Of a stretch of 64,000 nucleotides of DNA, positions 1-64,000 are shown in pieces (the stretch's first letter is position 1; each line of letters begins with the position of its first letter). The stretch lies in assembly GCA_000168995.1 (NCBI GenBank), contig AAUX01000001.1, forward strand, positions 124,001-188,000, written 5' to 3'. This DNA is from Methylophilales bacterium HTCC2181 (GTDB taxonomy: Bacteria > Pseudomonadota > Gammaproteobacteria > Burkholderiales > Methylophilaceae). The notes beneath the pieces were generated by a model. The model did no database searches. It was not told the origin of the DNA and saw nothing but the letters and a program-made list of their open reading frames with translations. Position numbers and translations under genes: made by a program.

Positions 1-322
1 TAGCACCCGCATGGAGTTCGATTAAATTATATACAATATCTCCTTTAATTACGGCATTAGGATGAACTTCTAAATAATCTAAGCACTTGATATTTCCCGT
101 TATTTTTCCTCCAATTATTGCAGTGTGCACAATGACATTTCCTTTAATAATGCCGTTTTCTCCCATTACCAAAGTCCCATCCTCACCACCTAAAACAGTT
201 AAATTGCCGTATATTTTTCCATCAACTCTAATACCACCGGACAAAGTCGTATTTCCTCGAATAATCATATCTTCATCAATCAAAGTATCCAGTTGAAACT
301 TTTTTCTTCGCTTAAAGGCCAT
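1..322 (-). CDS. Bactofilin (polymer-forming cytoskeletal protein), 3' end outside window
   Basis: Partial gene; the first about 107 codons are present and the C-terminus runs off the window. After a short basic N-terminus (MAFKRRKKFQLDTL), the protein shows glycine and hydrophobic residues in the short-period repeat of a right-handed beta-helix (GNTTLSGGIRVDGKIYGNL, then GIIKGNVIVHTAIIGGKITG), the bactofilin core. Bactofilins polymerise without nucleotide into membrane-associated filaments that organise cell-wall or polar functions. The start codon overlaps the stop of the upstream coiled-coil gene by one base (TAATG), so translation is probably coupled. The role in this organism is inferred from family only. 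Confidence 0.85.
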   Translation of the reverse strand, partial: MAFKRRKKFQLDTLIDEDMIIRGNTTLSGGIRVDGKIYGNLTVLGGEDGTLVMGENGIIKGNVIVHTAIIGGKITGNIKCLDYLEVHPNAVIKGDIVYNLIELHAGA

Positions 323-678
323 TATTTTTTTCGCTTGCCAACAATTTTTTCATAAAATAAAATTTCTTCCTTTAATTCGTTGTTTTCTTTTTTAGTTGCA
401 GCCAATTCATCTGCGATTTTATCATATGTGACGGTTCGAACTTTCATATCTAAATCCTTATTCACCAGATCCTTTTCTAATTTTTTATTTCTTGAGTCAA
501 GCTCGACAATTTCCATTAAAAAGCTAGTCGCTCCTCCACCATCAAATAATCTATACCCGAGACCAAAACCAATTGAGAGCGCTATCGCAGTAATTCCGAC
601 ATATGCCAACCATGAACTTCCTAGCTTAATTCTTGCTTTACTCTTTGTGATACGTTGCTTTCTTTTTTTAGATATCAT
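322..678 (-). CDS. Membrane-anchored coiled-coil protein, probable bactofilin partner
   Basis: A 118-aa protein with a very basic N-terminus (residues 1-19), one membrane segment near residues 24-46 ending in a glycine-rich stretch, then a charged helical region from about 55 to the end (KKLEKDLVNKD, KKENNELKEE) that looks like a coiled coil. This is the usual shape of the DUF6776-like proteins found between argC and bactofilin in betaproteobacteria. It lies 2 bases after argC and shares TAATG with the bactofilin gene. A scaffold or membrane anchor for the bactofilin is inferred from position; no catalytic motif is seen. Confidence 0.7.
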   Translation of the reverse strand: MISKKRKQRITKSKARIKLGSSWLAYVGITAIALSIGFGLGYRLFDGGGATSFLMEIVELDSRNKKLEKDLVNKDLDMKVRTVTYDKIADELAATKKENNELKEEILFYEKIVGKRKK

Positions 679-680
679 GG

Positions 681-1721
681 TTATGGCGTAATAGGTCCTA
701 GAACCAAGCCTGAAACCTCTTCGAATCCCATCATAATATTCATGTTTTGGACGGCTTGTCCTGCTGCGCCCTTCATTAAATTATCTATTACAGAAAGAAT
801 AATAACTCTGTTCGTACCTCTTTCTCTATATGGGGCAATACGACAAATATTAGATGCTCTAACTGATTTTGTATCCGGGCAAGTGCTTGCTGGCATAATA
901 TCGACAAAGGGCTCCTTATTGTAAAAACTTTCATACAAGTCTGAAACGTCAAATTCTTCTTTAGCATCTACATAAATAGTTGCGTGTATTCCTCTTACCA
1001 TTGGTAATAAATGTGGAACAAAAGTTAATTTAACTCTCTCCCCAGCTGCATATGCGCTTAAGGTTTCTTCTATCTCTGGCAAGTGTCTGTGCCCTTCGAT
1101 GCCATAAGCTTTAAAGCTTTCTGAAGCTTCTGCCATTAGGAACGATGATTCCAACTTTTTTCCCGCTCCACTGATACCTGATTTAGCATCGGCAATTATA
1201 GTGTTCTTATCAATTAAATTATTCTTAATTAGGGGCAATAAACCTAATTGAATTGCTGTGGGGTAACATCCGGGGTTTGCAACCAATCTAGCTTTTTTAA
1301 TTTGATCTCTATTGATTTCAGGTAGGCCATAAATAGCCTCGCCAAGCAAATCCTTGCATGCATGAGGCATTCCGTACCACTTCTCCCAAAGAGCAACATC
1401 TTTTATCCTAAAATCTGCGGCTAAATCAATAACTCTAACTCCTTCGCTGAGAAGTTTTTTTGCATAATTCATAGCAATACCATTTGGTGTAGCAAAAAAG
1501 ACAACATCAGAACTCTTTAAGTCAGCCTTATCAGGATCAACAAATTGATTGGAAATAATGCCTCTCATTGATGGGTAAATATCTGCAACAAGACTCCCTA
1601 CATCACCTCTAGAAGTAATATGGTCAATCTCCACGTAGGGGTGATGTGATAGAAGTCTTAGCAACTCTATTCCGGTGTATCCAGTTCCTCCAACCACACT
1701 TACTTTTATCGTATTTACCAT
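681..1721 (-). CDS. argC: N-acetyl-gamma-glutamyl-phosphate reductase
   Basis: Third step of arginine biosynthesis: NADPH-dependent reduction of N-acetylglutamyl phosphate to the semialdehyde, in the cytoplasm. The N-terminal NADP-binding loop GGTGYTG (residues 11-17) and the active-site segment NPGCYPTA with catalytic Cys152 are present, as is the conserved [13 protein letters not shown] stretch with its histidine. Length (346 aa) matches the single-domain bacterial enzyme. It is separated from rpsI by a terminator, so it is probably the first gene of argC / coiled coil / bactofilin. argH of the same pathway lies at 13.8 kb. Confidence 0.97.
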
Positions 1722-1760
1722 TATTAATATTTTAGTCTTATAAAAAAATAAATGTTAAGA

Positions 1761-1790
1761 AAAAAAAAGCCGCTAAAAGCGGCTTTTTTA
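1761..1790 (-). terminator. Intrinsic terminator after rplM-rpsI
   Basis: GCCGC / GCGGC stem (1769-1773 with 1779-1783) with a TAAAA loop, extended by flanking A and T runs. On the minus strand the stem is followed by eight T residues. It lies 6 bases after the rpsI stop and before argC. The flanking runs on both sides could make it work in both directions. Confidence 0.9.
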
Positions 1791-1795
1791 AAATC

Positions 1796-2188
1796 TTAAC
1801 GTTTCGAGAATTGCTTCTTACGCCTAGCTTTCCTAAAGCCAACTTTCTTACGCTCAACCTCACGACTATCTCTTGTAACGTAACCTGCTTTTGATAGATC
1901 TGGCTTAAGCGATAAATCGTAATCCATAAGAGCTCGGGTTATTCCATGCCTTACTGCACCGGCTTGACCAGACTCTCCACCACCAATTACATTTACTTTT
2001 ATGTCAAATGTAGAAGTGTTATCTGTTAGCTCAAGTGGTTGCTTTAGAATCATTTGAGATGTATATCTTGAAAAATATTCGTCTACGGGTTTATTGTTTA
2101 TAACAATTGCACCCTTTCCTGGCTGGATGAATACTCTCGCAACTGAGCTTTTTCTTCTTCCTGTGCCGTAATAATATTTACCTATCAT
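1796..2188 (-). CDS. rpsI: Small ribosomal subunit protein uS9
   Basis: 130-aa ribosomal protein S9 of the 30S head. The N-terminus [14 protein letters not shown], the mid-region [19 protein letters not shown] and the basic tail ending [11 protein letters not shown] are the family hallmarks; the C-terminal Lys-Arg reaches the P-site tRNA in known ribosomes. It follows rplM by 12 bases as in most bacteria and is closed by a strong terminator. Nothing unusual is seen. Confidence 0.98.
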
Positions 2189-2200
2189 AAGTATCCTGAA

Positions 2201-2629
2201 TTAAAATGTTGTAAGTTGAGGCTGTTGTGCTTCATGTCCATGTTGCACACCAGCATAAACCTTCAATTTCTTTACCATTGCATAGCCTAGAGGTCCTTTA
2301 GGTAACATACCTTTCACCGCTTTTTCTAATGCTCTTCCCGGAAATCTGTCTTGCATCTTTTTAAAGTTGGTAGAGTATAGTCCGCCAGGGAATCCTGAAT
2401 GGCGATAATATATTTTTCCTTCAGATTTATCCCCTGTAACTTTAAGCTTATCGGCATTAATCACCACAATATAGTCACCTGTATCAACATGAGGTGTGTA
2501 AATGGCCTTATGTTTGCCTCTAAGGCGATGAGCTATAGCACTTGCTAGGCGGCCAAGGGTCGCATCTGTTGCATCTACAAGCAACCAATCGCGCTTTACT
2601 TCGTGTGACTTTGCTGAAAATGTTTTCAT
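2201..2629 (-). CDS. rplM: Large ribosomal subunit protein uL13
   Basis: 50S protein L13, an early assembly protein. The start is placed at the internal ATG giving [15 protein letters not shown], which makes 142 aa, the usual length; an in-frame ATG 21 bases upstream (2650) would add seven atypical residues and has no purine-rich ribosome site. Hallmarks are [27 protein letters not shown] and the C-terminal GMLPKGPLG segment. It is the first gene of the rplM-rpsI operon, with a good sigma70-type promoter about 40 bases upstream. Confidence 0.97.
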
Positions 2630-2669
2630 CGTATATTTCTTACCATGCATTTAAAAAATTAAGAGGCGA

Positions 2670-2699
2670 ATTTTATTCTATTAGTATGCTATTTGTCAA
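2670..2699 (-). promoter_or_regulatory. Sigma70-type promoter of rplM-rpsI
   Basis: On the minus strand TTGACA (2699-2694), an 18-base spacer and TAAAAT (2675-2670). The -35 box is perfect and the -10 box has five of six consensus bases. It is correctly placed upstream of the rplM start at 2629. Confidence 0.7.
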
Positions 2700-2724
2700 T
2701 CATTTAGGTTTTATACATTCATAT

Positions 2725-3585
2725 TTATTGGATTTGTGAAACAAATGCTAAAAATATAAACAATCCTACATAATTATTAGCTACAAAGGCCTTATAGTTA
2801 TTTTTATGCCTATTATCTCCACCAATAACAATAGTATAAATACTTATAAAAGCAGCTAATAAAATTAACGAATAGAATCCATAAGAATACTCCTCTTGAA
2901 GCCCAATATAGAAATAAATTATATACATTGCTATAAAATTTATCGTAATAAAAATAGTGGTGCGTCTGCCCAATGTTTTAGCTGACGAATAAATGGCTAA
3001 TTTTTTATCATCCTCTACATCCATTAATGCGTAGTGAGAGTCATAGCCCATAACCCACAACAAATTTCCAGCAAATAATAGCCATCCTTCCACAGGAATG
3101 CTATTTTGGGTTGCTGCAAAGGCCATAAGGATGCCAAAACCAAATGCAACTCCTAGAAAAAACTGCGGCACTTTAACGAATCGTTTACAAAAAGGGTAAA
3201 TTAGGGCAAAGATTAGAGCCATTGCCGATAAAAATATTGCATAAGTATTAAGTTGCAATACTAAAACAAAGCTTATAATTAAATGTATTAGTAAAAATGC
3301 TAGCGCGCTTTTTAATCTTATTTTTTCTTGAGCTAAGGGCCGACTCTTTGTTCTTTGTACTTTTGCATCAATATTTCTATCTGCCATATCATTCGCAATA
3401 CATCCAGCTGATCGCATTAATACAGAACCTAATATAAAAATAGCGATTAACTTTGTTTCTGGAAGTTGGCCTGAAGAAAACCATAAAGCAGTTAAGGTTG
3501 GCCATAACAACAACAAAATTCCAATAGGCTTATTGAGTCTAGCTAGCAATAATAAATTATAGCCACTCTTTAAATTAGTATTCAA
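2725..3585 (-). CDS. ubiA: 4-hydroxybenzoate polyprenyltransferase
   Basis: Integral membrane prenyltransferase that attaches the polyprenyl tail to 4-hydroxybenzoate, the second step of ubiquinone synthesis. Both aspartate-rich motifs are visible: NDMADRNID after the second membrane segment, and DVEDDKKLAIYSSAKTLG in the second half. 286 aa with about nine hydrophobic segments fits the family. The start overlaps the end of ubiC by 11 bases, so the two first committed steps of ubiquinone synthesis are co-translated. Confidence 0.96.
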   Translation of the reverse strand: MNTNLKSGYNLLLLARLNKPIGILLLLWPTLTALWFSSGQLPETKLIAIFILGSVLMRSAGCIANDMADRNIDAKVQRTKSRPLAQEKIRLKSALAFLLIHLIISFVLVLQLNTYAIFLSAMALIFALIYPFCKRFVKVPQFFLGVAFGFGILMAFAATQNSIPVEGWLLFAGNLLWVMGYDSHYALMDVEDDKKLAIYSSAKTLGRRTTIFITINFIAMYIIYFYIGLQEEYSYGFYSLILLAAFISIYTIVIGGDNRHKNNYKAFVANNYVGLFIFLAFVSQIQ

Positions 3586-4111
3586 ATTTATTCAATGCCT
3601 TAAAAAAGAACTCAGAGAGCAAAATTGATTCTTTTTTGTATGTAAATGAGGACTGCCTCGCGATTGCAATATCGGCTCTAAGTGCGTTGCAAGATATAGC
3701 TTTTTTAATACTTGTTGTTGTTGGTATTGCATAGGAAAAAGTAGAGCGTTTGATTGAAGGTCGCTCATAAACAACTTCAGAAAGTGGACTAGATCTTAAC
3801 TTCTTTATACCAGACCAATGTCCACGCAAATATCTATAAGGCAGCACTGTCCTTGCATACATAACCGGCAGGTCATTAGCATAAATTAACACCTCCCTTA
3901 GATAAAGGGATTCAGGTCTAAAAGACTTAAAATGATATTTTTCTGACAATAAAAAATTTTTATTTGTAGATGTTATTAGATCAATTCGTAAATCAGCAAT
4001 ATCTTTTAAGTGATTGGTAAGCGATTTTCTATTTTTAAGCCAACAGCCTAAATTATAATAATCAATATTTGGCTTGTTTGTTAAAGCGCTGTATGTTTTT
4101 TGCCAATTCAT
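3575..4111 (-). CDS. ubiC: Chorismate pyruvate-lyase
   Basis: Makes 4-hydroxybenzoate and pyruvate from chorismate, feeding UbiA. The conserved segments are WLKNRKSLTNHLK near the N-terminus, LREVLIYANDLPVMYARTVLP in the middle, and the C-terminal ARQSSF...LLSEFFF. The start is set at the ATG giving MNWQK (178 aa), one base after the recG stop; the longer frame from 4174 would overlap recG by 62 bases and add residues foreign to the family. It overlaps ubiA by 11 bases. Confidence 0.9.
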   Translation of the reverse strand: MNWQKTYSALTNKPNIDYYNLGCWLKNRKSLTNHLKDIADLRIDLITSTNKNFLLSEKYHFKSFRPESLYLREVLIYANDLPVMYARTVLPYRYLRGHWSGIKKLRSSPLSEVVYERPSIKRSTFSYAIPTTTSIKKAISCNALRADIAIARQSSFTYKKESILLSEFFFKALNKFEY

Positions 4112-4112
4112 C

Positions 4113-6146
4113 CTAGGTCCGAGTAATTTCTTGGTAATCACTAATCCATCTTTGAAGATGTGATTGTATGTCATTATGTTTTGTCGTTAAAAGGTATTCT
4201 GCATCACTTTTAGCCAATGCTAATAAGTCATCATCTTTGTTAATGTTTGCAATTTTTAAGGAAGGAAGGCCGCTTTGTTTAAGTCCTAAAAATTCTCCAG
4301 GCCCTCGTAATTTAAGGTCTTCTTCAGATATCTTAAACCCATCAGTATTTTCATAAATTATCCTCAATCTATCTTTTGCGGTATCAGTTAATTTCTTTCC
4401 GTAAAATAATATACAAGTGCTTTGCTTAGACCCTCTTCCAACTCTCCCTCTTAATTGATGGAGTTGAGAAAGTCCCATTCTTTCAGCATTCTCTATAATC
4501 ATCATTGTTGCATTTGGAACATCTACTCCGACCTCAATGACAGTTGTAGCCACCAGAATTTGTGTATGGCCAGCCTTAAAAGTTTGCATAATTGTTTCTT
4601 TTTCACTTTGTTTCATCTTTCCGTGAATCAAAGCAATGGTTTGAGATTTAAAAAAACTTGATAATTGTTGGAAGGTATTTTCTACTGTTTCGAGCTGCAA
4701 TACTTCACTCTCTTCTATCAAAGGGCAAACCCAGTAAACCTGATTACCTTCATTACAATGTTTTTGAATAATTGTTAACAAGTCATTTCTTCTTGAATCA
4801 GAAATTAATTTCGTCTTGATAGGCTGTCTTCCTGGTGGAAGCTCGTTAATGGTTGAGATATCCATATCTGCAAAATAACTCATTGATAACGTTCTAGGTA
4901 TTGGCGTAGCACTCATCATTAATTGATGGGCCTCTTCATGAGCTCGTGTTTTATTGTTGCTTCTAATTTGAAGTCGTTGTTCAACTCCAAAGCGATGCTG
5001 TTCATCAATAATATAAAGTGCTAAAGATTTAAATCTTACTTTGTCTTGAATCAATGCATGTGTCCCTACTAGTAAATCAATTCTTCCTTCAACTAACCTT
5101 TCATATATGATTTTTTTTTCTGGTGCGGAGATGCTCCCCGATAAAAATTCTACTGAGATATTAAGCGGATTTAACCAATCCCTTAGTTTAATATAATGCT
5201 GTTCGGCTAATATTTCTGTAGGGGCCATAAACCCTACTTGGCCACCGTTTTTTATTGCTTGTAATGCGGCCATTGTTGCAACAACAGTTTTACCGCTACC
5301 AACATCACCCTGCAGCAACCTATTCATCGGGAAGGAGCAGCCAAGGTCGCTCATAATCTCATTAAAACAATTTTCTTGCTGCCCCGTTAAGGTGAACTCT
5401 AATGAAGAAACAAAAGCATCATGCAAGCTCCTATCAAAAATTATTTTTTTGGCTATGTAATTTTTTTGTTGGTGATAAAGGCCGCGAAAAAAAAGTTGGT
5501 GGGCTAATAATTCGTCGTATATAAGCTTCTTTCGATAAGGATCAATATCTTCAGGCTTGGTACTACTCGGCATATGCAATTCTCTTAGAGACTTAGTTAA
5601 GTCAGGTAAGTTTCTTTTGATATTTAGCTCAGGAAAGTGATCGAGCAAAGTATCTTTTTTAGCTATCTGATCAAAAGTCTTTTTTACAAAATTCAATATC
5701 GATTTCTGCCCAAGCCCTCTGGTTAAGGCATATATAGGAGTTAGGCATTTTGGCAGAGGTTTATCGGTGACTATAATCTCATAATCAGGATGGATCATTT
5801 CCTTTATAAGAGATTTTGGGTTAACTTCACCATAAGCTCTAACTATGACTCCCTCAGAAAATTGACGACTTTGACTTGAATAAAAATTGAGGAATCTAAG
5901 CTGTAATGATCCAGTTGCATCCTCAATCACTACGGTTAAATTTTTCCTAGGCTGATAGGCCGTTTTTACGTATGTTACTTTGCCTTGTATCTGATAACTG
6001 CCCCCTGGCGATATGTCCTGTATGAGATCAATCTGTGTTTTGTCTAAATATTTTAATGGCAGATGAAGCAATAAATCGAATAAGCTTTTAATGCCTAGCT
6101 TTCTAAGTTTAGATATCTGGTTTTCTGTAAATAAAGAATCGAGCAA
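4113..6146 (-). CDS. recG: ATP-dependent DNA helicase RecG
   Basis: Remodels stalled replication forks and branch-migrates Holliday junctions. The 677-aa protein has the N-terminal wedge (OB-fold) region around residues 45-125, Walker A GDVGSGKT (280-287), DEQH box (381-384), and the RecG C-terminal helicase motifs including QLRGRVGRG and DGFKISEEDLKLRGPGEFLG. Length is close to the E. coli protein. It lies 10 bases from ridA and one base from ubiC in a minus-strand run that may be one transcript from spoT onward. Confidence 0.97.
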   Translation of the reverse strand: MLDSLFTENQISKLRKLGIKSLFDLLLHLPLKYLDKTQIDLIQDISPGGSYQIQGKVTYVKTAYQPRKNLTVVIEDATGSLQLRFLNFYSSQSRQFSEGVIVRAYGEVNPKSLIKEMIHPDYEIIVTDKPLPKCLTPIYALTRGLGQKSILNFVKKTFDQIAKKDTLLDHFPELNIKRNLPDLTKSLRELHMPSSTKPEDIDPYRKKLIYDELLAHQLFFRGLYHQQKNYIAKKIIFDRSLHDAFVSSLEFTLTGQQENCFNEIMSDLGCSFPMNRLLQGDVGSGKTVVATMAALQAIKNGGQVGFMAPTEILAEQHYIKLRDWLNPLNISVEFLSGSISAPEKKIIYERLVEGRIDLLVGTHALIQDKVRFKSLALYIIDEQHRFGVEQRLQIRSNNKTRAHEEAHQLMMSATPIPRTLSMSYFADMDISTINELPPGRQPIKTKLISDSRRNDLLTIIQKHCNEGNQVYWVCPLIEESEVLQLETVENTFQQLSSFFKSQTIALIHGKMKQSEKETIMQTFKAGHTQILVATTVIEVGVDVPNATMMIIENAERMGLSQLHQLRGRVGRGSKQSTCILFYGKKLTDTAKDRLRIIYENTDGFKISEEDLKLRGPGEFLGLKQSGLPSLKIANINKDDDLLALAKSDAEYLLTTKHNDIQSHLQRWISDYQEITRT

Positions 6147-6156
6147 TATTAAGATT

Positions 6157-6540
6157 TTATTCGCCCGTTACAAGAAAGCCATCTGCCTCAATCAACGAGC
6201 CTTTTGGAAGGGATGCGACTCCGATTGCTGCCCTCGCTGGATAAGGCTCGGAAAAGAATTCTGCCATAATTTCGTTTACTAACGCAAAATGAGATAAATC
6301 AGTAAGATAAATATTTAATTTGACAAGATCGTCTATGGAAGCGTTAGCAGCCTCTATAACAGCTAAGATATTCTTAAAAACTTGATGGATCTGAGCTTCT
6401 ATACCATCGACTAATTCCATCGTGTGTGGATTTAAAGGTATCTGTCCAGACAGAAATATTATATTATTTTTTTTAATTGCTTGCGAATAAGTACCAATAG
6501 CCTTTGGCGCCCTATCAGTGTTGATTATTTCTTTTGTCAT
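6157..6540 (-). CDS. ridA: RidA family 2-iminobutanoate/2-iminopropanoate deaminase
   Basis: 127 aa, the full size of the trimeric RidA fold. The family signature near the C-terminus, [21 protein letters not shown], carries the catalytic arginine (Arg103, equivalent to E. coli Arg105), and the N-terminal GTYSQA and FLSGQIPL motifs are present. RidA hydrolyses reactive enamine/imine intermediates made by PLP enzymes and so protects PLP-dependent metabolism. It sits between spoT and recG, 13 bases after spoT, an order common in beta- and gammaproteobacteria. Confidence 0.93.
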
Positions 6541-6553
6541 TTCATCTCCATGT

Positions 6554-8752
6554 TTATTTTTCTATTTTTAATCGACTAATTCGGCTAACTTTAGTAATTT
6601 TCCTTAAACTTCTTATAACTTCTGATAGATGTAAACGGTTTTTTACCTGCACCACAAAATTAATGTTAACAAAATTGCTGCCATCCGACTCCTCAACACT
6701 AACGTTTTCTATGTTCGATGATGCAACTGCAATTGCAGATGCCATTTTAGCAAGCATGCCGGTCTCATTCGCCACAAGAACCGATAAGCTTACTTTATAT
6801 AGTATGTCAGAGTTAGGTTCCCATTCTACATCGACCCATCGCTCTGGATCTAAATTGTATTTTTTAATAGTTGAGCAATCATGTGTGTGAATAATCAAAC
6901 CTCGATCTTTATTGATATAACCTAAAATAGGGTCGCCCGGTATAGGATGGCAGCAACTTGCAAGCTCAATTGCCATATCATCAGATCCCTTAATAGTAAT
7001 AACATCCAAAAACTTTGATTGACTTTTCGCTTTCTTTACGCCATCCATTATGTTGGTCAGCTGATGCGCAACCATTACATTTACTTTCTTCCCTAATGCA
7101 ATGTCAACCAATACATCGTCTTTTGACTTTAAATGATAATCAAGAACTAATTTATCCCAGTGCTTCTTTTTAATTGAGTCTGGATCGATACGAAAAGCTT
7201 TTAATGCGTTATTCAACATACTATAGCCAAGAATAATCAAATCATTTGACTCTGCATTCCTTAAATAGCCTCTTATCTGAGAGCGTGCCTTACCCGTAAT
7301 GACAAAATTCAACCAGGCAGGATTAGGTTTTGCCAAGGGAGCGGTCATAACTTCTATATGATCTCCAGTTACTATCTCTTCTCTTAAGGGAACAAGTGTT
7401 TGATTAATCTTAGCCGCAACAGCATGATTTCCTACATCACTATGAACAGCATAAGCGAAATCGATCACTGTCGACCCTTTAGGTAAAGCTAAGATTTTAC
7501 CCTTAGGAGTAAACACATAAACCTCGTCAGGAAATAAATCAATTTTAAGATGCTCCAGAAATTCTAGTGAGTCTGATTCGTCAGATTGAATTTCTAATAA
7601 TTTTTTTAACCATTGATTAGTCTGTTGTTGAAGTTGAGTAATATGAGTGTCATTTGTTTTATACAACCAATGAGCAGCTACGCCGGCCTCCGCTAAATTA
7701 TGCATTGATTCAGTTCTTATTTGTACTTCTAAGGGAGTTCCAAATGGTCCAAATAACGTCGTATGCAATGATTGGTAGCCATTAGCTTTTGGTATCGCAA
7801 GATAATCTTTAAATTTACCGGCTATGGGCTTATACAGCGAATGGAGTGCCCCCAAAGCAAGATAACAATCTTTTTCATCTTCCACAATAACCCTAAATGC
7901 ATAGATATCGTTGATCTGAGAAAAAGATGTATGTTTTTTAATCATTTTTCGATGAATGCTTGACTCGTTCTTCTCTCTTCCTGAGACCGTGGCTTTAATC
8001 TTAAAGCCTTTAAGTTTAGTATTTATATCGTCTAGAATTTTTCCAACTACTTCTTTACGATTCCCCCGAGCGGATAAAATTGCTTTATGTATGGTTTTAT
8101 ATCTTAAGGGATGGATATACCTAAAAGCTAGGTCCTCCAGCTCCTGATACATTCTATTAAGTCCCAATCGATTTGCTATAGGGGAATAGATGTCTATAGT
8201 CTCTTGAGCGATACGTAATCTTTTTTCTGGTTTTAAATGTTCTAAGGTCTGCATATTATGCAATCGATCTGCCAGTTTTATTAGGATGACCCTTACATCT
8301 TGAGACATTGCTAAAAGCATTTTTCTGAAGTTTTCTGCCTGAGCATGAGTAGCGTCATTAAAGTGAATTTTATCTAGTTTTGATAAGCCTTCTACAATTT
8401 TTGCTACCTGTGGAGAAAATTGAGTTGCTATATCTTCTAAAGTTACTTGCGTGTCTTCAACGACGTCATGAAGTAAAGCGGCTTGTATGGATGCTGCATC
8501 TAAATGAAATTTAGCTGCTATACATGCGACAGAAACCGGATGGCTAATATAATCTTCACCACTGCTTCTTTTTTGGCCCTCGTGGGCTTTGTTGCTGAGG
8601 CGATATGCCTTCCAAACCAAATCTATTTCTTCTGGCTGAAGATATTCTTTAAGAATGAGAGTTAATCTTGAATCGATGGTGTCGGCAGGTAAGAGCGGGG
8701 GCTGCTCTTGTTGAGATACTTCCGCCGAATTAAATTTAGCGGTTTTAGTCAT
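6554..8752 (-). CDS. spoT: Bifunctional (p)ppGpp synthetase/hydrolase
   Basis: Controls the stringent-response alarmone. The 732-aa protein contains, in order, an HD hydrolase domain (His95-Asp96 in LLHDVVEDT), a synthetase domain ([18 protein letters not shown] and EVQIRT), a TGS domain ([18 protein letters not shown]), a linker and a C-terminal ACT domain ([18 protein letters not shown]). Both catalytic halves look intact, so it should both make and degrade (p)ppGpp. It is downstream of rpoZ and gmk, the classical spoT operon. No separate relA is in the window. Confidence 0.96.
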
Positions 8753-8777
8753 TTATCCCCCTATAGAGATTAAGTAT

Positions 8778-8990
8778 TTATGTAATATTTTTAATTAAAA
8801 TATCTTCGCCAATAAGGCCTGCAGCGATTTCACGTAATGCAATTACTGATGGCTTATCATTCGAGCCCTCTACGTCAATTAAAGGCTCAGCTCCGTTTGA
8901 GATCTGTCTACATCTGAGTGATGCTACTAATGTTAATTGAAACCGGTTTGGTATCTGTTCTAAACAATCGTCTATAGTAATTCTTGCCAT
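8778..8990 (-). CDS. rpoZ: DNA-directed RNA polymerase omega subunit
   Basis: 70-aa omega subunit, which helps assemble RNA polymerase and forms part of a ppGpp-binding site in proteobacteria. The N-terminus [19 protein letters not shown] and the following [13 protein letters not shown] match the family; the C-terminal [11 protein letters not shown] helix is typical. It lies between gmk and spoT, the standard order, with 18- and 25-base spacers. Confidence 0.96.
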
Positions 8991-9008
8991 TTTTTCTAGT
9001 TCCTAGAG

Positions 9009-9635
9009 TTATTTCATTAATTGATGTATTAGCTGATAGTGCTTTTGCATTTGATTTTTAGTTGTTAATCTTTCGGCTAAAATAATAGCTTCCAACTGCT
9101 TTAATGCATCCTCAAAATCATCGTTGATTGTAACATAATCAAATTTTTCAATATGACTCATTTCACTCCTAGCTGCTGACAATCTTTTGATTATTGTCTC
9201 CTCTGAGTCTTGTCCTCTAGATCTTAGTCTTTGCTCTAACTTTTCTATACTTGGTGGCAATATAAAAATACTTACAGCTTCAGGAAATATTGCTTTTATA
9301 CTCATGGCGCCTTGCCAGTCTATTTCTAAAATAATGTCCTTGCCTGCTTTACGTATTTGATTTACCGAAGATTTTGATGTTCCGTAAAACGAATCATGGC
9401 ATTCTGCACTCTCAAGGAACGCCTCTTCTGCTTGCATTTCTTTAAAGCGTTTTTCTGTGACAAAAAAATAATCTTTGCCTTCCATCTCAGCCGACCTTGG
9501 CAGTCTTGTTGTATGTGAAATTGAAATAGCTATATCATTATGATGAGCCAATATTTCTTTAACTAAAGAGGTCTTTCCTGCACCTGACGCAGCAGAAATA
9601 ATAAACAAATTACCGAGAAGTTTATTGGTCATCAT
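9009..9635 (-). CDS. gmk: Guanylate kinase
   Basis: Phosphorylates GMP to GDP with ATP. The P-loop SGAGKTSL (residues 17-24), the GMP-binding ISHTTRLPRSAEMEGKDYFF and the segment ILEIDWQGA are all present; 208 aa is the usual size. Two adjacent ATG codons (9635 and 9632) are possible starts; the first overlaps the yicC stop as GAATGATG. Co-transcription with yicC, rpoZ and spoT links guanine nucleotide supply to (p)ppGpp synthesis. Confidence 0.96.
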   Translation of the reverse strand: MMTNKLLGNLFIISAASGAGKTSLVKEILAHHNDIAISISHTTRLPRSAEMEGKDYFFVTEKRFKEMQAEEAFLESAECHDSFYGTSKSSVNQIRKAGKDIILEIDWQGAMSIKAIFPEAVSIFILPPSIEKLEQRLRSRGQDSEETIIKRLSAARSEMSHIEKFDYVTINDDFEDALKQLEAIILAERLTTKNQMQKHYQLIHQLMK

Positions 9636-10495
9636 TCAATATTCTGAATTTGTTCTCTAATCTGCTCAATATACACTTTCAATTCAACTGATATAGTTGA
9701 GATATCAACTGAAACTGCTTTAGAGCCTATAGTATTTGCTTCTCTATTAAATTCTTGCATCAAAAAATCCATTTTTTTTCCGGATGGGCTTGACCCATTA
9801 ATTAGTCTTCTTAATTCAATTATATGCGATTCAATTCGATCTATCTCTTCTGTAATGTCACTTTTTTGAACAAAAAGTAGAAATTCCTGTTTAAGTCTGG
9901 AATCTTCTGTATCTAAAAGAGCTTCTTTAAACTTTTTAATGATCTTGCTTTGATGTTTTTTAATGGCTGTAGGCATAATTTTTTTTGCTCTACCAACCAA
10001 TAATTCCACTGATCTGATATTCTTTAAAATTACAATCCTAATTTTACTACCTTCTCTTTGTCTATCTTTAAGGAGCATCTCAAGGGAACCATCTAATAAA
10101 CTTAATACCTCTTTCCTTATATTTTTATCTAGATCGGTTTTTGACTTAATGGATAAAAGGTCAAGAATATCAAGCGGATTTATGGGGGCAGGGTTCTTTA
10201 GAGATTTAGCAATTTTTTCTGAAGCATTTACTACCTCCTTAAGTGCTTTTGGATCCACCGAGTAAACTCTTGATTGATTCTCGTCAATTTTCATAAATAT
10301 CTTACAGTCTACCTTCCCCCTTGAAACCTTAGCTGAAATCATCTCTCGCACTCTAGATTCATATATTCTTAATTGATCTGCGAGCTTTAGATTCAACTCA
10401 AAATACCTGCTATTCAATGTCTTAAGTTCAATAATTAAACTTCCACCTTTAATCTGTTTTTCCTTAAAACAAAATCCCGTCATACTTGCAGTCAT
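9632..10495 (-). CDS. yicC: YicC/YloC family endoribonuclease
   Basis: 287 aa beginning TASMTGF, followed by GSLIIELKTLNSRYFELNLKL..., the family's N-terminal signature, and ending with the DUF1732-type helical region containing DFLMQEFNREANTIGSKA. E. coli YicC is an RNase-related protein involved in small RNA turnover. AAAGGT lies just before the start. It heads the yicC-gmk-rpoZ-spoT run and diverges from rph across 138 bases, which must hold both promoters. Confidence 0.92.
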   Translation of the reverse strand: MTASMTGFCFKEKQIKGGSLIIELKTLNSRYFELNLKLADQLRIYESRVREMISAKVSRGKVDCKIFMKIDENQSRVYSVDPKALKEVVNASEKIAKSLKNPAPINPLDILDLLSIKSKTDLDKNIRKEVLSLLDGSLEMLLKDRQREGSKIRIVILKNIRSVELLVGRAKKIMPTAIKKHQSKIIKKFKEALLDTEDSRLKQEFLLFVQKSDITEEIDRIESHIIELRRLINGSSPSGKKMDFLMQEFNREANTIGSKAVSVDISTISVELKVYIEQIREQIQNIE

Positions 10496-10633
10496 GTTTT
10501 ACCTTTAGCTATATTGAATTACAAATTTACACATCTCCACGATTATAACTAGAAACAATGTAAAGAGTTTAATTTAGATGTTTTTGATAGACTATAATCA
10601 TATGAATTAAACATAACAAATAAAGGTTAAACA

Positions 10634-11356
10634 ATGCGAGCGTCAAATAGAAATGCCGATGAATTAAGGCCTATAGAATTTATAAGAAGTTATACGAAGC
10701 ATGCGGAAGGGTCCGTGTTAGTTAAATGTGGGGACACGCATGTTATTTGTAATGCAAGTATTGAGGAAAATGTTCCGTCATTCTTAAAAGGTAAAGGCCA
10801 AGGATGGGTTACAGCGGAATACGGTATGCTTCCTCGATCTACTTCATCCAGAATGGGGAGAGAGTCATCACGAGGCAAACAATCAGGAAGAACTCAAGAA
10901 ATTCAACGTTTAATTGGAAGAAGTTTGCGGGCTATTATCGACCTTAAGAAATTAGGCGAAAGAACTATTTTCATAGACTGTGATGTTATACAAGCCGATG
11001 GAGGTACACGAACAGCAAGCATTTCTGGGTCCTATGTAGCGCTTCATGATGCAATTGAGTTCTTGCTTAGCAATAAAAAAATCACTGAGTCGCCCATTAT
11101 TGATTCGATTGCAGCAATATCCGCAGGAATAAAGGGTGCCGACATTTTATTAGATTTGGATTACTCTGAAGATTCAGAATGCGATACAGATATGAACTTT
11201 GTGATGACTGGCAAAGGAAGTTTTGTTGAAATTCAAGGCACTGCTGAAGGCATCCCTTTTACCAAAGATGAAATGGACCAGTTGACCAATGTGGCATCAA
11301 AAGGCATCCAATCAATCATAAACATACAGTCAGAAGCGTTGGATAAGAAACCCTAA
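10634..11356 (+). CDS. rph: Ribonuclease PH
   Basis: Phosphorolytic 3'-5' exoribonuclease that trims tRNA 3' ends. Hallmarks are [15 protein letters not shown] at the start, [17 protein letters not shown], the [15 protein letters not shown] segment and [16 protein letters not shown]. 240 aa is full length, and AAAGG precedes the ATG. The divergent order yicC/rph is widely conserved. The stop overlaps the next start (TAATG), coupling rph to rdgB. A TATAAT sequence at 10593-10598 is a possible -10 box, but no good -35 box is seen. Confidence 0.97.
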
Positions 11357-11949
11357 TGCAAAAAATTATTATCGCGACCAATAATGATAAAAAGCTTAAT
11401 GAAATAAAAAGCTTAATGCATATGAGTAACATCAATTTCTGCTCATTATCAGACTTAAATATTGATTCTTGCCCTGAGCCCTTTGACACATTTATAGAAA
11501 ATGCTTTAGCTAAAGCCAGGCATGCCTCAAAAAACACTGGGCTACCAGCGGTTGCGGATGATTCTGGAATTTGTGTTGATGCTCTTGAAGGAAAACCCGG
11601 AATTCGTTCCGCCCGATATGCCAGCCTAACTGCCACCGACAAGGAGAATATAACGAAGCTACTTGAGAATTTAAATGGCGAGACTAATCGTAAAGCTCAT
11701 TTTTATTGTTCTATGGTTTTTGTTAGGCATTACTTAGATCCAGAGCCATTAATTACAGAGGGTATTTGGGCTGGAGAAATATTGAAAAGTCCTCAAGGGT
11801 CGAACGGTTTTGGCTATGACTCTATATTCCTCGACTTTAAAACTGAAAAATCGTCAGCTGAACTCGCATTAGATATTAAAAACCGCATTAGTCACAGAGC
11901 TCAGGCTTTGCAAAAGTTGACGCATAAACTTAAAATGATTTATGACTAA
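11356..11949 (+). CDS. rdgB: XTP/dITP diphosphatase
   Basis: House-cleaning pyrophosphatase that removes non-canonical purine nucleotides (dITP, XTP). Motifs are ATNNDKKLNEI at the N-terminus, ENALAKARHASKNTGLPAVADDSGI with the catalytic Asp pair, the GKPGIRSARYA substrate loop, GSNGFGYDSIF, and the C-terminal SHRAQAL. 197 aa is normal. It starts one base inside the rph stop and overlaps the next small gene by 8 bases. Confidence 0.96.
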   Translation: MQKIIIATNNDKKLNEIKSLMHMSNINFCSLSDLNIDSCPEPFDTFIENALAKARHASKNTGLPAVADDSGICVDALEGKPGIRSARYASLTATDKENITKLLENLNGETNRKAHFYCSMVFVRHYLDPEPLITEGIWAGEILKSPQGSNGFGYDSIFLDFKTEKSSAELALDIKNRISHRAQALQKLTHKLKMIYD

Positions 11950-12166
11950 AAAAAATAATAATTGGCCGGTATGGAAGCGCGATGACAAGACCATTGTTTC
12001 CTGCACTGAAAAAATCAAAGTTATGGGAGACAACTTTGATGAAATACAACAAATAATTCAAGATGCTTTTGAAGACGGTTTGCTTATGGAGGTTATGGAT
12101 GAGCAAATGCGCCAAACGCTCCGTAACATTATTAATAACCTTCACAATCCTATCAAAAAGAAATAA
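11942..12166 (+). CDS. Conserved small hypothetical protein in the rdgB-hemW operon
   Basis: 74 aa, charged, with no signal peptide or membrane segment. It contains a WPVWKRDD opening, a predicted helical middle (NFDEIQQIIQDAFEDGLLMEVMDEQM) and a lysine-rich tail. It overlaps rdgB by 8 bases and ends 5 bases before hemW, so it is read as a genuine operon member. I do not recognise a named domain. A small cytoplasmic accessory protein is all that can be said. Confidence 0.6.
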   Translation: MTKKNNNWPVWKRDDKTIVSCTEKIKVMGDNFDEIQQIIQDAFEDGLLMEVMDEQMRQTLRNIINNLHNPIKKK

Positions 12167-12171
12167 GTTTC

Positions 12172-13350
12172 TTGACAAACAACCTTATCCATAACCATTT
12201 AGATGATAAGCCTTTATCCATTTATGTGCACATACCATGGTGTATTCATAAATGTCCTTATTGTGACTTTAATTCCCACGAGCTTCGGAACAGCTCAATT
12301 AAAGATCAAGAGCAAATTTATACGGATGCATTGTTGAACCAAATTACTCTATCTGCTGATTATTCTGGGCGGACAATACATTCAATTTTTTTTGGTGGGG
12401 GTACGCCCAGCCTTTTTTCACCTGAAGCAATCAATAGAATTATCCTAGCCATATCCCATCAATTCACATTAGCAAATGACTGCGAAGTTACCCTTGAAGC
12501 AAATCCTGGAACTATCGATAAAGCGTATTTTAAAGGATACAAAGACATTGGCGTTAATAGAGTCTCATTGGGTATTCAAAGCTTTAACAATATACATCTA
12601 AAAAGTTTAGAGAGGATCCATGATAAAGAGCAAGCTTATGAAGCAGCCCAATGGGCAAGACAGTTGTTTGATAATATCAATCTTGATCTCATGTTTGCCT
12701 TACCCAATCAAACAAAGAGCGACTTGATACACGATATAAAGATTGCATTAGCGATTAGGCCTGATCATATCTCCTACTATCACCTCACTATTGAGCCCAA
12801 TACGCTTTTTCACAAACACCCTCCATCACAACCCAACGAAGATGATAGTGCAGATATGGGGGATATTATTATCGAAACATTGAAGCAACAAAATTTTGAT
12901 CATTACGAAACTTCTGCTTTTGCTAAAGAGTTAAAACATTGTAGGCATAATATGAACTACTGGGAATTTGGTGACTATCTTGGATTGGGAGCTGGTGCAC
13001 ACAGCAAAATTACATTAACAGACAATCAACAAAAACGATTTTCTTGTTATAAAAATCCTGCTCAATACATAGAAAACGTTAAAAAAAATACTCCCTTTAT
13101 TGAAGAGAAATTACTGGTAAAAAATGAATTAATCTTCGAGTTTATGATGAATGCTCTAAGGTTAAATCATGGATTTAAGAAAAATCTGTTCATATCAAGC
13201 ACCGGGGTTTCGCTTGATCAAATAAAAGGAGAGTTAGATATAGCTAAAGATAAGGGGCTGCTTATTGAAACCAGTGATATCATAAAACCTACAATATTAG
13301 GTCAGCAATTTTTAAACGAATTATTACAAATTTTTATGAGGGATCGTTAG
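12172..13350 (+). CDS. hemW: Heme chaperone HemW (radical SAM)
   Basis: 392 aa radical-SAM protein with the cluster motif CIHKCPYC (Cys24, Cys28, Cys31) and FFGGGTPSLF after it. HemW proteins look like coproporphyrinogen III dehydrogenase (HemN) but bind and deliver heme to respiratory proteins; the HemW-type Cx3Cx2C motif without a further adjoining Cys is what is seen here. The only available start is TTG at 12172, since no ATG occurs before the cluster motif. hemC and hemD lie 2 kb downstream. Confidence 0.9.
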   Translation: MTNNLIHNHLDDKPLSIYVHIPWCIHKCPYCDFNSHELRNSSIKDQEQIYTDALLNQITLSADYSGRTIHSIFFGGGTPSLFSPEAINRIILAISHQFTLANDCEVTLEANPGTIDKAYFKGYKDIGVNRVSLGIQSFNNIHLKSLERIHDKEQAYEAAQWARQLFDNINLDLMFALPNQTKSDLIHDIKIALAIRPDHISYYHLTIEPNTLFHKHPPSQPNEDDSADMGDIIIETLKQQNFDHYETSAFAKELKHCRHNMNYWEFGDYLGLGAGAHSKITLTDNQQKRFSCYKNPAQYIENVKKNTPFIEEKLLVKNELIFEFMMNALRLNHGFKKNLFISSTGVSLDQIKGELDIAKDKGLLIETSDIIKPTILGQQFLNELLQIFMRDR

Positions 13351-13352
13351 AA

Positions 13353-13754
13353 ATGAAGCTAAATAAAATTATAGAGAATTATGTGGTATCAGATCAAATT
13401 CAAAGTGATGACATAGCATCACTTAAACAATATGGATTTCAGACTATTTTTTGTAATCGTCCAGATTTAGAAGAGCCTAATCAACCAAGTGCAGCCGATC
13501 TTCAAAAGACAGCCGAATCACTAGGAATAAAGTTTATTCACCAGCCTGTCGTAGGAAATGCCATTAGTCAGAAAGATGTTGCAGATTTTAAATCCCACTA
13601 TGTTAATGCTCAAAAGCCTATTTTTGCCTACTGCAGAACAGGAACAAGATCGTCGATGTTATGGGCCCTTGCCGAAACTTCAGACAGGCCTTCAAAAGAA
13701 ATACTAGAGCTTACTGCAAGCGCTGGGTACGACCTCAGCTCACTTATAGGATAA
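13353..13754 (+). CDS. TIGR01244-type sulfur transferase / cysteine phosphatase-like protein
   Basis: 133 aa, single domain. The signature CRTGTRS (Cys94 to Arg99) fits the CX5R active site of the DUF442 / beta-lactamase hydrolase-like phosphatase family. The N-terminal half has the typical TIFCNRPDLEEPNQPS stretch. Members are annotated as sulfur transferases or phosphatases, and related domains in sulfide-metabolism proteins are fused to rhodanese-like or persulfide enzymes. Here it stands alone, two bases after hemW. Substrate unknown. Confidence 0.8.
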   Translation: MKLNKIIENYVVSDQIQSDDIASLKQYGFQTIFCNRPDLEEPNQPSAADLQKTAESLGIKFIHQPVVGNAISQKDVADFKSHYVNAQKPIFAYCRTGTRSSMLWALAETSDRPSKEILELTASAGYDLSSLIG

Positions 13755-13757
13755 AAA

Positions 13758-15140
13758 TTACTTTAATTTTATTTTAACTTTTGCAATAGCTTTTTTGACG
13801 GCACTAAAAGCAGTGCCGCCAACATGTTTTCTCGATTGAATAGAACCTTCAAGCGTTAAGTACTTATATACATCCTTATCAATCACAGAAGAAAATTTCT
13901 GTAGTTCGCTTAAATCAAATTCACTGATATCACAATCCTTACTAACCGCTTGTTTTACTACTTTTGCCACAATGCCATGTGACTCTCTAAACGGCAGCCC
14001 TTTATTGACTAAGTAATCCGCAAGATCTGTAGCCGTTGCATAACCCTTCATAGCAGCAGCCTGCATATTTTTAGGGAATATCTTGAGCTCGGCTATCATC
14101 TCAGGAAAGATTTCTAACGTATCTTCAAGCGTATCAATCACATCAAATACGGGTTCTTTATCTTCTTGATTATCTTTGTTATATGCCAGTGGCTGAGACT
14201 TCATAAGGGTTAAGAGCGACATTAAATGACCATAGACTCTTCCCGTCTTTCCTCTCACCAGTTCAGGAACGTCCGGATTCTTTTTTTGTGGCATTATGCT
14301 TGAGCCAGTACAAAAACTATCTGATATTTCAATATAATTAAAGAAAGGGCTGGACCACATGATTAGCTCCTCTGACCATCTTGATAAATGCATCATAAGG
14401 ACGGCAGCAGCAGAATTAAACTCAATTAAAAAATCTCTATCGGAAACTGCATCCATAGAATTCTCAATAATTCCATCGAAACCAAGTTTTTTTGCAACAA
14501 AATTTCTATTAATGGGAAAAGATGTCCCTGCAAGCGCTGCCGCACCCAAAGGTAAAAAATTCATCCTCTTTCTTGCATCAAAAAGCCTAGATTTATCTCT
14601 GTCCAACATTTCCACATAGGCTAACAAATGATGGGCGAAGCTTATAGGCTGGGCAACCTGCAAATGCGTAAGGCCTGGCATAATGGTCGTAACATGCTCT
14701 TCAGCCAAAGTAATCGTTGCTTTTTGCAAATGGTTAATTTGATTGATGATACTATCAATCGAATCTCTGAGATATAGTCTCATGTCGGTAGCAACTTGAT
14801 CGTTGCGTGACCTTCCTGTGTGCAGTTTCTTGCCTGCGTCCCCAATGATATCGGTTAGTCTTTTTTCTATATTCAAGTGAACGTCTTCAAAGTCTAAAGA
14901 CCATTCAAACCTCTCACTAGTAACCTCTCTTTTTATTTGATTAAGGCCCTTCTCAATAGCCTTATAGTCCTTTACCAGGATAATTTTTTGTATCATGAGC
15001 ATTTCAGCATGCACGAGCGATCCTTGGATATCCACCAACGCTAGTCTTTTGTCAAAATTAACTGAACCTGTGAATCTTTTTACCACTTCTTTAGTGGGCT
15101 CTGAAAACCTTTCTGACCATTTTGTTTGTTTTTTATTCAT
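13758..15140 (-). CDS. argH: Argininosuccinate lyase
   Basis: Last step of arginine synthesis: argininosuccinate to arginine and fumarate. The family signature [12 protein letters not shown], with the catalytic serine loop, is intact, as are [13 protein letters not shown] and [10 protein letters not shown]. The start is placed at the ATG giving [15 protein letters not shown] (460 aa); a longer frame from 15221 would add 27 atypical residues and cover the argH/hemC promoter region. It converges with the phosphatase-like gene and diverges from hemC. Confidence 0.96.
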
Positions 15141-15223
15141 GAATTTATATTCTTTTAGTCTGTGTTTAACTAAATTATATATGAAATTGCAATGTCGGGT
15201 CTGTGCTAAAATTCTAAGCACGT

Positions 15224-16141
15224 ATGATTAAAAAAATTACCATCGCATCTAGAGAGAGTCCGCTTGCTATGTGGCAAGCTGAGCATATAAAAACCCAACT
15301 AAACAACCTTTACCCATATCTGAGTATCTACATAAAAGGTTTTAAGACACAAGGGGATATTATCTTAGATCAATCCTTAGCCACTATTGGAGGTAAGGGT
15401 CTGTTCATCAAAGAGTTAGAACAAGCCCTGCTGAAAAAAGAGGCTGATTTAGCTGTGCATTCGATGAAGGATTTACCTATGGATATTTATGAAGATTTTC
15501 AATTGTCAGCCATTACTGCAAGAGAAGATCCTCGAGACGCCTTTATTTCGCTCAAATATAAATCCCTCGATGATATGCCGGATGGAGCCATAGTTGGCAC
15601 CTCAAGTTTAAGGCGACAAAGTCAAATAAAAGCAAAGTATCCCAGTCTCATCATAGAGCCACTGAGGGGTAATCTTCAGACTCGGCTTTCTAAGCTTAAA
15701 AAGGGACAATATGGAGCGATTATTTTAGCTGCTGCAGGGCTTATTAGACTTGACCTTCAAGATCAAATTACCATGTATATAGATAAAAATGTCAGTATCC
15801 CGGCAGTTGGTCAAGGGGCCCTTGGAATTGAGATATTATCCAGTAATACAGAGCTTGATTTACTTCTCAAACCTCTGAACGATGATGATACATCTCGCTG
15901 TGTGTTGGCAGAGAGAATGGTCAGCCGCTCCCTCGCAGGAAGCTGCACTGTGCCGCTCGGTGCACATGCATTTATCAACAAGAACGCCATGGTAATTAAT
16001 GGCTTTGTCGCCTCTCCTAATGGAGAAAAAATCATTCATGCTGAAATGAAAGGTGTTAAAGCAGACTTTTATAAGCTAGGTGAGTCATTAAGCCAGCTTC
16101 TCATTGATCAAGGCGCAAAAACACTGTTATCCTCGCTATGA
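15224..16141 (+). CDS. hemC: Hydroxymethylbilane synthase (porphobilinogen deaminase)
   Basis: Polymerises four porphobilinogens to hydroxymethylbilane. The dipyrromethane cofactor cysteine is Cys241 in [10 protein letters not shown]; the N-terminal [13 protein letters not shown], the AVHSMKDLP loop and the [10 protein letters not shown] segment are all conserved. 305 aa is full length. hemD overlaps by four bases (ATGA), so the two consecutive heme-pathway steps are co-translated. Confidence 0.97.
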
Positions 16142-16881
16142 AAGACGTTGCATTGATATCAACAAGGCCTGTGAGAAAAGAAATTTCTCCAACGTTTTAT
16201 GAAGAAAACAATGTTACATTTTTACCCTTCCCTTTAACTGAAATACTACCGTTAAAAGAGTATGAAGAATTTGATTTAATTCTCCAAAATTTATCCAGTT
16301 ATCATCATCTTATTTTTATTAGTACAAATGCGGTAGATTTTTTTGTAGCTCGAATGAATTTTTATCATATAACGCTCCCTAGCAGTTTAATTATTTCCTG
16401 TATTGGCCCATCAACCAAAAAACTGCTCCAAGAAAACTTTAATACTCCGGTGTTTTATCCACGGGAATCGTTTGACTCCGAGCATCTTCTTAAAAGTGAC
16501 ATTTTTTCTGATATTAAGAATCAAAAAATATTAATTATTCGTGGCATAGGTGGGCGTGAAACGCTAAGAAAAGGACTAGAAAAAAAAGGGGGCTTAATCA
16601 CTTATGGCGAATGCTACACAAGAAAATATTTGCAAATTGATTTAGAAGAAGTTAGAAAAAGCACCTACGAATTCAATAGAATTTTTATGTTGATTACAAG
16701 TTATGAAAGTGCAAAAAAATTTATGCAGCATAATATAACCGATCATCTAGGCTGGTTAAAATCAATACATGTCATAGTAAATCATATAAGGCTTAAGAAT
16801 GAATTAAATATTTTTTCAAATATAACTATTACCGAAGATCTAAGTAATGATTCGATACTGAGAATACTCAAAAAGAATTAA
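16138..16881 (+). CDS. hemD: Uroporphyrinogen-III synthase
   Basis: Cyclises hydroxymethylbilane with ring-D inversion. 247 aa of a poorly conserved family; supporting features are ISTRPVRKE at the start, FISTNAVDFFVARM, the ILIIRGIGGRETLRKGLEKKG segment and YECYTR-like GECYTRKY. Position directly after hemC with an ATGA overlap makes the assignment firm. Sequence is clearly A+T-rich and diverged, as is usual for HemD. Confidence 0.92.
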   Translation: MKDVALISTRPVRKEISPTFYEENNVTFLPFPLTEILPLKEYEEFDLILQNLSSYHHLIFISTNAVDFFVARMNFYHITLPSSLIISCIGPSTKKLLQENFNTPVFYPRESFDSEHLLKSDIFSDIKNQKILIIRGIGGRETLRKGLEKKGGLITYGECYTRKYLQIDLEEVRKSTYEFNRIFMLITSYESAKKFMQHNITDHLGWLKSIHVIVNHIRLKNELNIFSNITITEDLSNDSILRILKKN

Positions 16882-16884
16882 ATT

Positions 16885-17901
16885 TTATTTTTTTGGTGGG
16901 GCAAAAGTAAAAGCATCGGCAAAGAATTCTTCTTCATATAAACCTTTTTCTACTAATGCCTTAAATGCTGTTTGAACTACTACAGGGGCACCACAGCTAT
17001 AAGCTTGATAACCTTCAAATGATTCAAAATCATCTACTACAGCTTGATGAACGAAACCTGTTCTAATATCTTGATTATCATTTTTTTCTGGTTCCGAAAA
17101 AACTGGTATGTAATGGATATTTTCGTGCTCTTTCTGCCATGTTAGACATAACTCATCCATATAAAGATCTTTTTGAGAACGAACGCCCTGATATAGATAT
17201 ATCGTACGTTTGTTATTATGATGAATCATATCTTCAATAACAGATTTTATTGGCGCAAAGCCTGTGCCTCCCGAAATAAAAATAATTGGCTTCTCGCTCT
17301 CCCGCAAATAAAACTGGCCTATGGGAGCCTCAATCCGATGGATCGATTTTTCTTGCATTTCTTCAAACACAAACTTGGTAAATTTACCGCCATCAATTAA
17401 CCTTAAATGAAGCTCAATAAGTTCCTGATATGGAGCGCTTGCAATAGAAAATGCCCTTCTGCTTCCATCTGCCATGATAAATTCAAGGTACTGACCGGCA
17501 GTAAACTTTAAAGCGTTATTCCCTGGTAACTTTAACAACATTTTCATTACATCATGATTAAGCTTTGTTAAGGACTCCACTCTTACCGGTGTAATTTTAG
17601 ATTCGTGCATAGGATCGTTAGCCTTATTTAATTTTATTTCTAAATGCACATCGGATGAAACATAACACTGGCAACACAACGTTGATCCATTAGTTTTTTC
17701 TTCGTGTGTCATAGCAGATTGTTGGTACTCTTCACAAAATACTTCTCCTGAAATCACTTTACCTTTGCAGGATCCGCACCCACCATTTCTGCAACCAAAT
17801 GGAATATTAATACCAGCTGCTATTGCAGCCTCTAAAACAGTTTGGCTTGGTTTGATTTCAAAACTAATGTTTTCAGGATGGATATATACTTTATGAACCA
17901 T
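16885..17901 (-). CDS. 2Fe-2S ferredoxin-NAD(P)H oxidoreductase (CDP-6-deoxy-glucoseen reductase-like)
   Basis: 338 aa with an N-terminal plant-type [2Fe-2S] ferredoxin domain (Cys37, Cys42, Cys45 and Cys76/Cys77 in a CRNGGCGSCKG context), then an FAD-binding segment (RRAFSIASAP) and an NAD-binding domain (FISGGTGFAPIKS). In betaproteobacteria this protein is usually labelled CDP-6-deoxy-delta-3,4-glucoseen reductase, by similarity to AscD/RfbI, but it is a housekeeping-type reductase with no sugar genes nearby. It transfers electrons from NAD(P)H via FAD to the cluster; the acceptor is unknown. It lies 2 bases after fxsA. Confidence 0.85.
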   Translation of the reverse strand: MVHKVYIHPENISFEIKPSQTVLEAAIAAGINIPFGCRNGGCGSCKGKVISGEVFCEEYQQSAMTHEEKTNGSTLCCQCYVSSDVHLEIKLNKANDPMHESKITPVRVESLTKLNHDVMKMLLKLPGNNALKFTAGQYLEFIMADGSRRAFSIASAPYQELIELHLRLIDGGKFTKFVFEEMQEKSIHRIEAPIGQFYLRESEKPIIFISGGTGFAPIKSVIEDMIHHNNKRTIYLYQGVRSQKDLYMDELCLTWQKEHENIHYIPVFSEPEKNDNQDIRTGFVHQAVVDDFESFEGYQAYSCGAPVVVQTAFKALVEKGLYEEEFFADAFTFAPPKK

Positions 17902-17903
17902 TT

Positions 17904-18302
17904 TCAGTCATCTTCCCTTCGGTATTCACCTTCTATAACATCATCTTTAGATGCAGATTCTTTTGGCTGAAAGTTCTCATTTACTGATGTTTGAATGGGA
18001 ATAAGCAATAAAATGAAACCAATGATGTCGGTAAGAATTCCTGGAAATAAAAATAATGCACCCGCAAGCAAGTTTTTGGCGCTTCCTAATATAGAGGCAG
18101 CTATATTTCCACCTTGCGTCATCATGCCCATCAGCTTCCCTAAAACAAGCGCCTTTTCATCCTGAATCAGCTGCCAGCCTAATATAGCCATTACTACTAT
18201 GTAAAGAAAAAACCACCAGCCATACATGGCTCCAAACCTAAACAAGCCCCACAATTCAATGAAGGGCAATAAAAATAAAGCCAAAATAAATATTAGTCTC
18301 AT
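17904..18302 (-). CDS. fxsA: FxsA family membrane protein
   Basis: 132 aa inner-membrane protein with four hydrophobic segments and a polar C-terminal tail. The glycine-rich LLAGALFLFPGILTDIIGFILLL stretch (about residues 80-102) is the FxsA signature. In E. coli, FxsA over-production relieves phage T7 exclusion by the F plasmid; the normal role is unknown. It precedes the ferredoxin reductase by 2 bases and diverges from dsbD. Confidence 0.85.
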   Translation of the reverse strand: MRLIFILALFLLPFIELWGLFRFGAMYGWWFFLYIVVMAILGWQLIQDEKALVLGKLMGMMTQGGNIAASILGSAKNLLAGALFLFPGILTDIIGFILLLIPIQTSVNENFQPKESASKDDVIEGEYRREDD

Positions 18303-18433
18303 AGTTTTTTAAATAAAAATTAGTCTGTTGTTTTAATTCAAGATAAAATAAGTTTTAACGATGTTTTTCGAACTTACAACACATAAAGTAGCTCTCAATC
18401 ACCTTATTATAGACTGCAATTAATAAATAAAAG

Positions 18434-20149
18434 ATGCTTAAGACAATAAAATCAATGTTTTTTATACTATGTATTAGCATCTATGCTGGTAACGTCCATG
18501 CAGAGAATGTATTTGTTAAAGAGTCCTCAAAATTTTTACCTGTAGGAGAAGCATTTAAAGTAATCGACGCTGAATTTATTTCGGCAAATAATCTACTGAT
18601 AACCATAGATGTAGCAGAAGGTTATTATCTTTACAAATCAAAATTTAAATTAACCTCACTTCAACCACTATCCTATGAGATTAATTACCCTGCAGGAACT
18701 ATCAAGGAAGATGAATATTTTGGTAAGCAAGAGGTTTTTTATGGGGCTACAAATCTTTCAGTACAATTCATTGAATTTCCTAAGAAAGATGCTGAGGTAA
18801 ATTTGAAGTTTCAAGGATGCAGCGATAGTGGATTATGCTATCCCCCGACCATAATTCCTCTTGCTATCAAGTTTAATATAAATTTGAACGATGAAGGAAT
18901 TTCTGAAACTTCTTTAATTAAAAATAAACTGCTTAATGATAATTTTCTTCTTGTTGCCTTAAGCTTCTTTATCTCTGGTGCGCTGTTATCGTTAACACCT
19001 TGTGCTCTTCCCATGGTCCCTATTTTATCTGGCATCATCATAGCCTCAGGTAAGAATAAAGCTCAGGTGCTCACTTTGGCATATGTATTAGGAGTTTGTT
19101 TTACTTACACTAGCCTTGGTCTGATTGCTGGGCTTACGGGCACATTAATATCAAGTAGCATCCAAAATACAAATTTTCTATACTTTAGTAGCGTTATGTT
19201 CTTGGTTTTCGCATTAATGATGTTGGATATTATTAGGGTTAATATTCCTTTGGCTCCCAACAACACTATATCAAGCTTTACTCAAAGATTTATGGGTGGG
19301 GGAATTACAAGCGTATTTCTGATGGGCCTTTTTTCTGCATTAGTTCTGAGCCCCTGTGTAGCTCCTCCTTTAGCTGCAGCTATATTATTCATAGGTCAAA
19401 GTGGGGATATGATTGTTGGTGGGGTCTCTCTGCTTTCCATGGCATTAGGTATGAGCTTGCCCTTACTGTTAATTGGGTTTAGCTCTAAGTCATTGCTCCC
19501 AAAACCTGGATTATGGATGGACTTTGTTAAAAAACTAATTGGTTTTATTTTACTTGCAATGTCCATTTACATCATTAGACCGCTTATGTCCGATCTATTA
19601 TTTTTCTCTATGCTCCTAGCTATTTTAGTCTTTTCTGCTATTTTTAGTATTAGGAAAAAGCAGGTATTTCTCTATACTCAGCGAAAAAATTTCTTTGCAT
19701 TATTGATCCTTTTTATTATTGCAGGTACGCTCCTAATTTCAAACATATCAAGCGAGTTAAAGAGGGGTGACCAAGGGGGGAGTGTTTCCTTCAACAATGT
19801 TAGGAGTCTTGCTGAGCTCAAACTAGAACTTCAAACCTTAAGCAATGTTCCGACAATGCTAGATTTTTATGCTGATTGGTGTGTGGCTTGCCATGAGTAT
19901 GAAAAGTATACGTTTGCCAATCCAGAGGTAGTGATAGCAATGAAAAAATTTAACCTAATCAAAGCTGACGTAACAGGTAATAATAATGAAGATAGAATTC
20001 TTTTAGAGACGTTTAGCCTTTTTGGTCCCCCTGCTATTCTTTTTTTCGATAAAGAAGGTAACCATTTAAAACAATTTGATGTGGTAGGTTTTAAAAAACC
20101 TGAGGAGTTTCATCTACTTTTAAATCGAGTGTTAAATTATGACAATTAG
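18434..20149 (+). CDS. dsbD: Thiol:disulfide interchange protein DsbD
   Basis: Carries electrons from cytoplasmic thioredoxin across the membrane to periplasmic reductases. A signal peptide (residues 1-23, ending VHAEN) is followed by the alpha domain with Cys129/Cys135 (CSDSGLC), an eight-segment membrane domain with Cys190 (TPCALP) and Cys308 (SPCVAP), and a C-terminal thioredoxin-like domain with Cys483-Val-Ala-Cys486. All six redox cysteines are therefore present. It overlaps the following TlpA-like gene by 11 bases, a likely electron acceptor. Confidence 0.96.
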   Translation: MLKTIKSMFFILCISIYAGNVHAENVFVKESSKFLPVGEAFKVIDAEFISANNLLITIDVAEGYYLYKSKFKLTSLQPLSYEINYPAGTIKEDEYFGKQEVFYGATNLSVQFIEFPKKDAEVNLKFQGCSDSGLCYPPTIIPLAIKFNINLNDEGISETSLIKNKLLNDNFLLVALSFFISGALLSLTPCALPMVPILSGIIIASGKNKAQVLTLAYVLGVCFTYTSLGLIAGLTGTLISSSIQNTNFLYFSSVMFLVFALMMLDIIRVNIPLAPNNTISSFTQRFMGGGITSVFLMGLFSALVLSPCVAPPLAAAILFIGQSGDMIVGGVSLLSMALGMSLPLLLIGFSSKSLLPKPGLWMDFVKKLIGFILLAMSIYIIRPLMSDLLFFSMLLAILVFSAIFSIRKKQVFLYTQRKNFFALLILFIIAGTLLISNISSELKRGDQGGSVSFNNVRSLAELKLELQTLSNVPTMLDFYADWCVACHEYEKYTFANPEVVIAMKKFNLIKADVTGNNNEDRILLETFSLFGPPAILFFDKEGNHLKQFDVVGFKKPEEFHLLLNRVLNYDN

Positions 20150-20651
20150 GAAATTATTGTTAATCGTTATAGTTGCTTCCCTCTCATTGGTTTCTGGATT
20201 TTTATTTCATACAAAATCTTTAGAGGGCACAGATCCTGAAAGTAGTGCCCTTTTTAATATGAGCTTAATGAATTTGGAAAAAAAACTAGTGCCTATTAAT
20301 ACGTATAAAGGTGACTGGTTAGTTATGAATTTTTGGGCCACATGGTGTGCGCCATGCAGAGAAGAAATACCGGAGTTAAATGAATTTTACAAAAATACAG
20401 AAGTGCAATTAATTGGTATAGCCATTGATGACATAGATGATGTAATTAAATTTCAAGATGAGATACCCATCCATTACCCATCCCTTGTGTTAAACGATAT
20501 AGATGGTGTAAATCTAGCAAAATCCCTAGGTAATAAGAGGGGAGTTCTACCTTTTACAGTTATCATAGCTCCAGACGGATCGGTGAATAACAGGTTTTAT
20601 GGTAAAGTTAAAATACCTGAATTAAATCAGTCACTAAGCAATATCAAATAG
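20139..20651 (+). CDS. TlpA/ResA-like membrane-anchored thioredoxin
   Basis: 170 aa with an N-terminal signal anchor (residues 4-23), then a thioredoxin fold of the TlpA type: FWATWCAPCREE has active-site Cys70 and Cys73, and VLPFTVII carries the cis-proline. Such proteins reduce periplasmic disulfides, for example in cytochrome c or cytochrome oxidase maturation. It starts 11 bases inside dsbD, so it is probably reduced by DsbD. The exact client cannot be told from sequence. Confidence 0.9.
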   Translation: MTIRKLLLIVIVASLSLVSGFLFHTKSLEGTDPESSALFNMSLMNLEKKLVPINTYKGDWLVMNFWATWCAPCREEIPELNEFYKNTEVQLIGIAIDDIDDVIKFQDEIPIHYPSLVLNDIDGVNLAKSLGNKRGVLPFTVIIAPDGSVNNRFYGKVKIPELNQSLSNIK

Positions 20652-20682
20652 GAAAAATTCCTTAAAATCTTCTAAAATAGAT

Positions 20683-20700
20683 TCATTTGTAGACAAATGA
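20683..20700. repeat. Inverted repeat upstream of aroQ
   Basis: TCATTTGT-AG-ACAAATGA, two perfect 8-base arms around 2 bases. It lies in the 91-base gap between the TlpA-like gene and aroQ, 43 bases before the aroQ start. It lacks a following T-run, so it is not an obvious terminator; an operator for aroQ-accBC-prmA is possible. Confidence 0.4.
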
Positions 20701-20742
20701 GACCATAATCGTCTAAAATATCATTTCTTTTGTTAGATTTAA

Positions 20743-21183
20743 ATGAGTGATATGGCGATAAATAGTGTTGTTGTGATTCATGGGCCTAATCTTAACCTTC
20801 TGGGGGAAAGAGAGCCTAAGCATTATGGAACTTCTACCCTTGATGAGATCAATACTAAAATTCAAGCTGAGGCATTACAATCAAACATTTCTGTTGAAAC
20901 CTTTCAAAGTAACAGTGAAGCAGATATTCTTAACAAAATTCATAGCATCAAGGCTGATTTTATAATTATTAATCCAGCCGCTTTTACTCATACATCAGTT
21001 TCAATTCGTGACGCACTTGCAGCAACTAAAATTCCTTTTATTGAAGTACATCTATCGAATGTTTTTGCTAGAGAGTCATTCAGAAAAGAATCCTTCTTCT
21101 CCGATATAGCTGTTGGAGTAATAAGTGGTTTTGGTGCCGAAGGGTATCTTGCCGCTCTAAGATATGCTGCCCAAAAAAAATAA
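20743..21183 (+). CDS. aroQ: 3-dehydroquinate dehydratase, type II
   Basis: Third step of the shikimate pathway, as a dodecameric type II enzyme. The motif HGPNLNLLGEREPKHYG carries the catalytic tyrosine (Tyr28), followed by the conserved QSNSEADIL and INPAAFTHTSVSIRDAL, and EVHLSN with the conserved histidine. 146 aa is standard. The order aroQ-accB-accC-prmA is common in beta- and gammaproteobacteria; spacers here are 15, 17 and 1 bases, so one operon is likely. Confidence 0.97.
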   Translation: MSDMAINSVVVIHGPNLNLLGEREPKHYGTSTLDEINTKIQAEALQSNISVETFQSNSEADILNKIHSIKADFIIINPAAFTHTSVSIRDALAATKIPFIEVHLSNVFARESFRKESFFSDIAVGVISGFGAEGYLAALRYAAQKK

Positions 21184-21198
21184 TTCAAAGAGGACAAT

Positions 21199-21663
21199 AT
21201 GGATCTAAGGAAATTAAAAAAATTAATTGATTTGGTTGAAGAGTCTGGAATAGCAGAAATTGAGCTGACAGAAGGTGAGGAAAAGGTACGTATAAGTCGT
21301 CAACCTAATATTACACAGCAACCGCCTATGCAATACATGCAAATGCCTCAAATGCAAGCCCCTATGAGCCAAGCAACACCACAAAATAGTACAAATGAAT
21401 CAGAAACAATCAGCTCAACACCACCACAAGGACATCAGGTGACCTCGCCTATGGTGGGAACTTTTTATAGGGCATCATCGCCAGATGCAGGATCATTTGT
21501 TGAGGTCGGCTCATCAGTCAAGAAAGGAGATACCCTGTGTATCATCGAAGCGATGAAAATACTCAATGAAATTGAGAGTGATGCAGACGGGATAATCAAA
21601 AATATTCTTATAGAAAATGGTCAGCCAGTTGAGTTTGGTGAGCCACTTTTTGTTATTGAATAG
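21199..21663 (+). CDS. accB: Biotin carboxyl carrier protein of acetyl-CoA carboxylase
   Basis: 154 aa. The N-terminal domain ([22 protein letters not shown]) is joined by a flexible linker rich in Met, Gln and Pro (residues 40-80) to the C-terminal biotinyl domain, where EAMKI places the biotinylated lysine at Lys120. It carries biotin/carboxybiotin between AccC and the carboxyltransferase for fatty acid synthesis. AAAGAGGA precedes the ATG. Confidence 0.97.
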
Positions 21664-21680
21664 TCTGGAAAATTAAACTT

Positions 21681-23027
21681 ATGTTTGAGAAAATTTTAAT
21701 TGCCAATCGTGGCGAAATAGCTCTTAGGATATTAAGGGCCTGTCGAGAAATGGGCATTAAAACCGTTGCCGTTTATTCCCAAGCCGATGCTGATGCAAAA
21801 TATGTGAAGTTATCAGATGAAGCAGTATGCATAGGGCCGGCAGCTTCTAACTTGAGTTATCTTAATGTACCGGCAATTATAAGTGCTGCTGAGGTAACTG
21901 ATGCGCAAGCGATCCATCCCGGATATGGGTTTCTATCTGAGAATGCAGACTTTGCTGAGCGAGTTGAAAAAAGTGGCTTTACTTTTATCGGGCCCCGTGC
22001 AGATACTATAAGACTTATGGGTGATAAGGTCAGCGCAAAAGTTGCTATGAAAAAAGCAGGGGTCCCTTGTGTGCCTGGTTCTGATGGGGCGCTATCGGAT
22101 GATCCAAGTCAGATTAGGGAGATTGCAAGAAAAATTGGTTATCCAGTCATAGTAAAAGCCGCGGGTGGTGGAGGTGGTCGTGGGATGCGTGTTGTTCATA
22201 CCGAAGCTGCTATCATAAACTCAGTTGCTATGACTAAAGCAGAGGCGGGAGCAGCATTTGGTAATCCTACTGTTTATATGGAGAAATACTTAGAAACTCC
22301 TCGGCATGTAGAAGTTCAAGTGCTTTCAGACCAACATGGTAATGCCATACATTTATGGGACCGTGATTGTTCTCTACAAAGAAGAAACCAAAAAGTTGTT
22401 GAGGAAGCACCAGCACCAGGCATTCCTCAAAGATTAAGAGAAAAAATGGGCCAAAGATGTGCGGATGCTTGTAAGAAGATTGGTTACCGCGGGGCAGGAA
22501 CTTTTGAATTCTTATATGAGAATGAAGAATTCTTTTTTATTGAAATGAATACACGGCTCCAAGTAGAGCATACCGTCACAGAAATGATAACAGGGTTAGA
22601 TTTAGTGCAAGAACAAATTAAAATAGCATTTGGTGAAAAACTAAAAATTAAACAAAGGAATGTACAGTCAAATGGACATGCAATCGAATGCCGTATAAAT
22701 GCAGAAGATCCTTACACCTTTATGCCCTCTCCAGGTACCATATCTCGCTTTCATCTTCCGGGAGGTCCAGGGGTAAGAATAGATACTCATGCATATGGTG
22801 GCTACAAAGTACCACCTAATTATGACTCTATGATAGGAAAATTGATTTGTTATGGGTCAAGCAGGGGACAAGCAATAGCTAGAATGCAAATCGCTTTATC
22901 AGAAATTCTAATTGAAGGTATAAATACCAACATACCTCTACACCGTGACTTGATGAACGATTTAGGCTTTAAGGAAGGTGGTGTTAATATTCATTACCTA
23001 GAAAATAAGTTAGCGAAAAAGTTATAG
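21681..23027 (+). CDS. accC: Biotin carboxylase subunit of acetyl-CoA carboxylase
   Basis: 448 aa ATP-grasp enzyme that carboxylates biotin on AccB. Seen: [17 protein letters not shown] at the N-terminus, [14 protein letters not shown], the ATP-binding glycine loop [12 protein letters not shown], and [14 protein letters not shown] with the catalytic residues. It lies 17 bases after accB, as usual. Nothing atypical. Confidence 0.98.
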
Positions 23028-23028
23028 G

Positions 23029-23913
23029 ATGTCATGGGTAAATCTATCTATTGTGTCCTCAAGAGAGCAAGCAGACGAATTTAGTGACTTTCTTTTAGAT
23101 CATGGTGCTTTATCTTCTTCTATCCAAGACAAAAACTTAAACAATAACAATGAAGAGATGATTTTTGGTGAGCCGCACAATGGGCCACAACGATTTTGGC
23201 AACTTACCCAAATAGACGCATTGTTCAACAATGATAGTGAAGCCAAAAAAACTCTCGCGGCATTAGAAAATGTATTTAATGTGAAGTTAAAGTCAGCATT
23301 CAAAAATATTGAAGACCAGGATTGGGTAAAGTTAACACAAGCTCAATTTCATCCTATATCTATTAGGAATAAGGTCTGGATCATTCCATCATGGCACAAT
23401 ATTGAAGATGAAAAAGCTACCAATATTATTCTTGACCCAGGTTTAGCTTTTGGAACAGGATCACATCCAACAACACATCTTTGCATTGAATGGCTTTTAG
23501 ACAATATGGAGAAAGGTGACAATGTTTTAGATTACGGTTGTGGATCTGGGATTTTAGCTATTTGTGCTAAAAAGTTAGGGGCCAATAATGTTTTAGGAGT
23601 AGATATTGATCCTCAAGCAATTATCGCTAGCAACCAAAATGCTGCTATTAATAATGTTTCAATTCGTTTGAACGATACGAAAGAAAGCTTTTCTTTTCAA
23701 TCAAATATTATTGTTGCCAATATTTTATCAAGTGCACTTAAAGTCTTAGCTCCAGCAATAGCCTCCTCCTGTCTACCAAAAGGAAAAATTGCTCTTTCAG
23801 GGATTTTAGAAAGTCAAGAAAATGAAATAAAAGATATTTACAGCTCTTGGTTTTCTATGAAAAGATCTAGCTATAAAGAAGGTTGGGTGTGCCTTTCAGG
23901 AGAAAAAAATTAA
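23029..23913 (+). CDS. prmA: Ribosomal protein L11 methyltransferase
   Basis: 294 aa SAM-dependent enzyme that trimethylates L11. The N-terminal recognition domain begins MSWVNLSIV and ends before the catalytic domain, which has LDPGLAFGTGSHPTTHLC, motif I DYGCGSGILAI and VANILSSAL (the NxL catalytic loop). It starts one base after the accC stop. The 3' end overlaps the convergent photolyase-like gene by 4 bases. Confidence 0.95.
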   Translation: MSWVNLSIVSSREQADEFSDFLLDHGALSSSIQDKNLNNNNEEMIFGEPHNGPQRFWQLTQIDALFNNDSEAKKTLAALENVFNVKLKSAFKNIEDQDWVKLTQAQFHPISIRNKVWIIPSWHNIEDEKATNIILDPGLAFGTGSHPTTHLCIEWLLDNMEKGDNVLDYGCGSGILAICAKKLGANNVLGVDIDPQAIIASNQNAAINNVSIRLNDTKESFSFQSNIIVANILSSALKVLAPAIASSCLPKGKIALSGILESQENEIKDIYSSWFSMKRSSYKEGWVCLSGEKN

Positions 23914-25436
23914 AGCTCATTCAGATTATCTAGATAGCTCTTTGCCTGTTTTGTAATTGCGTCTTTATCTTCGGCATTCATTTTTTTTAACTGACTATTC
24001 ACAATGCCCAGCCTTGGATTCTTTGATAATTTATCCTTGTGTCTTTCAAAAAAATTCCAATACATTGAATTGAATGGACAAGCATTGTTTCCTATCCGTT
24101 CTTTAAAGTTGTAGGAGCAACTCGAACAATAATTACTCATCTTATTTATATAAGCTGCTGAGGATACATACGGTTTAGTTGCAAGCAATCCTCCGTCTGC
24201 ATATTGACTCATCCCAATTGTATTTGGTAGCTCAACCCATTCAAATGCATCAATATATATTCCTAAATACCAATAATGAACTTTTTGTGGGTCAATCCCC
24301 GCAAGCAAACTGAAATTGCCGATCACCATAAGCCTTTGAATATGATGTGCATATGAATGAGTTAGTGATTGGGTAATGCTGCTAGCGAGACAATTCATCT
24401 TGGTTTTGCCTGTCCAGAACCATTTAGGTAAATCGGTATCGTAATTAAAATAATTCAAGTGACTATACTCGGGCATTTTTGCCCAGTAGATGCCTCTTAT
24501 GTATTCTCGCCAACCCAATATCTGCCTTATAAATCCCTCTACTGCATTCAAAGGAATAGAGTCTTCAAGGTAAGAAACTTCAACCATTTTTATCACCTCT
24601 AATGGTGCTAACATCTTTGTATTTAATGAAAATGATAGGAATGAATGAAATAATCGCCAGCTATCACTATGCATAGCATCTTGAAAATCTCCAAAATACC
24701 TTAAATTATTTTTTATAAATTGCTCTAACAGAGCAAATGACTCTTTTCTATCTATTGGCCATCTAAAATTCTCTGCATTAGCTTCTCCAAAATGTTCAAT
24801 ATTGACACTGTTGATCTCCTCCAGCAGCTCTTTGTGGTTATGTTTGGGCCGAGAATCTTCTGGTTCTGGTGGCTTGCCGTCCCATCTCATTCGATTAGAA
24901 GCATCGTAATTCCACTTTCCGCCAATAGGAGATCCACCCTCTATTAAAACCTCATGTTTGATTCTCATGTACCGATAAAAACTCTCCATTCTCCATTGCT
25001 TTTTATCTGTAAAAAACAAGCCAACCTCATCCCTCGATGTTAAAAAATGTTCTGTGCTTATTCTTTCCACAGGAATGTTTAAGGAGTGCTTAAGTTGACC
25101 TAATAACAAATCTAAACGATGCTCATCAGGATCCTGGAACTCTAAAACATCAATTTTCTTTTGGTGAATAATAGCTCTTAAATTGTCTAGGAAGTTGTGT
25201 TGGTTTTCTTGGTCACTTATTTTTATATAAAAAACCTGGAATTTCTTCTTCTCAAGTAAGGAAGAAAATGCCCTCATTGCAGAAAATATTGCCAGTATCT
25301 TTTGGATATGATGTAACACATAGCTTGTTTCCTGCTTTATTTCCATCATTACATAGATACAATCATCATCGGGATAGTCAAACCATGAATGATTAATATT
25401 CAGTTGGTCTCCTAAAATTAGTCTTAACTTTTTCAT
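23910..25436 (-). CDS. Cryptochrome/photolyase-related protein with Fe-S cysteines (FeS-BCP type)
   Basis: 508 aa from the ATG giving MKKLRLILGDQLN; this ATG overlaps the stop of the preceding cry-DASH gene (ATGA), better than the ATG 12 bases upstream. The RLILGDQLN opening, the GGKWNYDASNR segment and the C-terminal GLLATKPYVSSAAYINKMS stretch are typical of the iron-sulfur bacterial cryptochrome/photolyase (PhrB-like) group. Its four cluster cysteines appear in KMNCLASS, NYCSSC and NACPFN. Known members repair (6-4) photoproducts using FAD and a ribolumazine antenna; that activity is inferred here. Confidence 0.9.
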   Translation of the reverse strand: MKKLRLILGDQLNINHSWFDYPDDDCIYVMMEIKQETSYVLHHIQKILAIFSAMRAFSSLLEKKKFQVFYIKISDQENQHNFLDNLRAIIHQKKIDVLEFQDPDEHRLDLLLGQLKHSLNIPVERISTEHFLTSRDEVGLFFTDKKQWRMESFYRYMRIKHEVLIEGGSPIGGKWNYDASNRMRWDGKPPEPEDSRPKHNHKELLEEINSVNIEHFGEANAENFRWPIDRKESFALLEQFIKNNLRYFGDFQDAMHSDSWRLFHSFLSFSLNTKMLAPLEVIKMVEVSYLEDSIPLNAVEGFIRQILGWREYIRGIYWAKMPEYSHLNYFNYDTDLPKWFWTGKTKMNCLASSITQSLTHSYAHHIQRLMVIGNFSLLAGIDPQKVHYWYLGIYIDAFEWVELPNTIGMSQYADGGLLATKPYVSSAAYINKMSNYCSSCSYNFKERIGNNACPFNSMYWNFFERHKDKLSKNPRLGIVNSQLKKMNAEDKDAITKQAKSYLDNLNEL

Positions 25437-26713
25437 AATTTTATCCATTCTTTTTCATATGATCCGTCCGGATCATATGTATTTTTTTGTTTATCCACAT
25501 TGAAATGTCTGCCCCCACGTGGGTCAGTCCCAACCCCTGCAATATATGACCAATTTCCATAGTTGCTATAAACATCATAATCAATCAACTGATGCTCAAA
25601 CCAAGCTGCGCCAGCTCGCCAATCACAAGCAAGCTCATTTACTAAATAACTTGCGAGTATTTGTCTCATTCTATTTGATATAAAGCCCGTTTGATTCAAC
25701 TCACTTATTCCGGCATTGATAAAGCTGCTAGGCGTTTTTCCATTTTTCCATTCATTAAATTTTTCTTCGTTATGTTGAAAGCTTTTATTAGAAAGGCCCA
25801 GACCATTCTTATAAAAAAAAATTTTCCCATATTTCATAAACAAGAATCTAAAATAGTCTCGCCATAATAATTCGAAATATATCCAATAAGTGCTGTCGTT
25901 TGCAGAATTTCTTTGTTCGTATCTTTTTAATGCACTATATATCTGATTAGCAGAAATAAAACCCAATGATAACCACGGAGAAAATTTTGTTGAACATTCA
26001 ATGCCCATCAAATTATTTCTACTATACTTATAACTATTTGGATAATCACTTTGAAAATATTGATCAATATGTAACTGAGCCGTTCGTTCACCACCCTTAA
26101 ATTTTTTATCAGAGATAGGGAATGAACTCTGAGAGTAATCCTCAGTTAATTCTTGTGTTAAATTGGTTTTACTATCCAAGATAGGTATTGTATTTTTGAT
26201 TTGCCCTGAAAGAGCTATAGGTTCTTCGGGGACAATCCCTGTTGTTTCTATGTTTTTTCTAAAATGGGTAAACACATCTGGTAAGTCCTTTATATCAAAT
26301 GGCAGCTGGTGTGGCATATACATGGATGACTGATAATATGAATATAAATTTACCCCTAGCTCTTTAATCAGCCTCTCTTGCGCTTGTTCTTCAAAAGCAT
26401 TGATGGATTCACAATAAACAGAATTGATATGATGTCGATTTATAAGCTCTTGAAAAATTAGATTTGTTTTGCCAACAAATCTATTAAGATGGTGGCCATA
26501 AGACTTTAAATTAAGTTGCAGCTCCTCTAGCCCCTGATACATAAATATTTTTCTATGCTGTCCTCTTCGAGAAAATTGCCATTCACATTCAGCATCATTC
26601 ATATCATCATCAATATGAACAAATAATATATGGTCAGAATTATTTAACGCAGAGTTTAAGGCAGCGTTATCTTCTAATCTCAAATCATTTCTAAACCAAT
26701 AAATGCTCTTCAT
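25433..26713 (-). CDS. DASH-type cryptochrome / deoxyribodipyrimidine photolyase
   Basis: 426 aa with the N-terminal antenna domain (IYWFRNDLRLEDN) and C-terminal FAD domain. PDVFTHFRK, FISNRMRQILASYLV and the terminal NYGNWSYIAGVGTDPRG segment followed by FNVDKQ and YDPDGSY identify the DASH class, which repairs cyclobutane dimers, mainly in single-stranded DNA. The start is the ATG after an AGAGG ribosome site; an in-frame TTG 27 bases upstream is less likely. It overlaps the small DUF2256 gene and the Fe-S photolyase homologue, each by an ATGA, so the three form one operon. Confidence 0.92.
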   Translation of the reverse strand: MKSIYWFRNDLRLEDNAALNSALNNSDHILFVHIDDDMNDAECEWQFSRRGQHRKIFMYQGLEELQLNLKSYGHHLNRFVGKTNLIFQELINRHHINSVYCESINAFEEQAQERLIKELGVNLYSYYQSSMYMPHQLPFDIKDLPDVFTHFRKNIETTGIVPEEPIALSGQIKNTIPILDSKTNLTQELTEDYSQSSFPISDKKFKGGERTAQLHIDQYFQSDYPNSYKYSRNNLMGIECSTKFSPWLSLGFISANQIYSALKRYEQRNSANDSTYWIYFELLWRDYFRFLFMKYGKIFFYKNGLGLSNKSFQHNEEKFNEWKNGKTPSSFINAGISELNQTGFISNRMRQILASYLVNELACDWRAGAAWFEHQLIDYDVYSNYGNWSYIAGVGTDPRGGRHFNVDKQKNTYDPDGSYEKEWIKL

Positions 26714-26850
26714 ATTTTTGAACCTCTTATAGATTGACAACGCTTTGAGCAGTATTTAACATTGTCCCAGCATAATTTCCATTTCCTTCTCCATTGGAAA
26801 GGCCTTCCACAGCTTGCACACAGTTTCGTTGGTAAGTTTTCTTTTAGCAT
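26710..26850 (-). CDS. DUF2256 family zinc-ribbon-like protein
   Basis: A 46-aa gene. Its middle reads CASCGRPFQWRRKWK and continues to KYCSKRC, so Cys11, Cys14, Cys34 and Cys38 form a likely zinc site; this pattern with the RPF-WR-KW motif is the DUF2256 signature. DUF2256 genes are often beside cryptochrome/photolyase genes, as here. Its stop overlaps the cry-DASH start (ATGA), so it is the first gene of the light-repair operon. Function unknown; a small nucleic-acid- or partner-binding factor is possible. It is antisense to a spurious 5' extension of the plus-strand gene at 26909. Confidence 0.85.
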   Translation of the reverse strand: MLKENLPTKLCASCGRPFQWRRKWKLCWDNVKYCSKRCQSIRGSKI

Positions 26851-26908
26851 CTTAAATAATCATTGTATAAAGCTTGCAGGAATAACTTTGTGGTTGAATA
26901 ATGGGGTA

Positions 26909-27547
26909 ATGCATAGTTTTTTTTATTTTATACTCCTTATATTATCTTATTCTTCAGTTTACAGTCTTCCTATGGGTTATAAAAATAGCGTCATGATGAT
27001 GGGAGATATAAATGCTAACCAAATAACTACTGACATAAATTATGCCATATCAGCATCTTCTGCTCTTGGTATCAGACTTTTGTATATAGATATTAAAGGT
27101 GAAAGCCCCCAAATAGTTAAGGAAGGCTCAATAACTCATCGTCTCATGAGGTCAAATAAACCAGGATCACAAAGTAACTTATGGCTTTTTGGGGGCATCG
27201 GAAATTTATCATCTTCAGAATCTCCTTCTGCATCAATTACAACCTATTCCCCTGGTTTTCAAGTTGACTATGAAACAAGAAGAGTTTACCTCTCTCTATA
27301 TAATCGATTGTTGAGAGGCAGTCATATTAACCATGACGTTTTTAGCATCAAAGGGGGATTTTCTCTCTATAAAACTACCTACGATCAAACCCAGCCATGG
27401 TTTATTATGGAAATAAATCATATGAATGGTGTAAAGCAAAGCACGCAGTTTATCCCTACGCTGAGACTAATTAATAAAAATCTATACTTTGAGCTCGGTA
27501 TAAATCAAAAAGCAAAACCAAATATTAGTTTAATGTATGTTTTTTAA
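26909..27547 (+). CDS. Exported protein of a metal-island-associated family, possibly outer membrane
   Basis: 212 aa from the ATG giving MHSFFYFILLILSY; this start gives a clear signal peptide (cleavage near SVYSLP) and avoids overlap with the DUF2256 gene, unlike an in-frame start at 26762. The mature protein opens LPMGYKNSVMMMGD and has alternating polar/hydrophobic segments (NYAISASSALGIRLLYIDI, PTLRLINKNLYFELGI) ending in Phe, as in outer-membrane beta-barrels. I associate the MGYK..S.M.MGD opening with proteins in copper/heavy-metal resistance islands, from memory. Function unknown. Confidence 0.65.
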   Translation: MHSFFYFILLILSYSSVYSLPMGYKNSVMMMGDINANQITTDINYAISASSALGIRLLYIDIKGESPQIVKEGSITHRLMRSNKPGSQSNLWLFGGIGNLSSSESPSASITTYSPGFQVDYETRRVYLSLYNRLLRGSHINHDVFSIKGGFSLYKTTYDQTQPWFIMEINHMNGVKQSTQFIPTLRLINKNLYFELGINQKAKPNISLMYVF

Positions 27548-27560
27548 GATAAAATAAATT

Positions 27561-27965
27561 ATGTTATCTAAAATCTTACTAGTTGCTGTGTCACTGTTCC
27601 TTATGAGTTGTGCAACTCTGGACTCTAAAGAACAACAATATCCTGCCCCTCATAATGACTATACCGGAGTTGTAGTGCAAGAGCATTTTTCGAGCGAAGA
27701 ACCAAATAACTTTATGATTAGGACATGCAGAATGTACGGAGGATTGAATCAAGATAGCGTCGAAAACTTGGGTAAAGATCGATTGTTACAATACATTATG
27801 CAATTCAAATGTAATTATGCTGGAAAATTGCAAGATGAAGTTCGTATTGATGGCAAATCGTCTGTTAGGCTAAATGGTGCATCGGCAAAAAATAAATGTG
27901 AAAATCTTGGGTTTGAGGTTGGTACGGTTAGATTTCGTAAATGTATGGAGGAACTTACAAGGTAA
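27561..27965 (+). CDS. Small lipoprotein, unknown function
   Basis: 134 aa with a lipoprotein signal peptide: hydrophobic residues 4-15, then lipobox LMSC with the lipidated cysteine at 17. The mature part is hydrophilic with several cysteines (RTCRMYG, FKCNYAG, KNKCENLG, FRKCMEEL), perhaps paired. It lies 13 bases after the exported MGYK protein and 19 bases before a MerP-like protein. No family recognised; a metal-related role is suggested only by neighbours. Confidence 0.65.
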   Translation: MLSKILLVAVSLFLMSCATLDSKEQQYPAPHNDYTGVVVQEHFSSEEPNNFMIRTCRMYGGLNQDSVENLGKDRLLQYIMQFKCNYAGKLQDEVRIDGKSSVRLNGASAKNKCENLGFEVGTVRFRKCMEELTR

Positions 27966-27984
27966 CTTGTAATCTAGGACTAAA

Positions 27985-28305
27985 ATGAAAAGATTGATAA
28001 TAGGTTTAATTTTTTTAATGTTTACTTCTGCTCTATGGGCTGAAACCAAAATCATAGAGGTCAATGGTATGGTATGTGCTTTTTGTGCCCAAGGAATTGA
28101 AGCCTCACTTAAAGGGCTTCCCGCAACTGAAGATGTCTATATTAATTTAGATAAACATATCGTAGCAGTGGATTTAAAGGGCATTGATAGCATCACCAAT
28201 GCCAGACTTAAAGAATTGATTGTCGATGCCGGCTATGATGTTATCAGTATTAATTTAAGTGATCATCCAGTTGAACATATCCGATTGATGTATGAACCGA
28301 GTTAG
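27985..28305 (+). CDS. Periplasmic heavy-metal-associated domain protein (MerP-like)
   Basis: 106 aa: signal peptide (residues 1-19, ending ALWAE) followed by one HMA domain with the metal-binding motif GMVCAFC (Cys31, Cys34) and the ferredoxin-like fold pattern ending in DAGYDV. Such proteins bind Hg(II), Cu(I) or similar soft metals in the periplasm and pass them to a membrane partner. The next gene overlaps by 14 bases and encodes a MerT-like membrane protein. Which metal is bound cannot be decided from sequence. Confidence 0.85.
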   Translation: MKRLIIGLIFLMFTSALWAETKIIEVNGMVCAFCAQGIEASLKGLPATEDVYINLDKHIVAVDLKGIDSITNARLKELIVDAGYDVISINLSDHPVEHIRLMYEPS

Positions 28306-28681
28306 AAAAGAACCTATACTTAGCCTACGAAAAGTTAAACTTTTCTCAGAGCTTACAGCGATTGCTAGTATTAGCACGCTTATCTGTTGTGCACTTCCTG
28401 CTTTTTTGGTATTTATGGGTGCTGGTAGCGTACTTAGTGTTTTTATTAGCTTTTTCCCCCAATTCCCTATGATTTCACAATATAAAATAGAGATTTTTAC
28501 TATAAGCCTTATCATTATTTTATTTGCCGGTGTCGGTCAAATGTATGCCAAAACATTGCCTTGCCCAACTGACAAAGATCAATCCCTATCTTGTAGTAAG
28601 ATTCGAAAAAGAAGCTTTCAGCTTTTTATTGCTTCAATAATTTTGTATATAACAGGTTTTTATTTTGCATTCCTTATTTAA
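28292..28681 (+). CDS. MerT/MerC-like small membrane protein
   Basis: 129 aa with about four hydrophobic segments. The first membrane helix carries vicinal cysteines before a proline (ICCALPAFLV), reminiscent of the Cys-Cys pair in MerT and related metal importers. A loop between helices 3 and 4 adds CP...LSCSK cysteines. It overlaps the MerP-like gene by 14 bases. Together they look like a metal-relay pair; no merA or merR is nearby, so a classical mercury operon is not supported. Confidence 0.65.
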   Translation: MNRVRKEPILSLRKVKLFSELTAIASISTLICCALPAFLVFMGAGSVLSVFISFFPQFPMISQYKIEIFTISLIIILFAGVGQMYAKTLPCPTDKDQSLSCSKIRKRSFQLFIASIILYITGFYFAFLI

Positions 28682-29030
28682 AAAATACTGTGCCACCTTT
28701 TTTCTAATGTTATTTGGCGCCCTGACTGCGCAAGCACAAACAGACACCATAAGCTTTGACTGCAAAGGGATTAGCCGTTTTGAGCTGATTGGATCATCGG
28801 GAGCTAAGGAGGAGATGAAGAATATTACTTTTAAATTTGAAGGGGGTGTCTTACAAGATCTAAATAATATACCTTGCCAATGGGCTGAAAATATTATTAC
28901 CTGTGAGTCTAATTTTCTGAATATTCGAAAGTTAGTTATTAACCAGAATTCTATGGATGTTTCAGATTTCATTTCAGGCAATAAGGGTTTTGGGCAATAT
29001 GCTGAGTCATTTAGTGGAAGCTGTGAGTAA
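28665..29030 (+). CDS. Small exported protein, unknown
   Basis: 121 aa starting with TTG; this start gives a proper signal peptide (FKKYCATFFLMLFGALTAQAQ) with basic residues, whereas the first internal ATG lacks them. The mature protein has four cysteines (FDCKG, IPCQW, ITCES, SGSCE), spaced as if in two disulfides. It overlaps the MerT-like gene by 17 bases. No known domain recognised. The same D/ECxG...CQW style recurs in the unrelated small secreted gene at 32968. Confidence 0.6.
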   Translation: MHSLFKKYCATFFLMLFGALTAQAQTDTISFDCKGISRFELIGSSGAKEEMKNITFKFEGGVLQDLNNIPCQWAENIITCESNFLNIRKLVINQNSMDVSDFISGNKGFGQYAESFSGSCE

Positions 29031-29033
29031 CGA

Positions 29034-29303
29034 TTGCATTCTATAGAAGTACAGAAAATTTCAGCTACTGCATTTATTGTTACAATTAATGCACAATCGC
29101 AAACAACTCACAGCGTTACAATGAGCAAAGAATTTTTTAATCAATATGCAGCCTTTACAGTTTCAGATTTAGATTTTATCAAACATTCTTTTGAATTTTT
29201 ATTGGATAGGGAGCCTAACACCTCCATCCTAAAAGAATTCAATATAGTAGTTATTTGCAATTACTTTCCGGACTACCTCAAACTTATACCTACATATTTC
29301 TGA
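29034..29303 (+). CDS. Conserved small cytoplasmic protein, unknown function
   Basis: 89 aa with a TTG start three bases after the previous stop. No signal or membrane segment. The C-terminal half FIKHSFEFLLDREPNTSIL followed by FNIVVICNYFPDYLKLI resembles, from memory, a conserved bacterial hypothetical family ending in YFPEY. Function unknown. The start is uncertain because no ATG is available near the N-terminus. Confidence 0.5.
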   Translation: MHSIEVQKISATAFIVTINAQSQTTHSVTMSKEFFNQYAAFTVSDLDFIKHSFEFLLDREPNTSILKEFNIVVICNYFPDYLKLIPTYF

Positions 29304-29358
29304 AACTACTTAAGCCTCTATTGGTCACTAACTTTGATTTATAATTTTGGTGGCCAGT

Positions 29359-29790
29359 ATGATATTCCGAATTGTTTTTTTATTTTTTTTCACCCACTTG
29401 TCTTTGGCGGACAACATTATTAACGGAACTTACAAAGAAATGTTTGAAAATGAATTGCCAAAATATGAAATAACTTATAAAAATTCAAAAAAACACGGGA
29501 AAGAAATTTTTTGGTTTGATTCAGGTGTTAAAAAAATGGAAAGCCATTACATCGATGGCATTGAGAACGGATATTGGCGGCAATGGCATAAAAACGGGAG
29601 CATTAAGTTAGAAGTGAATTATACGAATGGCAAAAAAGACGGATTATGGCAGCAATGGTATACAGATGGAAAACTGCGCTCATCAGTTCAATTTATAGGT
29701 GGGGCTAAGCACGGAAAAGAGCTTATGTTCAGGCCCAATGGTTCTATTATTTCTGAGGAATACTATATCGATGGTAAAGTTGTTAAATAA
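29359..29790 (+). CDS. YwqK/MORN-like repeat exported protein
   Basis: 143 aa from the ATG at 29359 (an upstream TTG/GTG would add four residues). A signal peptide (ending LSLADN) is followed by about four MORN-like repeats of the form G...G.W..W...G....E..Y..G, e.g. GYWRQWHKNGSIKLEVNY and GLWQQWYTDGKLRSSVQF. This matches the family named toxin-antitoxin YwqK antitoxins, but that label rests on few members. No toxin gene is adjacent, so a scaffold or envelope-associated role is as likely. Confidence 0.7.
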   Translation: MIFRIVFLFFFTHLSLADNIINGTYKEMFENELPKYEITYKNSKKHGKEIFWFDSGVKKMESHYIDGIENGYWRQWHKNGSIKLEVNYTNGKKDGLWQQWYTDGKLRSSVQFIGGAKHGKELMFRPNGSIISEEYYIDGKVVK

Positions 29791-29809
29791 CAGAAAAAAG
29801 AGACTTTAA

Positions 29810-30811
29810 ATGATCAAATCATATGCCGCTATGGAAGCTGGTAAAAATCTTGTTGAATACCAATTCAAGAAAAAACCTTTAACTGTAAAAGAAGTCCGTA
29901 TTAAGGTACATTCATGCGGAATTTGCCACAGCGATGTCAGCGCAATAGATAATGCTTGGGGTGCTTCAACTTTTCCTATGGTTGCTGGGCATGAAATCAT
30001 TGGTGAAATAATTGAAATTGGATCAGATGTTATGCTTCATAGTGTTGGGGATCATGTTGGCTTGGGCTGGCATTCAGGATACTGTGATGTTTGTGAGCAT
30101 TGTGAAAATGGAGATCATAATTTCTGTAGCAAAACTAATAAAACCGTTTTCAGTCAGCATGGAGGCTTTGCTGAAGAGGTTTGTGCTGACGAGGTAAGCG
30201 TAATACCTTTGCCAAAAAATCTAAAACTTGAAAATGCTGGGCCTCTGTTATGTGGTGGAATTACGGTTTTTACACCTATTATTGAGTTCAATATTAACAA
30301 AAATCATAAAATAGGTGTTATTGGCATAGGAGGTCTTGGGCATCTTGCTATCAAATTCTATAAAGCCCTAGGATGTCACGTAACTGCATTTACTAGCTCT
30401 AAAGGTAAAGATAACTTATTACTCTCTATGGGAGCAGATGATGTTGTATCATCATTAGATAAAGATGCAATCAGGAGTTATGGAGCTAAATTTGATTTTC
30501 TAATTTCTACAGTGAATGTAAAGCTAGATTGGAATTTATTTTTAAGTATCATTAGGCCACGAGGGAGGCTGCATTTCGTTGGAGCAGTTCTTGATCCTAT
30601 TGATGCTTCGGTATTTTCTCTTATGGGAGGCCGACGTTCCATATCAGGATCCCCGGTTGGTAGTCCAAAAAATATTAAAAAAATGTTAGTTTTTTGTTCT
30701 AAACACGATATCTATCCTGAAGTTGAACACTTTAAATTTAAAAATATTAACGAGGCCATAAAAAAAGTCAGAGAAAATAAGGTGCGCTTTCGTGCTGTTT
30801 TGTCATGGTAA
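29810..30811 (+). CDS. Zinc-dependent NAD(P) alcohol dehydrogenase (CAD/YahK type)
   Basis: 333 aa medium-chain dehydrogenase. Catalytic zinc ligands: Cys39 in CGICHSD, His61-Glu62 in AGHEIIGE, and Cys in GPLLCGGIT. Structural zinc: Cys92, Cys95, Cys98, Cys106. Rossmann loop GIGGLGHLAIKF binds NAD(P). These features fit the cinnamyl alcohol dehydrogenase-like group, which reduces many aldehydes with NADPH. It is followed immediately (no gap) by the GIY-YIG gene. In a methylotroph it might serve aldehyde detoxification, but the substrate is not known. Confidence 0.92.
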   Translation: MIKSYAAMEAGKNLVEYQFKKKPLTVKEVRIKVHSCGICHSDVSAIDNAWGASTFPMVAGHEIIGEIIEIGSDVMLHSVGDHVGLGWHSGYCDVCEHCENGDHNFCSKTNKTVFSQHGGFAEEVCADEVSVIPLPKNLKLENAGPLLCGGITVFTPIIEFNINKNHKIGVIGIGGLGHLAIKFYKALGCHVTAFTSSKGKDNLLLSMGADDVVSSLDKDAIRSYGAKFDFLISTVNVKLDWNLFLSIIRPRGRLHFVGAVLDPIDASVFSLMGGRRSISGSPVGSPKNIKKMLVFCSKHDIYPEVEHFKFKNINEAIKKVRENKVRFRAVLSW

Positions 30812-31120
30812 ATGCTAATGGCTAATTATAATGTAAGCGGGTTAATAACATTGGCTGAGCTCGCTAAGAGTAATCAGGAAAACTGGTTTGTTTATATTCT
30901 AAAATGCTCCGATGATACTTTATATACAGGCATAACAAATAATGTTTCAAAAAGAATTGAAGACCATGAAAAAGGTGTAGGGGCAAAATATACGAAAGGT
31001 CGATCACCATTCCAATTACTGTTTACGGAGAAACATCCAAACAGAAGTTCGGCAAGCAAGAGAGAAATTGAAATAAAAGCTTTCAGTAAAATTGAAAAAT
31101 TGGCTTTAACACAAACTTAA
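30812..31120 (+). CDS. GIY-YIG nuclease domain protein (UPF0213-like)
   Basis: 102 aa with a single GIY-YIG domain: FVYILKCSDDTLYTGITN (the two tyrosine motifs), Arg in SKRIEDH, and the metal-binding Glu in KREIEIKAF. An N-terminal extension of about 25 residues precedes the domain; the internal ATG three codons in is another start. Family members cut structured or damaged DNA in vitro. It starts right at the adh stop. Confidence 0.85.
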   Translation: MLMANYNVSGLITLAELAKSNQENWFVYILKCSDDTLYTGITNNVSKRIEDHEKGVGAKYTKGRSPFQLLFTEKHPNRSSASKREIEIKAFSKIEKLALTQT

Positions 31121-31147
31121 TTAATATTTAAAAGGTAATAAAGCCTA

Positions 31148-32971
31148 ATGTTTCAATGGTTCGAAAATCTAATTAATCCATTTCCTAAAGATTTAATAGA
31201 AACACCGCCAAACTCCTTATTTAAATTTGCTTTGACATGCATTAAAGATATTAAAATATTTATTGGCCTTATGGCGATACTTACTGCTTGCATAGCAAGC
31301 TTCGAAGCGGTTCTCTATGCTGTTTTAGGTAAGTTAATTGACCTAATGATTACTCATGGTCCGACCAACTTTATACAAAATCATTCTACTTTTCTTTTTA
31401 TGATGGCAGCATTATTAATTGGTAGTACGCTTTTTGTTAGTATTCAAACAATGCTTAAACATCAATCCTTAGCTGGGTCGTTCCCTATGAGGATGAGATG
31501 GGATTTTCATCGTTTGCTGCTTAATCAAAGTATGAGCTTTTATAGCAATGAATTTTCTGGGCGCATTGCTGCTAAAGTGATGCAAAGTGCTATTGCACTG
31601 AGGGATATGTGGTTCATTTTGTCAGATATTCTAGTGTATGTGATCGTGTATGTGGCTACTATGGTTTTTCTTGTAGGAAACTTAAATACTTTATTAATTA
31701 TTCCTTTTCTTGCTTGGCTGACTACTTATATAGTTACTCTCTTTTATTTTATTCCTAAGCTTGCTTTACTTTCCAGAAGTCAGGCTGATGCAAGATCATT
31801 AATGACTGGTCGAATTACTGATGCTTATACCAACATCAATACAGTCAAATTATTTTCCCATGCTGGAAGAGAATCAAAATATGCCCAAAATGCTATGAAC
31901 GAATTTCTTAAAACTGTACGTTTGCAAATGCGTAAAGTTTCTATAATTCAAATAATTAACCATTTTTTAAGTATGTTATTAATACTTTCGACCGCAGGGG
32001 TTGCATTATGGTTGTGGACTAATAATGATATCGCGATTGGTGTTTTAGCCGCAGCATCCGCAATGTCATTAAGATTAAATGGAATTTCTCACTGGGTTAT
32101 GTGGGAAATGACTTCTTTATACGAACAAATTGGTATTGCTCAAGATGGCTTAAATATGCTCTCTAGAAGTCAATCCATAATAGATAGTCCTAATGCTTTG
32201 CTAATGAAGGAAAAGCTTGCGCCTATTTCCTTTAAAAATGTTTCTTTTTCCTATGATGCTGGGCCTAGTTTTTTTTCTAACTTTAATCTTGAGATTAAAC
32301 ATGGAGAAAGGGTTGGTATTGTTGGTAGGTCTGGGGCGGGGAAATCGTCACTCATTAATCTCTTATTGCGGTTTTATGAGGTGGATAAAGGCACAATAAC
32401 AATTGCTAATAAAAATATTAATTTAATTACTCAGGATAGTTTAAGGTCGCATATTGCAATGGTTACGCAGGATACATCATTACTTCACCGCACTATTAAG
32501 GAGAATATTGCCTATAGTAAACCTAGCGCTACTAATAAGGAGATTATTCTAGCTGCTAAAAAGGCTCAGGCTGATATATTTATTACCAAGCTTCGTGATC
32601 AGTTCGGTAATTCTGGTTATAACGCCATGGTAGGGGAAAGGGGGGTTAAATTATCTGGTGGGCAAAAACAACGGGTTGCAATTGCACGAGTTATTCTTAA
32701 AAATGCTCCCATTCTCCTTTTAGATGAGGCTACCAGTGCCCTAGACTCTGAAGTGGAAAACATTATTCAAGAAAGTCTAGACAGCCTTATGCATGGTAAA
32801 ACAGTTATTGCTATAGCCCATCGATTATCAACGATTGCTGCCATGGATAGACTGATTGTAATGGACAATGGAAAAATTATTGAGGAAGGAAGCCATAAAG
32901 CGCTAATCAAAAAGAAGGGCTTATATTTTCAATTATGGCAGCATCAAAGCGGTGGATTCATTGGTGACTAA
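31148..32971 (+). CDS. ABC exporter, fused permease and ATPase (MsbA/multidrug type)
   Basis: 607 aa half-transporter. Six hydrophobic segments occupy residues about 35-320, and the ATPase domain follows: Walker A GRSGAGKS (393-400), signature LSGGQKQR, Walker B ILLLDEATSALD, and the H-loop AHRLST. It works as a homodimer in the inner membrane. Substrate (lipid, drug or metabolite) cannot be told; full msbA neighbours such as lpxK are absent. It is separated from the GIY-YIG gene by 27 bases and converges with a small unknown gene. Confidence 0.92.
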   Translation: MFQWFENLINPFPKDLIETPPNSLFKFALTCIKDIKIFIGLMAILTACIASFEAVLYAVLGKLIDLMITHGPTNFIQNHSTFLFMMAALLIGSTLFVSIQTMLKHQSLAGSFPMRMRWDFHRLLLNQSMSFYSNEFSGRIAAKVMQSAIALRDMWFILSDILVYVIVYVATMVFLVGNLNTLLIIPFLAWLTTYIVTLFYFIPKLALLSRSQADARSLMTGRITDAYTNINTVKLFSHAGRESKYAQNAMNEFLKTVRLQMRKVSIIQIINHFLSMLLILSTAGVALWLWTNNDIAIGVLAAASAMSLRLNGISHWVMWEMTSLYEQIGIAQDGLNMLSRSQSIIDSPNALLMKEKLAPISFKNVSFSYDAGPSFFSNFNLEIKHGERVGIVGRSGAGKSSLINLLLRFYEVDKGTITIANKNINLITQDSLRSHIAMVTQDTSLLHRTIKENIAYSKPSATNKEIILAAKKAQADIFITKLRDQFGNSGYNAMVGERGVKLSGGQKQRVAIARVILKNAPILLLDEATSALDSEVENIIQESLDSLMHGKTVIAIAHRLSTIAAMDRLIVMDNGKIIEEGSHKALIKKKGLYFQLWQHQSGGFIGD

Positions 32972-33468
32972 TTAAGAAGGGTGTCACTTGCTTTTGTACA
33001 GCCATAAATACCAAACTGCACACTTTTTGTTTGGCCTACATCTTCAAAAGTATCAACCATCAACTTGCTCTGGATTGTATTAAACGAAATAGAGTTATAG
33101 TCCGCTTTACAAGTAATAGAAACTTCATCAGTTGAACAGGATGACCAGCTATAATTATCTATTGTTTTCTTGTTTCCAAAAAAAAAGCTTTTTATTGTGA
33201 TAATCTTTGAGTCATCTACTTTAATTGCTTTATTTTTTGTTCCAAAAATTAGCATTTCAAAAATGTAATATATTTCAGAGAGGGTTGATTCGTTTCTAAT
33301 AATCGTTTTATCCCGATTATTATCAGATTCTGAGCTACTCATCAATTTTCCATTACATTCAAAATAAAATTTTTCTGGCATAAAGTATCCGTATCCACAT
33401 AAAAAAATTGCTGTAACAAATACGATGAGGCTTTTAATGCCTAACAAAATTAATCTCTCTCTCCACAC
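32968..33468 (-). CDS. Membrane-anchored small protein, unknown
   Basis: 166 aa from a GTG start, with one N-terminal hydrophobic segment (about residues 10-27) that may be a signal anchor; the rest is polar with five cysteines (FECNG, SSCSTD, ITCKAD, YGCTKA). Family not recognised. It overlaps the preceding exported protein gene by 19 bases and the ABC exporter's end by 4 bases on the other strand. Start uncertain; a TTG at 33447 is possible. Confidence 0.5.
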   Translation of the reverse strand: MWRERLILLGIKSLIVFVTAIFLCGYGYFMPEKFYFECNGKLMSSSESDNNRDKTIIRNESTLSEIYYIFEMLIFGTKNKAIKVDDSKIITIKSFFFGNKKTIDNYSWSSCSTDEVSITCKADYNSISFNTIQSKLMVDTFEDVGQTKSVQFGIYGCTKASDTLLN

Positions 33469-33836
33469 ACGGTAAGCATTAAATCATAAGCAGAAGATGC
33501 TTCATCGCTAATAACGTCCCATGCTTGATTAGAGCTTGCCTGAGAAAGTATCTTTCCTTCTCCCTTGTTGCCAGAATAAGAAATTACATGGACTACTCGT
33601 CTTTTTTCTTCATCACAATCATACTCAGTTAATATTTTTGCTGACAACATATTGTTAGCGATAGGATCCTTAAAATCCATTAATGACCATGATCTAAATA
33701 ATGGGTAATTCACTTGAATTGTTTCATTATCAAAATACAACGTCATCTTGCCGTCATTACTAAGATACCCCCCTTCCCACTTAGCAAAGCCTGTACTTGC
33801 CAACATCAATAACGCCATAACCATAATTTTTTTCAT
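33450..33836 (-). CDS. Small exported protein, surface-adhesin-E-like, unknown
   Basis: 128 aa with a signal peptide (MKKIMVMALLMLASTGFAKW). The mature part has an antiparallel beta look (MTLYFDNETIQVNYPLF, VVHVISYSG) and two cysteines (EYDCDE, LTVCGERD), roughly like the surface-adhesin protein E family of small periplasmic proteins. It is the first of two overlapping minus-strand genes, with the 33837-34006 gap upstream. No function assigned. Confidence 0.6.
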   Translation of the reverse strand: MKKIMVMALLMLASTGFAKWEGGYLSNDGKMTLYFDNETIQVNYPLFRSWSLMDFKDPIANNMLSAKILTEYDCDEEKRRVVHVISYSGNKGEGKILSQASSNQAWDVISDEASSAYDLMLTVCGERD

Positions 33837-34006
33837 TTGAAAGCCTTTTTATTAACAAACTACATCATAACTAAAATTGAGGATAAATCTGTAAATATAT
33901 AAATTTGCTTATTTTTCAATTGCCTATATACTTCGCACTCGAAAGATTGTCATTAATGTCCTGTTTTTATTGCCAGTCTTACCATGCAATATATACAAGG
34001 ATAACA

Positions 34007-35290
34007 ATGTCATTCCAAACATTCAATCTTGATGCTTCTATTTTAAAAGCAATTCAAGAAGCTGGTTACGATCAGCCTACACCAATTCAAACAAAATCTA
34101 TTCCAGAAATAATGCTCAATAAGCATGTACTGGCTTCAGCTCAAACTGGAACTGGAAAAACTGCAGCGTTTGTATTGCCTATACTAGATAAATTAACCAA
34201 AAACAGATCTGAAGGTCGCGGCCCACGAGTACTAATTGTAAGCCCTACTCGAGAGCTTGCTACTCAGATTACCGATAGCATAAAAAAGTATTCACGTTAC
34301 CTACGAATTAATTCAATAACAATAACAGGCGGAATATCCTACGGGCTACAGAATCGAATGTTTAGCAAGCCAATTGATATTTTAGTTGCTACCCCAGGGC
34401 GTCTTTTAGATTTATATCAGCAAAAAAAAATTAACTTCAAAGGTCTAGAAGTAATGATACTTGACGAAGCTGACAGAATGCTTGACATGGGGTTTGTTCC
34501 TGACATTAGGAAAATTTATAATGCAACATCAAAAAAACAACAAATGTTAATGTTTTCAGCTACTTTTGACCCGCCAATTCAAAAAATTGCACAAGAATTT
34601 TTGACAAATCCAGTTACTATTTCAATTAAACCAGATGTATCTGGTCACAAAAATATTAAACAATTAATATACTTTGCTGATAATCAGTCACATAAACAAC
34701 AAATGCTTGATCATTTCATTAAGAATGATGAAGTAACTCAAGCAATTATATTTACAGCTACCAAGAGAATGGCAGACCAACTTTCTGATCAGCTTTATCA
34801 TTCTGATATAAAGACATCTGCTCTTCATGGTGATATGTCTCAGGGATCAAGAACAAAAACTATCAACCGTTTCAAACGGAATGAAACTAAAATATTAGTT
34901 GCAACTGACCTAGCCTCAAGAGGTATCGATGTTAAAAATATTTCTCACGTATTTAACTATGACATGCCTAGATTTGCAGAAGACTATATTCACCGCATTG
35001 GAAGAACAGGTAGAGCCAACAACAAAGGCATTGCAATTAGCTTAGTAAGCCCAACTGATCGTGAATTTTTAAGAAAAATAGAAAGATTCACAAACCTTAA
35101 AATTGAAATTGCCTCAATTCCAGGAATGGAGGCTACAATTTTAAAAGAAGCAAAAGCGCCTAAGAGAAAGAGCAAAGGACGATCCTTTGTAAAAAAAGGT
35201 AAGGTATTTAAGAATGAAGCAAATGCTAAAAAGAGAATACGGAGCAAACCTGTCTTTGGTAAAACTAATCAGTCAGCGCCAAGTCGTTAA
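34007..35290 (+). CDS. rhlE: DEAD-box RNA helicase RhlE-type
   Basis: 427 aa from the ATG giving MSFQTFNL, preceded by AAGGATAACA; a longer frame from 33905 adds 34 foreign residues. Motifs: PTPIQ Q-motif, AQTGTGKT (45-52), PTRELA, DEAD (154-157), SAT, and HRIGRTGR, then a basic tail (KAPKRKSKGRSFVKKGK) that binds RNA. RhlE-type helicases aid ribosome assembly and mRNA decay, often in the cold. The 3' end overlaps a convergent unknown gene by 26 bases. Confidence 0.92.
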   Translation: MSFQTFNLDASILKAIQEAGYDQPTPIQTKSIPEIMLNKHVLASAQTGTGKTAAFVLPILDKLTKNRSEGRGPRVLIVSPTRELATQITDSIKKYSRYLRINSITITGGISYGLQNRMFSKPIDILVATPGRLLDLYQQKKINFKGLEVMILDEADRMLDMGFVPDIRKIYNATSKKQQMLMFSATFDPPIQKIAQEFLTNPVTISIKPDVSGHKNIKQLIYFADNQSHKQQMLDHFIKNDEVTQAIIFTATKRMADQLSDQLYHSDIKTSALHGDMSQGSRTKTINRFKRNETKILVATDLASRGIDVKNISHVFNYDMPRFAEDYIHRIGRTGRANNKGIAISLVSPTDREFLRKIERFTNLKIEIASIPGMEATILKEAKAPKRKSKGRSFVKKGKVFKNEANAKKRIRSKPVFGKTNQSAPSR

Positions 35291-35753
35291 TTGAATAAAC
35301 ACCAGTTGGTCTATCTTTGTCCGACTTCCATGTTTTTTGTTTTACAACACAGCACCTGTCCCTATTAATATCTGAGACGCCAAACTTTAGTTTGGCATTT
35401 GGGATGATCCGATAAATATGCCTCTCAATTCCGTCAATAGTCTCTGGTGCGTCATCGTGTGCGCAAAATATGAGTACGTTTTCTTTTCGAGATGAGGGCT
35501 GTCGGATAGCAACTAAATCATCTCTACCCAGCTCCTTTAAATGTTTTTTTATTTTAACCAATTCTTCATTAGTGATTGGCTCTGACTTCAATAAACTAAC
35601 TCTTCTCATCAATGAAATTGCATTAGCGTTGATTTTCTCTTTACTAAGAATTTGGGGAATAAACCTTACGACCCAGATATCCTTCTCTTTAGATGACTTA
35701 AGATTGGAAATAATTTGATCTATTGGATATTTAGTTAATATTGGAGGACGCAT
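35265..35753 (-). CDS. Hypothetical protein
   Basis: 162 aa, soluble, basic in its first half, with no signal peptide. Recognisable features are few: ISLMRRVSLLKSEP, NEELVKIKKHLKELGRDDLVAIRQPSSRK and a C-terminal DRCCVVKQKTWKSDKDRPTG with two adjacent cysteines. I cannot place it in a family. It overlaps the rhlE 3' end by 26 bases on the opposite strand, so the C-terminus may be looser than annotated. Confidence 0.5.
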   Translation of the reverse strand: MRPPILTKYPIDQIISNLKSSKEKDIWVVRFIPQILSKEKINANAISLMRRVSLLKSEPITNEELVKIKKHLKELGRDDLVAIRQPSSRKENVLIFCAHDDAPETIDGIERHIYRIIPNAKLKFGVSDINRDRCCVVKQKTWKSDKDRPTGVYSINDLALTD

Positions 35754-35855
35754 AATTTAATTTAATTATTATTAGATTTCTATTATAGTCTTTTTTACTT
35801 CTACTGACTTATATGATAATTTTATAACAGTTTTTTTAACTAATATAGGCTTTAC

Positions 35856-36113
35856 ATGAATAGATTTGATAGAATTCTTCTCACCTCTTCGTTAACATCG
35901 GCAATAATAACTTTTCTATTGTTCGCGAGCTTTAAACTTTATAAATTTTTTATGTTAGGGCTATGGGTTGAGTCAATATCAACCTGTGAGGTTTTTTCGG
36001 TTTTATGTTTTGATAATGTATTTTTTTCTTGGTTAAGCAACATGGAGGCATTCCTTTTTGTACCTCTTTTTTTTCTAAGCTATTTTATCATCCACAAAAG
36101 CTTTACTAGCTGA
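35856..36113 (+). CDS. Small membrane protein, unknown
   Basis: 85 aa with two hydrophobic stretches (about residues 9-27 and 62-80) separated by a segment with two cysteines (STCEVF, VLCFD). Extremely A+T-rich. No family known. It sits in a short plus-strand pair with the 31-codon frame just downstream; coding status rests on frame length and its hydrophobic pattern only. Confidence 0.4.
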   Translation: MNRFDRILLTSSLTSAIITFLLFASFKLYKFFMLGLWVESISTCEVFSVLCFDNVFFSWLSNMEAFLFVPLFFLSYFIIHKSFTS

Positions 36114-36121
36114 AAGCAATT

Positions 36122-36217
36122 ATGAATTTATATTGGTATGAGATTTTTGTTTTTATACTTCTTGCCATACTCATTGGATTTATTATTATCTTTGCCATTA
36201 AAAATAAGGATTCTTAG
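36122..36217 (+). CDS. Possible 31-aa single-span membrane peptide
   Basis: A very short frame: MNLYWYEIFVFILLAILIG, then more hydrophobic residues and the basic tail KNKDS. One strong membrane span with a positive C-terminal end is the pattern of real small membrane proteins. It lies 8 bases after the 85-aa gene and its stop overlaps that of the convergent SDR gene. No good ribosome site is seen, so this is tentative. Confidence 0.35.
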   Translation: MNLYWYEIFVFILLAILIGFIIIFAIKNKDS

Positions 36218-36927
36218 GGGTCAATAACATTTCCTTTGATGTCAAAACAATTTCCTGAGTCTTCAGGCTTTATTCTATGAATAACTTTTACCATATGTGC
36301 AACACTTTCTTTAGGGCTTAATATTTGATGGTTAACATTTTTTAGAAAGGGTTTTGAAAGATTGCTATCTACTGTTCCGGGATGCATTCCAATAACTATA
36401 TTTTCTTTCTTTATTCTTTGTAACTCTATGGAAAGAGTTCTTATCATCATGTTTAAGGCTGCTTTTGAACTTCGGTAACTATACCAACCACCCAACTTAT
36501 TATCAGTAATACTTCCTACCCTTGCAGTTAGAAAAATAATTTTTACTAAGGTTGATTGTTTTATTAACGGTAACAATTTTTTTATTAACAGCATTGGACC
36601 AAAAACATTTACATGAAATAGTTGGTTCAAGCCCAATACACTAATATTATTTACTGATTTCTCGGGACTTACATCTTTGTTATGCAACAATCCGGTTGCT
36701 ATAATAATTGTGTTGATTGGCTGGTTGTTTAATGCATCTATTAAATCTTCAAAAGTCTCGTCTTTATTATAATCAAAAATAACCGGATGTATTTTCTTGC
36801 TATCAAAGTCTTTGTTTCTTCGCGATAATGCAAAAATTTTTTCTACATTTCTTTCCAGATCATAATGTTTAGTAAATTCATGTCCTATAGAACCTGATGC
36901 ACCAACTATTAATATATTTTTTTTCAT
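36214..36927 (-). CDS. Short-chain dehydrogenase/reductase (CsgA-like)
   Basis: 237 aa SDR. The nucleotide loop GASGSIG (9-15), the IATGLLHN segment, NVFGPMLLIKKLLP and the catalytic YRSSK (Tyr and Lys) are present with an upstream Ser-like ARVGS. Closest in style to small CsgA/YciK-like SDRs of unknown substrate. Many PR-bearing bacteria carry an SDR near retinal genes, but this one lies on the same strand 3' of blh with two membrane-protein genes between, so a link to retinal reduction is only a guess. Confidence 0.85.
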   Translation of the reverse strand: MKKNILIVGASGSIGHEFTKHYDLERNVEKIFALSRRNKDFDSKKIHPVIFDYNKDETFEDLIDALNNQPINTIIIATGLLHNKDVSPEKSVNNISVLGLNQLFHVNVFGPMLLIKKLLPLIKQSTLVKIIFLTARVGSITDNKLGGWYSYRSSKAALNMMIRTLSIELQRIKKENIVIGMHPGTVDSNLSKPFLKNVNHQILSPKESVAHMVKVIHRIKPEDSGNCFDIKGNVIDP

Positions 36928-36958
36928 TGTGATTTTCTGCTATAAATTGATTTAAAAT

Positions 36959-37315
36959 ATGATCATGTCTTTTATTATCATAAAACTAATCGTTACCACT
37001 TTACTGATTGTATTTATTACTGAAATTGCAAAATTTTCAGATAGGTTGGGAGCATTTATTGCCTCATTACCCTTAATTACTTTTATCGCCATATTTTGGA
37101 TGTATTTTGAAGGTCAGGATTATGAAAAGATTTCAAACCATGCTTTCTATACATTTTGGTATGTTATTCCAACTCTGCCAATGTTCATTTTATTTCCTTG
37201 GTTAATCAAGACGTTTGGTTTTTGGTTAGCTGTTATTTTTTCTATTATATTAACCATTCTGTGTTTTATCATTTTCACTTATATTTTAAAACGTTTTAAT
37301 ATTCATTTAATTTAG
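36959..37315 (+). CDS. DUF3147-like small membrane protein, copy 1
   Basis: 118 aa with four hydrophobic segments. The segment FITEIAKFSDRLGAFIASLPL and FWYVIPTLPMFILFPWLIK match the DUF3147 family. It shares its pattern (K-L-I..., E-.-.-K-.-S, P-.-.-P-.-.-.-F-.-W-L-.-K) with the next gene, so the two are paralogues. No transport substrate is known. The first codon is followed by another Met, leaving the exact start open. Confidence 0.75.
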   Translation: MIMSFIIIKLIVTTLLIVFITEIAKFSDRLGAFIASLPLITFIAIFWMYFEGQDYEKISNHAFYTFWYVIPTLPMFILFPWLIKTFGFWLAVIFSIILTILCFIIFTYILKRFNIHLI

Positions 37316-37338
37316 AATCATTTCAAAGGTACTTTCTA

Positions 37339-37668
37339 ATGGCTTTTTTTGTAAAATTAATTATTGCGGTTATTGTTATTATGGCTGCATCCGAACTAAG
37401 TAAACGAAGCGTTACATTAGCAGCCATACTTCTTGCCATGCCTATAGTTCTTTTTACCTCTTTCACCATTATTTGGGAGGAAACACATGATCCACAAATA
37501 ATTTCTCGGCTTACTCATGAAACGCTTATGTTCATCCTTCCTGTTATTCCATTTTTATTTTTATTTAGCTGGTTACTTAAAGCTAATTTAAACTATTATT
37601 TATCCTTATCAATATCTTGCATTGGAATTGCCCTTGCCACCCTAATCGTTCAAAAGTTTTTTCATTAA
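37339..37668 (+). CDS. DUF3147-like small membrane protein, copy 2
   Basis: 109 aa with four hydrophobic segments, paralogous to the preceding gene: KLIIAVIVIMAASELSKRS and ILPVIPFLFLFSWLLK line up with its copies. Gap 23 bases. Pairs of small four-helix membrane proteins sometimes form heterodimers (as in paired SMR transporters), a plausible but untested reading here. The end overlaps blh by 4 bases on the opposite strand. Confidence 0.7.
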   Translation: MAFFVKLIIAVIVIMAASELSKRSVTLAAILLAMPIVLFTSFTIIWEETHDPQIISRLTHETLMFILPVIPFLFLFSWLLKANLNYYLSLSISCIGIALATLIVQKFFH

Positions 37669-38531
37669 CCGTTAATGATTTTAATTATTTTTCTTAATAG
37701 CATGTGAGCAATAGTTAGGCTTGCAAGTATAGGGAATACGACGAGCAAATCTGTAATAATGAAAGCTCCTGTTTCACCAAGGATCATGTAAACAGCAAAA
37801 ATGACCGGTAACGTAAATGCCATTAGCCATAAAATATCAGGAAATACTTTAAAGCCTCCATTAATAAGTGCTCTTATGCCATGAAGACCACAAAAATAAA
37901 TTGCAAACCATTCTATGGGATGCAAATAAGCAGCAATCACTACTAGCGAAACCATCTCAAGAATTATTATTTTACTGTTAGTGATTTTCTCATTCATAAG
38001 GTTTAGAAAAAATATTGCGATGGTTAAGGCCGTAATAAACTGGATCAATGTCATAAGTGTCTCTGAAAACATATAGCCAGTTAGTTTCATAAAAATATCC
38101 GCAACATCACTTTTATAAAATAACGTGGGCATGAATGTAACAGAAAATCCCCAAGTTTTTTTTGTAATATCTTTCATTCCTTTAGGATCATATAGATCAG
38201 AATTGCCAAAGTGTATTACTGAAATGAATAGTAAAATTGATAACCCTACTAGAGGGTATAAATACCATAACAGCGCCCCAAGAAAACTAAGCAATAAATA
38301 TAAAGAATAAATTCTTAGTTTTCTAAAAATGTCATTGCTTGATTCCCAAATAATTTTACCGTCCAATGCCCCATGGCTTATTCCTATAGTGCCTATAGCT
38401 ATTAATGCTAATAAAACAGGCAAGCCATAAGGGTTGCTAGAATGTGTAAGTGCTATATTTAGCTGATTAAATACAAATACTACAAAGGCAAAAATAATAA
38501 AAAGGACCCTATGGATAGTCACTATATTCAT
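37665..38531 (-). CDS. blh: Beta-carotene 15,15'-dioxygenase (Brp/Blh family)
   Basis: 288 aa, strongly hydrophobic, cleaves beta-carotene to two retinal molecules in the membrane. The conserved histidine motifs are GISHGALDGK, VIHFGNSD, CGLHGIRAL and TIAHMLLRK. Last gene of the crtE-crtI-crtB-crtY-blh series and adjacent (no gap) to crtY. It supplies the chromophore of the rhodopsin at 43 kb. Confidence 0.94.
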   Translation of the reverse strand: MNIVTIHRVLFIIFAFVVFVFNQLNIALTHSSNPYGLPVLLALIAIGTIGISHGALDGKIIWESSNDIFRKLRIYSLYLLLSFLGALLWYLYPLVGLSILLFISVIHFGNSDLYDPKGMKDITKKTWGFSVTFMPTLFYKSDVADIFMKLTGYMFSETLMTLIQFITALTIAIFFLNLMNEKITNSKIIILEMVSLVVIAAYLHPIEWFAIYFCGLHGIRALINGGFKVFPDILWLMAFTLPVIFAVYMILGETGAFIITDLLVVFPILASLTIAHMLLRKIIKIING

Positions 38532-39647
38532 TTATTTAAACAACGACATGATCATTATTTTTTTTGGTAAGGACATTACCACCTTAAGTAAATCTAAATA
38601 GGTATTACTTTCTGCCATAAAACGAATTACAGCACCTGTTTCAGCCTTAGAAAAAAGACTCATAAATAATGTTGGGCCCATATCTGGCCGATTAAAACAA
38701 ACTTTTAAAAAAAGTTTATCCATCCAATTAAGGATTCTTGAAGGGTTATAAATGAACCTTGAGATTGTTTGCTCGTTTAATTCAAGGTCACTCACATTGG
38801 ATATCCACCCTGCTATACGCATCATAGAATAACCACTCGAAGGCCTAATCATTCCTGCACTCATACCAATATTTAGAATATTTTTATAATTTTTTGGTTT
38901 GGCTACCCCCATAGGTAAAATACCTTCTTCTTGTTTTATCAGAATAGGGTTTTCGAATCTTTTTAAATACTTTTTATGGATTTTTTTTATTTGGTAAAGA
39001 TTTGGTTTTTTTGTAAAAAATGTCGTTTCAATGAGCGCTCTTTTCTTTGTAAGAGGTAAAATGTATGTAAATTGAATTGCATTTTTATTTTCCTTAAAAT
39101 CCATTAAGGTTACAGTTGAAGAATCAAATTTATTTGTTGTAATTTTAATTTCACTGCCAACGAAAGCCTGATAAAGCAATTCACTGGAATTAAAACTATT
39201 CATATCATTTCTGCTATCAATCAGTATTTTTGATGAATAAACTATGTTTTTTTTTGTAATTAAAAAACATTCCTCGTGTTTAACCTTTTTTTCAACCTCA
39301 AAGTCCTCTATGAAGGTTATATTTTTTTTACACGCCTTTAATAACGCTCTTAATGTTTTATCCCCATCAAAAACGACATAGCTATATGGCTCCATTACTT
39401 TATTAATTGATTGTTTCTTATAGCTTAATCCAAGATTTCTCCAGGTTTTTTTTGGTGTAATTTTATACTCTTTCTCTATATTGATAATATTAGGTCCTTG
39501 CCATACACCAAATGTTTGGCTTTTTTTTCTAGTTTCTTTTTCAACAAGCAATACTTTATTATCAGGAAATTTTTTTACATATTTAGATAAAAACATAAGA
39601 CTGGAAAGTCCTGCTCCAACAACAATAATGTCATAACTTTTTTTCAT
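38532..39647 (-). CDS. crtY: Lycopene beta-cyclase
   Basis: 371 aa flavoprotein that closes both beta rings on lycopene. The N-terminal FAD loop is VGAGLSSLMF, and the conserved PSSGYSMMRIAGW segment near residue 275 is typical of CrtY. Very lysine- and A+T-rich relative to the atp genes (by eye). It overlaps crtB by four bases (ATGA) and abuts blh, so the last two retinal-pathway steps are co-translated. Confidence 0.93.
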   Translation of the reverse strand: MKKSYDIIVVGAGLSSLMFLSKYVKKFPDNKVLLVEKETRKKSQTFGVWQGPNIINIEKEYKITPKKTWRNLGLSYKKQSINKVMEPYSYVVFDGDKTLRALLKACKKNITFIEDFEVEKKVKHEECFLITKKNIVYSSKILIDSRNDMNSFNSSELLYQAFVGSEIKITTNKFDSSTVTLMDFKENKNAIQFTYILPLTKKRALIETTFFTKKPNLYQIKKIHKKYLKRFENPILIKQEEGILPMGVAKPKNYKNILNIGMSAGMIRPSSGYSMMRIAGWISNVSDLELNEQTISRFIYNPSRILNWMDKLFLKVCFNRPDMGPTLFMSLFSKAETGAVIRFMAESNTYLDLLKVVMSLPKKIMIMSLFK

Positions 39648-40543
39648 TGATTGTTAGTGTATGGGAGATTGCTTAAGGAAGCGTGAAGATTAGCATTATG
39701 TTTTCTTAGAACATTCATACCTTTCTTTTTATTTTTTATATTTTTCATTGTGAAAAATATTTTTTCGTAGGTGTTTAAATACACTCGTGGCATATTGTAT
39801 GAAATACCTCTTTTAATAATTTTTATACCTATATGTCGATATAATCTTGCTGCAATCCTTACCGCTCTTTGTGTGCTTGCATTAGGCAATGAATCAATTC
39901 CATTCAATGCACTTTCATAATATATTTCAGCTTTTTTTATCAAATTATCTCTAGCATTGTTTATCAATAGTCTCTCAGGCTTGCTTGGTTTTAATAACGT
40001 CTCAGCCCCTATCTTTCCTACTAGACTTTTTGGTAAGTAAATTCTTTCTTTTTGTGCATCTTCATATATATCTCTAGCAATGTTAGTTAACTGCATAGCT
40101 ATTCCTAGGTCTATTGCATAAAAGCGCATACTTTTGTCATTGATATTTAATGCATTACAAACCATCAAGCCTACCACTCCAGCTACTCGGTAACAATAGA
40201 CCAACAATTCACTTATATTTATCGGTTGAACTTGAAGAACATCCGACTCTTGCCCATTATAAAATTCTTCTAATACAGCTTTTTCTACTTTCAACAGGTT
40301 TTTTTTACCTTCATAAAAGGATTGATAAATAGAGTCATTGCTATTTTTACGCCAACTATTAATAATTTTTTTAAGGTCATAGTCAGATTGCGTAACCTTA
40401 TTTCTTTCATCAACAATATCATCAACATTTCTGCAGAATGCATAAATAGAGTAAATTTTCTTAGCCTCGCTACCTTTCAAGAATAGGGAGGCCCAAAAAA
40501 AGGTTTTCCCATGTTTTTGCATAATCTTAGAGTTGCTGTTCAT
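39644..40543 (-). CDS. crtB: Phytoene synthase
   Basis: 299 aa enzyme that condenses two GGPP into phytoene. Both aspartate-rich motifs are seen: CRNVDDIVDE and TNIARDIYEDAQKERIYLP, together with FFWASLFLKG at the N-terminus. It overlaps crtI by 4 bases and crtY by 4 bases. No anomalies. Confidence 0.95.
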   Translation of the reverse strand: MNSNSKIMQKHGKTFFWASLFLKGSEAKKIYSIYAFCRNVDDIVDERNKVTQSDYDLKKIINSWRKNSNDSIYQSFYEGKKNLLKVEKAVLEEFYNGQESDVLQVQPINISELLVYCYRVAGVVGLMVCNALNINDKSMRFYAIDLGIAMQLTNIARDIYEDAQKERIYLPKSLVGKIGAETLLKPSKPERLLINNARDNLIKKAEIYYESALNGIDSLPNASTQRAVRIAARLYRHIGIKIIKRGISYNMPRVYLNTYEKIFFTMKNIKNKKKGMNVLRKHNANLHASLSNLPYTNNQ

Positions 40544-42009
40544 GGATAAATTATATTTTCCACTACCTTGGCCGAATTTAGAACCCCAGGTAGGCCGGCG
40601 CCCGGATGTGTCCCAGCTCCTACATAAAACAAATTCTTATATAAGTCGTCTTGATTGTGCGTCCTAAACCATGCAGATTGTAATAATTTCGGTGCTATAG
40701 AAAACCCAGAGCCAAAAGGAGTTCTATAATCTTTCTTAAAATCTTTTGGGGTCATTGAGAATATATCAACCACATTTTCGTTTAATTCTGGCATTATGCT
40801 TTTATTTAATGCATCCAAAACCTTCATCGAAAACTCTTTTTTTATTTCATCCCAATTGTATTTTCCCTTAAGGTTTGGAACTGGAACTAATGCATAAAAA
40901 CTATCTCCATTTGGAGGAGCAAACGAGGAATCAGTACATGTAGGTCTATGAAGATATACCGAAAAATCTTCTGCTAACGTATGTTTATCAAAAATTTCCT
41001 CTAAGAGAGCTTTGTATCTTGGCCCCATCCATATAGTATGATGTGCAATATTGTTATATTTCTTTTTTGTACCAAAAAATATTACAAATAATCCCATGGA
41101 ATGTTTTGCAAATTTTTCAATGACTCTATTATGAAGGGACACTTGTTTTCCTTTAAGTAGATCGGTAGAAACTTGAAGTGGATCAGCATTACATATGAGC
41201 TTATCAAAATTATATGATTTTCCATTAGTAAACTCTATTGAGCTTACCTGCGAACCTTTCGTATTAATTCTTTCCGCATCGTGGTTGTAGAATATTTTAA
41301 TTCCATGCCTGATCATTAATTTCTCTAATTCTAGGACAATTTTACCTGTCCCTCCCATGCAGAAATATATACCCCATTTCTTCTCTAATGCATGTATCAA
41401 CGAATAAATAGATGATGTTGAGAAGGGATTGCCTCCAACCAGTAGTGGCTGTATTGAAAATGCTTGCCTTAAATTTTCGTCTTTTATATGTCTTGAAACA
41501 AAAGAGTAAACAGATTGGTATCCTTTTAATCGTATTATATCCGGTCCGTACCTTAGCATCTGGGTGAGCTTATGAAATGGTCGGCTTGCTAATTTCTCGT
41601 ATCCTAATTCAAAAATTTTTGTTGATTCCTTAAGCATCCTAAGGTATCCATCAACGTCTTTTACTGATATCTCTCTAATTTGTTCCAGCATATGCTCTTG
41701 ATTAGGTCCATAATCAAAAGTAGTATTATTTTTTGTAAAATAAAAACGGTACCATGGGTCAAGCGGCTTAAATTCTAGGTGGTCTTCAAGGTTTTCTCCC
41801 AGCAATTCAAATAATTCAAAAAAAAGGATTGGAGCAGTAATTACTGTTGGTCCCGCGTCATGTATAAATCCATTTTTCTCAAATACTTGTGCCCTCCCTC
41901 CTAACTTTGGAAGTCTCTCGAACAGCTCAACATCATTACCTCTAGCTCGCATTCTTATTGCAGCAGCAATACCGCCAAAACCAGAACCTAAAATACTAAT
42001 TTTTTTCAT
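40540..42009 (-). CDS. crtI: Phytoene desaturase
   Basis: 489 aa FAD enzyme that converts phytoene to lycopene in four desaturations. N-terminal FAD motif GSGFGGIAAAIRMRARG and C-terminal GAGTHPGAGLPGVLNSAK are diagnostic of bacterial CrtI. It overlaps crtE by 14 bases and crtB by 4 bases. Confidence 0.96.
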   Translation of the reverse strand: MKKISILGSGFGGIAAAIRMRARGNDVELFERLPKLGGRAQVFEKNGFIHDAGPTVITAPILFFELFELLGENLEDHLEFKPLDPWYRFYFTKNNTTFDYGPNQEHMLEQIREISVKDVDGYLRMLKESTKIFELGYEKLASRPFHKLTQMLRYGPDIIRLKGYQSVYSFVSRHIKDENLRQAFSIQPLLVGGNPFSTSSIYSLIHALEKKWGIYFCMGGTGKIVLELEKLMIRHGIKIFYNHDAERINTKGSQVSSIEFTNGKSYNFDKLICNADPLQVSTDLLKGKQVSLHNRVIEKFAKHSMGLFVIFFGTKKKYNNIAHHTIWMGPRYKALLEEIFDKHTLAEDFSVYLHRPTCTDSSFAPPNGDSFYALVPVPNLKGKYNWDEIKKEFSMKVLDALNKSIMPELNENVVDIFSMTPKDFKKDYRTPFGSGFSIAPKLLQSAWFRTHNQDDLYKNLFYVGAGTHPGAGLPGVLNSAKVVENIIYP

Positions 42010-42964
42010 GTTTATCCACCCGCAACATCATTTCTTCTTTTATATTTATTACTATGGATTGAATTACAATAGGTAAACGATGGACTGCCACCATACTCTC
42101 TGATAATAAATTTTTTATTTCATCTATTGTATTTTTAAAGTCATGATTTGATAATGCCTTGCGTAAAACTTTTATATCTCTAAATTTTTCGCGGTCTTTT
42201 AATGAGTATTGCTCTAGAAATTTGATAATTATTGCATTTGGGTGCCCGTAAATTAAATCAGAAAGGGGTTCCTGCCCATGGCCAACAAAATTTTCAATAT
42301 CGTTTACCCATTGATACGCTAATCCTAGATTTTCTGATATCTCTTTTAAGGCTATGCATTCATCTCCATCGAACTCCTTACATTTAAACATTCCCATTAT
42401 CGGCAACATAATTAGTGGGCCAGTTTTTTTTATTGCAATTTTTTGGTAATTTGCCCAATCTAATAATACTGAGTCAACACTTACATCAACAGATTGCCCA
42501 AAGACAATATCCTTTACTGATGATGACAATAGTTTTAACAGGATAGTTTGATGCCATCCTTGGCTTATTTCTGTTATTTTCTTAAATGACTCAGCTATTA
42601 AATAGTCTCCTGTGCATATGGCTGCAGGAATGCCAAATTCCTTCCATACAGTTAACCGCCCTCGCCTATATAAATCTTTATCGCATACATCATCATGTAG
42701 CAACGATGCACTATGAATAAGTTCGCAGACAACCGCCCACTTAATATAAGTTTCTGATGATAGCCCAAGAAGGGAACCAGTTGCTAAAGCAAGTTTAGCC
42801 CTAATCCATTTTCCTTCTGACTCTCCATGATGTTTAAGCCATTGTGATAAATGCCTTCCTTCTACATTTAGCGACTCAGAGAATTCTCTTTTGACAATAT
42901 CTAAAAATTCCTCTGCTTCTGGAGGCATGAAAAATTCTGAATATCCAATTTGTTTTAGTTTCAT
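41996..42964 (-). CDS. crtE: Geranylgeranyl diphosphate synthase
   Basis: 322 aa polyprenyl synthase that feeds phytoene synthase. The first Asp-rich motif DDVCD (91-95) is intact; the second, normally DDxxD, reads NDIEN (221-225), an unusual variant. The start is put at the ATG giving MKLKQIG; the in-frame ATG 18 bases upstream (42982) lies in the loop of a terminator hairpin. There is little room for a ribosome site, so translation initiation may be weak, or begin further in at the ATG giving MPPEAEEF. Confidence 0.88.
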   Translation of the reverse strand: MKLKQIGYSEFFMPPEAEEFLDIVKREFSESLNVEGRHLSQWLKHHGESEGKWIRAKLALATGSLLGLSSETYIKWAVVCELIHSASLLHDDVCDKDLYRRGRLTVWKEFGIPAAICTGDYLIAESFKKITEISQGWHQTILLKLLSSSVKDIVFGQSVDVSVDSVLLDWANYQKIAIKKTGPLIMLPIMGMFKCKEFDGDECIALKEISENLGLAYQWVNDIENFVGHGQEPLSDLIYGHPNAIIIKFLEQYSLKDREKFRDIKVLRKALSNHDFKNTIDEIKNLLSESMVAVHRLPIVIQSIVINIKEEMMLRVDKHEKN

Positions 42965-42996
42965 ATAAAAAAAACGCGCCATATTTGGCGCGTTTT
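42965..42996 (-). terminator. Terminator between rhodopsin gene and crtE
   Basis: An 11-bp G+C-rich stem (42971-42981 with 42986-42996, core CGCGCCA/TGGCGCG) with a 4-base loop. On the minus strand it is followed by eight T residues. It lies 27 bases after the rhodopsin stop and runs up to the crtE ATG, so crt genes need read-through or another promoter. Confidence 0.9.
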
Positions 42997-43022
42997 ATCT
43001 CAAGTTATTTGCTTGTTATTAT

Positions 43023-43766
43023 CTAAGCGCCAGCATCTGATTTACGTTGTGCAATCATATAAATCATAACACCGAACATGGCTTTGGCTACTATATCCGC
43101 TATTGTGTATCCTACTTGAACTGCAGCATTAACTTCACCTGCAACAAGTCCACCGATACCAAGCATCGGAAGAATAAACACTATTGGATAAAATGTCCAA
43201 GACAATATTGTTAACGTTCTTGCATTGCTTACTAGGCCTTGCACAGCTTTTGGTTGCTTAGAAATTGAAGCTCCAAGACCAGAAACTAAATCTTTAACAA
43301 TATATAAGAACGGAATCATTGCTAGAATCCACCACATCCATCGTGTTCCTACGTCACCTGATATTTCACCAGGATAACCTAGGGCTACCATTAGGGCTGC
43401 AGCAAATGCAAGCTTTGTTCCTTTTGAATAAGTTTCCTCTTTACTCAACCTCATCACAAGAACAAGTTCAAGCAATAATAGTGGAACGGTCAATAACCAG
43501 TCAACATAGCGATATGCGTCATTAAAGGCTGCGCCTGTAGTCTCAACTACTCCATTACTTAAAACGTATGCATGATTGAAGCTATCAAACATTCTTAAAT
43601 AATGGTAAAAAGCGATTAAGCAAACTAAGCCTGACAAAGTTAATGCTGTTTTGTACGCTGGAGCGACTTGAGAGCGCTGAGCGAAAAAGAATACTGTTCC
43701 TGCGCCAAATGTTGCAATGGCAAAGGAAAGCGAATTAAATACTAGATTATAATCTGCTAGTTCCAT
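43023..43766 (-). CDS. Light-driven proton pump rhodopsin (proteorhodopsin/xanthorhodopsin-like)
   Basis: 247 aa, seven-helix retinal protein. Schiff-base lysine Lys228 (DIVAKAMFG); proton acceptor Asp89, Thr93 and donor Glu100 in RYVDWLLTVPLLLLE give the DTE motif of outward proton pumps; His55 is the acceptor's partner in YHYLR. Leu97 matches proteorhodopsin residue 105, so green absorption is expected. The FNDAYRYVDW and GYPGEIS segments resemble Gloeobacter rhodopsin, but Trp146 stands where that protein has the antenna-site Gly178. AGGAGGA ribosome site 5 bases before the ATG. Confidence 0.97.
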   Translation of the reverse strand: MELADYNLVFNSLSFAIATFGAGTVFFFAQRSQVAPAYKTALTLSGLVCLIAFYHYLRMFDSFNHAYVLSNGVVETTGAAFNDAYRYVDWLLTVPLLLLELVLVMRLSKEETYSKGTKLAFAAALMVALGYPGEISGDVGTRWMWWILAMIPFLYIVKDLVSGLGASISKQPKAVQGLVSNARTLTILSWTFYPIVFILPMLGIGGLVAGEVNAAVQVGYTIADIVAKAMFGVMIYMIAQRKSDAGA

Positions 43767-43973
43767 ACATCCTCCTGAATTTAATCCATAGACACATCAA
43801 ACTTTCTACCCTTTAACGGCTTATGAATCATTAAAAAAAATTGTTTGGACTTCTTTTGAAAAGCGAAAGTACAAACAAATTACTTATTGATCAAAAACAT
43901 TAATTTTTTAATCATCTTATAAGTGTACTTACAAAAAAGAAAGTTGCAATAAATTGTTACAATTTAGTTACAT

Positions 43974-44207
43974 TTATTTTGAATATATTTTATATATTAC
44001 ATATAGAAATACAATGGCAGTAGAGCCACTAGAAGAGGCGAGTTGGTTGGTAATAAAAATTAATTGCTCAGATATATTAGATGAACCAACAAATTCTATT
44101 AAAGTCTTTCCTAATAACAGTTCTAATAAAAATGTTAGGTATATTATTAATGCTAATGTTTCTATGACAGCATTTGACCAATTTGTGACTGTTTTTAATA
44201 TAATCAT
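43974..44207 (-). CDS. Small membrane protein, paralogue of the 78-aa protein upstream
   Basis: 77 aa with two hydrophobic segments (about 13-33 and 59-75). It aligns end to end, almost without gaps, with the 78-aa protein at 44279: shared M..L.TV..W, E-T-L..L, L-E-L..G, F-.-G, I-.-N-.-L-.-S, Y-.-I-.-.-.-K. It starts just after the terminator of the 78-aa gene. A GGGTGG sequence precedes the ATG. Much more A+T-rich and less glycine-rich than its copy, so it may be diverging or decaying. Function unknown. Confidence 0.6.
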   Translation of the reverse strand: MIILKTVTNWSNAVIETLALIIYLTFLLELLLGKTLIEFVGSSNISEQLIFITNQLASSSGSTAIVFLYVIYKIYSK

Positions 44208-44220
44208 ATGACCACCCTTT

Positions 44221-44249
44221 TAAAAAAGGGTCTCATGCGAGACCCTTTT
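44221..44249 (-). terminator. Terminator after the 78-aa membrane protein gene
   Basis: AAAAGGGTCTC (44224-44234) pairs with GAGACCCTTTT (44239-44249) around ATGC. On the minus strand the stem ends in a T run. It lies 30 bases after the stop of the 44279-44515 gene, and separates it from the 77-aa paralogue. An A+T-rich region with a second short AAGGG/CCCTT match lies just beyond (44213-44230). Confidence 0.85.
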
Positions 44250-44278
44250 CATATATAAAATTTTAAACAAACTTTATA

Positions 44279-44515
44279 TTACTTACGCGCTTTCCATATT
44301 GAATATAGAACCCAAACTGCGACTAATCCTACAATACCTTGACTACCAAGATTATTGATTAATCCAGTTACTGTTCCAATAACGTCAGGTGTGCCAAAGA
44401 ATGGAACGGCTGCACCTCCCATTAATATTTCAAGAACGATTGATAATGCTAAAAGACTAACAACTGTTTCCGAAAGTCCACCAGCCCACTTTCTTACCGT
44501 AGCTAATACATCCAT
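44279..44515 (-). CDS. Small glycine-rich two-segment membrane protein, unknown
   Basis: 78 aa from the ATG giving MDVLATVRKWAGG; AGGAGA lies 7 bases upstream, much better than the in-frame start at 44554. It has two hydrophobic stretches (about 15-38 and 55-74) joined by GTPDVIGTVTGLINNLGS, and a basic tail KARK. The strong ribosome site, own terminator and long A+T-rich leader suggest an abundant monocistronic transcript. No family with a known function is recognised. Confidence 0.75.
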   Translation of the reverse strand: MDVLATVRKWAGGLSETVVSLLALSIVLEILMGGAAVPFFGTPDVIGTVTGLINNLGSQGIVGLVAVWVLYSIWKARK

Positions 44516-44542
44516 ACCATTTCTCCTGTTGTAATATAAAAT

Positions 44543-44569
44543 AAGTTTAAACATTCATTCTTTAAACTT
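44543..44569. repeat. 9-9-9 inverted repeat in the leader of the 78-aa gene
   Basis: AAGTTTAAA (44543-44551) and TTTAAACTT (44561-44569) are perfect complements around a 9-base spacer. It lies 28 bases upstream of the start of the small membrane protein gene. It could be an RNA hairpin in the leader, or a regulator's operator. Confidence 0.5.
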
Positions 44570-44601
44570 GAAGAAAATTTTACACCCTTTTATATCAAAA
44601 A

Positions 44602-44617
44602 ATACTATATATAGTAT
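44602..44617. repeat. 16-bp perfect palindrome upstream of the 78-aa gene
   Basis: ATACTATATATAGTAT is a perfect 16-bp palindrome about 87 bases upstream of the small membrane protein gene, in the 172-base gap before glmS. Its location suits a regulator binding site or promoter-associated element, but A+T-rich sequence makes chance palindromes likely. Confidence 0.35.
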
Positions 44618-44687
44618 ATTTTTATATTTTTTAACTAAATGTAGTTTTTTTAATATAGAATTAAAGGTTCCTGTTAAATAAATGTAT

Positions 44688-46517
44688 TTACTCCACTGTG
44701 ACTGACTTTGCTAAATTCCTTGGTTTATCTACGTCAGTTTTCTTAATTAACGCAACGTGATAAGCAAGTAGCTGCACTGGGATAGCATGCACTATTGGTG
44801 AAAGTACACCGGTATGTCTTGGGGTCCGTATTACTTTTATATCTTCCTGTTGATGAAAATGACTGTCTCCGTCAGCAAATACATATAATATTCCCCCTCG
44901 CGCTTTTACTTCTTGCATATTAGATTTTACTTTCTCTAATAACGAGTCGTTCGGGGCAATCACCACAACTGGCATGTCTTTATCCACCAATGCAAGCGGC
45001 CCATGTTTTAATTCTCCTGCTGGGTAAGCTTCAGCATGAATATATGATATTTCTTTTAACTTTAGCGCTCCTTCTAATGCTATAGGATAGTGAATGCCTC
45101 TTCCTAAAAATAAAGCATTATTTTTCTCTGCAAACTGTTTTGACCACTCTTTTATTTGTGGCTCTAGGTTTAATGCATGTTGAATGTTTCCAGATAATAA
45201 TCTTAATTCTGACAGATACTCTTTTTCCTGTTTTTTTGTAATACGATTATTAATCTTTCCTAGTATTATTGTTAGGACAAACAATGATGCAAGTTGAGTT
45301 GTAAATGCTTTAGTGGAAGCGACCCCAATCTCCATTCCTGCCCTAGTATAGAGTACTAATTGAGACTCTCTGACAATAGCACTATCCTGAACATTGCATA
45401 TTGTCAGCGTTTTTTTATGCCCCATTACTTTTGCATGTTTTAATGACTCAATTGTATCTAACGTTTCCCCTGATTGAGATATAGTAATTACCAACTGATT
45501 TACATTGGGTACTGAAGACCTATAACGGTATTCACTAGCAATTTCAACGTTGGCAGGAATTTTTGCAATGCTTTCAATCCAATATTTTGCTGTAAGACCT
45601 GCATAGTAGCTAGTACCTGCAGCTAATATTAGAATACTGTTTACGTCAGCTAGAGTTTTCTTTGCATTTTTTCCTAAAAGTTCTATATCAAAAGCATTAT
45701 TATCAATAACTGCCTCAATAGTATCTCCGAGCGCTTTTGGTTGTTCATATATTTCTTTCTGCATGAAATGATCATAAGGGCCAAGGTCCATGCTTCCTTC
45801 ATCTAATGAACTTTTATGTAGCTTTCGTTTAGTTGGCTTTAACGATTTATCATATATTTCTAATCCTTCAACTGTTAGGTTAGCTATATCGCCATCTTCT
45901 AAATAAATAATATTTTTTGTTGAGGCAATAATTGCAGAAGCATCTGATGCAATGAAATTTTCTTTTTGTCCAACACCAATTAATAAGGGGCAACCTTTCC
46001 TTGCACAAATTAATTGGTCTTTTTTATCAACGGCAATTACTGCTATTGCAAATGCTCCATCTAGATCTTTTATTGCCAAAAAAGTAGCCTTAAGCAAATC
46101 CTTTGTATCTTCATAATAATAATGAATAAGGTGTGCTATCACCTCTGTATCTGTTTCAGAAGTAAACTCATAACCATATTTTTTTAATCGTTCACTTTGA
46201 GCTTCATGATTTTCAATGATGCCGTTATGAACTACTGCGATTTTATTTCTAGATATATGGGGATGGGCATTACTTTCCGTGACTCCGCCATGAGTTGCCC
46301 ATCTTGTATGTCCTATTCCCAGCAGACCACTAAGGTTTTGATTTTTTAATTTATCTCTAATCGCTGAAACTCTACCTGTCGAACGAACTCTAGTAATTTT
46401 ATCAGAAAGCAAAGCTATGCCAGCTGAATCGTAGCCACGGTACTCTAATCGCTCTAGCCCATTAACTAAAAAGTCGCTAACATTCTTGTATGATATTGCC
46501 CCTACAATTCCACACAT
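44688..46517 (-). CDS. glmS: Glutamine-fructose-6-phosphate aminotransferase (isomerizing)
   Basis: Makes glucosamine-6-phosphate for cell-wall synthesis. The start is the ATG giving MCGIVGAI, so that Cys becomes the N-terminal nucleophile after Met removal; a start at 46547 would block this. 609 aa with N-terminal glutaminase ([10 protein letters not shown]) and two SIS domains ([21 protein letters not shown]), ending [12 protein letters not shown] as in the family. It starts one base after the glmU stop. No glmS ribozyme-like leader is possible in that space. Confidence 0.97.
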
Positions 46518-46518
46518 A

Positions 46519-47871
46519 TTATTTCTTCTCTGGCTTATGCCAGCCAAAAATAGTCTTTTGTTGGGATCTTGAAAGTGTTAATTGATCTTCAGGAGCGTTC
46601 TTGGTTATAGTAGAGCCTGCTCCTATGGTTGCCCCTTTACCGACTATTACTGGAGCAATTAACTGCGAGCTCGACCCTATAAATACGTTATCTTCAATTA
46701 TAGTTTTATGTTTTTTTACTCCATCATAGTTGCAAGTAATTGTTCCTGCTCCAATATTAACATTTTGGCCTATCTCACTATCACCAATGTAACTAAGATG
46801 ATTAATCTTTGATCCTTGGTTAACGGAAGAGTTTTTAATTTCAACAAAATTACCAATATGTACGTTATTTGCCAGTGATGTTCCAGGCCTTAACCTTGCG
46901 TATGGCCCAATACGACTTGATGACCCAACTATACTTGAATCAATATGTGAATAAGCTTCAACAATTGTTCCGTCTTTAATTTCACAATCTTTTAAAACGC
47001 AATAGGGTTTTAAATGAACATTCGCGCCTAACGTCACGGACCCCTCAAAAATACAACCAACATCAATTGTTACATCCGTACCGCATTTCAACTCTCCCCT
47101 TATATCAATTCGGCTAGGGTCAAGAAGGGTTACTCCTTGGCTCATTAATAACTTTGCTTTACTCATTTGTAACCCCCTCTCTATCTCTGCCAAATCTTCT
47201 TTTGAGTTTACTCCAAATACCGATATCTCTTTTTGGGCTAACTGTGAATGAACAGGCAATCCGTCTTTAACAGCAAATTCTACTATATCCGTAAGATAAT
47301 ATTCATTTTGAGAATTGTTATTTGTAATTTGTCCAAGCCAGGCAATTAAATTTTTTGTGTTGCAGGCTATTATTCCTGTATTAATTTCTGTAATTTTTTT
47401 TTCTTCTTTGTTGCAATCTTTCTCTTCTACTATTTTTATAATTTCTTCCTTGTGTCTTACAATTCTCCCATAACCTTCAGGCTTAGTTTTATTACAAGTT
47501 AGAATAGCCAGACCTTCGTCTACTTTGTTGAGTAATTGCTGCAGATCTAATGCATCAATTAATGGAACATCCCCGTATAGTATTAACGTTTTATCTGCAG
47601 AAAGGTGCGATGTTGATTGCAGCACAGCATGTCCAGTGCCTAATTGTTTCTCTTGAAGGCACCATGAAATATTATGGTTAGTAATTGATTTTTTTACGAG
47701 ATCGGTTTTATACCCAGTAATTATAGTTGTTGTTTCTGGATTTAATCGTTGGGAGGTTTCTAATACATGCTGCAAAAGAGGTTTATTAGCTAACGAGTGA
47801 ATAACTTTCGGCAGCTCCGAATGCATTCGAGTGCCTTTACCTGCAGCAAGAATAACTACATTCAATGACAT
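46519..47871 (-). CDS. glmU: Bifunctional N-acetylglucosamine-1-phosphate uridyltransferase / glucosamine-1-phosphate acetyltransferase
   Basis: Makes UDP-GlcNAc. The N-terminal uridyltransferase has LAAGKGTRM and the C-terminal half has the left-handed beta-helix hexapeptides ([22 protein letters not shown]) and [10 protein letters not shown]. 450 aa is full length. Directly upstream of glmS by one base, so consecutive steps of amino-sugar synthesis are linked. It begins after the terminator of the atp operon. Confidence 0.97.
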
Positions 47872-47902
47872 GGTAATCCTCAGCTAAATAATTAGTATAA
47901 AC

Positions 47903-47929
47903 AAAAAAAGCAGCTTAAAGCTGCTTTTT
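47903..47929 (-). terminator. Terminator of the atp operon
   Basis: GCAGCT (47910-47915) pairs with AGCTGC (47919-47924) around TAA, flanked by seven A and five T residues. On the minus strand it follows the atpC stop by 15 bases and is followed by a T run. It separates atpC from glmU. The A/T symmetry could allow function in both directions. Confidence 0.85.
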
Positions 47930-47944
47930 ATAAAGACAAAAAAA

Positions 47945-48370
47945 CTAATGCTTAATCTTTCTTAATTTTTCAATTGCTTGTATCTGTGCCATTGCTTCGG
48001 CAAGTTCTGCTTGTGCCTTAGCATAGTCTATGTCAGATTTTTTATTTTTCATTGCTTCTTCTGCGGCTTTTTTAGCTGCAGCAGCTTTATTTTCGTCCAA
48101 ATCTTTAGCCCTGATTGCAGTGTCAGATAACACAGTAATAATGCCGGGCTGAACTTCTAAAATCCCGCCTGAAACATAAATCAGGTGTTCTTCTTTTTTA
48201 TCAGCCAACTTGATTTTTAACGAGCCTGATTTTAATGTAGTGATCATAGGTGCATGATTAGGATAAATACCTACCTCTCCCATCTTTGCAGGGGCAACAA
48301 CAAACTCTGCTTCGCCAGAGAATATTGACTCTTCCGCACTTACTACATCGATTTGAACCGTATTAGCCAT
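47945..48370 (-). CDS. atpC: ATP synthase F1 subunit epsilon
   Basis: 141 aa. N-terminal beta-sandwich ([36 protein letters not shown]) and C-terminal helical hairpin rich in Ala and Lys. Epsilon links the rotor to F1 and inhibits wasteful hydrolysis. Last gene of the atp operon, 15 bases after atpD and followed by a terminator. Confidence 0.97.
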
Positions 48371-48385
48371 ATTTACCTTAATTTA

Positions 48386-49813
<1,428 letters not shown>

Positions 49814-49853
49814 TTATCCTTACTCGTCATTATGTATATTAATTAAAAAAAAT

Positions 49854-50720
49854 TTACGATACAGCTGCCGCGCCACCAACAATTTCCGATATTTCCTTAG
49901 TAATAGCTGCTTGTCTTGCTTTGTTATAAACCAGTTTAAGGTCATCAATCACTGTGTTGGCGTTATCAGATGCAGATTTCATTGCCACCATTCTGGCTGA
50001 CTGTTCCGATGCCATATTTTCTGTGACTGCATGGTATATGTATGACTCAATATAGCGTGATAAAAGCTCATCAATAACTGTCTTAGAATCAGGTTCATAT
50101 AAATAATCCCAAGAACTATCTGGGCTACCAAGCTTTTCGCCTTTTAATGGAAGAACTTGATCCATAATGGGCTCTTGCTTCATCGTGTTGATAAATTTTG
50201 TATAGCATATGAATAGTTGATCAATTTCACCTGCGACATAAGCATCTAACATAACTTTTATCGACCCCAAAAGACTGTCAAGTTCTGGCTGGTCTCCGAG
50301 ACCCGCAATATTTGACTTTAAATTAGCACCCATTCTTGTCATAAACCCAAGACCTTTATTTCCTATAGTACTAACTTGAATTTTTTTTCCTTCTTTTTCC
50401 CATGTCTTCATTTGCGTAATCGAAGCTCTTAGCACGTTTGTGTTTAGTCCTCCGCACAAACCCTTATCTGATGTAACAACTATGAGGCCAATACTTTTTA
50501 CTTGGTCCCTTGATACCAAAAAAGGGTGCCTGTATTCTGATTGAGCGTGTGATAAATGAGCTGCAATTTGACGAATTTTTTCGGCATACGGTCTAGCAGA
50601 TGACATTCTTTCTTGTGCTTTACGCATTTTAGATGCCGCTACCATTTCCATCGCTTTTGTGATCTTTCGAGTGTTTTCTACACTTTTGATCTTAGTTCGT
50701 ATTTCCTTGCTGCCTGCCAT
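49854..50720 (-). CDS. atpG: ATP synthase F1 subunit gamma
   Basis: 288 aa central stalk. The N-terminal [26 protein letters not shown] and the C-terminal [19 protein letters not shown] form the coiled coil that rotates inside alpha3beta3. It lies 13 bases after atpA. Confidence 0.98.
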
Positions 50721-50733
50721 TTGATATTCCTAT

Positions 50734-52275
50734 TTAATAAGCATTTGAAGCTTTAAAGTCTTCAATTGCTTTAGTAAGTTTTTTCTCATCATCATCTGAT
50801 AGAGCTAATGACTTTTCAATGCTATCAACCACTGCTTTATATTTTGAAGCAACAAAACCATGCAATGCATTTTCAAAAGATAATACCTTGTCGGTTGGCA
50901 CATCATCTAAATAGCCATTGTTAGCTGCAAACAATGTTATAGCCATGTTCGATACTGTTAACGGGGCATATTGTGCTTGCTTCATTAATTCAGTAAACAT
51001 TTTTCCTCTTTCTAATTGCTTTCTTGTGGCCTCATCTAAGTCAGAAGCAAACTGAGCAAATGCTGCTAATTCTCTGTATTGTGCCAGGGCTAAACGAACG
51101 CCTCCACCAAGCTTCTTGATTACTTTAGTTTGTGCTGCTCCACCAACCCTAGAGACAGAAATACCAGCGTTGATTGCCGGTCTTACACCTGCATTAAATA
51201 AATCACTTTCCAAGAAAATTTGTCCATCAGTAATAGAGATAACATTTGTAGGAACAAAAGCCGATACGTCACCAGCTGCTGTCTCAATAATAGGAAGTGC
51301 AGTCAATGACCCTGTTTTTCCTTTTACTTTTCCTTTAGTAAAGTTTTCTACATACTCCTCATTGACTCGAGCAGCTCGCTCCAATAGCCTTGAATGAATA
51401 TAAAAAACATCCCCAGGATATGCTTCGCGGCCTGGAGGCCTTCTTAATAAGAGAGAAATCTGGCGGTAGGCAATTGCTTGTTTTGTTAAATCATCATAAA
51501 CGATTAAAGCATCTTCTCCGCGGTCGCGGAAATACTCGCCCATTGTACATCCGGCATAAGGTGCTAAGAATTGAAGTGCTGCAGAGTCGGAGGCGGAAGC
51601 AGATACTACAGTGGTGTATTCCATAGCGCCATTTTCTTCAAGTTTTCTGACCACATTCATAATTGTTGATGCTTTTTGACCAATAGCAACATAAATACAT
51701 TTCATGTTTTGGCCTTTTTGATTAATGATTGCATCAATTGCAACAGCTGTTTTACCAGTTTGTCTATCGCCAATAATTAGCTCACGCTGTCCTCTTCCAA
51801 TTGGCACCATTGAATCAATAGCTTTTAACCCTGTTTGCACTGGTTGTGACACAGATTTTCTAGCAATAACGCCTGGTGCCACTTTTTCAAGCTTATCCGT
51901 TTCTTTTGTTTTAACTGGACCTTTTCCATCAATTGGATTTCCTAAAGCATCTACTACCCTGCCTATGAGTTCCGGTCCTACTGGAACTTCCAGAATTTTA
52001 CCCGTACATTTACAAACATCACCTTCAGAAATATGCTCATAATCACCTAAAATAACTGCACCCACTGAATCTCGTTCTAGGTTTAATGCTAGACCAAAGG
52101 TATTTCCAGGAAATTCAATCATCTCTCCTGACATTACATTTGATAATCCATGAACCCTTACAATACCGTCAGTAACAGATACTACCGTTCCTTGTGTTCT
52201 AGCCTCAGAACTAACTGAAAAATCTTTTATTCGATTTTTAATTAATTCACTTATTTCTGATGTTGATAACTGCAT
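50734..52275 (-). CDS. atpA: ATP synthase F1 subunit alpha
   Basis: 513 aa non-catalytic nucleotide-binding subunit. Walker A GDRQTGKT (169-176), the [12 protein letters not shown] segment and the conserved [21 protein letters not shown] are present. Full length. It follows atpH by 23 bases. Confidence 0.99.
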
Positions 52276-52298
52276 TACATTAATCTCCTGGTTTAGGC

Positions 52299-52835
52299 TT
52301 AAGCCTTCAAATTATAGGCTAAGCTTGATAATTGTCCTTTGACCGAGGCATCAATAACAGTATCACCAACATGGATGATGCTACCGCCAATTATTTCCTC
52401 ATCAACTTTTACATTCGCTTCGATTTTTTTCTTGAATTTCTTCTCAAGACTTTTAATTAATTCATCAACTTCTTTTTTCGAGGGCTTAGAAGCAAAAACT
52501 AAATCAGCCTCAATTGTTCCTTGGTCAATATCTTTGAGCTCATCGAACATGCTTGAAATTGTTGAAACAATACCAAGCCTTTTATTTTCGACCAACAGCT
52601 TTACCAGGTTCACCCCTTCTTTTGTGAGGCCTTTATCCATCAAATCAATAAGTACCTTTTCTTTTTCCTCGTCAACAATTTTAGGATCGGAAACAAAGGC
52701 TAACATATCTTCATTGCTTATAATTGAAGCCATTAAATGAAGCATGTCTGACCACTCTGAAAGCTTCTTTGTTTCTTTTGCAAGATTGAAGATGCCTGTG
52801 CTGTATGGTCTTGCTACAGTTGAAATTTCAGCCAT
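52299..52835 (-). CDS. atpH: ATP synthase F1 subunit delta
   Basis: 178 aa peripheral-stalk protein joining F1 to subunit b. The [12 protein letters not shown] start and the C-terminal [21 protein letters not shown] are the family signature. It lies 4 bases after atpF. Confidence 0.97.
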
Positions 52836-52839
52836 ATGA

Positions 52840-53310
52840 CTATAATTCCTTCGCTAACTTCGTCAACATTGCTGAATGATCTTCTTTTTTAATTTCTTTT
52901 TGAAGAATTTTTTCTGCTGCAGAAAGTGCTAGCTGTGAAACTTCTGCTCTTAATGCTTCTTTTGCCCTATTAACTTCCTGGTCGATTTCAGAATGCGCTC
53001 CCGCAACTATTCTATCAGCCTCAACTTTTGCTTCTGTTTTTGCTGCATCAACAATTTCATTAGCCCTTTTCTCAGCCTGACTAATAATCTCAGCCGATTT
53101 TTGCTTAGAAATACTTAATGATTCCTGATTTTTCTTTTCTGCAATCTCAAGAGAGGCTTTACCTTCATGTGCAGCAGCCAATCCATCAGCAATTTCTTTT
53201 TGCCTAGTCTCTATTGCTTTGAGCAGTGGCGGCCATACAAACCGAACAGTAAACCAAATTAATATGGCAAACGCTAAAGCCTGCGCTATTAAAGTAAAAT
53301 TAATATTCAT
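52840..53310 (-). CDS. atpF: ATP synthase Fo subunit b
   Basis: 156 aa with one N-terminal membrane helix ([21 protein letters not shown]) followed by a long charged coiled coil, forming the peripheral stalk. 156 aa is the E. coli size. A single copy without a b' paralogue. Confidence 0.97.
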
Positions 53311-53363
53311 TTAAACTCCGACTATTTTTAAAATGCTTGATGTTAAATAAATGTTTTTCTTAA

Positions 53364-53651
<288 letters not shown>

Positions 53652-53667
53652 TTAAACGTTTCTTTTT

Positions 53668-54477
53668 TTAGTGCCCTGCATGTGCCATAGATAAATATAC
53701 AACCGTAAGCATCATGAATACAAAAGCCTGAAGAGCAACAATAAGTATGTGGAATATTGCCCATCCTGCTCCAAGAAATGCACTAAAAAACACTCCAAAA
53801 ACTCCTGAAGCTGCCAACATACCAATGAGAAGAAATATTACTTCCCCAGCATACATGTTTCCAAATAGCCGCAACGAATGTGATAACGGTTTAGATACAT
53901 ATTCAATAATGTTAAATAAAAAATTAGCTGGCCAAACAAAAGGATTGGACCCGAATGGGGCGCAGAATAAATCATGCAACCATCCTTTTATGCCATGTAC
54001 CTTGATTCCAAAATAGATCATGAGGAACCAAACACCCAAAGCCAAAGCAAACGTTGTGTTTACATCCGAAGTCGGCACATTTCGCCAATACTCTACATGA
54101 AACAATTTATTATATATGGTTGCCATGATATCAATTGGCAAAAAATCCATTGCATTCATCATTAAAACCCAGACAAAAACTGTTAGGGCTGCGGGAGCTA
54201 TAAATGCATGTCGGTCACCATGGAACGAAGTTTTAACCTGGTCGTCAATAAATCCAAATAGAAGCTCAATAAATGCTTGCGTTTTAGTTGGAACGCCTGC
54301 GGTAGCTTTTCTTGCCACTAACCATATCAGGCCCATGCTAACCAGGCCAAGCAGGACAGCCATAACCACTGAATCAACATGCATAGTCCAAAAAGGATGG
54401 TCTCCAAAACTCACCTCATTAAAAGCGAGATGATGTCCAATGTAATCTGAAGGGGTGTTGTATGTGCTTCCGGCCAC
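53668..54477 (-). CDS. atpB: ATP synthase Fo subunit a
   Basis: 269 aa membrane stator. The essential arginine lies in [14 protein letters not shown], and the C-terminal [17 protein letters not shown] helix is typical. It forms the half-channels for ions facing the c-ring. Confidence 0.98.
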
Positions 54478-54483
54478 TAAATA

Positions 54484-54900
54484 TTATTCCTTGTTATCAA
54501 TTTTTATATTATCAATATGCGATATCGCTATGCCTGATATCAATGCCGCCATTACTAATCCGACTACTAAAGCCATGGGAACTAAATCATTATAAAATTT
54601 AAATTCTAACCACATTAAAGCCAATATTAAGAAAATCTTTACTGCTTCTGCTTTTAAGGCATTAATAACTATTCCACCCGGGTTATCGTTATTCTTTTTA
54701 TTTGCGATTGGGCTTGCTACCAATACACCAATTACTACGGGCATCACCCCGGCTAACAAAGAAATTCCCGCATGTATATCGAATAATATACCTAGTGCTA
54801 TAGCCCCAGAAGCGCCAAAAACTAGTTGCCTAACAATCATTTTTTTATATATTAGTGGCAAAAAACTTAGTTTTTTGGTTACTTCTTGCAACTCATCCAT
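54484..54900 (-). CDS. atpI: ATP synthase subunit I
   Basis: 138 aa with four hydrophobic segments; AtpI helps assemble the c-ring in several bacteria. The RQLVFGASGAIALG and the typical position before atpB support it. The protein is poorly conserved in general. The start at 54900 is 36 bases from a plausible sigma70-type promoter. Confidence 0.85.
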   Translation of the reverse strand: MDELQEVTKKLSFLPLIYKKMIVRQLVFGASGAIALGILFDIHAGISLLAGVMPVVIGVLVASPIANKKNNDNPGGIVINALKAEAVKIFLILALMWLEFKFYNDLVPMALVVGLVMAALISGIAISHIDNIKIDNKE

Positions 54901-54935
54901 TGAGGTTTATTATCGCTACTGGTACAAAGGGTGAA

Positions 54936-54964
54936 ATTTTCTATGAATGTGCCTCAACAGTCAA
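54936..54964 (-). promoter_or_regulatory. Putative promoter of the atp operon
   Basis: On the minus strand TTGACT (54964-54959), a 17-base spacer and GAAAAT (54941-54936). The -35 box has five of six consensus bases; the -10 box is weak. It lies in the 77-base gap between parB and atpI and is the best match there. Confidence 0.45.
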
Positions 54965-54977
54965 GCTTTAAGGGTCA

Positions 54978-55823
54978 TTATTTTAACTTCTTAATGACTG
55001 CGTCTAACTGTTCTAGATTGGGATAATTTATTTTTAATGTCCCATTGCCTTTGCTCTTATGTTGAATGCTGACCCTCATACCTAGCATTTCTGAAATATC
55101 ATTTTCTAAGCGTGCTATATCTTCATCTACAATTTTTGCTTCACGATTCAGAGTAACAGCTTTTTTATTGGATACTATTTTTTCAACATCTCTTACGGTT
55201 AATTTTTGGTGGATAATTTTTTGGCACAACATAACTTGCTGATCAAGGTCTAAGGAGAGTAAGGCGCGTGCATGCCCCATCTCTATTTTATTTTCTAAAA
55301 TAGCACTCTGTACATGCTCACTTAGGTTTAATAGCCGTAAAATATTAGACACTGATGTACGAGACTTACCAAGAGTGTCTGCAGCTGACTCGTGCGTCAT
55401 ATTGAACTCATCAATTAACCGTTTTATGCCTTGTGCTTCTTCAATAACATTAAGGTCTTCTCTTTGAATGTTTTCTATTAAAGCCATAGCGAGAACCGAG
55501 GAGTCTGGTATATTTTTAATTAGAACTGGGACAGATTCAATGCCGGCTAGTTTTGATGCTTGCCACCTTCTTTCCCCTGCAATAATCTCGTATCTTTCAT
55601 CCGTTAGTTTTCTTACTAATATCGGTTGCATTATTCCTTGCGACTTTATTGACTCAGCAAGCTCATCAAGTTGTTGTTGATTCATTGTTTTTCGTGGCTG
55701 ATATTGGCCGCTCACAAGCTTTGTTATTGAAAGCATTGTAAGTCCTTCAGTATTATGCTGTTTGTCGCTCTCTTCATTCGATAACAGAGCATCTAACCCA
55801 CGTCCTAACCCTTTATTTTTCAT
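54978..55823 (-). CDS. parB: Chromosome partitioning protein ParB
   Basis: 281 aa CTP-dependent clamp that loads at parS. Seen: GLGRGLDALL start, the CTP-binding motif GERRWQASKLAG, and the helix-turn-helix ESAADTLGKSRTSVSNILRL. Overlaps parA by 11 bases. Its likely target sites are the two parS sequences at 59446 and 59478. Confidence 0.96.
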   Translation of the reverse strand: MKNKGLGRGLDALLSNEESDKQHNTEGLTMLSITKLVSGQYQPRKTMNQQQLDELAESIKSQGIMQPILVRKLTDERYEIIAGERRWQASKLAGIESVPVLIKNIPDSSVLAMALIENIQREDLNVIEEAQGIKRLIDEFNMTHESAADTLGKSRTSVSNILRLLNLSEHVQSAILENKIEMGHARALLSLDLDQQVMLCQKIIHQKLTVRDVEKIVSNKKAVTLNREAKIVDEDIARLENDISEMLGMRVSIQHKSKGNGTLKINYPNLEQLDAVIKKLK

Positions 55824-56583
55824 TATTTCTATCCCTTAAAATTTCTTTGGCCAAAGCTAGATATGCTTTTGCCCCTTTTGATGATTTGTCATAAGAAATC
55901 ACAGACTTTCCATGGCTTGGTGCTTCAGCCAATCTTACATTTCTTGGAATAATTGTTTCATAAACTTTGGGCCCAAAATGTGATGAAAGTTGATCCGACA
56001 CCTGTTTTGTCAGAGTATTTCTCTTATCAAACAAAGTTCTTAGTAAGCCTTCAATCTCAATCTCAGGATTTAGATTTTTTTTGACCCTTCTAATTGTATT
56101 AACCAGATCCGACAAGCCTTCCAAAGCATAATATTCACACTGCATTGGGATTAGAACGGAATTGGAGGCTACGAGGGCATTAACTGTCAATAAATTTAAT
56201 GCAGGGGGACAGTCTATTAAAATAAAATCATAATTTAAAGCAAGCGTTTCTATTGCTTTTTTTAGTATAAATTCTCTATTTTTAATGTCCACAAGCTCAA
56301 TTTCTGCGCCTGCTAAAGATTGGTTGGCTGGAGCTACATCAAATAACCCGTCCTCCGAATGAAGCACAACGTCCTTAATAGTCTTTTGTTCAATAAGTAC
56401 ATCATAGATTGAGGAGCTTAAGACTGCTTTGTTTAGTCCAGCGCCTGAGGTGGCATTACCTTGTGGATCGAGATCAATGAGCAAAACCTTTTTCTTATTA
56501 ACTGCCAAGCTCGCCGCCAAATTGACTGTCGTTGTAGTTTTTCCAACCCCCCCTTTTTGGTTTGATATTGAAATTATTCGCAT
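55813..56583 (-). CDS. parA: Chromosome partitioning ATPase ParA (Soj)
   Basis: 256 aa deviant-Walker ATPase. KGGVGKTTTTVNLA (P-loop with the signature lysine) and LIDLDPQGNATSG are present. Moves ParB-parS complexes to segregate chromosomes. It lies 10 bases after rsmG in the classical mnmG-rsmG-parA-parB order. Confidence 0.97.
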   Translation of the reverse strand: MRIISISNQKGGVGKTTTTVNLAASLAVNKKKVLLIDLDPQGNATSGAGLNKAVLSSSIYDVLIEQKTIKDVVLHSEDGLFDVAPANQSLAGAEIELVDIKNREFILKKAIETLALNYDFILIDCPPALNLLTVNALVASNSVLIPMQCEYYALEGLSDLVNTIRRVKKNLNPEIEIEGLLRTLFDKRNTLTKQVSDQLSSHFGPKVYETIIPRNVRLAEAPSHGKSVISYDKSSKGAKAYLALAKEILRDRNNEK

Positions 56584-56593
56584 GTCATCACCT

Positions 56594-57214
56594 TTATAAG
56601 TGCTTCAACTTAATTAAATATCTATCCGCCTTAAGAAAAGGCACAGTAATTTCATGGATTTCTAAAAAATTTTTTCTTTTTACTATAACTTCTTCCATTA
56701 TTTTTTTACTTTTCATTCCATACCAGTAACCATTTGTTTTAATGATATTTTTTGTCAGATCAACCAACATCTGCATCTCTGAAAATGCCCTTGCTACAAT
56801 GGCATCAAATTTTTTTGTATGGTCCATATCCTCTACTCTGCCATGAATGACGTCAACATTCTTAATTTCAAGCTCGAGACATACTTGTTTCATAAAGATG
56901 GCTTTTTTACCCACCTTATCAATAAGAGTAATTTGTTTTTTTGGATCATGAAGAGCCAATACTATTCCGGGAAGGCCTGCACCACTTCCAACATCCAAAA
57001 CCTCATTCTCTTTAATTAATTGGACCACCGATAACGAATCAAGGAGGTGATTAATGATAATTGTTTTTTCATCTCGCATTGCTGTTAAGTTAAAGGATTT
57101 ATTCCACTTTAGTAAAATATCCTTATAAATCAATAGTTTGTGTACAATATTATTAGAATCGCTCAGTCCCAACTGCTCAATTCCTTGCCTTAAAATCTCC
57201 TCTGCATTAAGCAA
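56594..57214 (-). CDS. rsmG: 16S rRNA (guanine527-N7)-methyltransferase
   Basis: 206 aa SAM-dependent enzyme. [21 protein letters not shown] and motif [17 protein letters not shown] are diagnostic. The start overlaps mnmG by 8 bases. Confidence 0.96.
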
Positions 57215-59108
57215 TTTTTTCTATGGCCAAGTCGTGTTTATATTTTTTTAGATGTATTAAAAGTATAGATATAGTCGATGGTGTGATGCCGGATATCCTA
57301 CTTGCCTGGTGAACGGTTTCCGGCTTATGAAGACTTAATAATTGTTTGGCTTCTATGCCAATACCATGAACAGCGCCATAATCCATATTGCTAGGTATAC
57401 TTGTTTGCATTTGGCCTTTGTTACGCTCTATTTCTGCTTTTTGTCTTACTATATAGCCTGAGTACTTAGCCAAAATTTCCACCTGCTCTCTAACTAGCTC
57501 ACCCATAGCTCCTTCATCATCTATAAGTCGCATCAGTTTGTCATAGCTGACTTCAGGGCGCTTTAGCAAATCAAAAGCTTTATATTCACTGTCAAGAGCC
57601 TTACCAAACAATTCTTCTTGCTTCAAGATACTTCCGCTTGAAGGTCGGATAACCATATTTTTCAGTCTTTTTTCTTCTTCTTTTATTGACTCTTGCTTTT
57701 TATTAAAATTTGTCCATTGGTGTTCACATATCAAGCCCAAAGTCCTAGCTCTTTCAGTTAAACGAAGGTCGGCATTATCTTCTCTTAACAATAAACGGTA
57801 TTCTGCCCGACTTGTAAACATGCGATATGGCTCACTAACGCCTTTAGTTATTAAATCATCAATCATCACACCCATATATGAATTTTCTCGGCTTGGCGAC
57901 CAGCCCTCTTCGCCCTTAGAACGCAGTGCTGCATTCGTTCCAGCTACCAAGCCTTGTGCGGCGGCTTCTTCATACCCAGTAGTGCCGTTGATTTGGCCTG
58001 CAAAGAATAGTCCGGCTATTGCTTTTGTTTCTAGACTTGCTTTTAAAGCTCTTGGATCATAATAGTCATATTCTATGGCATAGCCAGGGCGTAAGATGTG
58101 TGCGCTTTCCATCCCTTTGATAGATCGAACCAATTGCAACTGAACATCAAACGGCAAGCTTGTAGAAATCCCATTAGGGTAAACCTCGTGCGTATTTAAA
58201 CCTTCAGGCTCTATAAATACTTGGTGCGACTCCTTATCTGCAAATCGGTGTATTTTATCTTCTACCGACGGGCAATATCTAGGCCCAATTCCTTCTATAA
58301 CACCTGTATACATAGGCGACCTGTCTAGTCCTGATCGAATAATATCATGGGTTTTTAGGTTCGTATGGGTAATCCAACATGCAATTTGTTCTGGATGTTT
58401 TATTAGTGGGTCTATAAATGAAAAACGGGGTGTTGGTAAGTCTCCCGGCTGCTCTTCCATTAATGAATAATCGATCGATCGGCCATCAATTCTTGGGGGC
58501 GTCCCTGTTTTCAGCCTGCCCACAGGCAAATTTAGATCTTTTAATTTCGCTGCCAAGGTCTCGGAAGAAGGGTCTCCAGCTCGGCCTCCCTTATAACTTT
58601 CCATTCCAACATGAATAAGGCCCCCAAGGAATGTTCCCGCAGTCAAAACAACATTGTCAGAAAAAAATTGAATCCCTGACTGAGTCACAACACCAGAAAT
58701 TTTATTATTTTTTATTGATACATCATCAACGGATTGTTGAAAAAGCCATAGATCTTTTTGATTTTCTAGGAATTGGCGAATGGCTGCTTTATACAGAACC
58801 CTATCAGCCTGTGCTCTTGTAGCTCTTACGGCTGGACCCTTGCTCCTATTAAGTATGCGAAATTGAATTCCAGCTATATCGGTAGCTCTTGCCATCACCC
58901 CGCCCATAGCATCAATTTCCTTAACTAGATGGCCCTTGCCAATCCCACCAATAGACGGATTGCATGACATTTGCCCCAAAGTTTCGATATTATGGGTCAA
59001 CAATAGGGTTTTTTGGCCCATTCGGGCCGATGCTAGAGCAGCCTCACTACCTGCGTGGCCTCCTCCTACAACAATAACATCAAATTTATCAGGAAAATTC
59101 AAAAACAC
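57207..59108 (-). CDS. mnmG: tRNA uridine 5-carboxymethylaminomethyl modification enzyme MnmG
   Basis: 633 aa FAD protein that works with MnmE on U34 of tRNAs. [14 protein letters not shown] (FAD), [16 protein letters not shown], the [21 protein letters not shown] segment and the C-terminal [16 protein letters not shown] are present. Gene order differs slightly from the common mnmE-mnmG pair: a small lipoprotein gene and two parS sites lie between. Confidence 0.97.
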
Positions 59109-59193
59109 TCTCTTTTATTAAACGCTTTTATATCATGTGATATTCTACTGCAAATGAAAAACTTTGTCTTTTTAATGCTTTACGGATCCGCAT

Positions 59194-59442
59194 ATGCTTA
59201 AATGCCTTGTATGTTCTATTTTCTTCATGCTCTGCTCTTGTCATGCTCTTACAAGCCCTCAAGAGCAGCCCGTTATTCAACTGGAGGACAATGTTTACAA
59301 AACAACCTGTAGTGGCACGGTTGAAAACTGGGGGCAGTGTTTTATTAAAGCCAAAAGAACATGTCAAGAAGGCTACACAAACATAGAAAAATTGGCTGAT
59401 AGCTCTGGGGTGCATAGGTCTTTTTCATTTTCATGCAAATAA
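59194..59442 (+). CDS. Small cysteine-containing lipoprotein, unknown
   Basis: 82 aa with a lipoprotein signal peptide: hydrophobic core (LVCSIFFMLCSC) and lipobox with Cys16. The mature part has four further cysteines (TTCSGT, GQCFIKA, RTCQEGY, FSCK), likely paired, and resembles short secreted proteins whose role is unknown. It is divergent from mnmG and ends 3 bases before the first parS site. An opposite-strand frame at 59128-59415 lacks any such features and is rejected. Confidence 0.7.
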   Translation: MLKCLVCSIFFMLCSCHALTSPQEQPVIQLEDNVYKTTCSGTVENWGQCFIKAKRTCQEGYTNIEKLADSSGVHRSFSFSCK

Positions 59443-59445
59443 CAT

Positions 59446-59461
59446 TGTTTCACGTGAAACC
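59446..59461. promoter_or_regulatory. parS centromere site 1
   Basis: TGTTTCACGTGAAACC matches the bacterial parS consensus TGTTTCACGTGAAACA at 15 of 16 bases. ParB binds here and loads onto DNA. It lies between the lipoprotein and mnmE genes, about 3.6 kb from parB. Confidence 0.95.
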
Positions 59462-59477
59462 TTAAAATAAATTCTCA

Positions 59478-59493
59478 TGTTTCACGTGAAACG
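59478..59493. promoter_or_regulatory. parS centromere site 2
   Basis: TGTTTCACGTGAAACG, again 15 of 16 consensus bases, starting 32 bases after site 1 (about three helical turns) and directly abutting the mnmE stop codon. Same orientation as site 1 by its last base only, since the core is palindromic. Confidence 0.95.
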
Positions 59494-60846
59494 TTATTTA
59501 CCGATACAAAATTCACTAAATATTTTCCCCAGCAAATCATCAGAAGAAAACTCTCCGGTAATAGAGGATAAGGCATTTTGGGCTAACATCAGCTCTTCTG
59601 CTAATAACTCTGAAGAGTCCTTGTGGGCCAAGCCCATAATAATGCTAGCTTTAACAGCATTAAGAGCATCAATATGTCGAGACCTGGCAATATAGACAGT
59701 TTCATTATTGTTATAAGCTGAGCCGCCTGTCAAGATTTCGTATAACGCCTCTCTGAGCAAATCAATGCCTAAATCTAATTTTGCGGAAATATAGATCGAT
59801 TTATTTTGGTTGTGTTCAACAGCTTTTGGCTTATCGTCAGTTAGGTCTATTTTATTATAAATCCATAGTATTTCTATGTTTTTTGGTAGTCTACTAATAA
59901 TATCTTTTTCATAATTACCAGCTCCTTTGGTAGCATCGACTAGAACCATAGCTATGTGTGAGCCCTTTATCGACTCCCATGTTTTACTAATCCCAAGCAA
60001 CTCCACTTGATCATCCGTAGTTCGCAAACCTGCAGTATCAAAAACATTTAAAGGGATACCGTGAATAGAAATATTACTGGCAATAGGGTCTCTAGTGGTT
60101 CCGGGAACGTCGGTTACAATCGCTTTTTCCTCACCAACCAGTTGGTTTAAAAGGCTCGACTTACCAACATTAGGCTGGCCAATTAAAACTACATTGGCGC
60201 CTTCTTTTAATAATTGCCCGTGTCTGGCGACTAGTAATATCTGGTCTACCTCAGCAGCAATATTATTTAATCTATCAATGACATTTCCTTGCTCTATAAA
60301 ATCAATCTCTTCTTCAGGAAAGTCTAAACATGCCTCTACAAACACCCTAAGTTCAATTAATTTTTTAAGTAAGCCATTGATTTTAATTGAAAATTTACCT
60401 GATAGTGATTGAGCAGCACTTTTTACCGCTTCAATTGTTGTTGCATTAATAACGTCGATAACTGATTCTGCCTGCGCCAAATCCATTTTATTATTTAAAT
60501 AGGCACGCCTTGTAAATTCGCCTGGCTCAGCTAAGCGTGCGCCTTTATCAATACAAAGATTAAGAACTGCATTTAAAACTGTTTGGCCGCCGTGACCCTG
60601 AAACTCAATAACATCTTCACCTGTAAAAGATTTAGGGTTTGGGAAAAAAAGAATTACTCCTTGATCCACAATTTCTTGATCGGCGTTGTAGAAATTATGA
60701 AAGCCTGCTTCTCTTGGTACAATCTGTCCAGAGCAGATTGTTTTAGCGATAGCTAATGCCTCTGGACCTGACAAGCGAACTATCCCTATCCCACCTACCC
60801 CGCCTGCGGTTGAAATAGCGGCTATAGTATTTGCTGCCCTAAGCAT
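59494..60846 (-). CDS. mnmE: tRNA modification GTPase MnmE
   Basis: 450 aa. The N-terminal folate-binding domain has GVGGIGIVRLSG, the G domain has IGQPNVGKSSL and DTAGLR, and the C-terminus ends in the invariant Cys-x-Gly-Lys (FCIGK). Works with MnmG on U34 of tRNA. It overlaps yidC by 8 bases. Confidence 0.97.
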   Translation of the reverse strand: MLRAANTIAAISTAGGVGGIGIVRLSGPEALAIAKTICSGQIVPREAGFHNFYNADQEIVDQGVILFFPNPKSFTGEDVIEFQGHGGQTVLNAVLNLCIDKGARLAEPGEFTRRAYLNNKMDLAQAESVIDVINATTIEAVKSAAQSLSGKFSIKINGLLKKLIELRVFVEACLDFPEEEIDFIEQGNVIDRLNNIAAEVDQILLVARHGQLLKEGANVVLIGQPNVGKSSLLNQLVGEEKAIVTDVPGTTRDPIASNISIHGIPLNVFDTAGLRTTDDQVELLGISKTWESIKGSHIAMVLVDATKGAGNYEKDIISRLPKNIEILWIYNKIDLTDDKPKAVEHNQNKSIYISAKLDLGIDLLREALYEILTGGSAYNNNETVYIARSRHIDALNAVKASIIMGLAHKDSSELLAEELMLAQNALSSITGEFSSDDLLGKIFSEFCIGK

Positions 60847-62479
60847 TACCTTTCTTTTTTAATGCCTCGGCATGAATCTTATTATTTACGTACCACTGCT
60901 GCCCTATAGAAAGAATATTGTTCACAAGCCAATATAAAACTAGGCCAGCCGGAAAAAAGAAAAAGAAAATACTAAAAATTATTGGCATCATCATCATCAG
61001 CCTAGCCTGCATAGGGTCCGTTGGTTTGGGGTTGAGCTTCATTTGTAAAAACATTGAGGCAGCCATGAGAAGAGGCAATGGGCCAAGTGGAACAAACCAT
61101 AGCGTCCCAAAAAGACTATCAGGAACTGATAGGTCGCTTATATATAAAAATGGTGCCCCTCTTAACTCTACCGACCCAAGAAGAACCCAATAAAGCGCAA
61201 TAAAAACAGGAATTTGGACTAAAATTGGTAAGCAGCCGCCCAAAGGATTAATTTTTTCCGTTTTATAAAGCTCCATCATAGCTTGTTGCATTTTTTGTTT
61301 GTCGTCCCCAAACTTTTCTTTCATGCTTTGCAGTCTAGGGGCAACCTCTCTCATTTGAGCCATAGACCTATAGCTGGCTGCGGAAAGGGGATAAAATAAT
61401 AATTTAATTAAAATGGTTAACAGTATTATGGCTACACCCCAATTAATTACTGCTTTCTGAATTCCAGACAATACCGAAAACAATGGAGAGGCTATAAAAG
61501 TAAGCCATCCATAATCAACCGCATAAGAAAGGCCTTCGGCCGCAGCAGCAAGATCGTCTTTGCTTTGAGGGCCAACAAATAGCTCAGATGTAAAAAGCTT
61601 CGTGCTTCCCGGATCAATCTCACCAAGAAAAGCTAAGGTGCCTGAAGCATATATATTATCGGCAACTTTTTTTGAATATAACTCACGAGATGTTTCTGAG
61701 GGTAAGATCCACGCTCCTGCAAAGTATCTTTGAATAATGCCTATCCAACCATCGCTAGTAACCAATGAAAAAGGTTTTTTGTCTACGTCATCAAAAGCTA
61801 GCTTAGTAAATTTATCTTTATTATTAAAATATGCTGTTCCTGTGAAAGATGGCATCATAGCTGACCCTTGATGCGTAGTTCCATCATGGATGAACTGTAA
61901 ATAAACGCTTGATTTTATTGTATTAAGTGATTTGTTTAAAAGGCTGTATGTAACCTGAATGACGTAACTATTTTTAGTAAACCTATACGTTTTGGTAACC
62001 TTAACGGCAGAATTTTCAAAGACTAATGGGACAACCAGCTCATTATCGTTCATCTGATAGCTGGCTCTCATTGCAGAATATATGTCTTTGTGGCTAGGCA
62101 AGTCGCCTCCAAGCAAGCCAGTTTGGGCTACGTAAAGCAAAGGGTTCGCATTGTCGCTCATCATTAAATATGGCGCGCCTTCTCCGTCCTTATGCTTTAA
62201 AAGCTCTAAAGATCGAATATCTCCTCCAACATTGCTGATAGAGATATTATATAAATCAGTTGTGACAGTAATATATGGGGTTTGAGCAAGCTGAAAGCCC
62301 AAATTTGACGCAGGCATATTGTTAGTTAATTGAGCGCTTGAAGACGGAATACTGGAGTCGGATATTTTTTCAGTCACGCCGACTGTTTCAATGGGTGTTT
62401 GCTCTTTTTGCCATGAATCCCACAACAATAGCAGTGAAAAAGAAAAAACAACAAAGAGAATTAAACGTTTAGTTTCCAT
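60839..62479 (-). CDS. yidC: Membrane protein insertase YidC
   Basis: 546 aa with an N-terminal membrane anchor, a large periplasmic domain (about residues 40-340) and the C-terminal insertase core, including LLTILIKLLFYPLSAASYRS and NPLGGCLPILVQIPVF. Also needed for Fo c-subunit insertion, so it serves the atp operon nearby. It follows yidD by 9 bases. Confidence 0.97.
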   Translation of the reverse strand: METKRLILFVVFSFSLLLLWDSWQKEQTPIETVGVTEKISDSSIPSSSAQLTNNMPASNLGFQLAQTPYITVTTDLYNISISNVGGDIRSLELLKHKDGEGAPYLMMSDNANPLLYVAQTGLLGGDLPSHKDIYSAMRASYQMNDNELVVPLVFENSAVKVTKTYRFTKNSYVIQVTYSLLNKSLNTIKSSVYLQFIHDGTTHQGSAMMPSFTGTAYFNNKDKFTKLAFDDVDKKPFSLVTSDGWIGIIQRYFAGAWILPSETSRELYSKKVADNIYASGTLAFLGEIDPGSTKLFTSELFVGPQSKDDLAAAAEGLSYAVDYGWLTFIASPLFSVLSGIQKAVINWGVAIILLTILIKLLFYPLSAASYRSMAQMREVAPRLQSMKEKFGDDKQKMQQAMMELYKTEKINPLGGCLPILVQIPVFIALYWVLLGSVELRGAPFLYISDLSVPDSLFGTLWFVPLGPLPLLMAASMFLQMKLNPKPTDPMQARLMMMMPIIFSIFFFFFPAGLVLYWLVNNILSIGQQWYVNNKIHAEALKKKGNA

Positions 62480-62488
62480 AATATCCTT

Positions 62489-62704
62489 TTATTTTTTTGG
62501 CAGAGGGTCTAGGCCTCCAGGAACCCCTGGGCGACACCTCAATAGTCTTTTTATTGCGATCCAGCTACCCTTAAAAAAACCAAAGCTCTCTAAAGCCTCA
62601 ATTGTATAGGCGGAACAAGATGGAGTAAACCTGCATTGCGTTCCGAAAAAGGGGCTTAATGCATATTGATATATCTTGATAATGTAAATCACTATAGCCT
62701 TCAC
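62489..62704 (-). CDS. yidD: Membrane protein insertion efficiency factor YidD
   Basis: 71 aa with the conserved YQYALSPFFGTQCRFTPSC segment and SCSAYTIEALESFG. Located, as usual, between rnpA and yidC, overlapping rnpA by four bases. It supports YidC-dependent insertion. Confidence 0.95.
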   Translation of the reverse strand: MKAIVIYIIKIYQYALSPFFGTQCRFTPSCSAYTIEALESFGFFKGSWIAIKRLLRCRPGVPGGLDPLPKK

Positions 62705-63033
62705 ATTTTTATTCTTTCTAAAAGATCAATCAGCTCGCGTTTAATAAGCTTAAAGTCTGGTCTGTAATAAGTTTTTTTTACTCTAAACACAATATCGACA
62801 GAAAGGCTCTTATCGATCTCTCGTTTTATTACTTCTCGGATCGACCGTCTTATATAATTTCTTCTAACTGCCTTTTTTTCCATTTTCTTTGCTACTACAA
62901 AGCCTATACGAAAATGGCCTAGGGCGTTGGGGGCATAATGTAAAAAGATGTGTTCGGAGCTTAAACGCTTTCTAAAATTAAAAACGGATGAAAAATCATC
63001 CGCATTTAATAGTTTGTATTCTTTATTCTGCAA
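62701..63033 (-). CDS. rnpA: Ribonuclease P protein component
   Basis: 110 aa, basic. The RNR motif appears as RRNYIRRSIREV, with the FRIGFVVAKKMEKKAV segment before it. Needed to process tRNA 5' ends together with the RNase P RNA, which is not in this window. It lies 13 bases after rpmH. Confidence 0.94.
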   Translation of the reverse strand: MQNKEYKLLNADDFSSVFNFRKRLSSEHIFLHYAPNALGHFRIGFVVAKKMEKKAVRRNYIRRSIREVIKREIDKSLSVDIVFRVKKTYYRPDFKLIKRELIDLLERIKM

Positions 63034-63046
63034 TTGAGAACAGTTG

Positions 63047-63181
63047 CTAAATGCCTAGACGCGCTCTTCCTTTAGCCCTTCTTGATGCGATCACAGCTCT
63101 GCCACCTCTAGTTTTCATGCGAACAAGGAACCCATGCGTTCTAGCGCGCTTAATTTTTGATGGTTGATAAGTCCTTTTCAT
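63047..63181 (-). CDS. rpmH: Large ribosomal subunit protein bL34
   Basis: 44 aa from the ATG giving [18 protein letters not shown]; the longer frame from 63241 would place the promoter inside the gene. Ends with the typical [11 protein letters not shown]-like tail. First gene of rpmH-rnpA-yidD-yidC-mnmE. Confidence 0.97.
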
Positions 63182-63212
63182 TGGGTACTCCAGTACAAAT
63201 TTTTGAAGACGA

Positions 63213-63241
63213 ACAATACTCCAGAGTCGCCTTGTTGTCAA
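63213..63241 (-). promoter_or_regulatory. Strong sigma70-type promoter of rpmH
   Basis: On the minus strand TTGACA (63241-63236), a 17-base spacer and TATTGT (63218-63213). The -35 is perfect and the spacing is ideal; four of six -10 bases match. It sits 32 bases from the rpmH start. Confidence 0.8.
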
Positions 63242-63272
63242 TCAGAGGAGTCATAAATTTATTAAAAACGCC

Positions 63273-63281
63273 TGTGGATAA
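63273..63281 (-). promoter_or_regulatory. DnaA box between rpmH and dnaA
   Basis: TGTGGATAA here is the exact complement of the DnaA box TTATCCACA. It is followed within 20 bases by TACTAT (63298-63303), a possible -10 box of dnaA, so it suits autoregulation. Only one perfect box is seen, so this gap alone is not shown to be a full oriC. Confidence 0.75.
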
Positions 63282-63345
63282 CTTTTTAAATTTAGGCTAC
63301 TATAGAAAGCCAAAATAATTAAAAAATTGAAGAGATAATTAGTTA

Positions 63346-64000
63346 ATGACGTCTAAAGAAACATGGGACCTATGTTTAAGTTTTTGTGAAAAAGAGCTTT
63401 CTAAACAACAATATACAACCTGGATAAAGCCTCTTAATGGTGAAATAAATGAGAAGCTTAAACAGCTAGTAATCTCTGCGCCAAACCAGTTTGTTTTACA
63501 GTGGGTAAAAGAAAGGCTTAATGACAAGCTATGCAGCCTACTAAGCGATAACGCCAATATCTCAAGCATTGTTTACACCGTTATTAAAAAAACCAAAGGG
63601 CCTGCTTCGCTTGAAGCTCCAAAGGCTTCAGAAGAGGCTGTACCAAAAACCAAATCGAACAAAACAAACGGACTCAACAAAAGCTTTAACTTTGAAAATT
63701 TTGTGACGGGAAAGGCAAACCAACTAGCTTGTGCTGCAGCAAGACAAATAGCTGAAAAGCCCGGGACCACATACAACCCTTTGTTTATATATGGGGGAGT
63801 GGGTTTAGGTAAAACCCATCTAATGCATGCTATTGGAAACCATCTAAAAGCCATCCAGCCGAATGCCAAGGTGAAATATCTTCATGCAGAAAGATATGTT
63901 CATGATGTTGTTAAAGCATATGAAAATAAAGACTTCGATAGTTTTAAAAAGAATTATCACTCGTTAGATCTTTTATTAATTGACGACATTCAATTTATTG
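63346..64000 (+). CDS. dnaA: Chromosomal replication initiator protein DnaA, 3' end outside window
   Basis: Open from the ATG to the window end (218 codons). The N-terminal domain begins TSKETWDLCLSFCEKELSKQ and includes WIKPL and FVLQWVKERL; a linker of about 50 residues with many lysines follows, then the AAA+ domain with FNFENFVTGKANQLACAAA, Walker A GGVGLGKTHLMHAIGN and Walker B LLLIDDIQF. Its C-terminal DNA-binding domain lies beyond the window. Diverges from rpmH as in most bacteria. Confidence 0.98.
   Translation, partial: MTSKETWDLCLSFCEKELSKQQYTTWIKPLNGEINEKLKQLVISAPNQFVLQWVKERLNDKLCSLLSDNANISSIVYTVIKKTKGPASLEAPKASEEAVPKTKSNKTNGLNKSFNFENFVTGKANQLACAAARQIAEKPGTTYNPLFIYGGVGLGKTHLMHAIGNHLKAIQPNAKVKYLHAERYVHDVVKAYENKDFDSFKKNYHSLDLLLIDDIQFI

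Follow-up and report, generated by a model that had tools for sequence, protein, structure and literature searches.

A small membrane protein gene upstream of rhodopsin in an OM43-type methylotroph seems to be a domesticated phage gene, possibly of holin type

Just upstream of a rhodopsin gene, the 64,000-nucleotide stretch of the Methylophilales bacterium HTCC2181 genome analyzed here (the window) encodes two small proteins in tandem, which we named SmA and SmB (Table 1). A sequence-only reading had described them as an uncharacterized small membrane system, linked by position to phototrophy and with one copy diverging, which raises the question of where these genes came from, what they do and whether they have anything to do with the rhodopsin.

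Table 1 Features of the SmA/SmB locus, in window coordinates
Feature	Position	Strand	Remarks
SmA	44279..44515	(-)	Two-helix membrane protein, 78 aa; cellular member of phage family
SmB	43974..44207	(-)	Diverged tandem paralogue of SmA, 77 aa
SmA Shine-Dalgarno AGGAG	44523..44527	(-)	Invariant, 13 aligned genus loci
SmA leader hairpin AAGTTTAAA...TTTAAACTT	44543..44569	(-)	Kept across genus
SmA leader palindrome TACTATATATAGTA, operator-like	44603..44616	(-)	Conserved, 13 genus loci aligned
SmA leader second dyad ACTACATTTAGT, operator-like	44634..44645	(-)	Alignment of genus loci
Conserved GGAAC(C/T) box upstream of SmA	44666..44671	(-)	13 genus loci aligned
SmA/SmB intergenic hairpin, 12-bp, terminator-like	44223..44250	(-)	Folding
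Rhodopsin gene, PF01036	43023..43766	(-)	Neighbor, outside SmA family
glmS	44688..46547	(-)	SmA upstream neighbor; named from sequence; start is that of the ORF tool

A search of the genome with SmA recovered only SmA itself and SmB (28% identity, E = 7e-8), and the two open frames align almost without gaps, so the tandem pair is evidently paralogous beyond chance, as first proposed. Family HMMs agreed, with SmB matching model A1 (E = 6e-25), of which it is itself a member, and model A4 (E = 9e-11), which was built without SmB and with the SmB-like copy of locus L004. Hydropathy profiles showed the two hydrophobic regions that had been noticed in each protein, and AlphaFold2 (40 family rows) predicted a helical hairpin for SmA, with helices spanning residues 2–32 and 45–77 (mean pLDDT 82.6, pTM 0.47). 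Besides the window genome, loci L004 and L005 also have SmB-like tandem copies. The idea that one copy is diverging was borne out by the very long branch of SmB in the tree; dN/dS between the L004 and L005 copies was 0.12. SmB looks decayed in L003, where glmS is broken too; the assemblies of L003 and L023 look error-prone, with broken glmS and, in L023, a frameshifted SmA. The stop of SmB lies 207 bases from the rhodopsin start at 43766, in agreement with the distance given earlier.

The signals around SmA also survived comparison across the genus. The strong ribosome site reported for SmA is an AGGAG located 7 nt 5' of the ATG, and the alignment of 13 genus loci revealed, ahead of it, the GGAAC(C/T) box, two CTATATATAGT-like palindromes and the hairpin AAGTTTAAA-loop-TTTAAACTT, so that the inverted repeats described in the leader are indeed conserved. 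Single-sequence folding of the leader was not clearly better than that of shuffled sequences at three loci (z = -0.85 for the SmA of the window, -0.89 and -1.62). Between SmA and SmB lies a 12-bp terminator-like hairpin (dG -24.4, z = -5.9 for an 81-nt stretch), in line with the claim that SmA has its own terminator and that SmB follows it, although a simple terminator scan did not list this hairpin. The leader hairpin motif occurs at a single place in the genome and, allowing zero mismatches, in 23 of 333 loci, all of them bacterial; its absence from the phage loci examined led us to reject a leader common to host and phage, and a known RNA element was rejected for lack of an Rfam match. From the alignment, the box and two palindromes (44603–44671) look like a regulated promoter, in which the GGAAC(C/T) box is a possible -35 element of an alternative sigma factor.

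We then asked how far SmA is tied to rhodopsin. Among 31 genomes of the OM43-type genus of the window, 26 carry SmA, confirming that homologues exist in related genomes, and the five without it are 59–85% complete. Rhodopsin was also found in 26 of the 31, and the two co-occur in 24. Synteny was split: SmA adjoins rhodopsin (about 0.23–0.55 kb) in 12 of these 24 genomes, as the sequence-only reading would have it, but in the other 12 the genes lie on separate contigs or far apart (for example, ~532 kb in G011 and ~398 kb in G027). G005 and G018 (one of them 92% complete) have SmA without rhodopsin, G003 and G015 have rhodopsin without SmA, and G010, G024 and G025 have neither. Genes other than rhodopsin lie downstream of SmA in 12 loci inspected, none of the phage SmA loci examined contains a rhodopsin, and the relatives that decide the matter are phage genes. 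A positional link to phototrophy was therefore rejected as a rule, and rhodopsin proximity, seen in only half of the genomes that have the two together, is a poor guide to SmA function.

The commoner neighbor was glmS, located upstream of SmA in 18 of 22 loci: 16 have it at 0.2–1.5 kb, and L014 and L019 have it at 2.7 kb and 5.8 kb, respectively. The DNA examined for the remaining four loci did not include glmS and, for L021, covered 3.9 kb upstream. In the relevant parts of a published account, glmS is a tycheposon border in OM43 and Methylopumilus, with the OM43 glmS tycheposon placed at 0.01–0.1 Mb (PMC10872708). In five genomes assembled as single contigs, SmA lies at 1.25–1.29 Mb, and in G011 it lies at 0.82 Mb; these positions differ from the island coordinates, which disfavors a place inside the tycheposon, and SmA may lie just outside. 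Plasmid cargo was rejected, with no plasmid match for SmA. As a separate observation on this neighborhood, 13 genomes (G009, G011, G015–G017, G019–G022, G026–G028 and G030) encode a second, diverged rhodopsin (35–37% identity), which lies beside the first in 12 of the 13; SmA adjoins rhodopsin in 0 of the 13.

Beyond the genus, SmA is rare in bacteria. Across the Methylophilaceae, 29 of 187 genomes gave matches, 26 of them in the genus of the window and three in genus g16; the latter were weak, contained internal stops (E = 0.003–0.006) and were excluded from the count, leaving 0 of 156 other family genomes with a credible SmA. Only 3 of 300 genomes of the order (the window genome, one congener and G192) and 1 of 398 in a draw from the phylum (the window genome) were positive, and SmA as a common cellular family was rejected on these counts. 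Scanning 84,980 species with a sequence pattern, which detects close SmA relatives only, returned 22 loci, whose records are labeled Methylophilaceae, Nitrosomonadales, Burkholderiales, Methylobacillus or beta proteobacterium; HMM searches of bacterial genomes were confined to the phylum of the window genome. In G192 (68% complete), the SmA relative lies on a contig that, by frame reading, would also encode a sigma factor, and it stands beside a second small membrane protein. This G192 pair (L171, 1471–2017) has the SmA relative first and the second protein next, in tandem as in the window. The dN/dS of host SmA orthologues ranged from 0 to 0.12 when both came from one lineage and from 0.11 to 0.17 across lineages, with dS saturated (> 1) in several pairs, and these low ratios indicate that SmA is kept by purifying selection.

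Searches of viral sequences gave a different picture. SmA matched 65 loci in IMG/VR at 52–68% identity, nearly all at full length, and wider pattern scans gave 404/494, at least 555/600 and at least 474/600 matching stretches, counts that refer to stretches rather than contigs as the same gene may match twice. Phage contigs with SmA reached 342 kb among the matches listed. The resulting phage set comprised 99 distinct proteins of ~70–81 aa in 21 clusters at 70% identity; residues F39, G60 and G63 were invariant across 40 diverse family rows, and the examples inspected had two hydrophobic regions and basic ends. Surrounding genes were those of the T4 superfamily, including portal (PHROG_213, E = 1e-106), baseplate hub (PHROG_150), DnaB-type helicase and gp46, the last with a best cultured match of 51% identity in PA5oct-like jumbo phages. 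In the two largest clusters, SmA lies between the baseplate-hub gene and gp46. Judged from sequence, the SmA family is an undescribed one of mainly uncultured T4-superfamily phages.

The profile searches proposed earlier thus had two outcomes: family HMMs matched SmB, the genus genomes and phage proteins, and SmA had no match among Pfam, NCBIfam or PHROG models, holin models included, in keeping with its description as uncharacterized. The phage copies scanned likewise matched nothing in Pfam or PHROG, and neither a PDB sequence search nor Foldseek fold searches of the PDB and a viral fold library matched SmA. No SmA homologue was detected by tblastn of four family members against 50,697 cultured-phage records (low-complexity masking left the SmA query unaffected and lowered sensitivity for two of the four) or by HMM search of MIJ3, Atu_ph07, 121Q, Phosso, P-SSM2, HTVC008M and Melnitz. 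Literature searches on OM43 SmA expression and on domesticated or host-encoded holins gave no lead, and the gene is unmentioned in the available sections of PMC5120137, PMC5069720 and PMC10580990.

Phylogeny was consistent with transfer from phage to cell, which is the simpler direction because the family is broad in phages and is found in one bacterial genus. In a 54-row tree, from which SmB, G192, fragments and most of the near-identical phage sequences were omitted, the 17 host SmA proteins formed a single group (83/81; recovered in 86% of 200 bootstrap trees), with the phage row L132 as its sister, nested inside starred branches (96/81 and 99/93) that also hold phages. The SmA trees are based on 78 columns, have no fixed root and omit the L023 protein. 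In a 120-row tree, host rows did not form one group, so a single host acquisition is favored rather than shown. Overall, SmA very probably comes from a phage and seems to be a domesticated phage gene rather than a light-related gene evolved by the bacterium; the phage origin is well supported, and the function is what we infer.

Gene neighborhoods in phages point to lysis in some clusters. A lysis gene (endolysin, cell-wall hydrolase or spanin) occurs within 4 kb of SmA in 7 of 21 phage clusters and in the contig G027:C2, a count that was made without equal-sized control regions and is descriptive because its seven queries were drawn from SmA neighbors. The same queries found none in the flanks examined of the other 14 clusters, which include the two largest; the T4 holin gene stands alone too. 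A PHROG scan of 128 neighbors from 15 of the 21 clusters gave three known spanin matches and, by itself, no clear enrichment, with neighbor families given as the best 25 of 147. Weak XhlA/holin-like matches in L304 and the bare partner gene in L248 were left out of the lysis count.

In L314 and L320, two relatives of the cultured OM43 phage Melnitz, SmA opens a spanin operon. Each contig matches 13 of 16 tested Melnitz proteins with order kept (35–83% identity for L314), and in each SmA is followed by a 53-aa membrane protein, an Rz-like spanin (phrog_739 in L314) and a homologue of the Melnitz lipoprotein spanin (phrog_812). SmA lies between homologues of Mel_31 and Mel_32, where Melnitz has a gap of 12 nt and no SmA; the Melnitz order then runs Mel_32 (53 aa, hydrophobic), Mel_33, then Mel_34, an Rz-like spanin (phrog_739, E = 5e-17), and Mel_35, a spanin of phrog_812 (E = 5e-15). 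The 53-aa Mel_32-type protein matched only four Melnitz records among cultured phages. Melnitz gp32 (QZI94765.1, 53 aa, annotated hypothetical), whose homologue is directly downstream of SmA in both relatives, differs from SmA in being a partner gene and no SmA homologue, and Melnitz lacks SmA. Separately, Mel_34 and Mel_35 are overlapping Rz/Rz1-type spanin genes that are annotated as hypothetical (L335 5505–6240, corresponding to MZ577097 24173–24908). In its available text, the Melnitz paper contains no word starting with 'holin'; it puts forward a curli pore as the analogue of a pinholin (PMC9004378).

Other clusters resemble this arrangement to varying degrees. L286 and L288 have a similar order, with SmA near a spanin-type gene (phrog_812, E = 1.5e-6), and L306 has a weak spanin match nearby (phrog_739, E = 8e-4); its relative L303 was assigned by likeness to L306, as the Rz-like protein of L303 had no spanin match of its own. 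An M15 endolysin lies 1.3–1.5 kb upstream of SmA in L284 and L322 (phrog_465, E = 7e-46 for L284). In G027:C2, 105 bp separate the SmA homologue from a downstream gene for a SleB-type hydrolase (PF07486, E = 3e-12), and homologues of this hydrolase are found 1.0–3.7 kb from SmA in L321, L139 and L132/L134/L136. A late-promoter-like TAAATA, mostly 38–61 nt upstream, precedes 60 of the 99 distinct phage proteins; it was present in 8 of 21 cluster representatives versus a shuffled mean of 2.2 (0 of 1,000 shuffles as high), with 5 of 21 for a reversed-pattern control.

Our preferred reading, to which we assign a probability of roughly 0.4, is that SmA is a domesticated phage gene whose relatives are holin-type proteins in phages and which modulates lysis in the cell. 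The holin-type role is suggested by the small size, two helices, basic ends, lysis neighbors in some clusters and TAAATA motif. The phage protein would be made late, inserted with both termini inside (an inferred topology) and oligomerize, and its oligomers would depolarize the inner membrane or open it, allowing endolysin and spanins to act. A gene for such a ~77-aa helical-hairpin inner-membrane protein would have been acquired, most simply once, by one methylotroph genus near glmS and then fixed. As a free, fully active holin would kill the cell, the cellular copy is likelier to be, or to have become, a lysis modulator, which by mixing with holin-type proteins of an infecting phage would mistime or block lysis and lower phage yield. 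The odds that the phage family acts in lysis are about even, and that cellular SmA modulates phage lysis is somewhat doubtful. Against a holin stands the conservation of SmA, which is higher than expected for a holin or an arms-race gene.

Two known systems help to frame this proposal. LysF1a of F1 mycobacteriophages is described, in the part of the source consulted, as a class II holin or pinholin of 88 aa with two transmembrane segments and both termini inside (PMC13056207). SmA resembles class II holins and pinholins in size, in two hydrophobic helices and a basic tail, in the spanin or cell-wall-hydrolase genes near some copies and in the second small membrane protein of some loci; unlike them, it matches no holin model, lacks recognized lysis neighbors in most clusters and is fixed in a bacterial genus, its holin activity being putative. 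On the side of the cell, a possible working analogy is LidI of the Vibrio cholerae satellite PLE, a 66-aa membrane protein that, according to the relevant sections of PMC7182436, collapses lysis inhibition and causes no depolarization alone. LidI is a small membrane protein that acts for the defender during a phage infection, as cellular SmA would, but it comes from a satellite gene (66 or 121 aa in that source, with no homology shown), whereas SmA is chromosomal and genus-wide.

Several other explanations could account for parts of this evidence. T4 Imm and Sp, small membrane proteins of T4-type phages, act in superinfection exclusion, and SmA could be an inner-membrane protein of this sort that blocks DNA entry by later phages and is kept by the cell as a constitutive defense. 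We consider this unlikely: SmA shares the small, two-helix form and the T4-type origin with such proteins, adjoins the baseplate-hub gene in the largest clusters and has, in cells, a strong ribosome site and conserved leader, but its genome context differs from that of Imm and Sp (compared through the PHROG and Pfam scans), a late-promoter-like motif suits an early exclusion gene poorly, spanins, hydrolases and endolysins are neighbors in the seven clusters, dN/dS is very low for an arms-race gene, and Melnitz infects H5P1, a host that putatively carries SmA. It is rather improbable that SmA is instead an energy or membrane-physiology helper, which would belong to a conserved machine of the inner membrane as a small subunit or regulate it, serving phages as an auxiliary gene and cells as a growth gene. 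Strong conservation in both phage and host, the single-gene unit with strong signals and the 12 genomes with adjacent rhodopsin agree with a helper, but rhodopsin is not adjacent in as many genomes and is missing from the phage loci examined, and SmA was not found in the other cells searched except G192, which implies no widely conserved cellular use.

The lysis context of some phage copies, together with a regulated-looking leader (two palindromes and the GGAAC box), would also suit programmed lysis or vesicle release, in which the cell would employ the phage holin-type protein itself to lyse part of the population or release membrane, on the model of CidA/LrgA or DLP12. Such a use is distinctly improbable given that frame reading recognized no endolysin or spanin beside the cellular gene, that a strong ribosome site would be risky and that altruistic lysis seems of little benefit to streamlined cells with a free-living habit. 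Least of all do we expect SmA to be passive cargo, a phage gene left near glmS by recombination and expressed without a selected role. Recombination is plausible there because glmS is a reported tycheposon border, and the diverging SmB has a decayed look in L003, but cargo is largely refuted by the purifying selection on SmA and its presence in most genus genomes, and the OM43 island coordinates in the passages at hand do not obviously include SmA (PMC10872708).

The host of Melnitz bears on the lysis-modulator reading. H5P1, which we take to be G011, putatively carries SmA, as G011 does, and a phage without SmA in a host with SmA fits poisoning and host supply alike, in a single pair. A long shot would be that a genus-wide, holin-type host gene sets the outcome of infection, with Melnitz lacking its own copy in an otherwise syntenic lysis operon either because host SmA poisons it or because the phage now depends on the protein supplied by the host. 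The lysis clock of OM43-phage infections would then be partly host-encoded. In a bacterium that fixed a gene of this kind, the timing of phage lysis would be under host control at the level of a genus. The SmA family itself is a candidate set of unrecognized holins of T4-superfamily phages, because it has many environmental members in IMG/VR yet no library match.

Inspection of the phage contigs yielded further observations. In L063, L064, L031 and L128, SmA is followed by roughly 500 nt (about 6230–6750 or 8230–8730) that contain no clear genes and in which no tRNA was found, and the jumbo phage MIJ3 has an unannotated gap of 1.5 kb (L173 15017–16532), with no homologue found, close to where SmA stands in related phages. 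A 221-kb phage contig encodes a small c-type cytochrome (PF13442; L136 4197–4625) 3 kb from SmA; a recent OM43 origin of this gene was rejected, as matches were only 30–41% identical. Finally, G027:C2 (L336, L339–L343) is an 89.5-kb phage-like contig in an OM43 bin that carries, along with the SmA homologue and SleB hydrolase, a glutamine synthetase-like gene and, by frame reading, sufB/sufC-like genes and a terminase.
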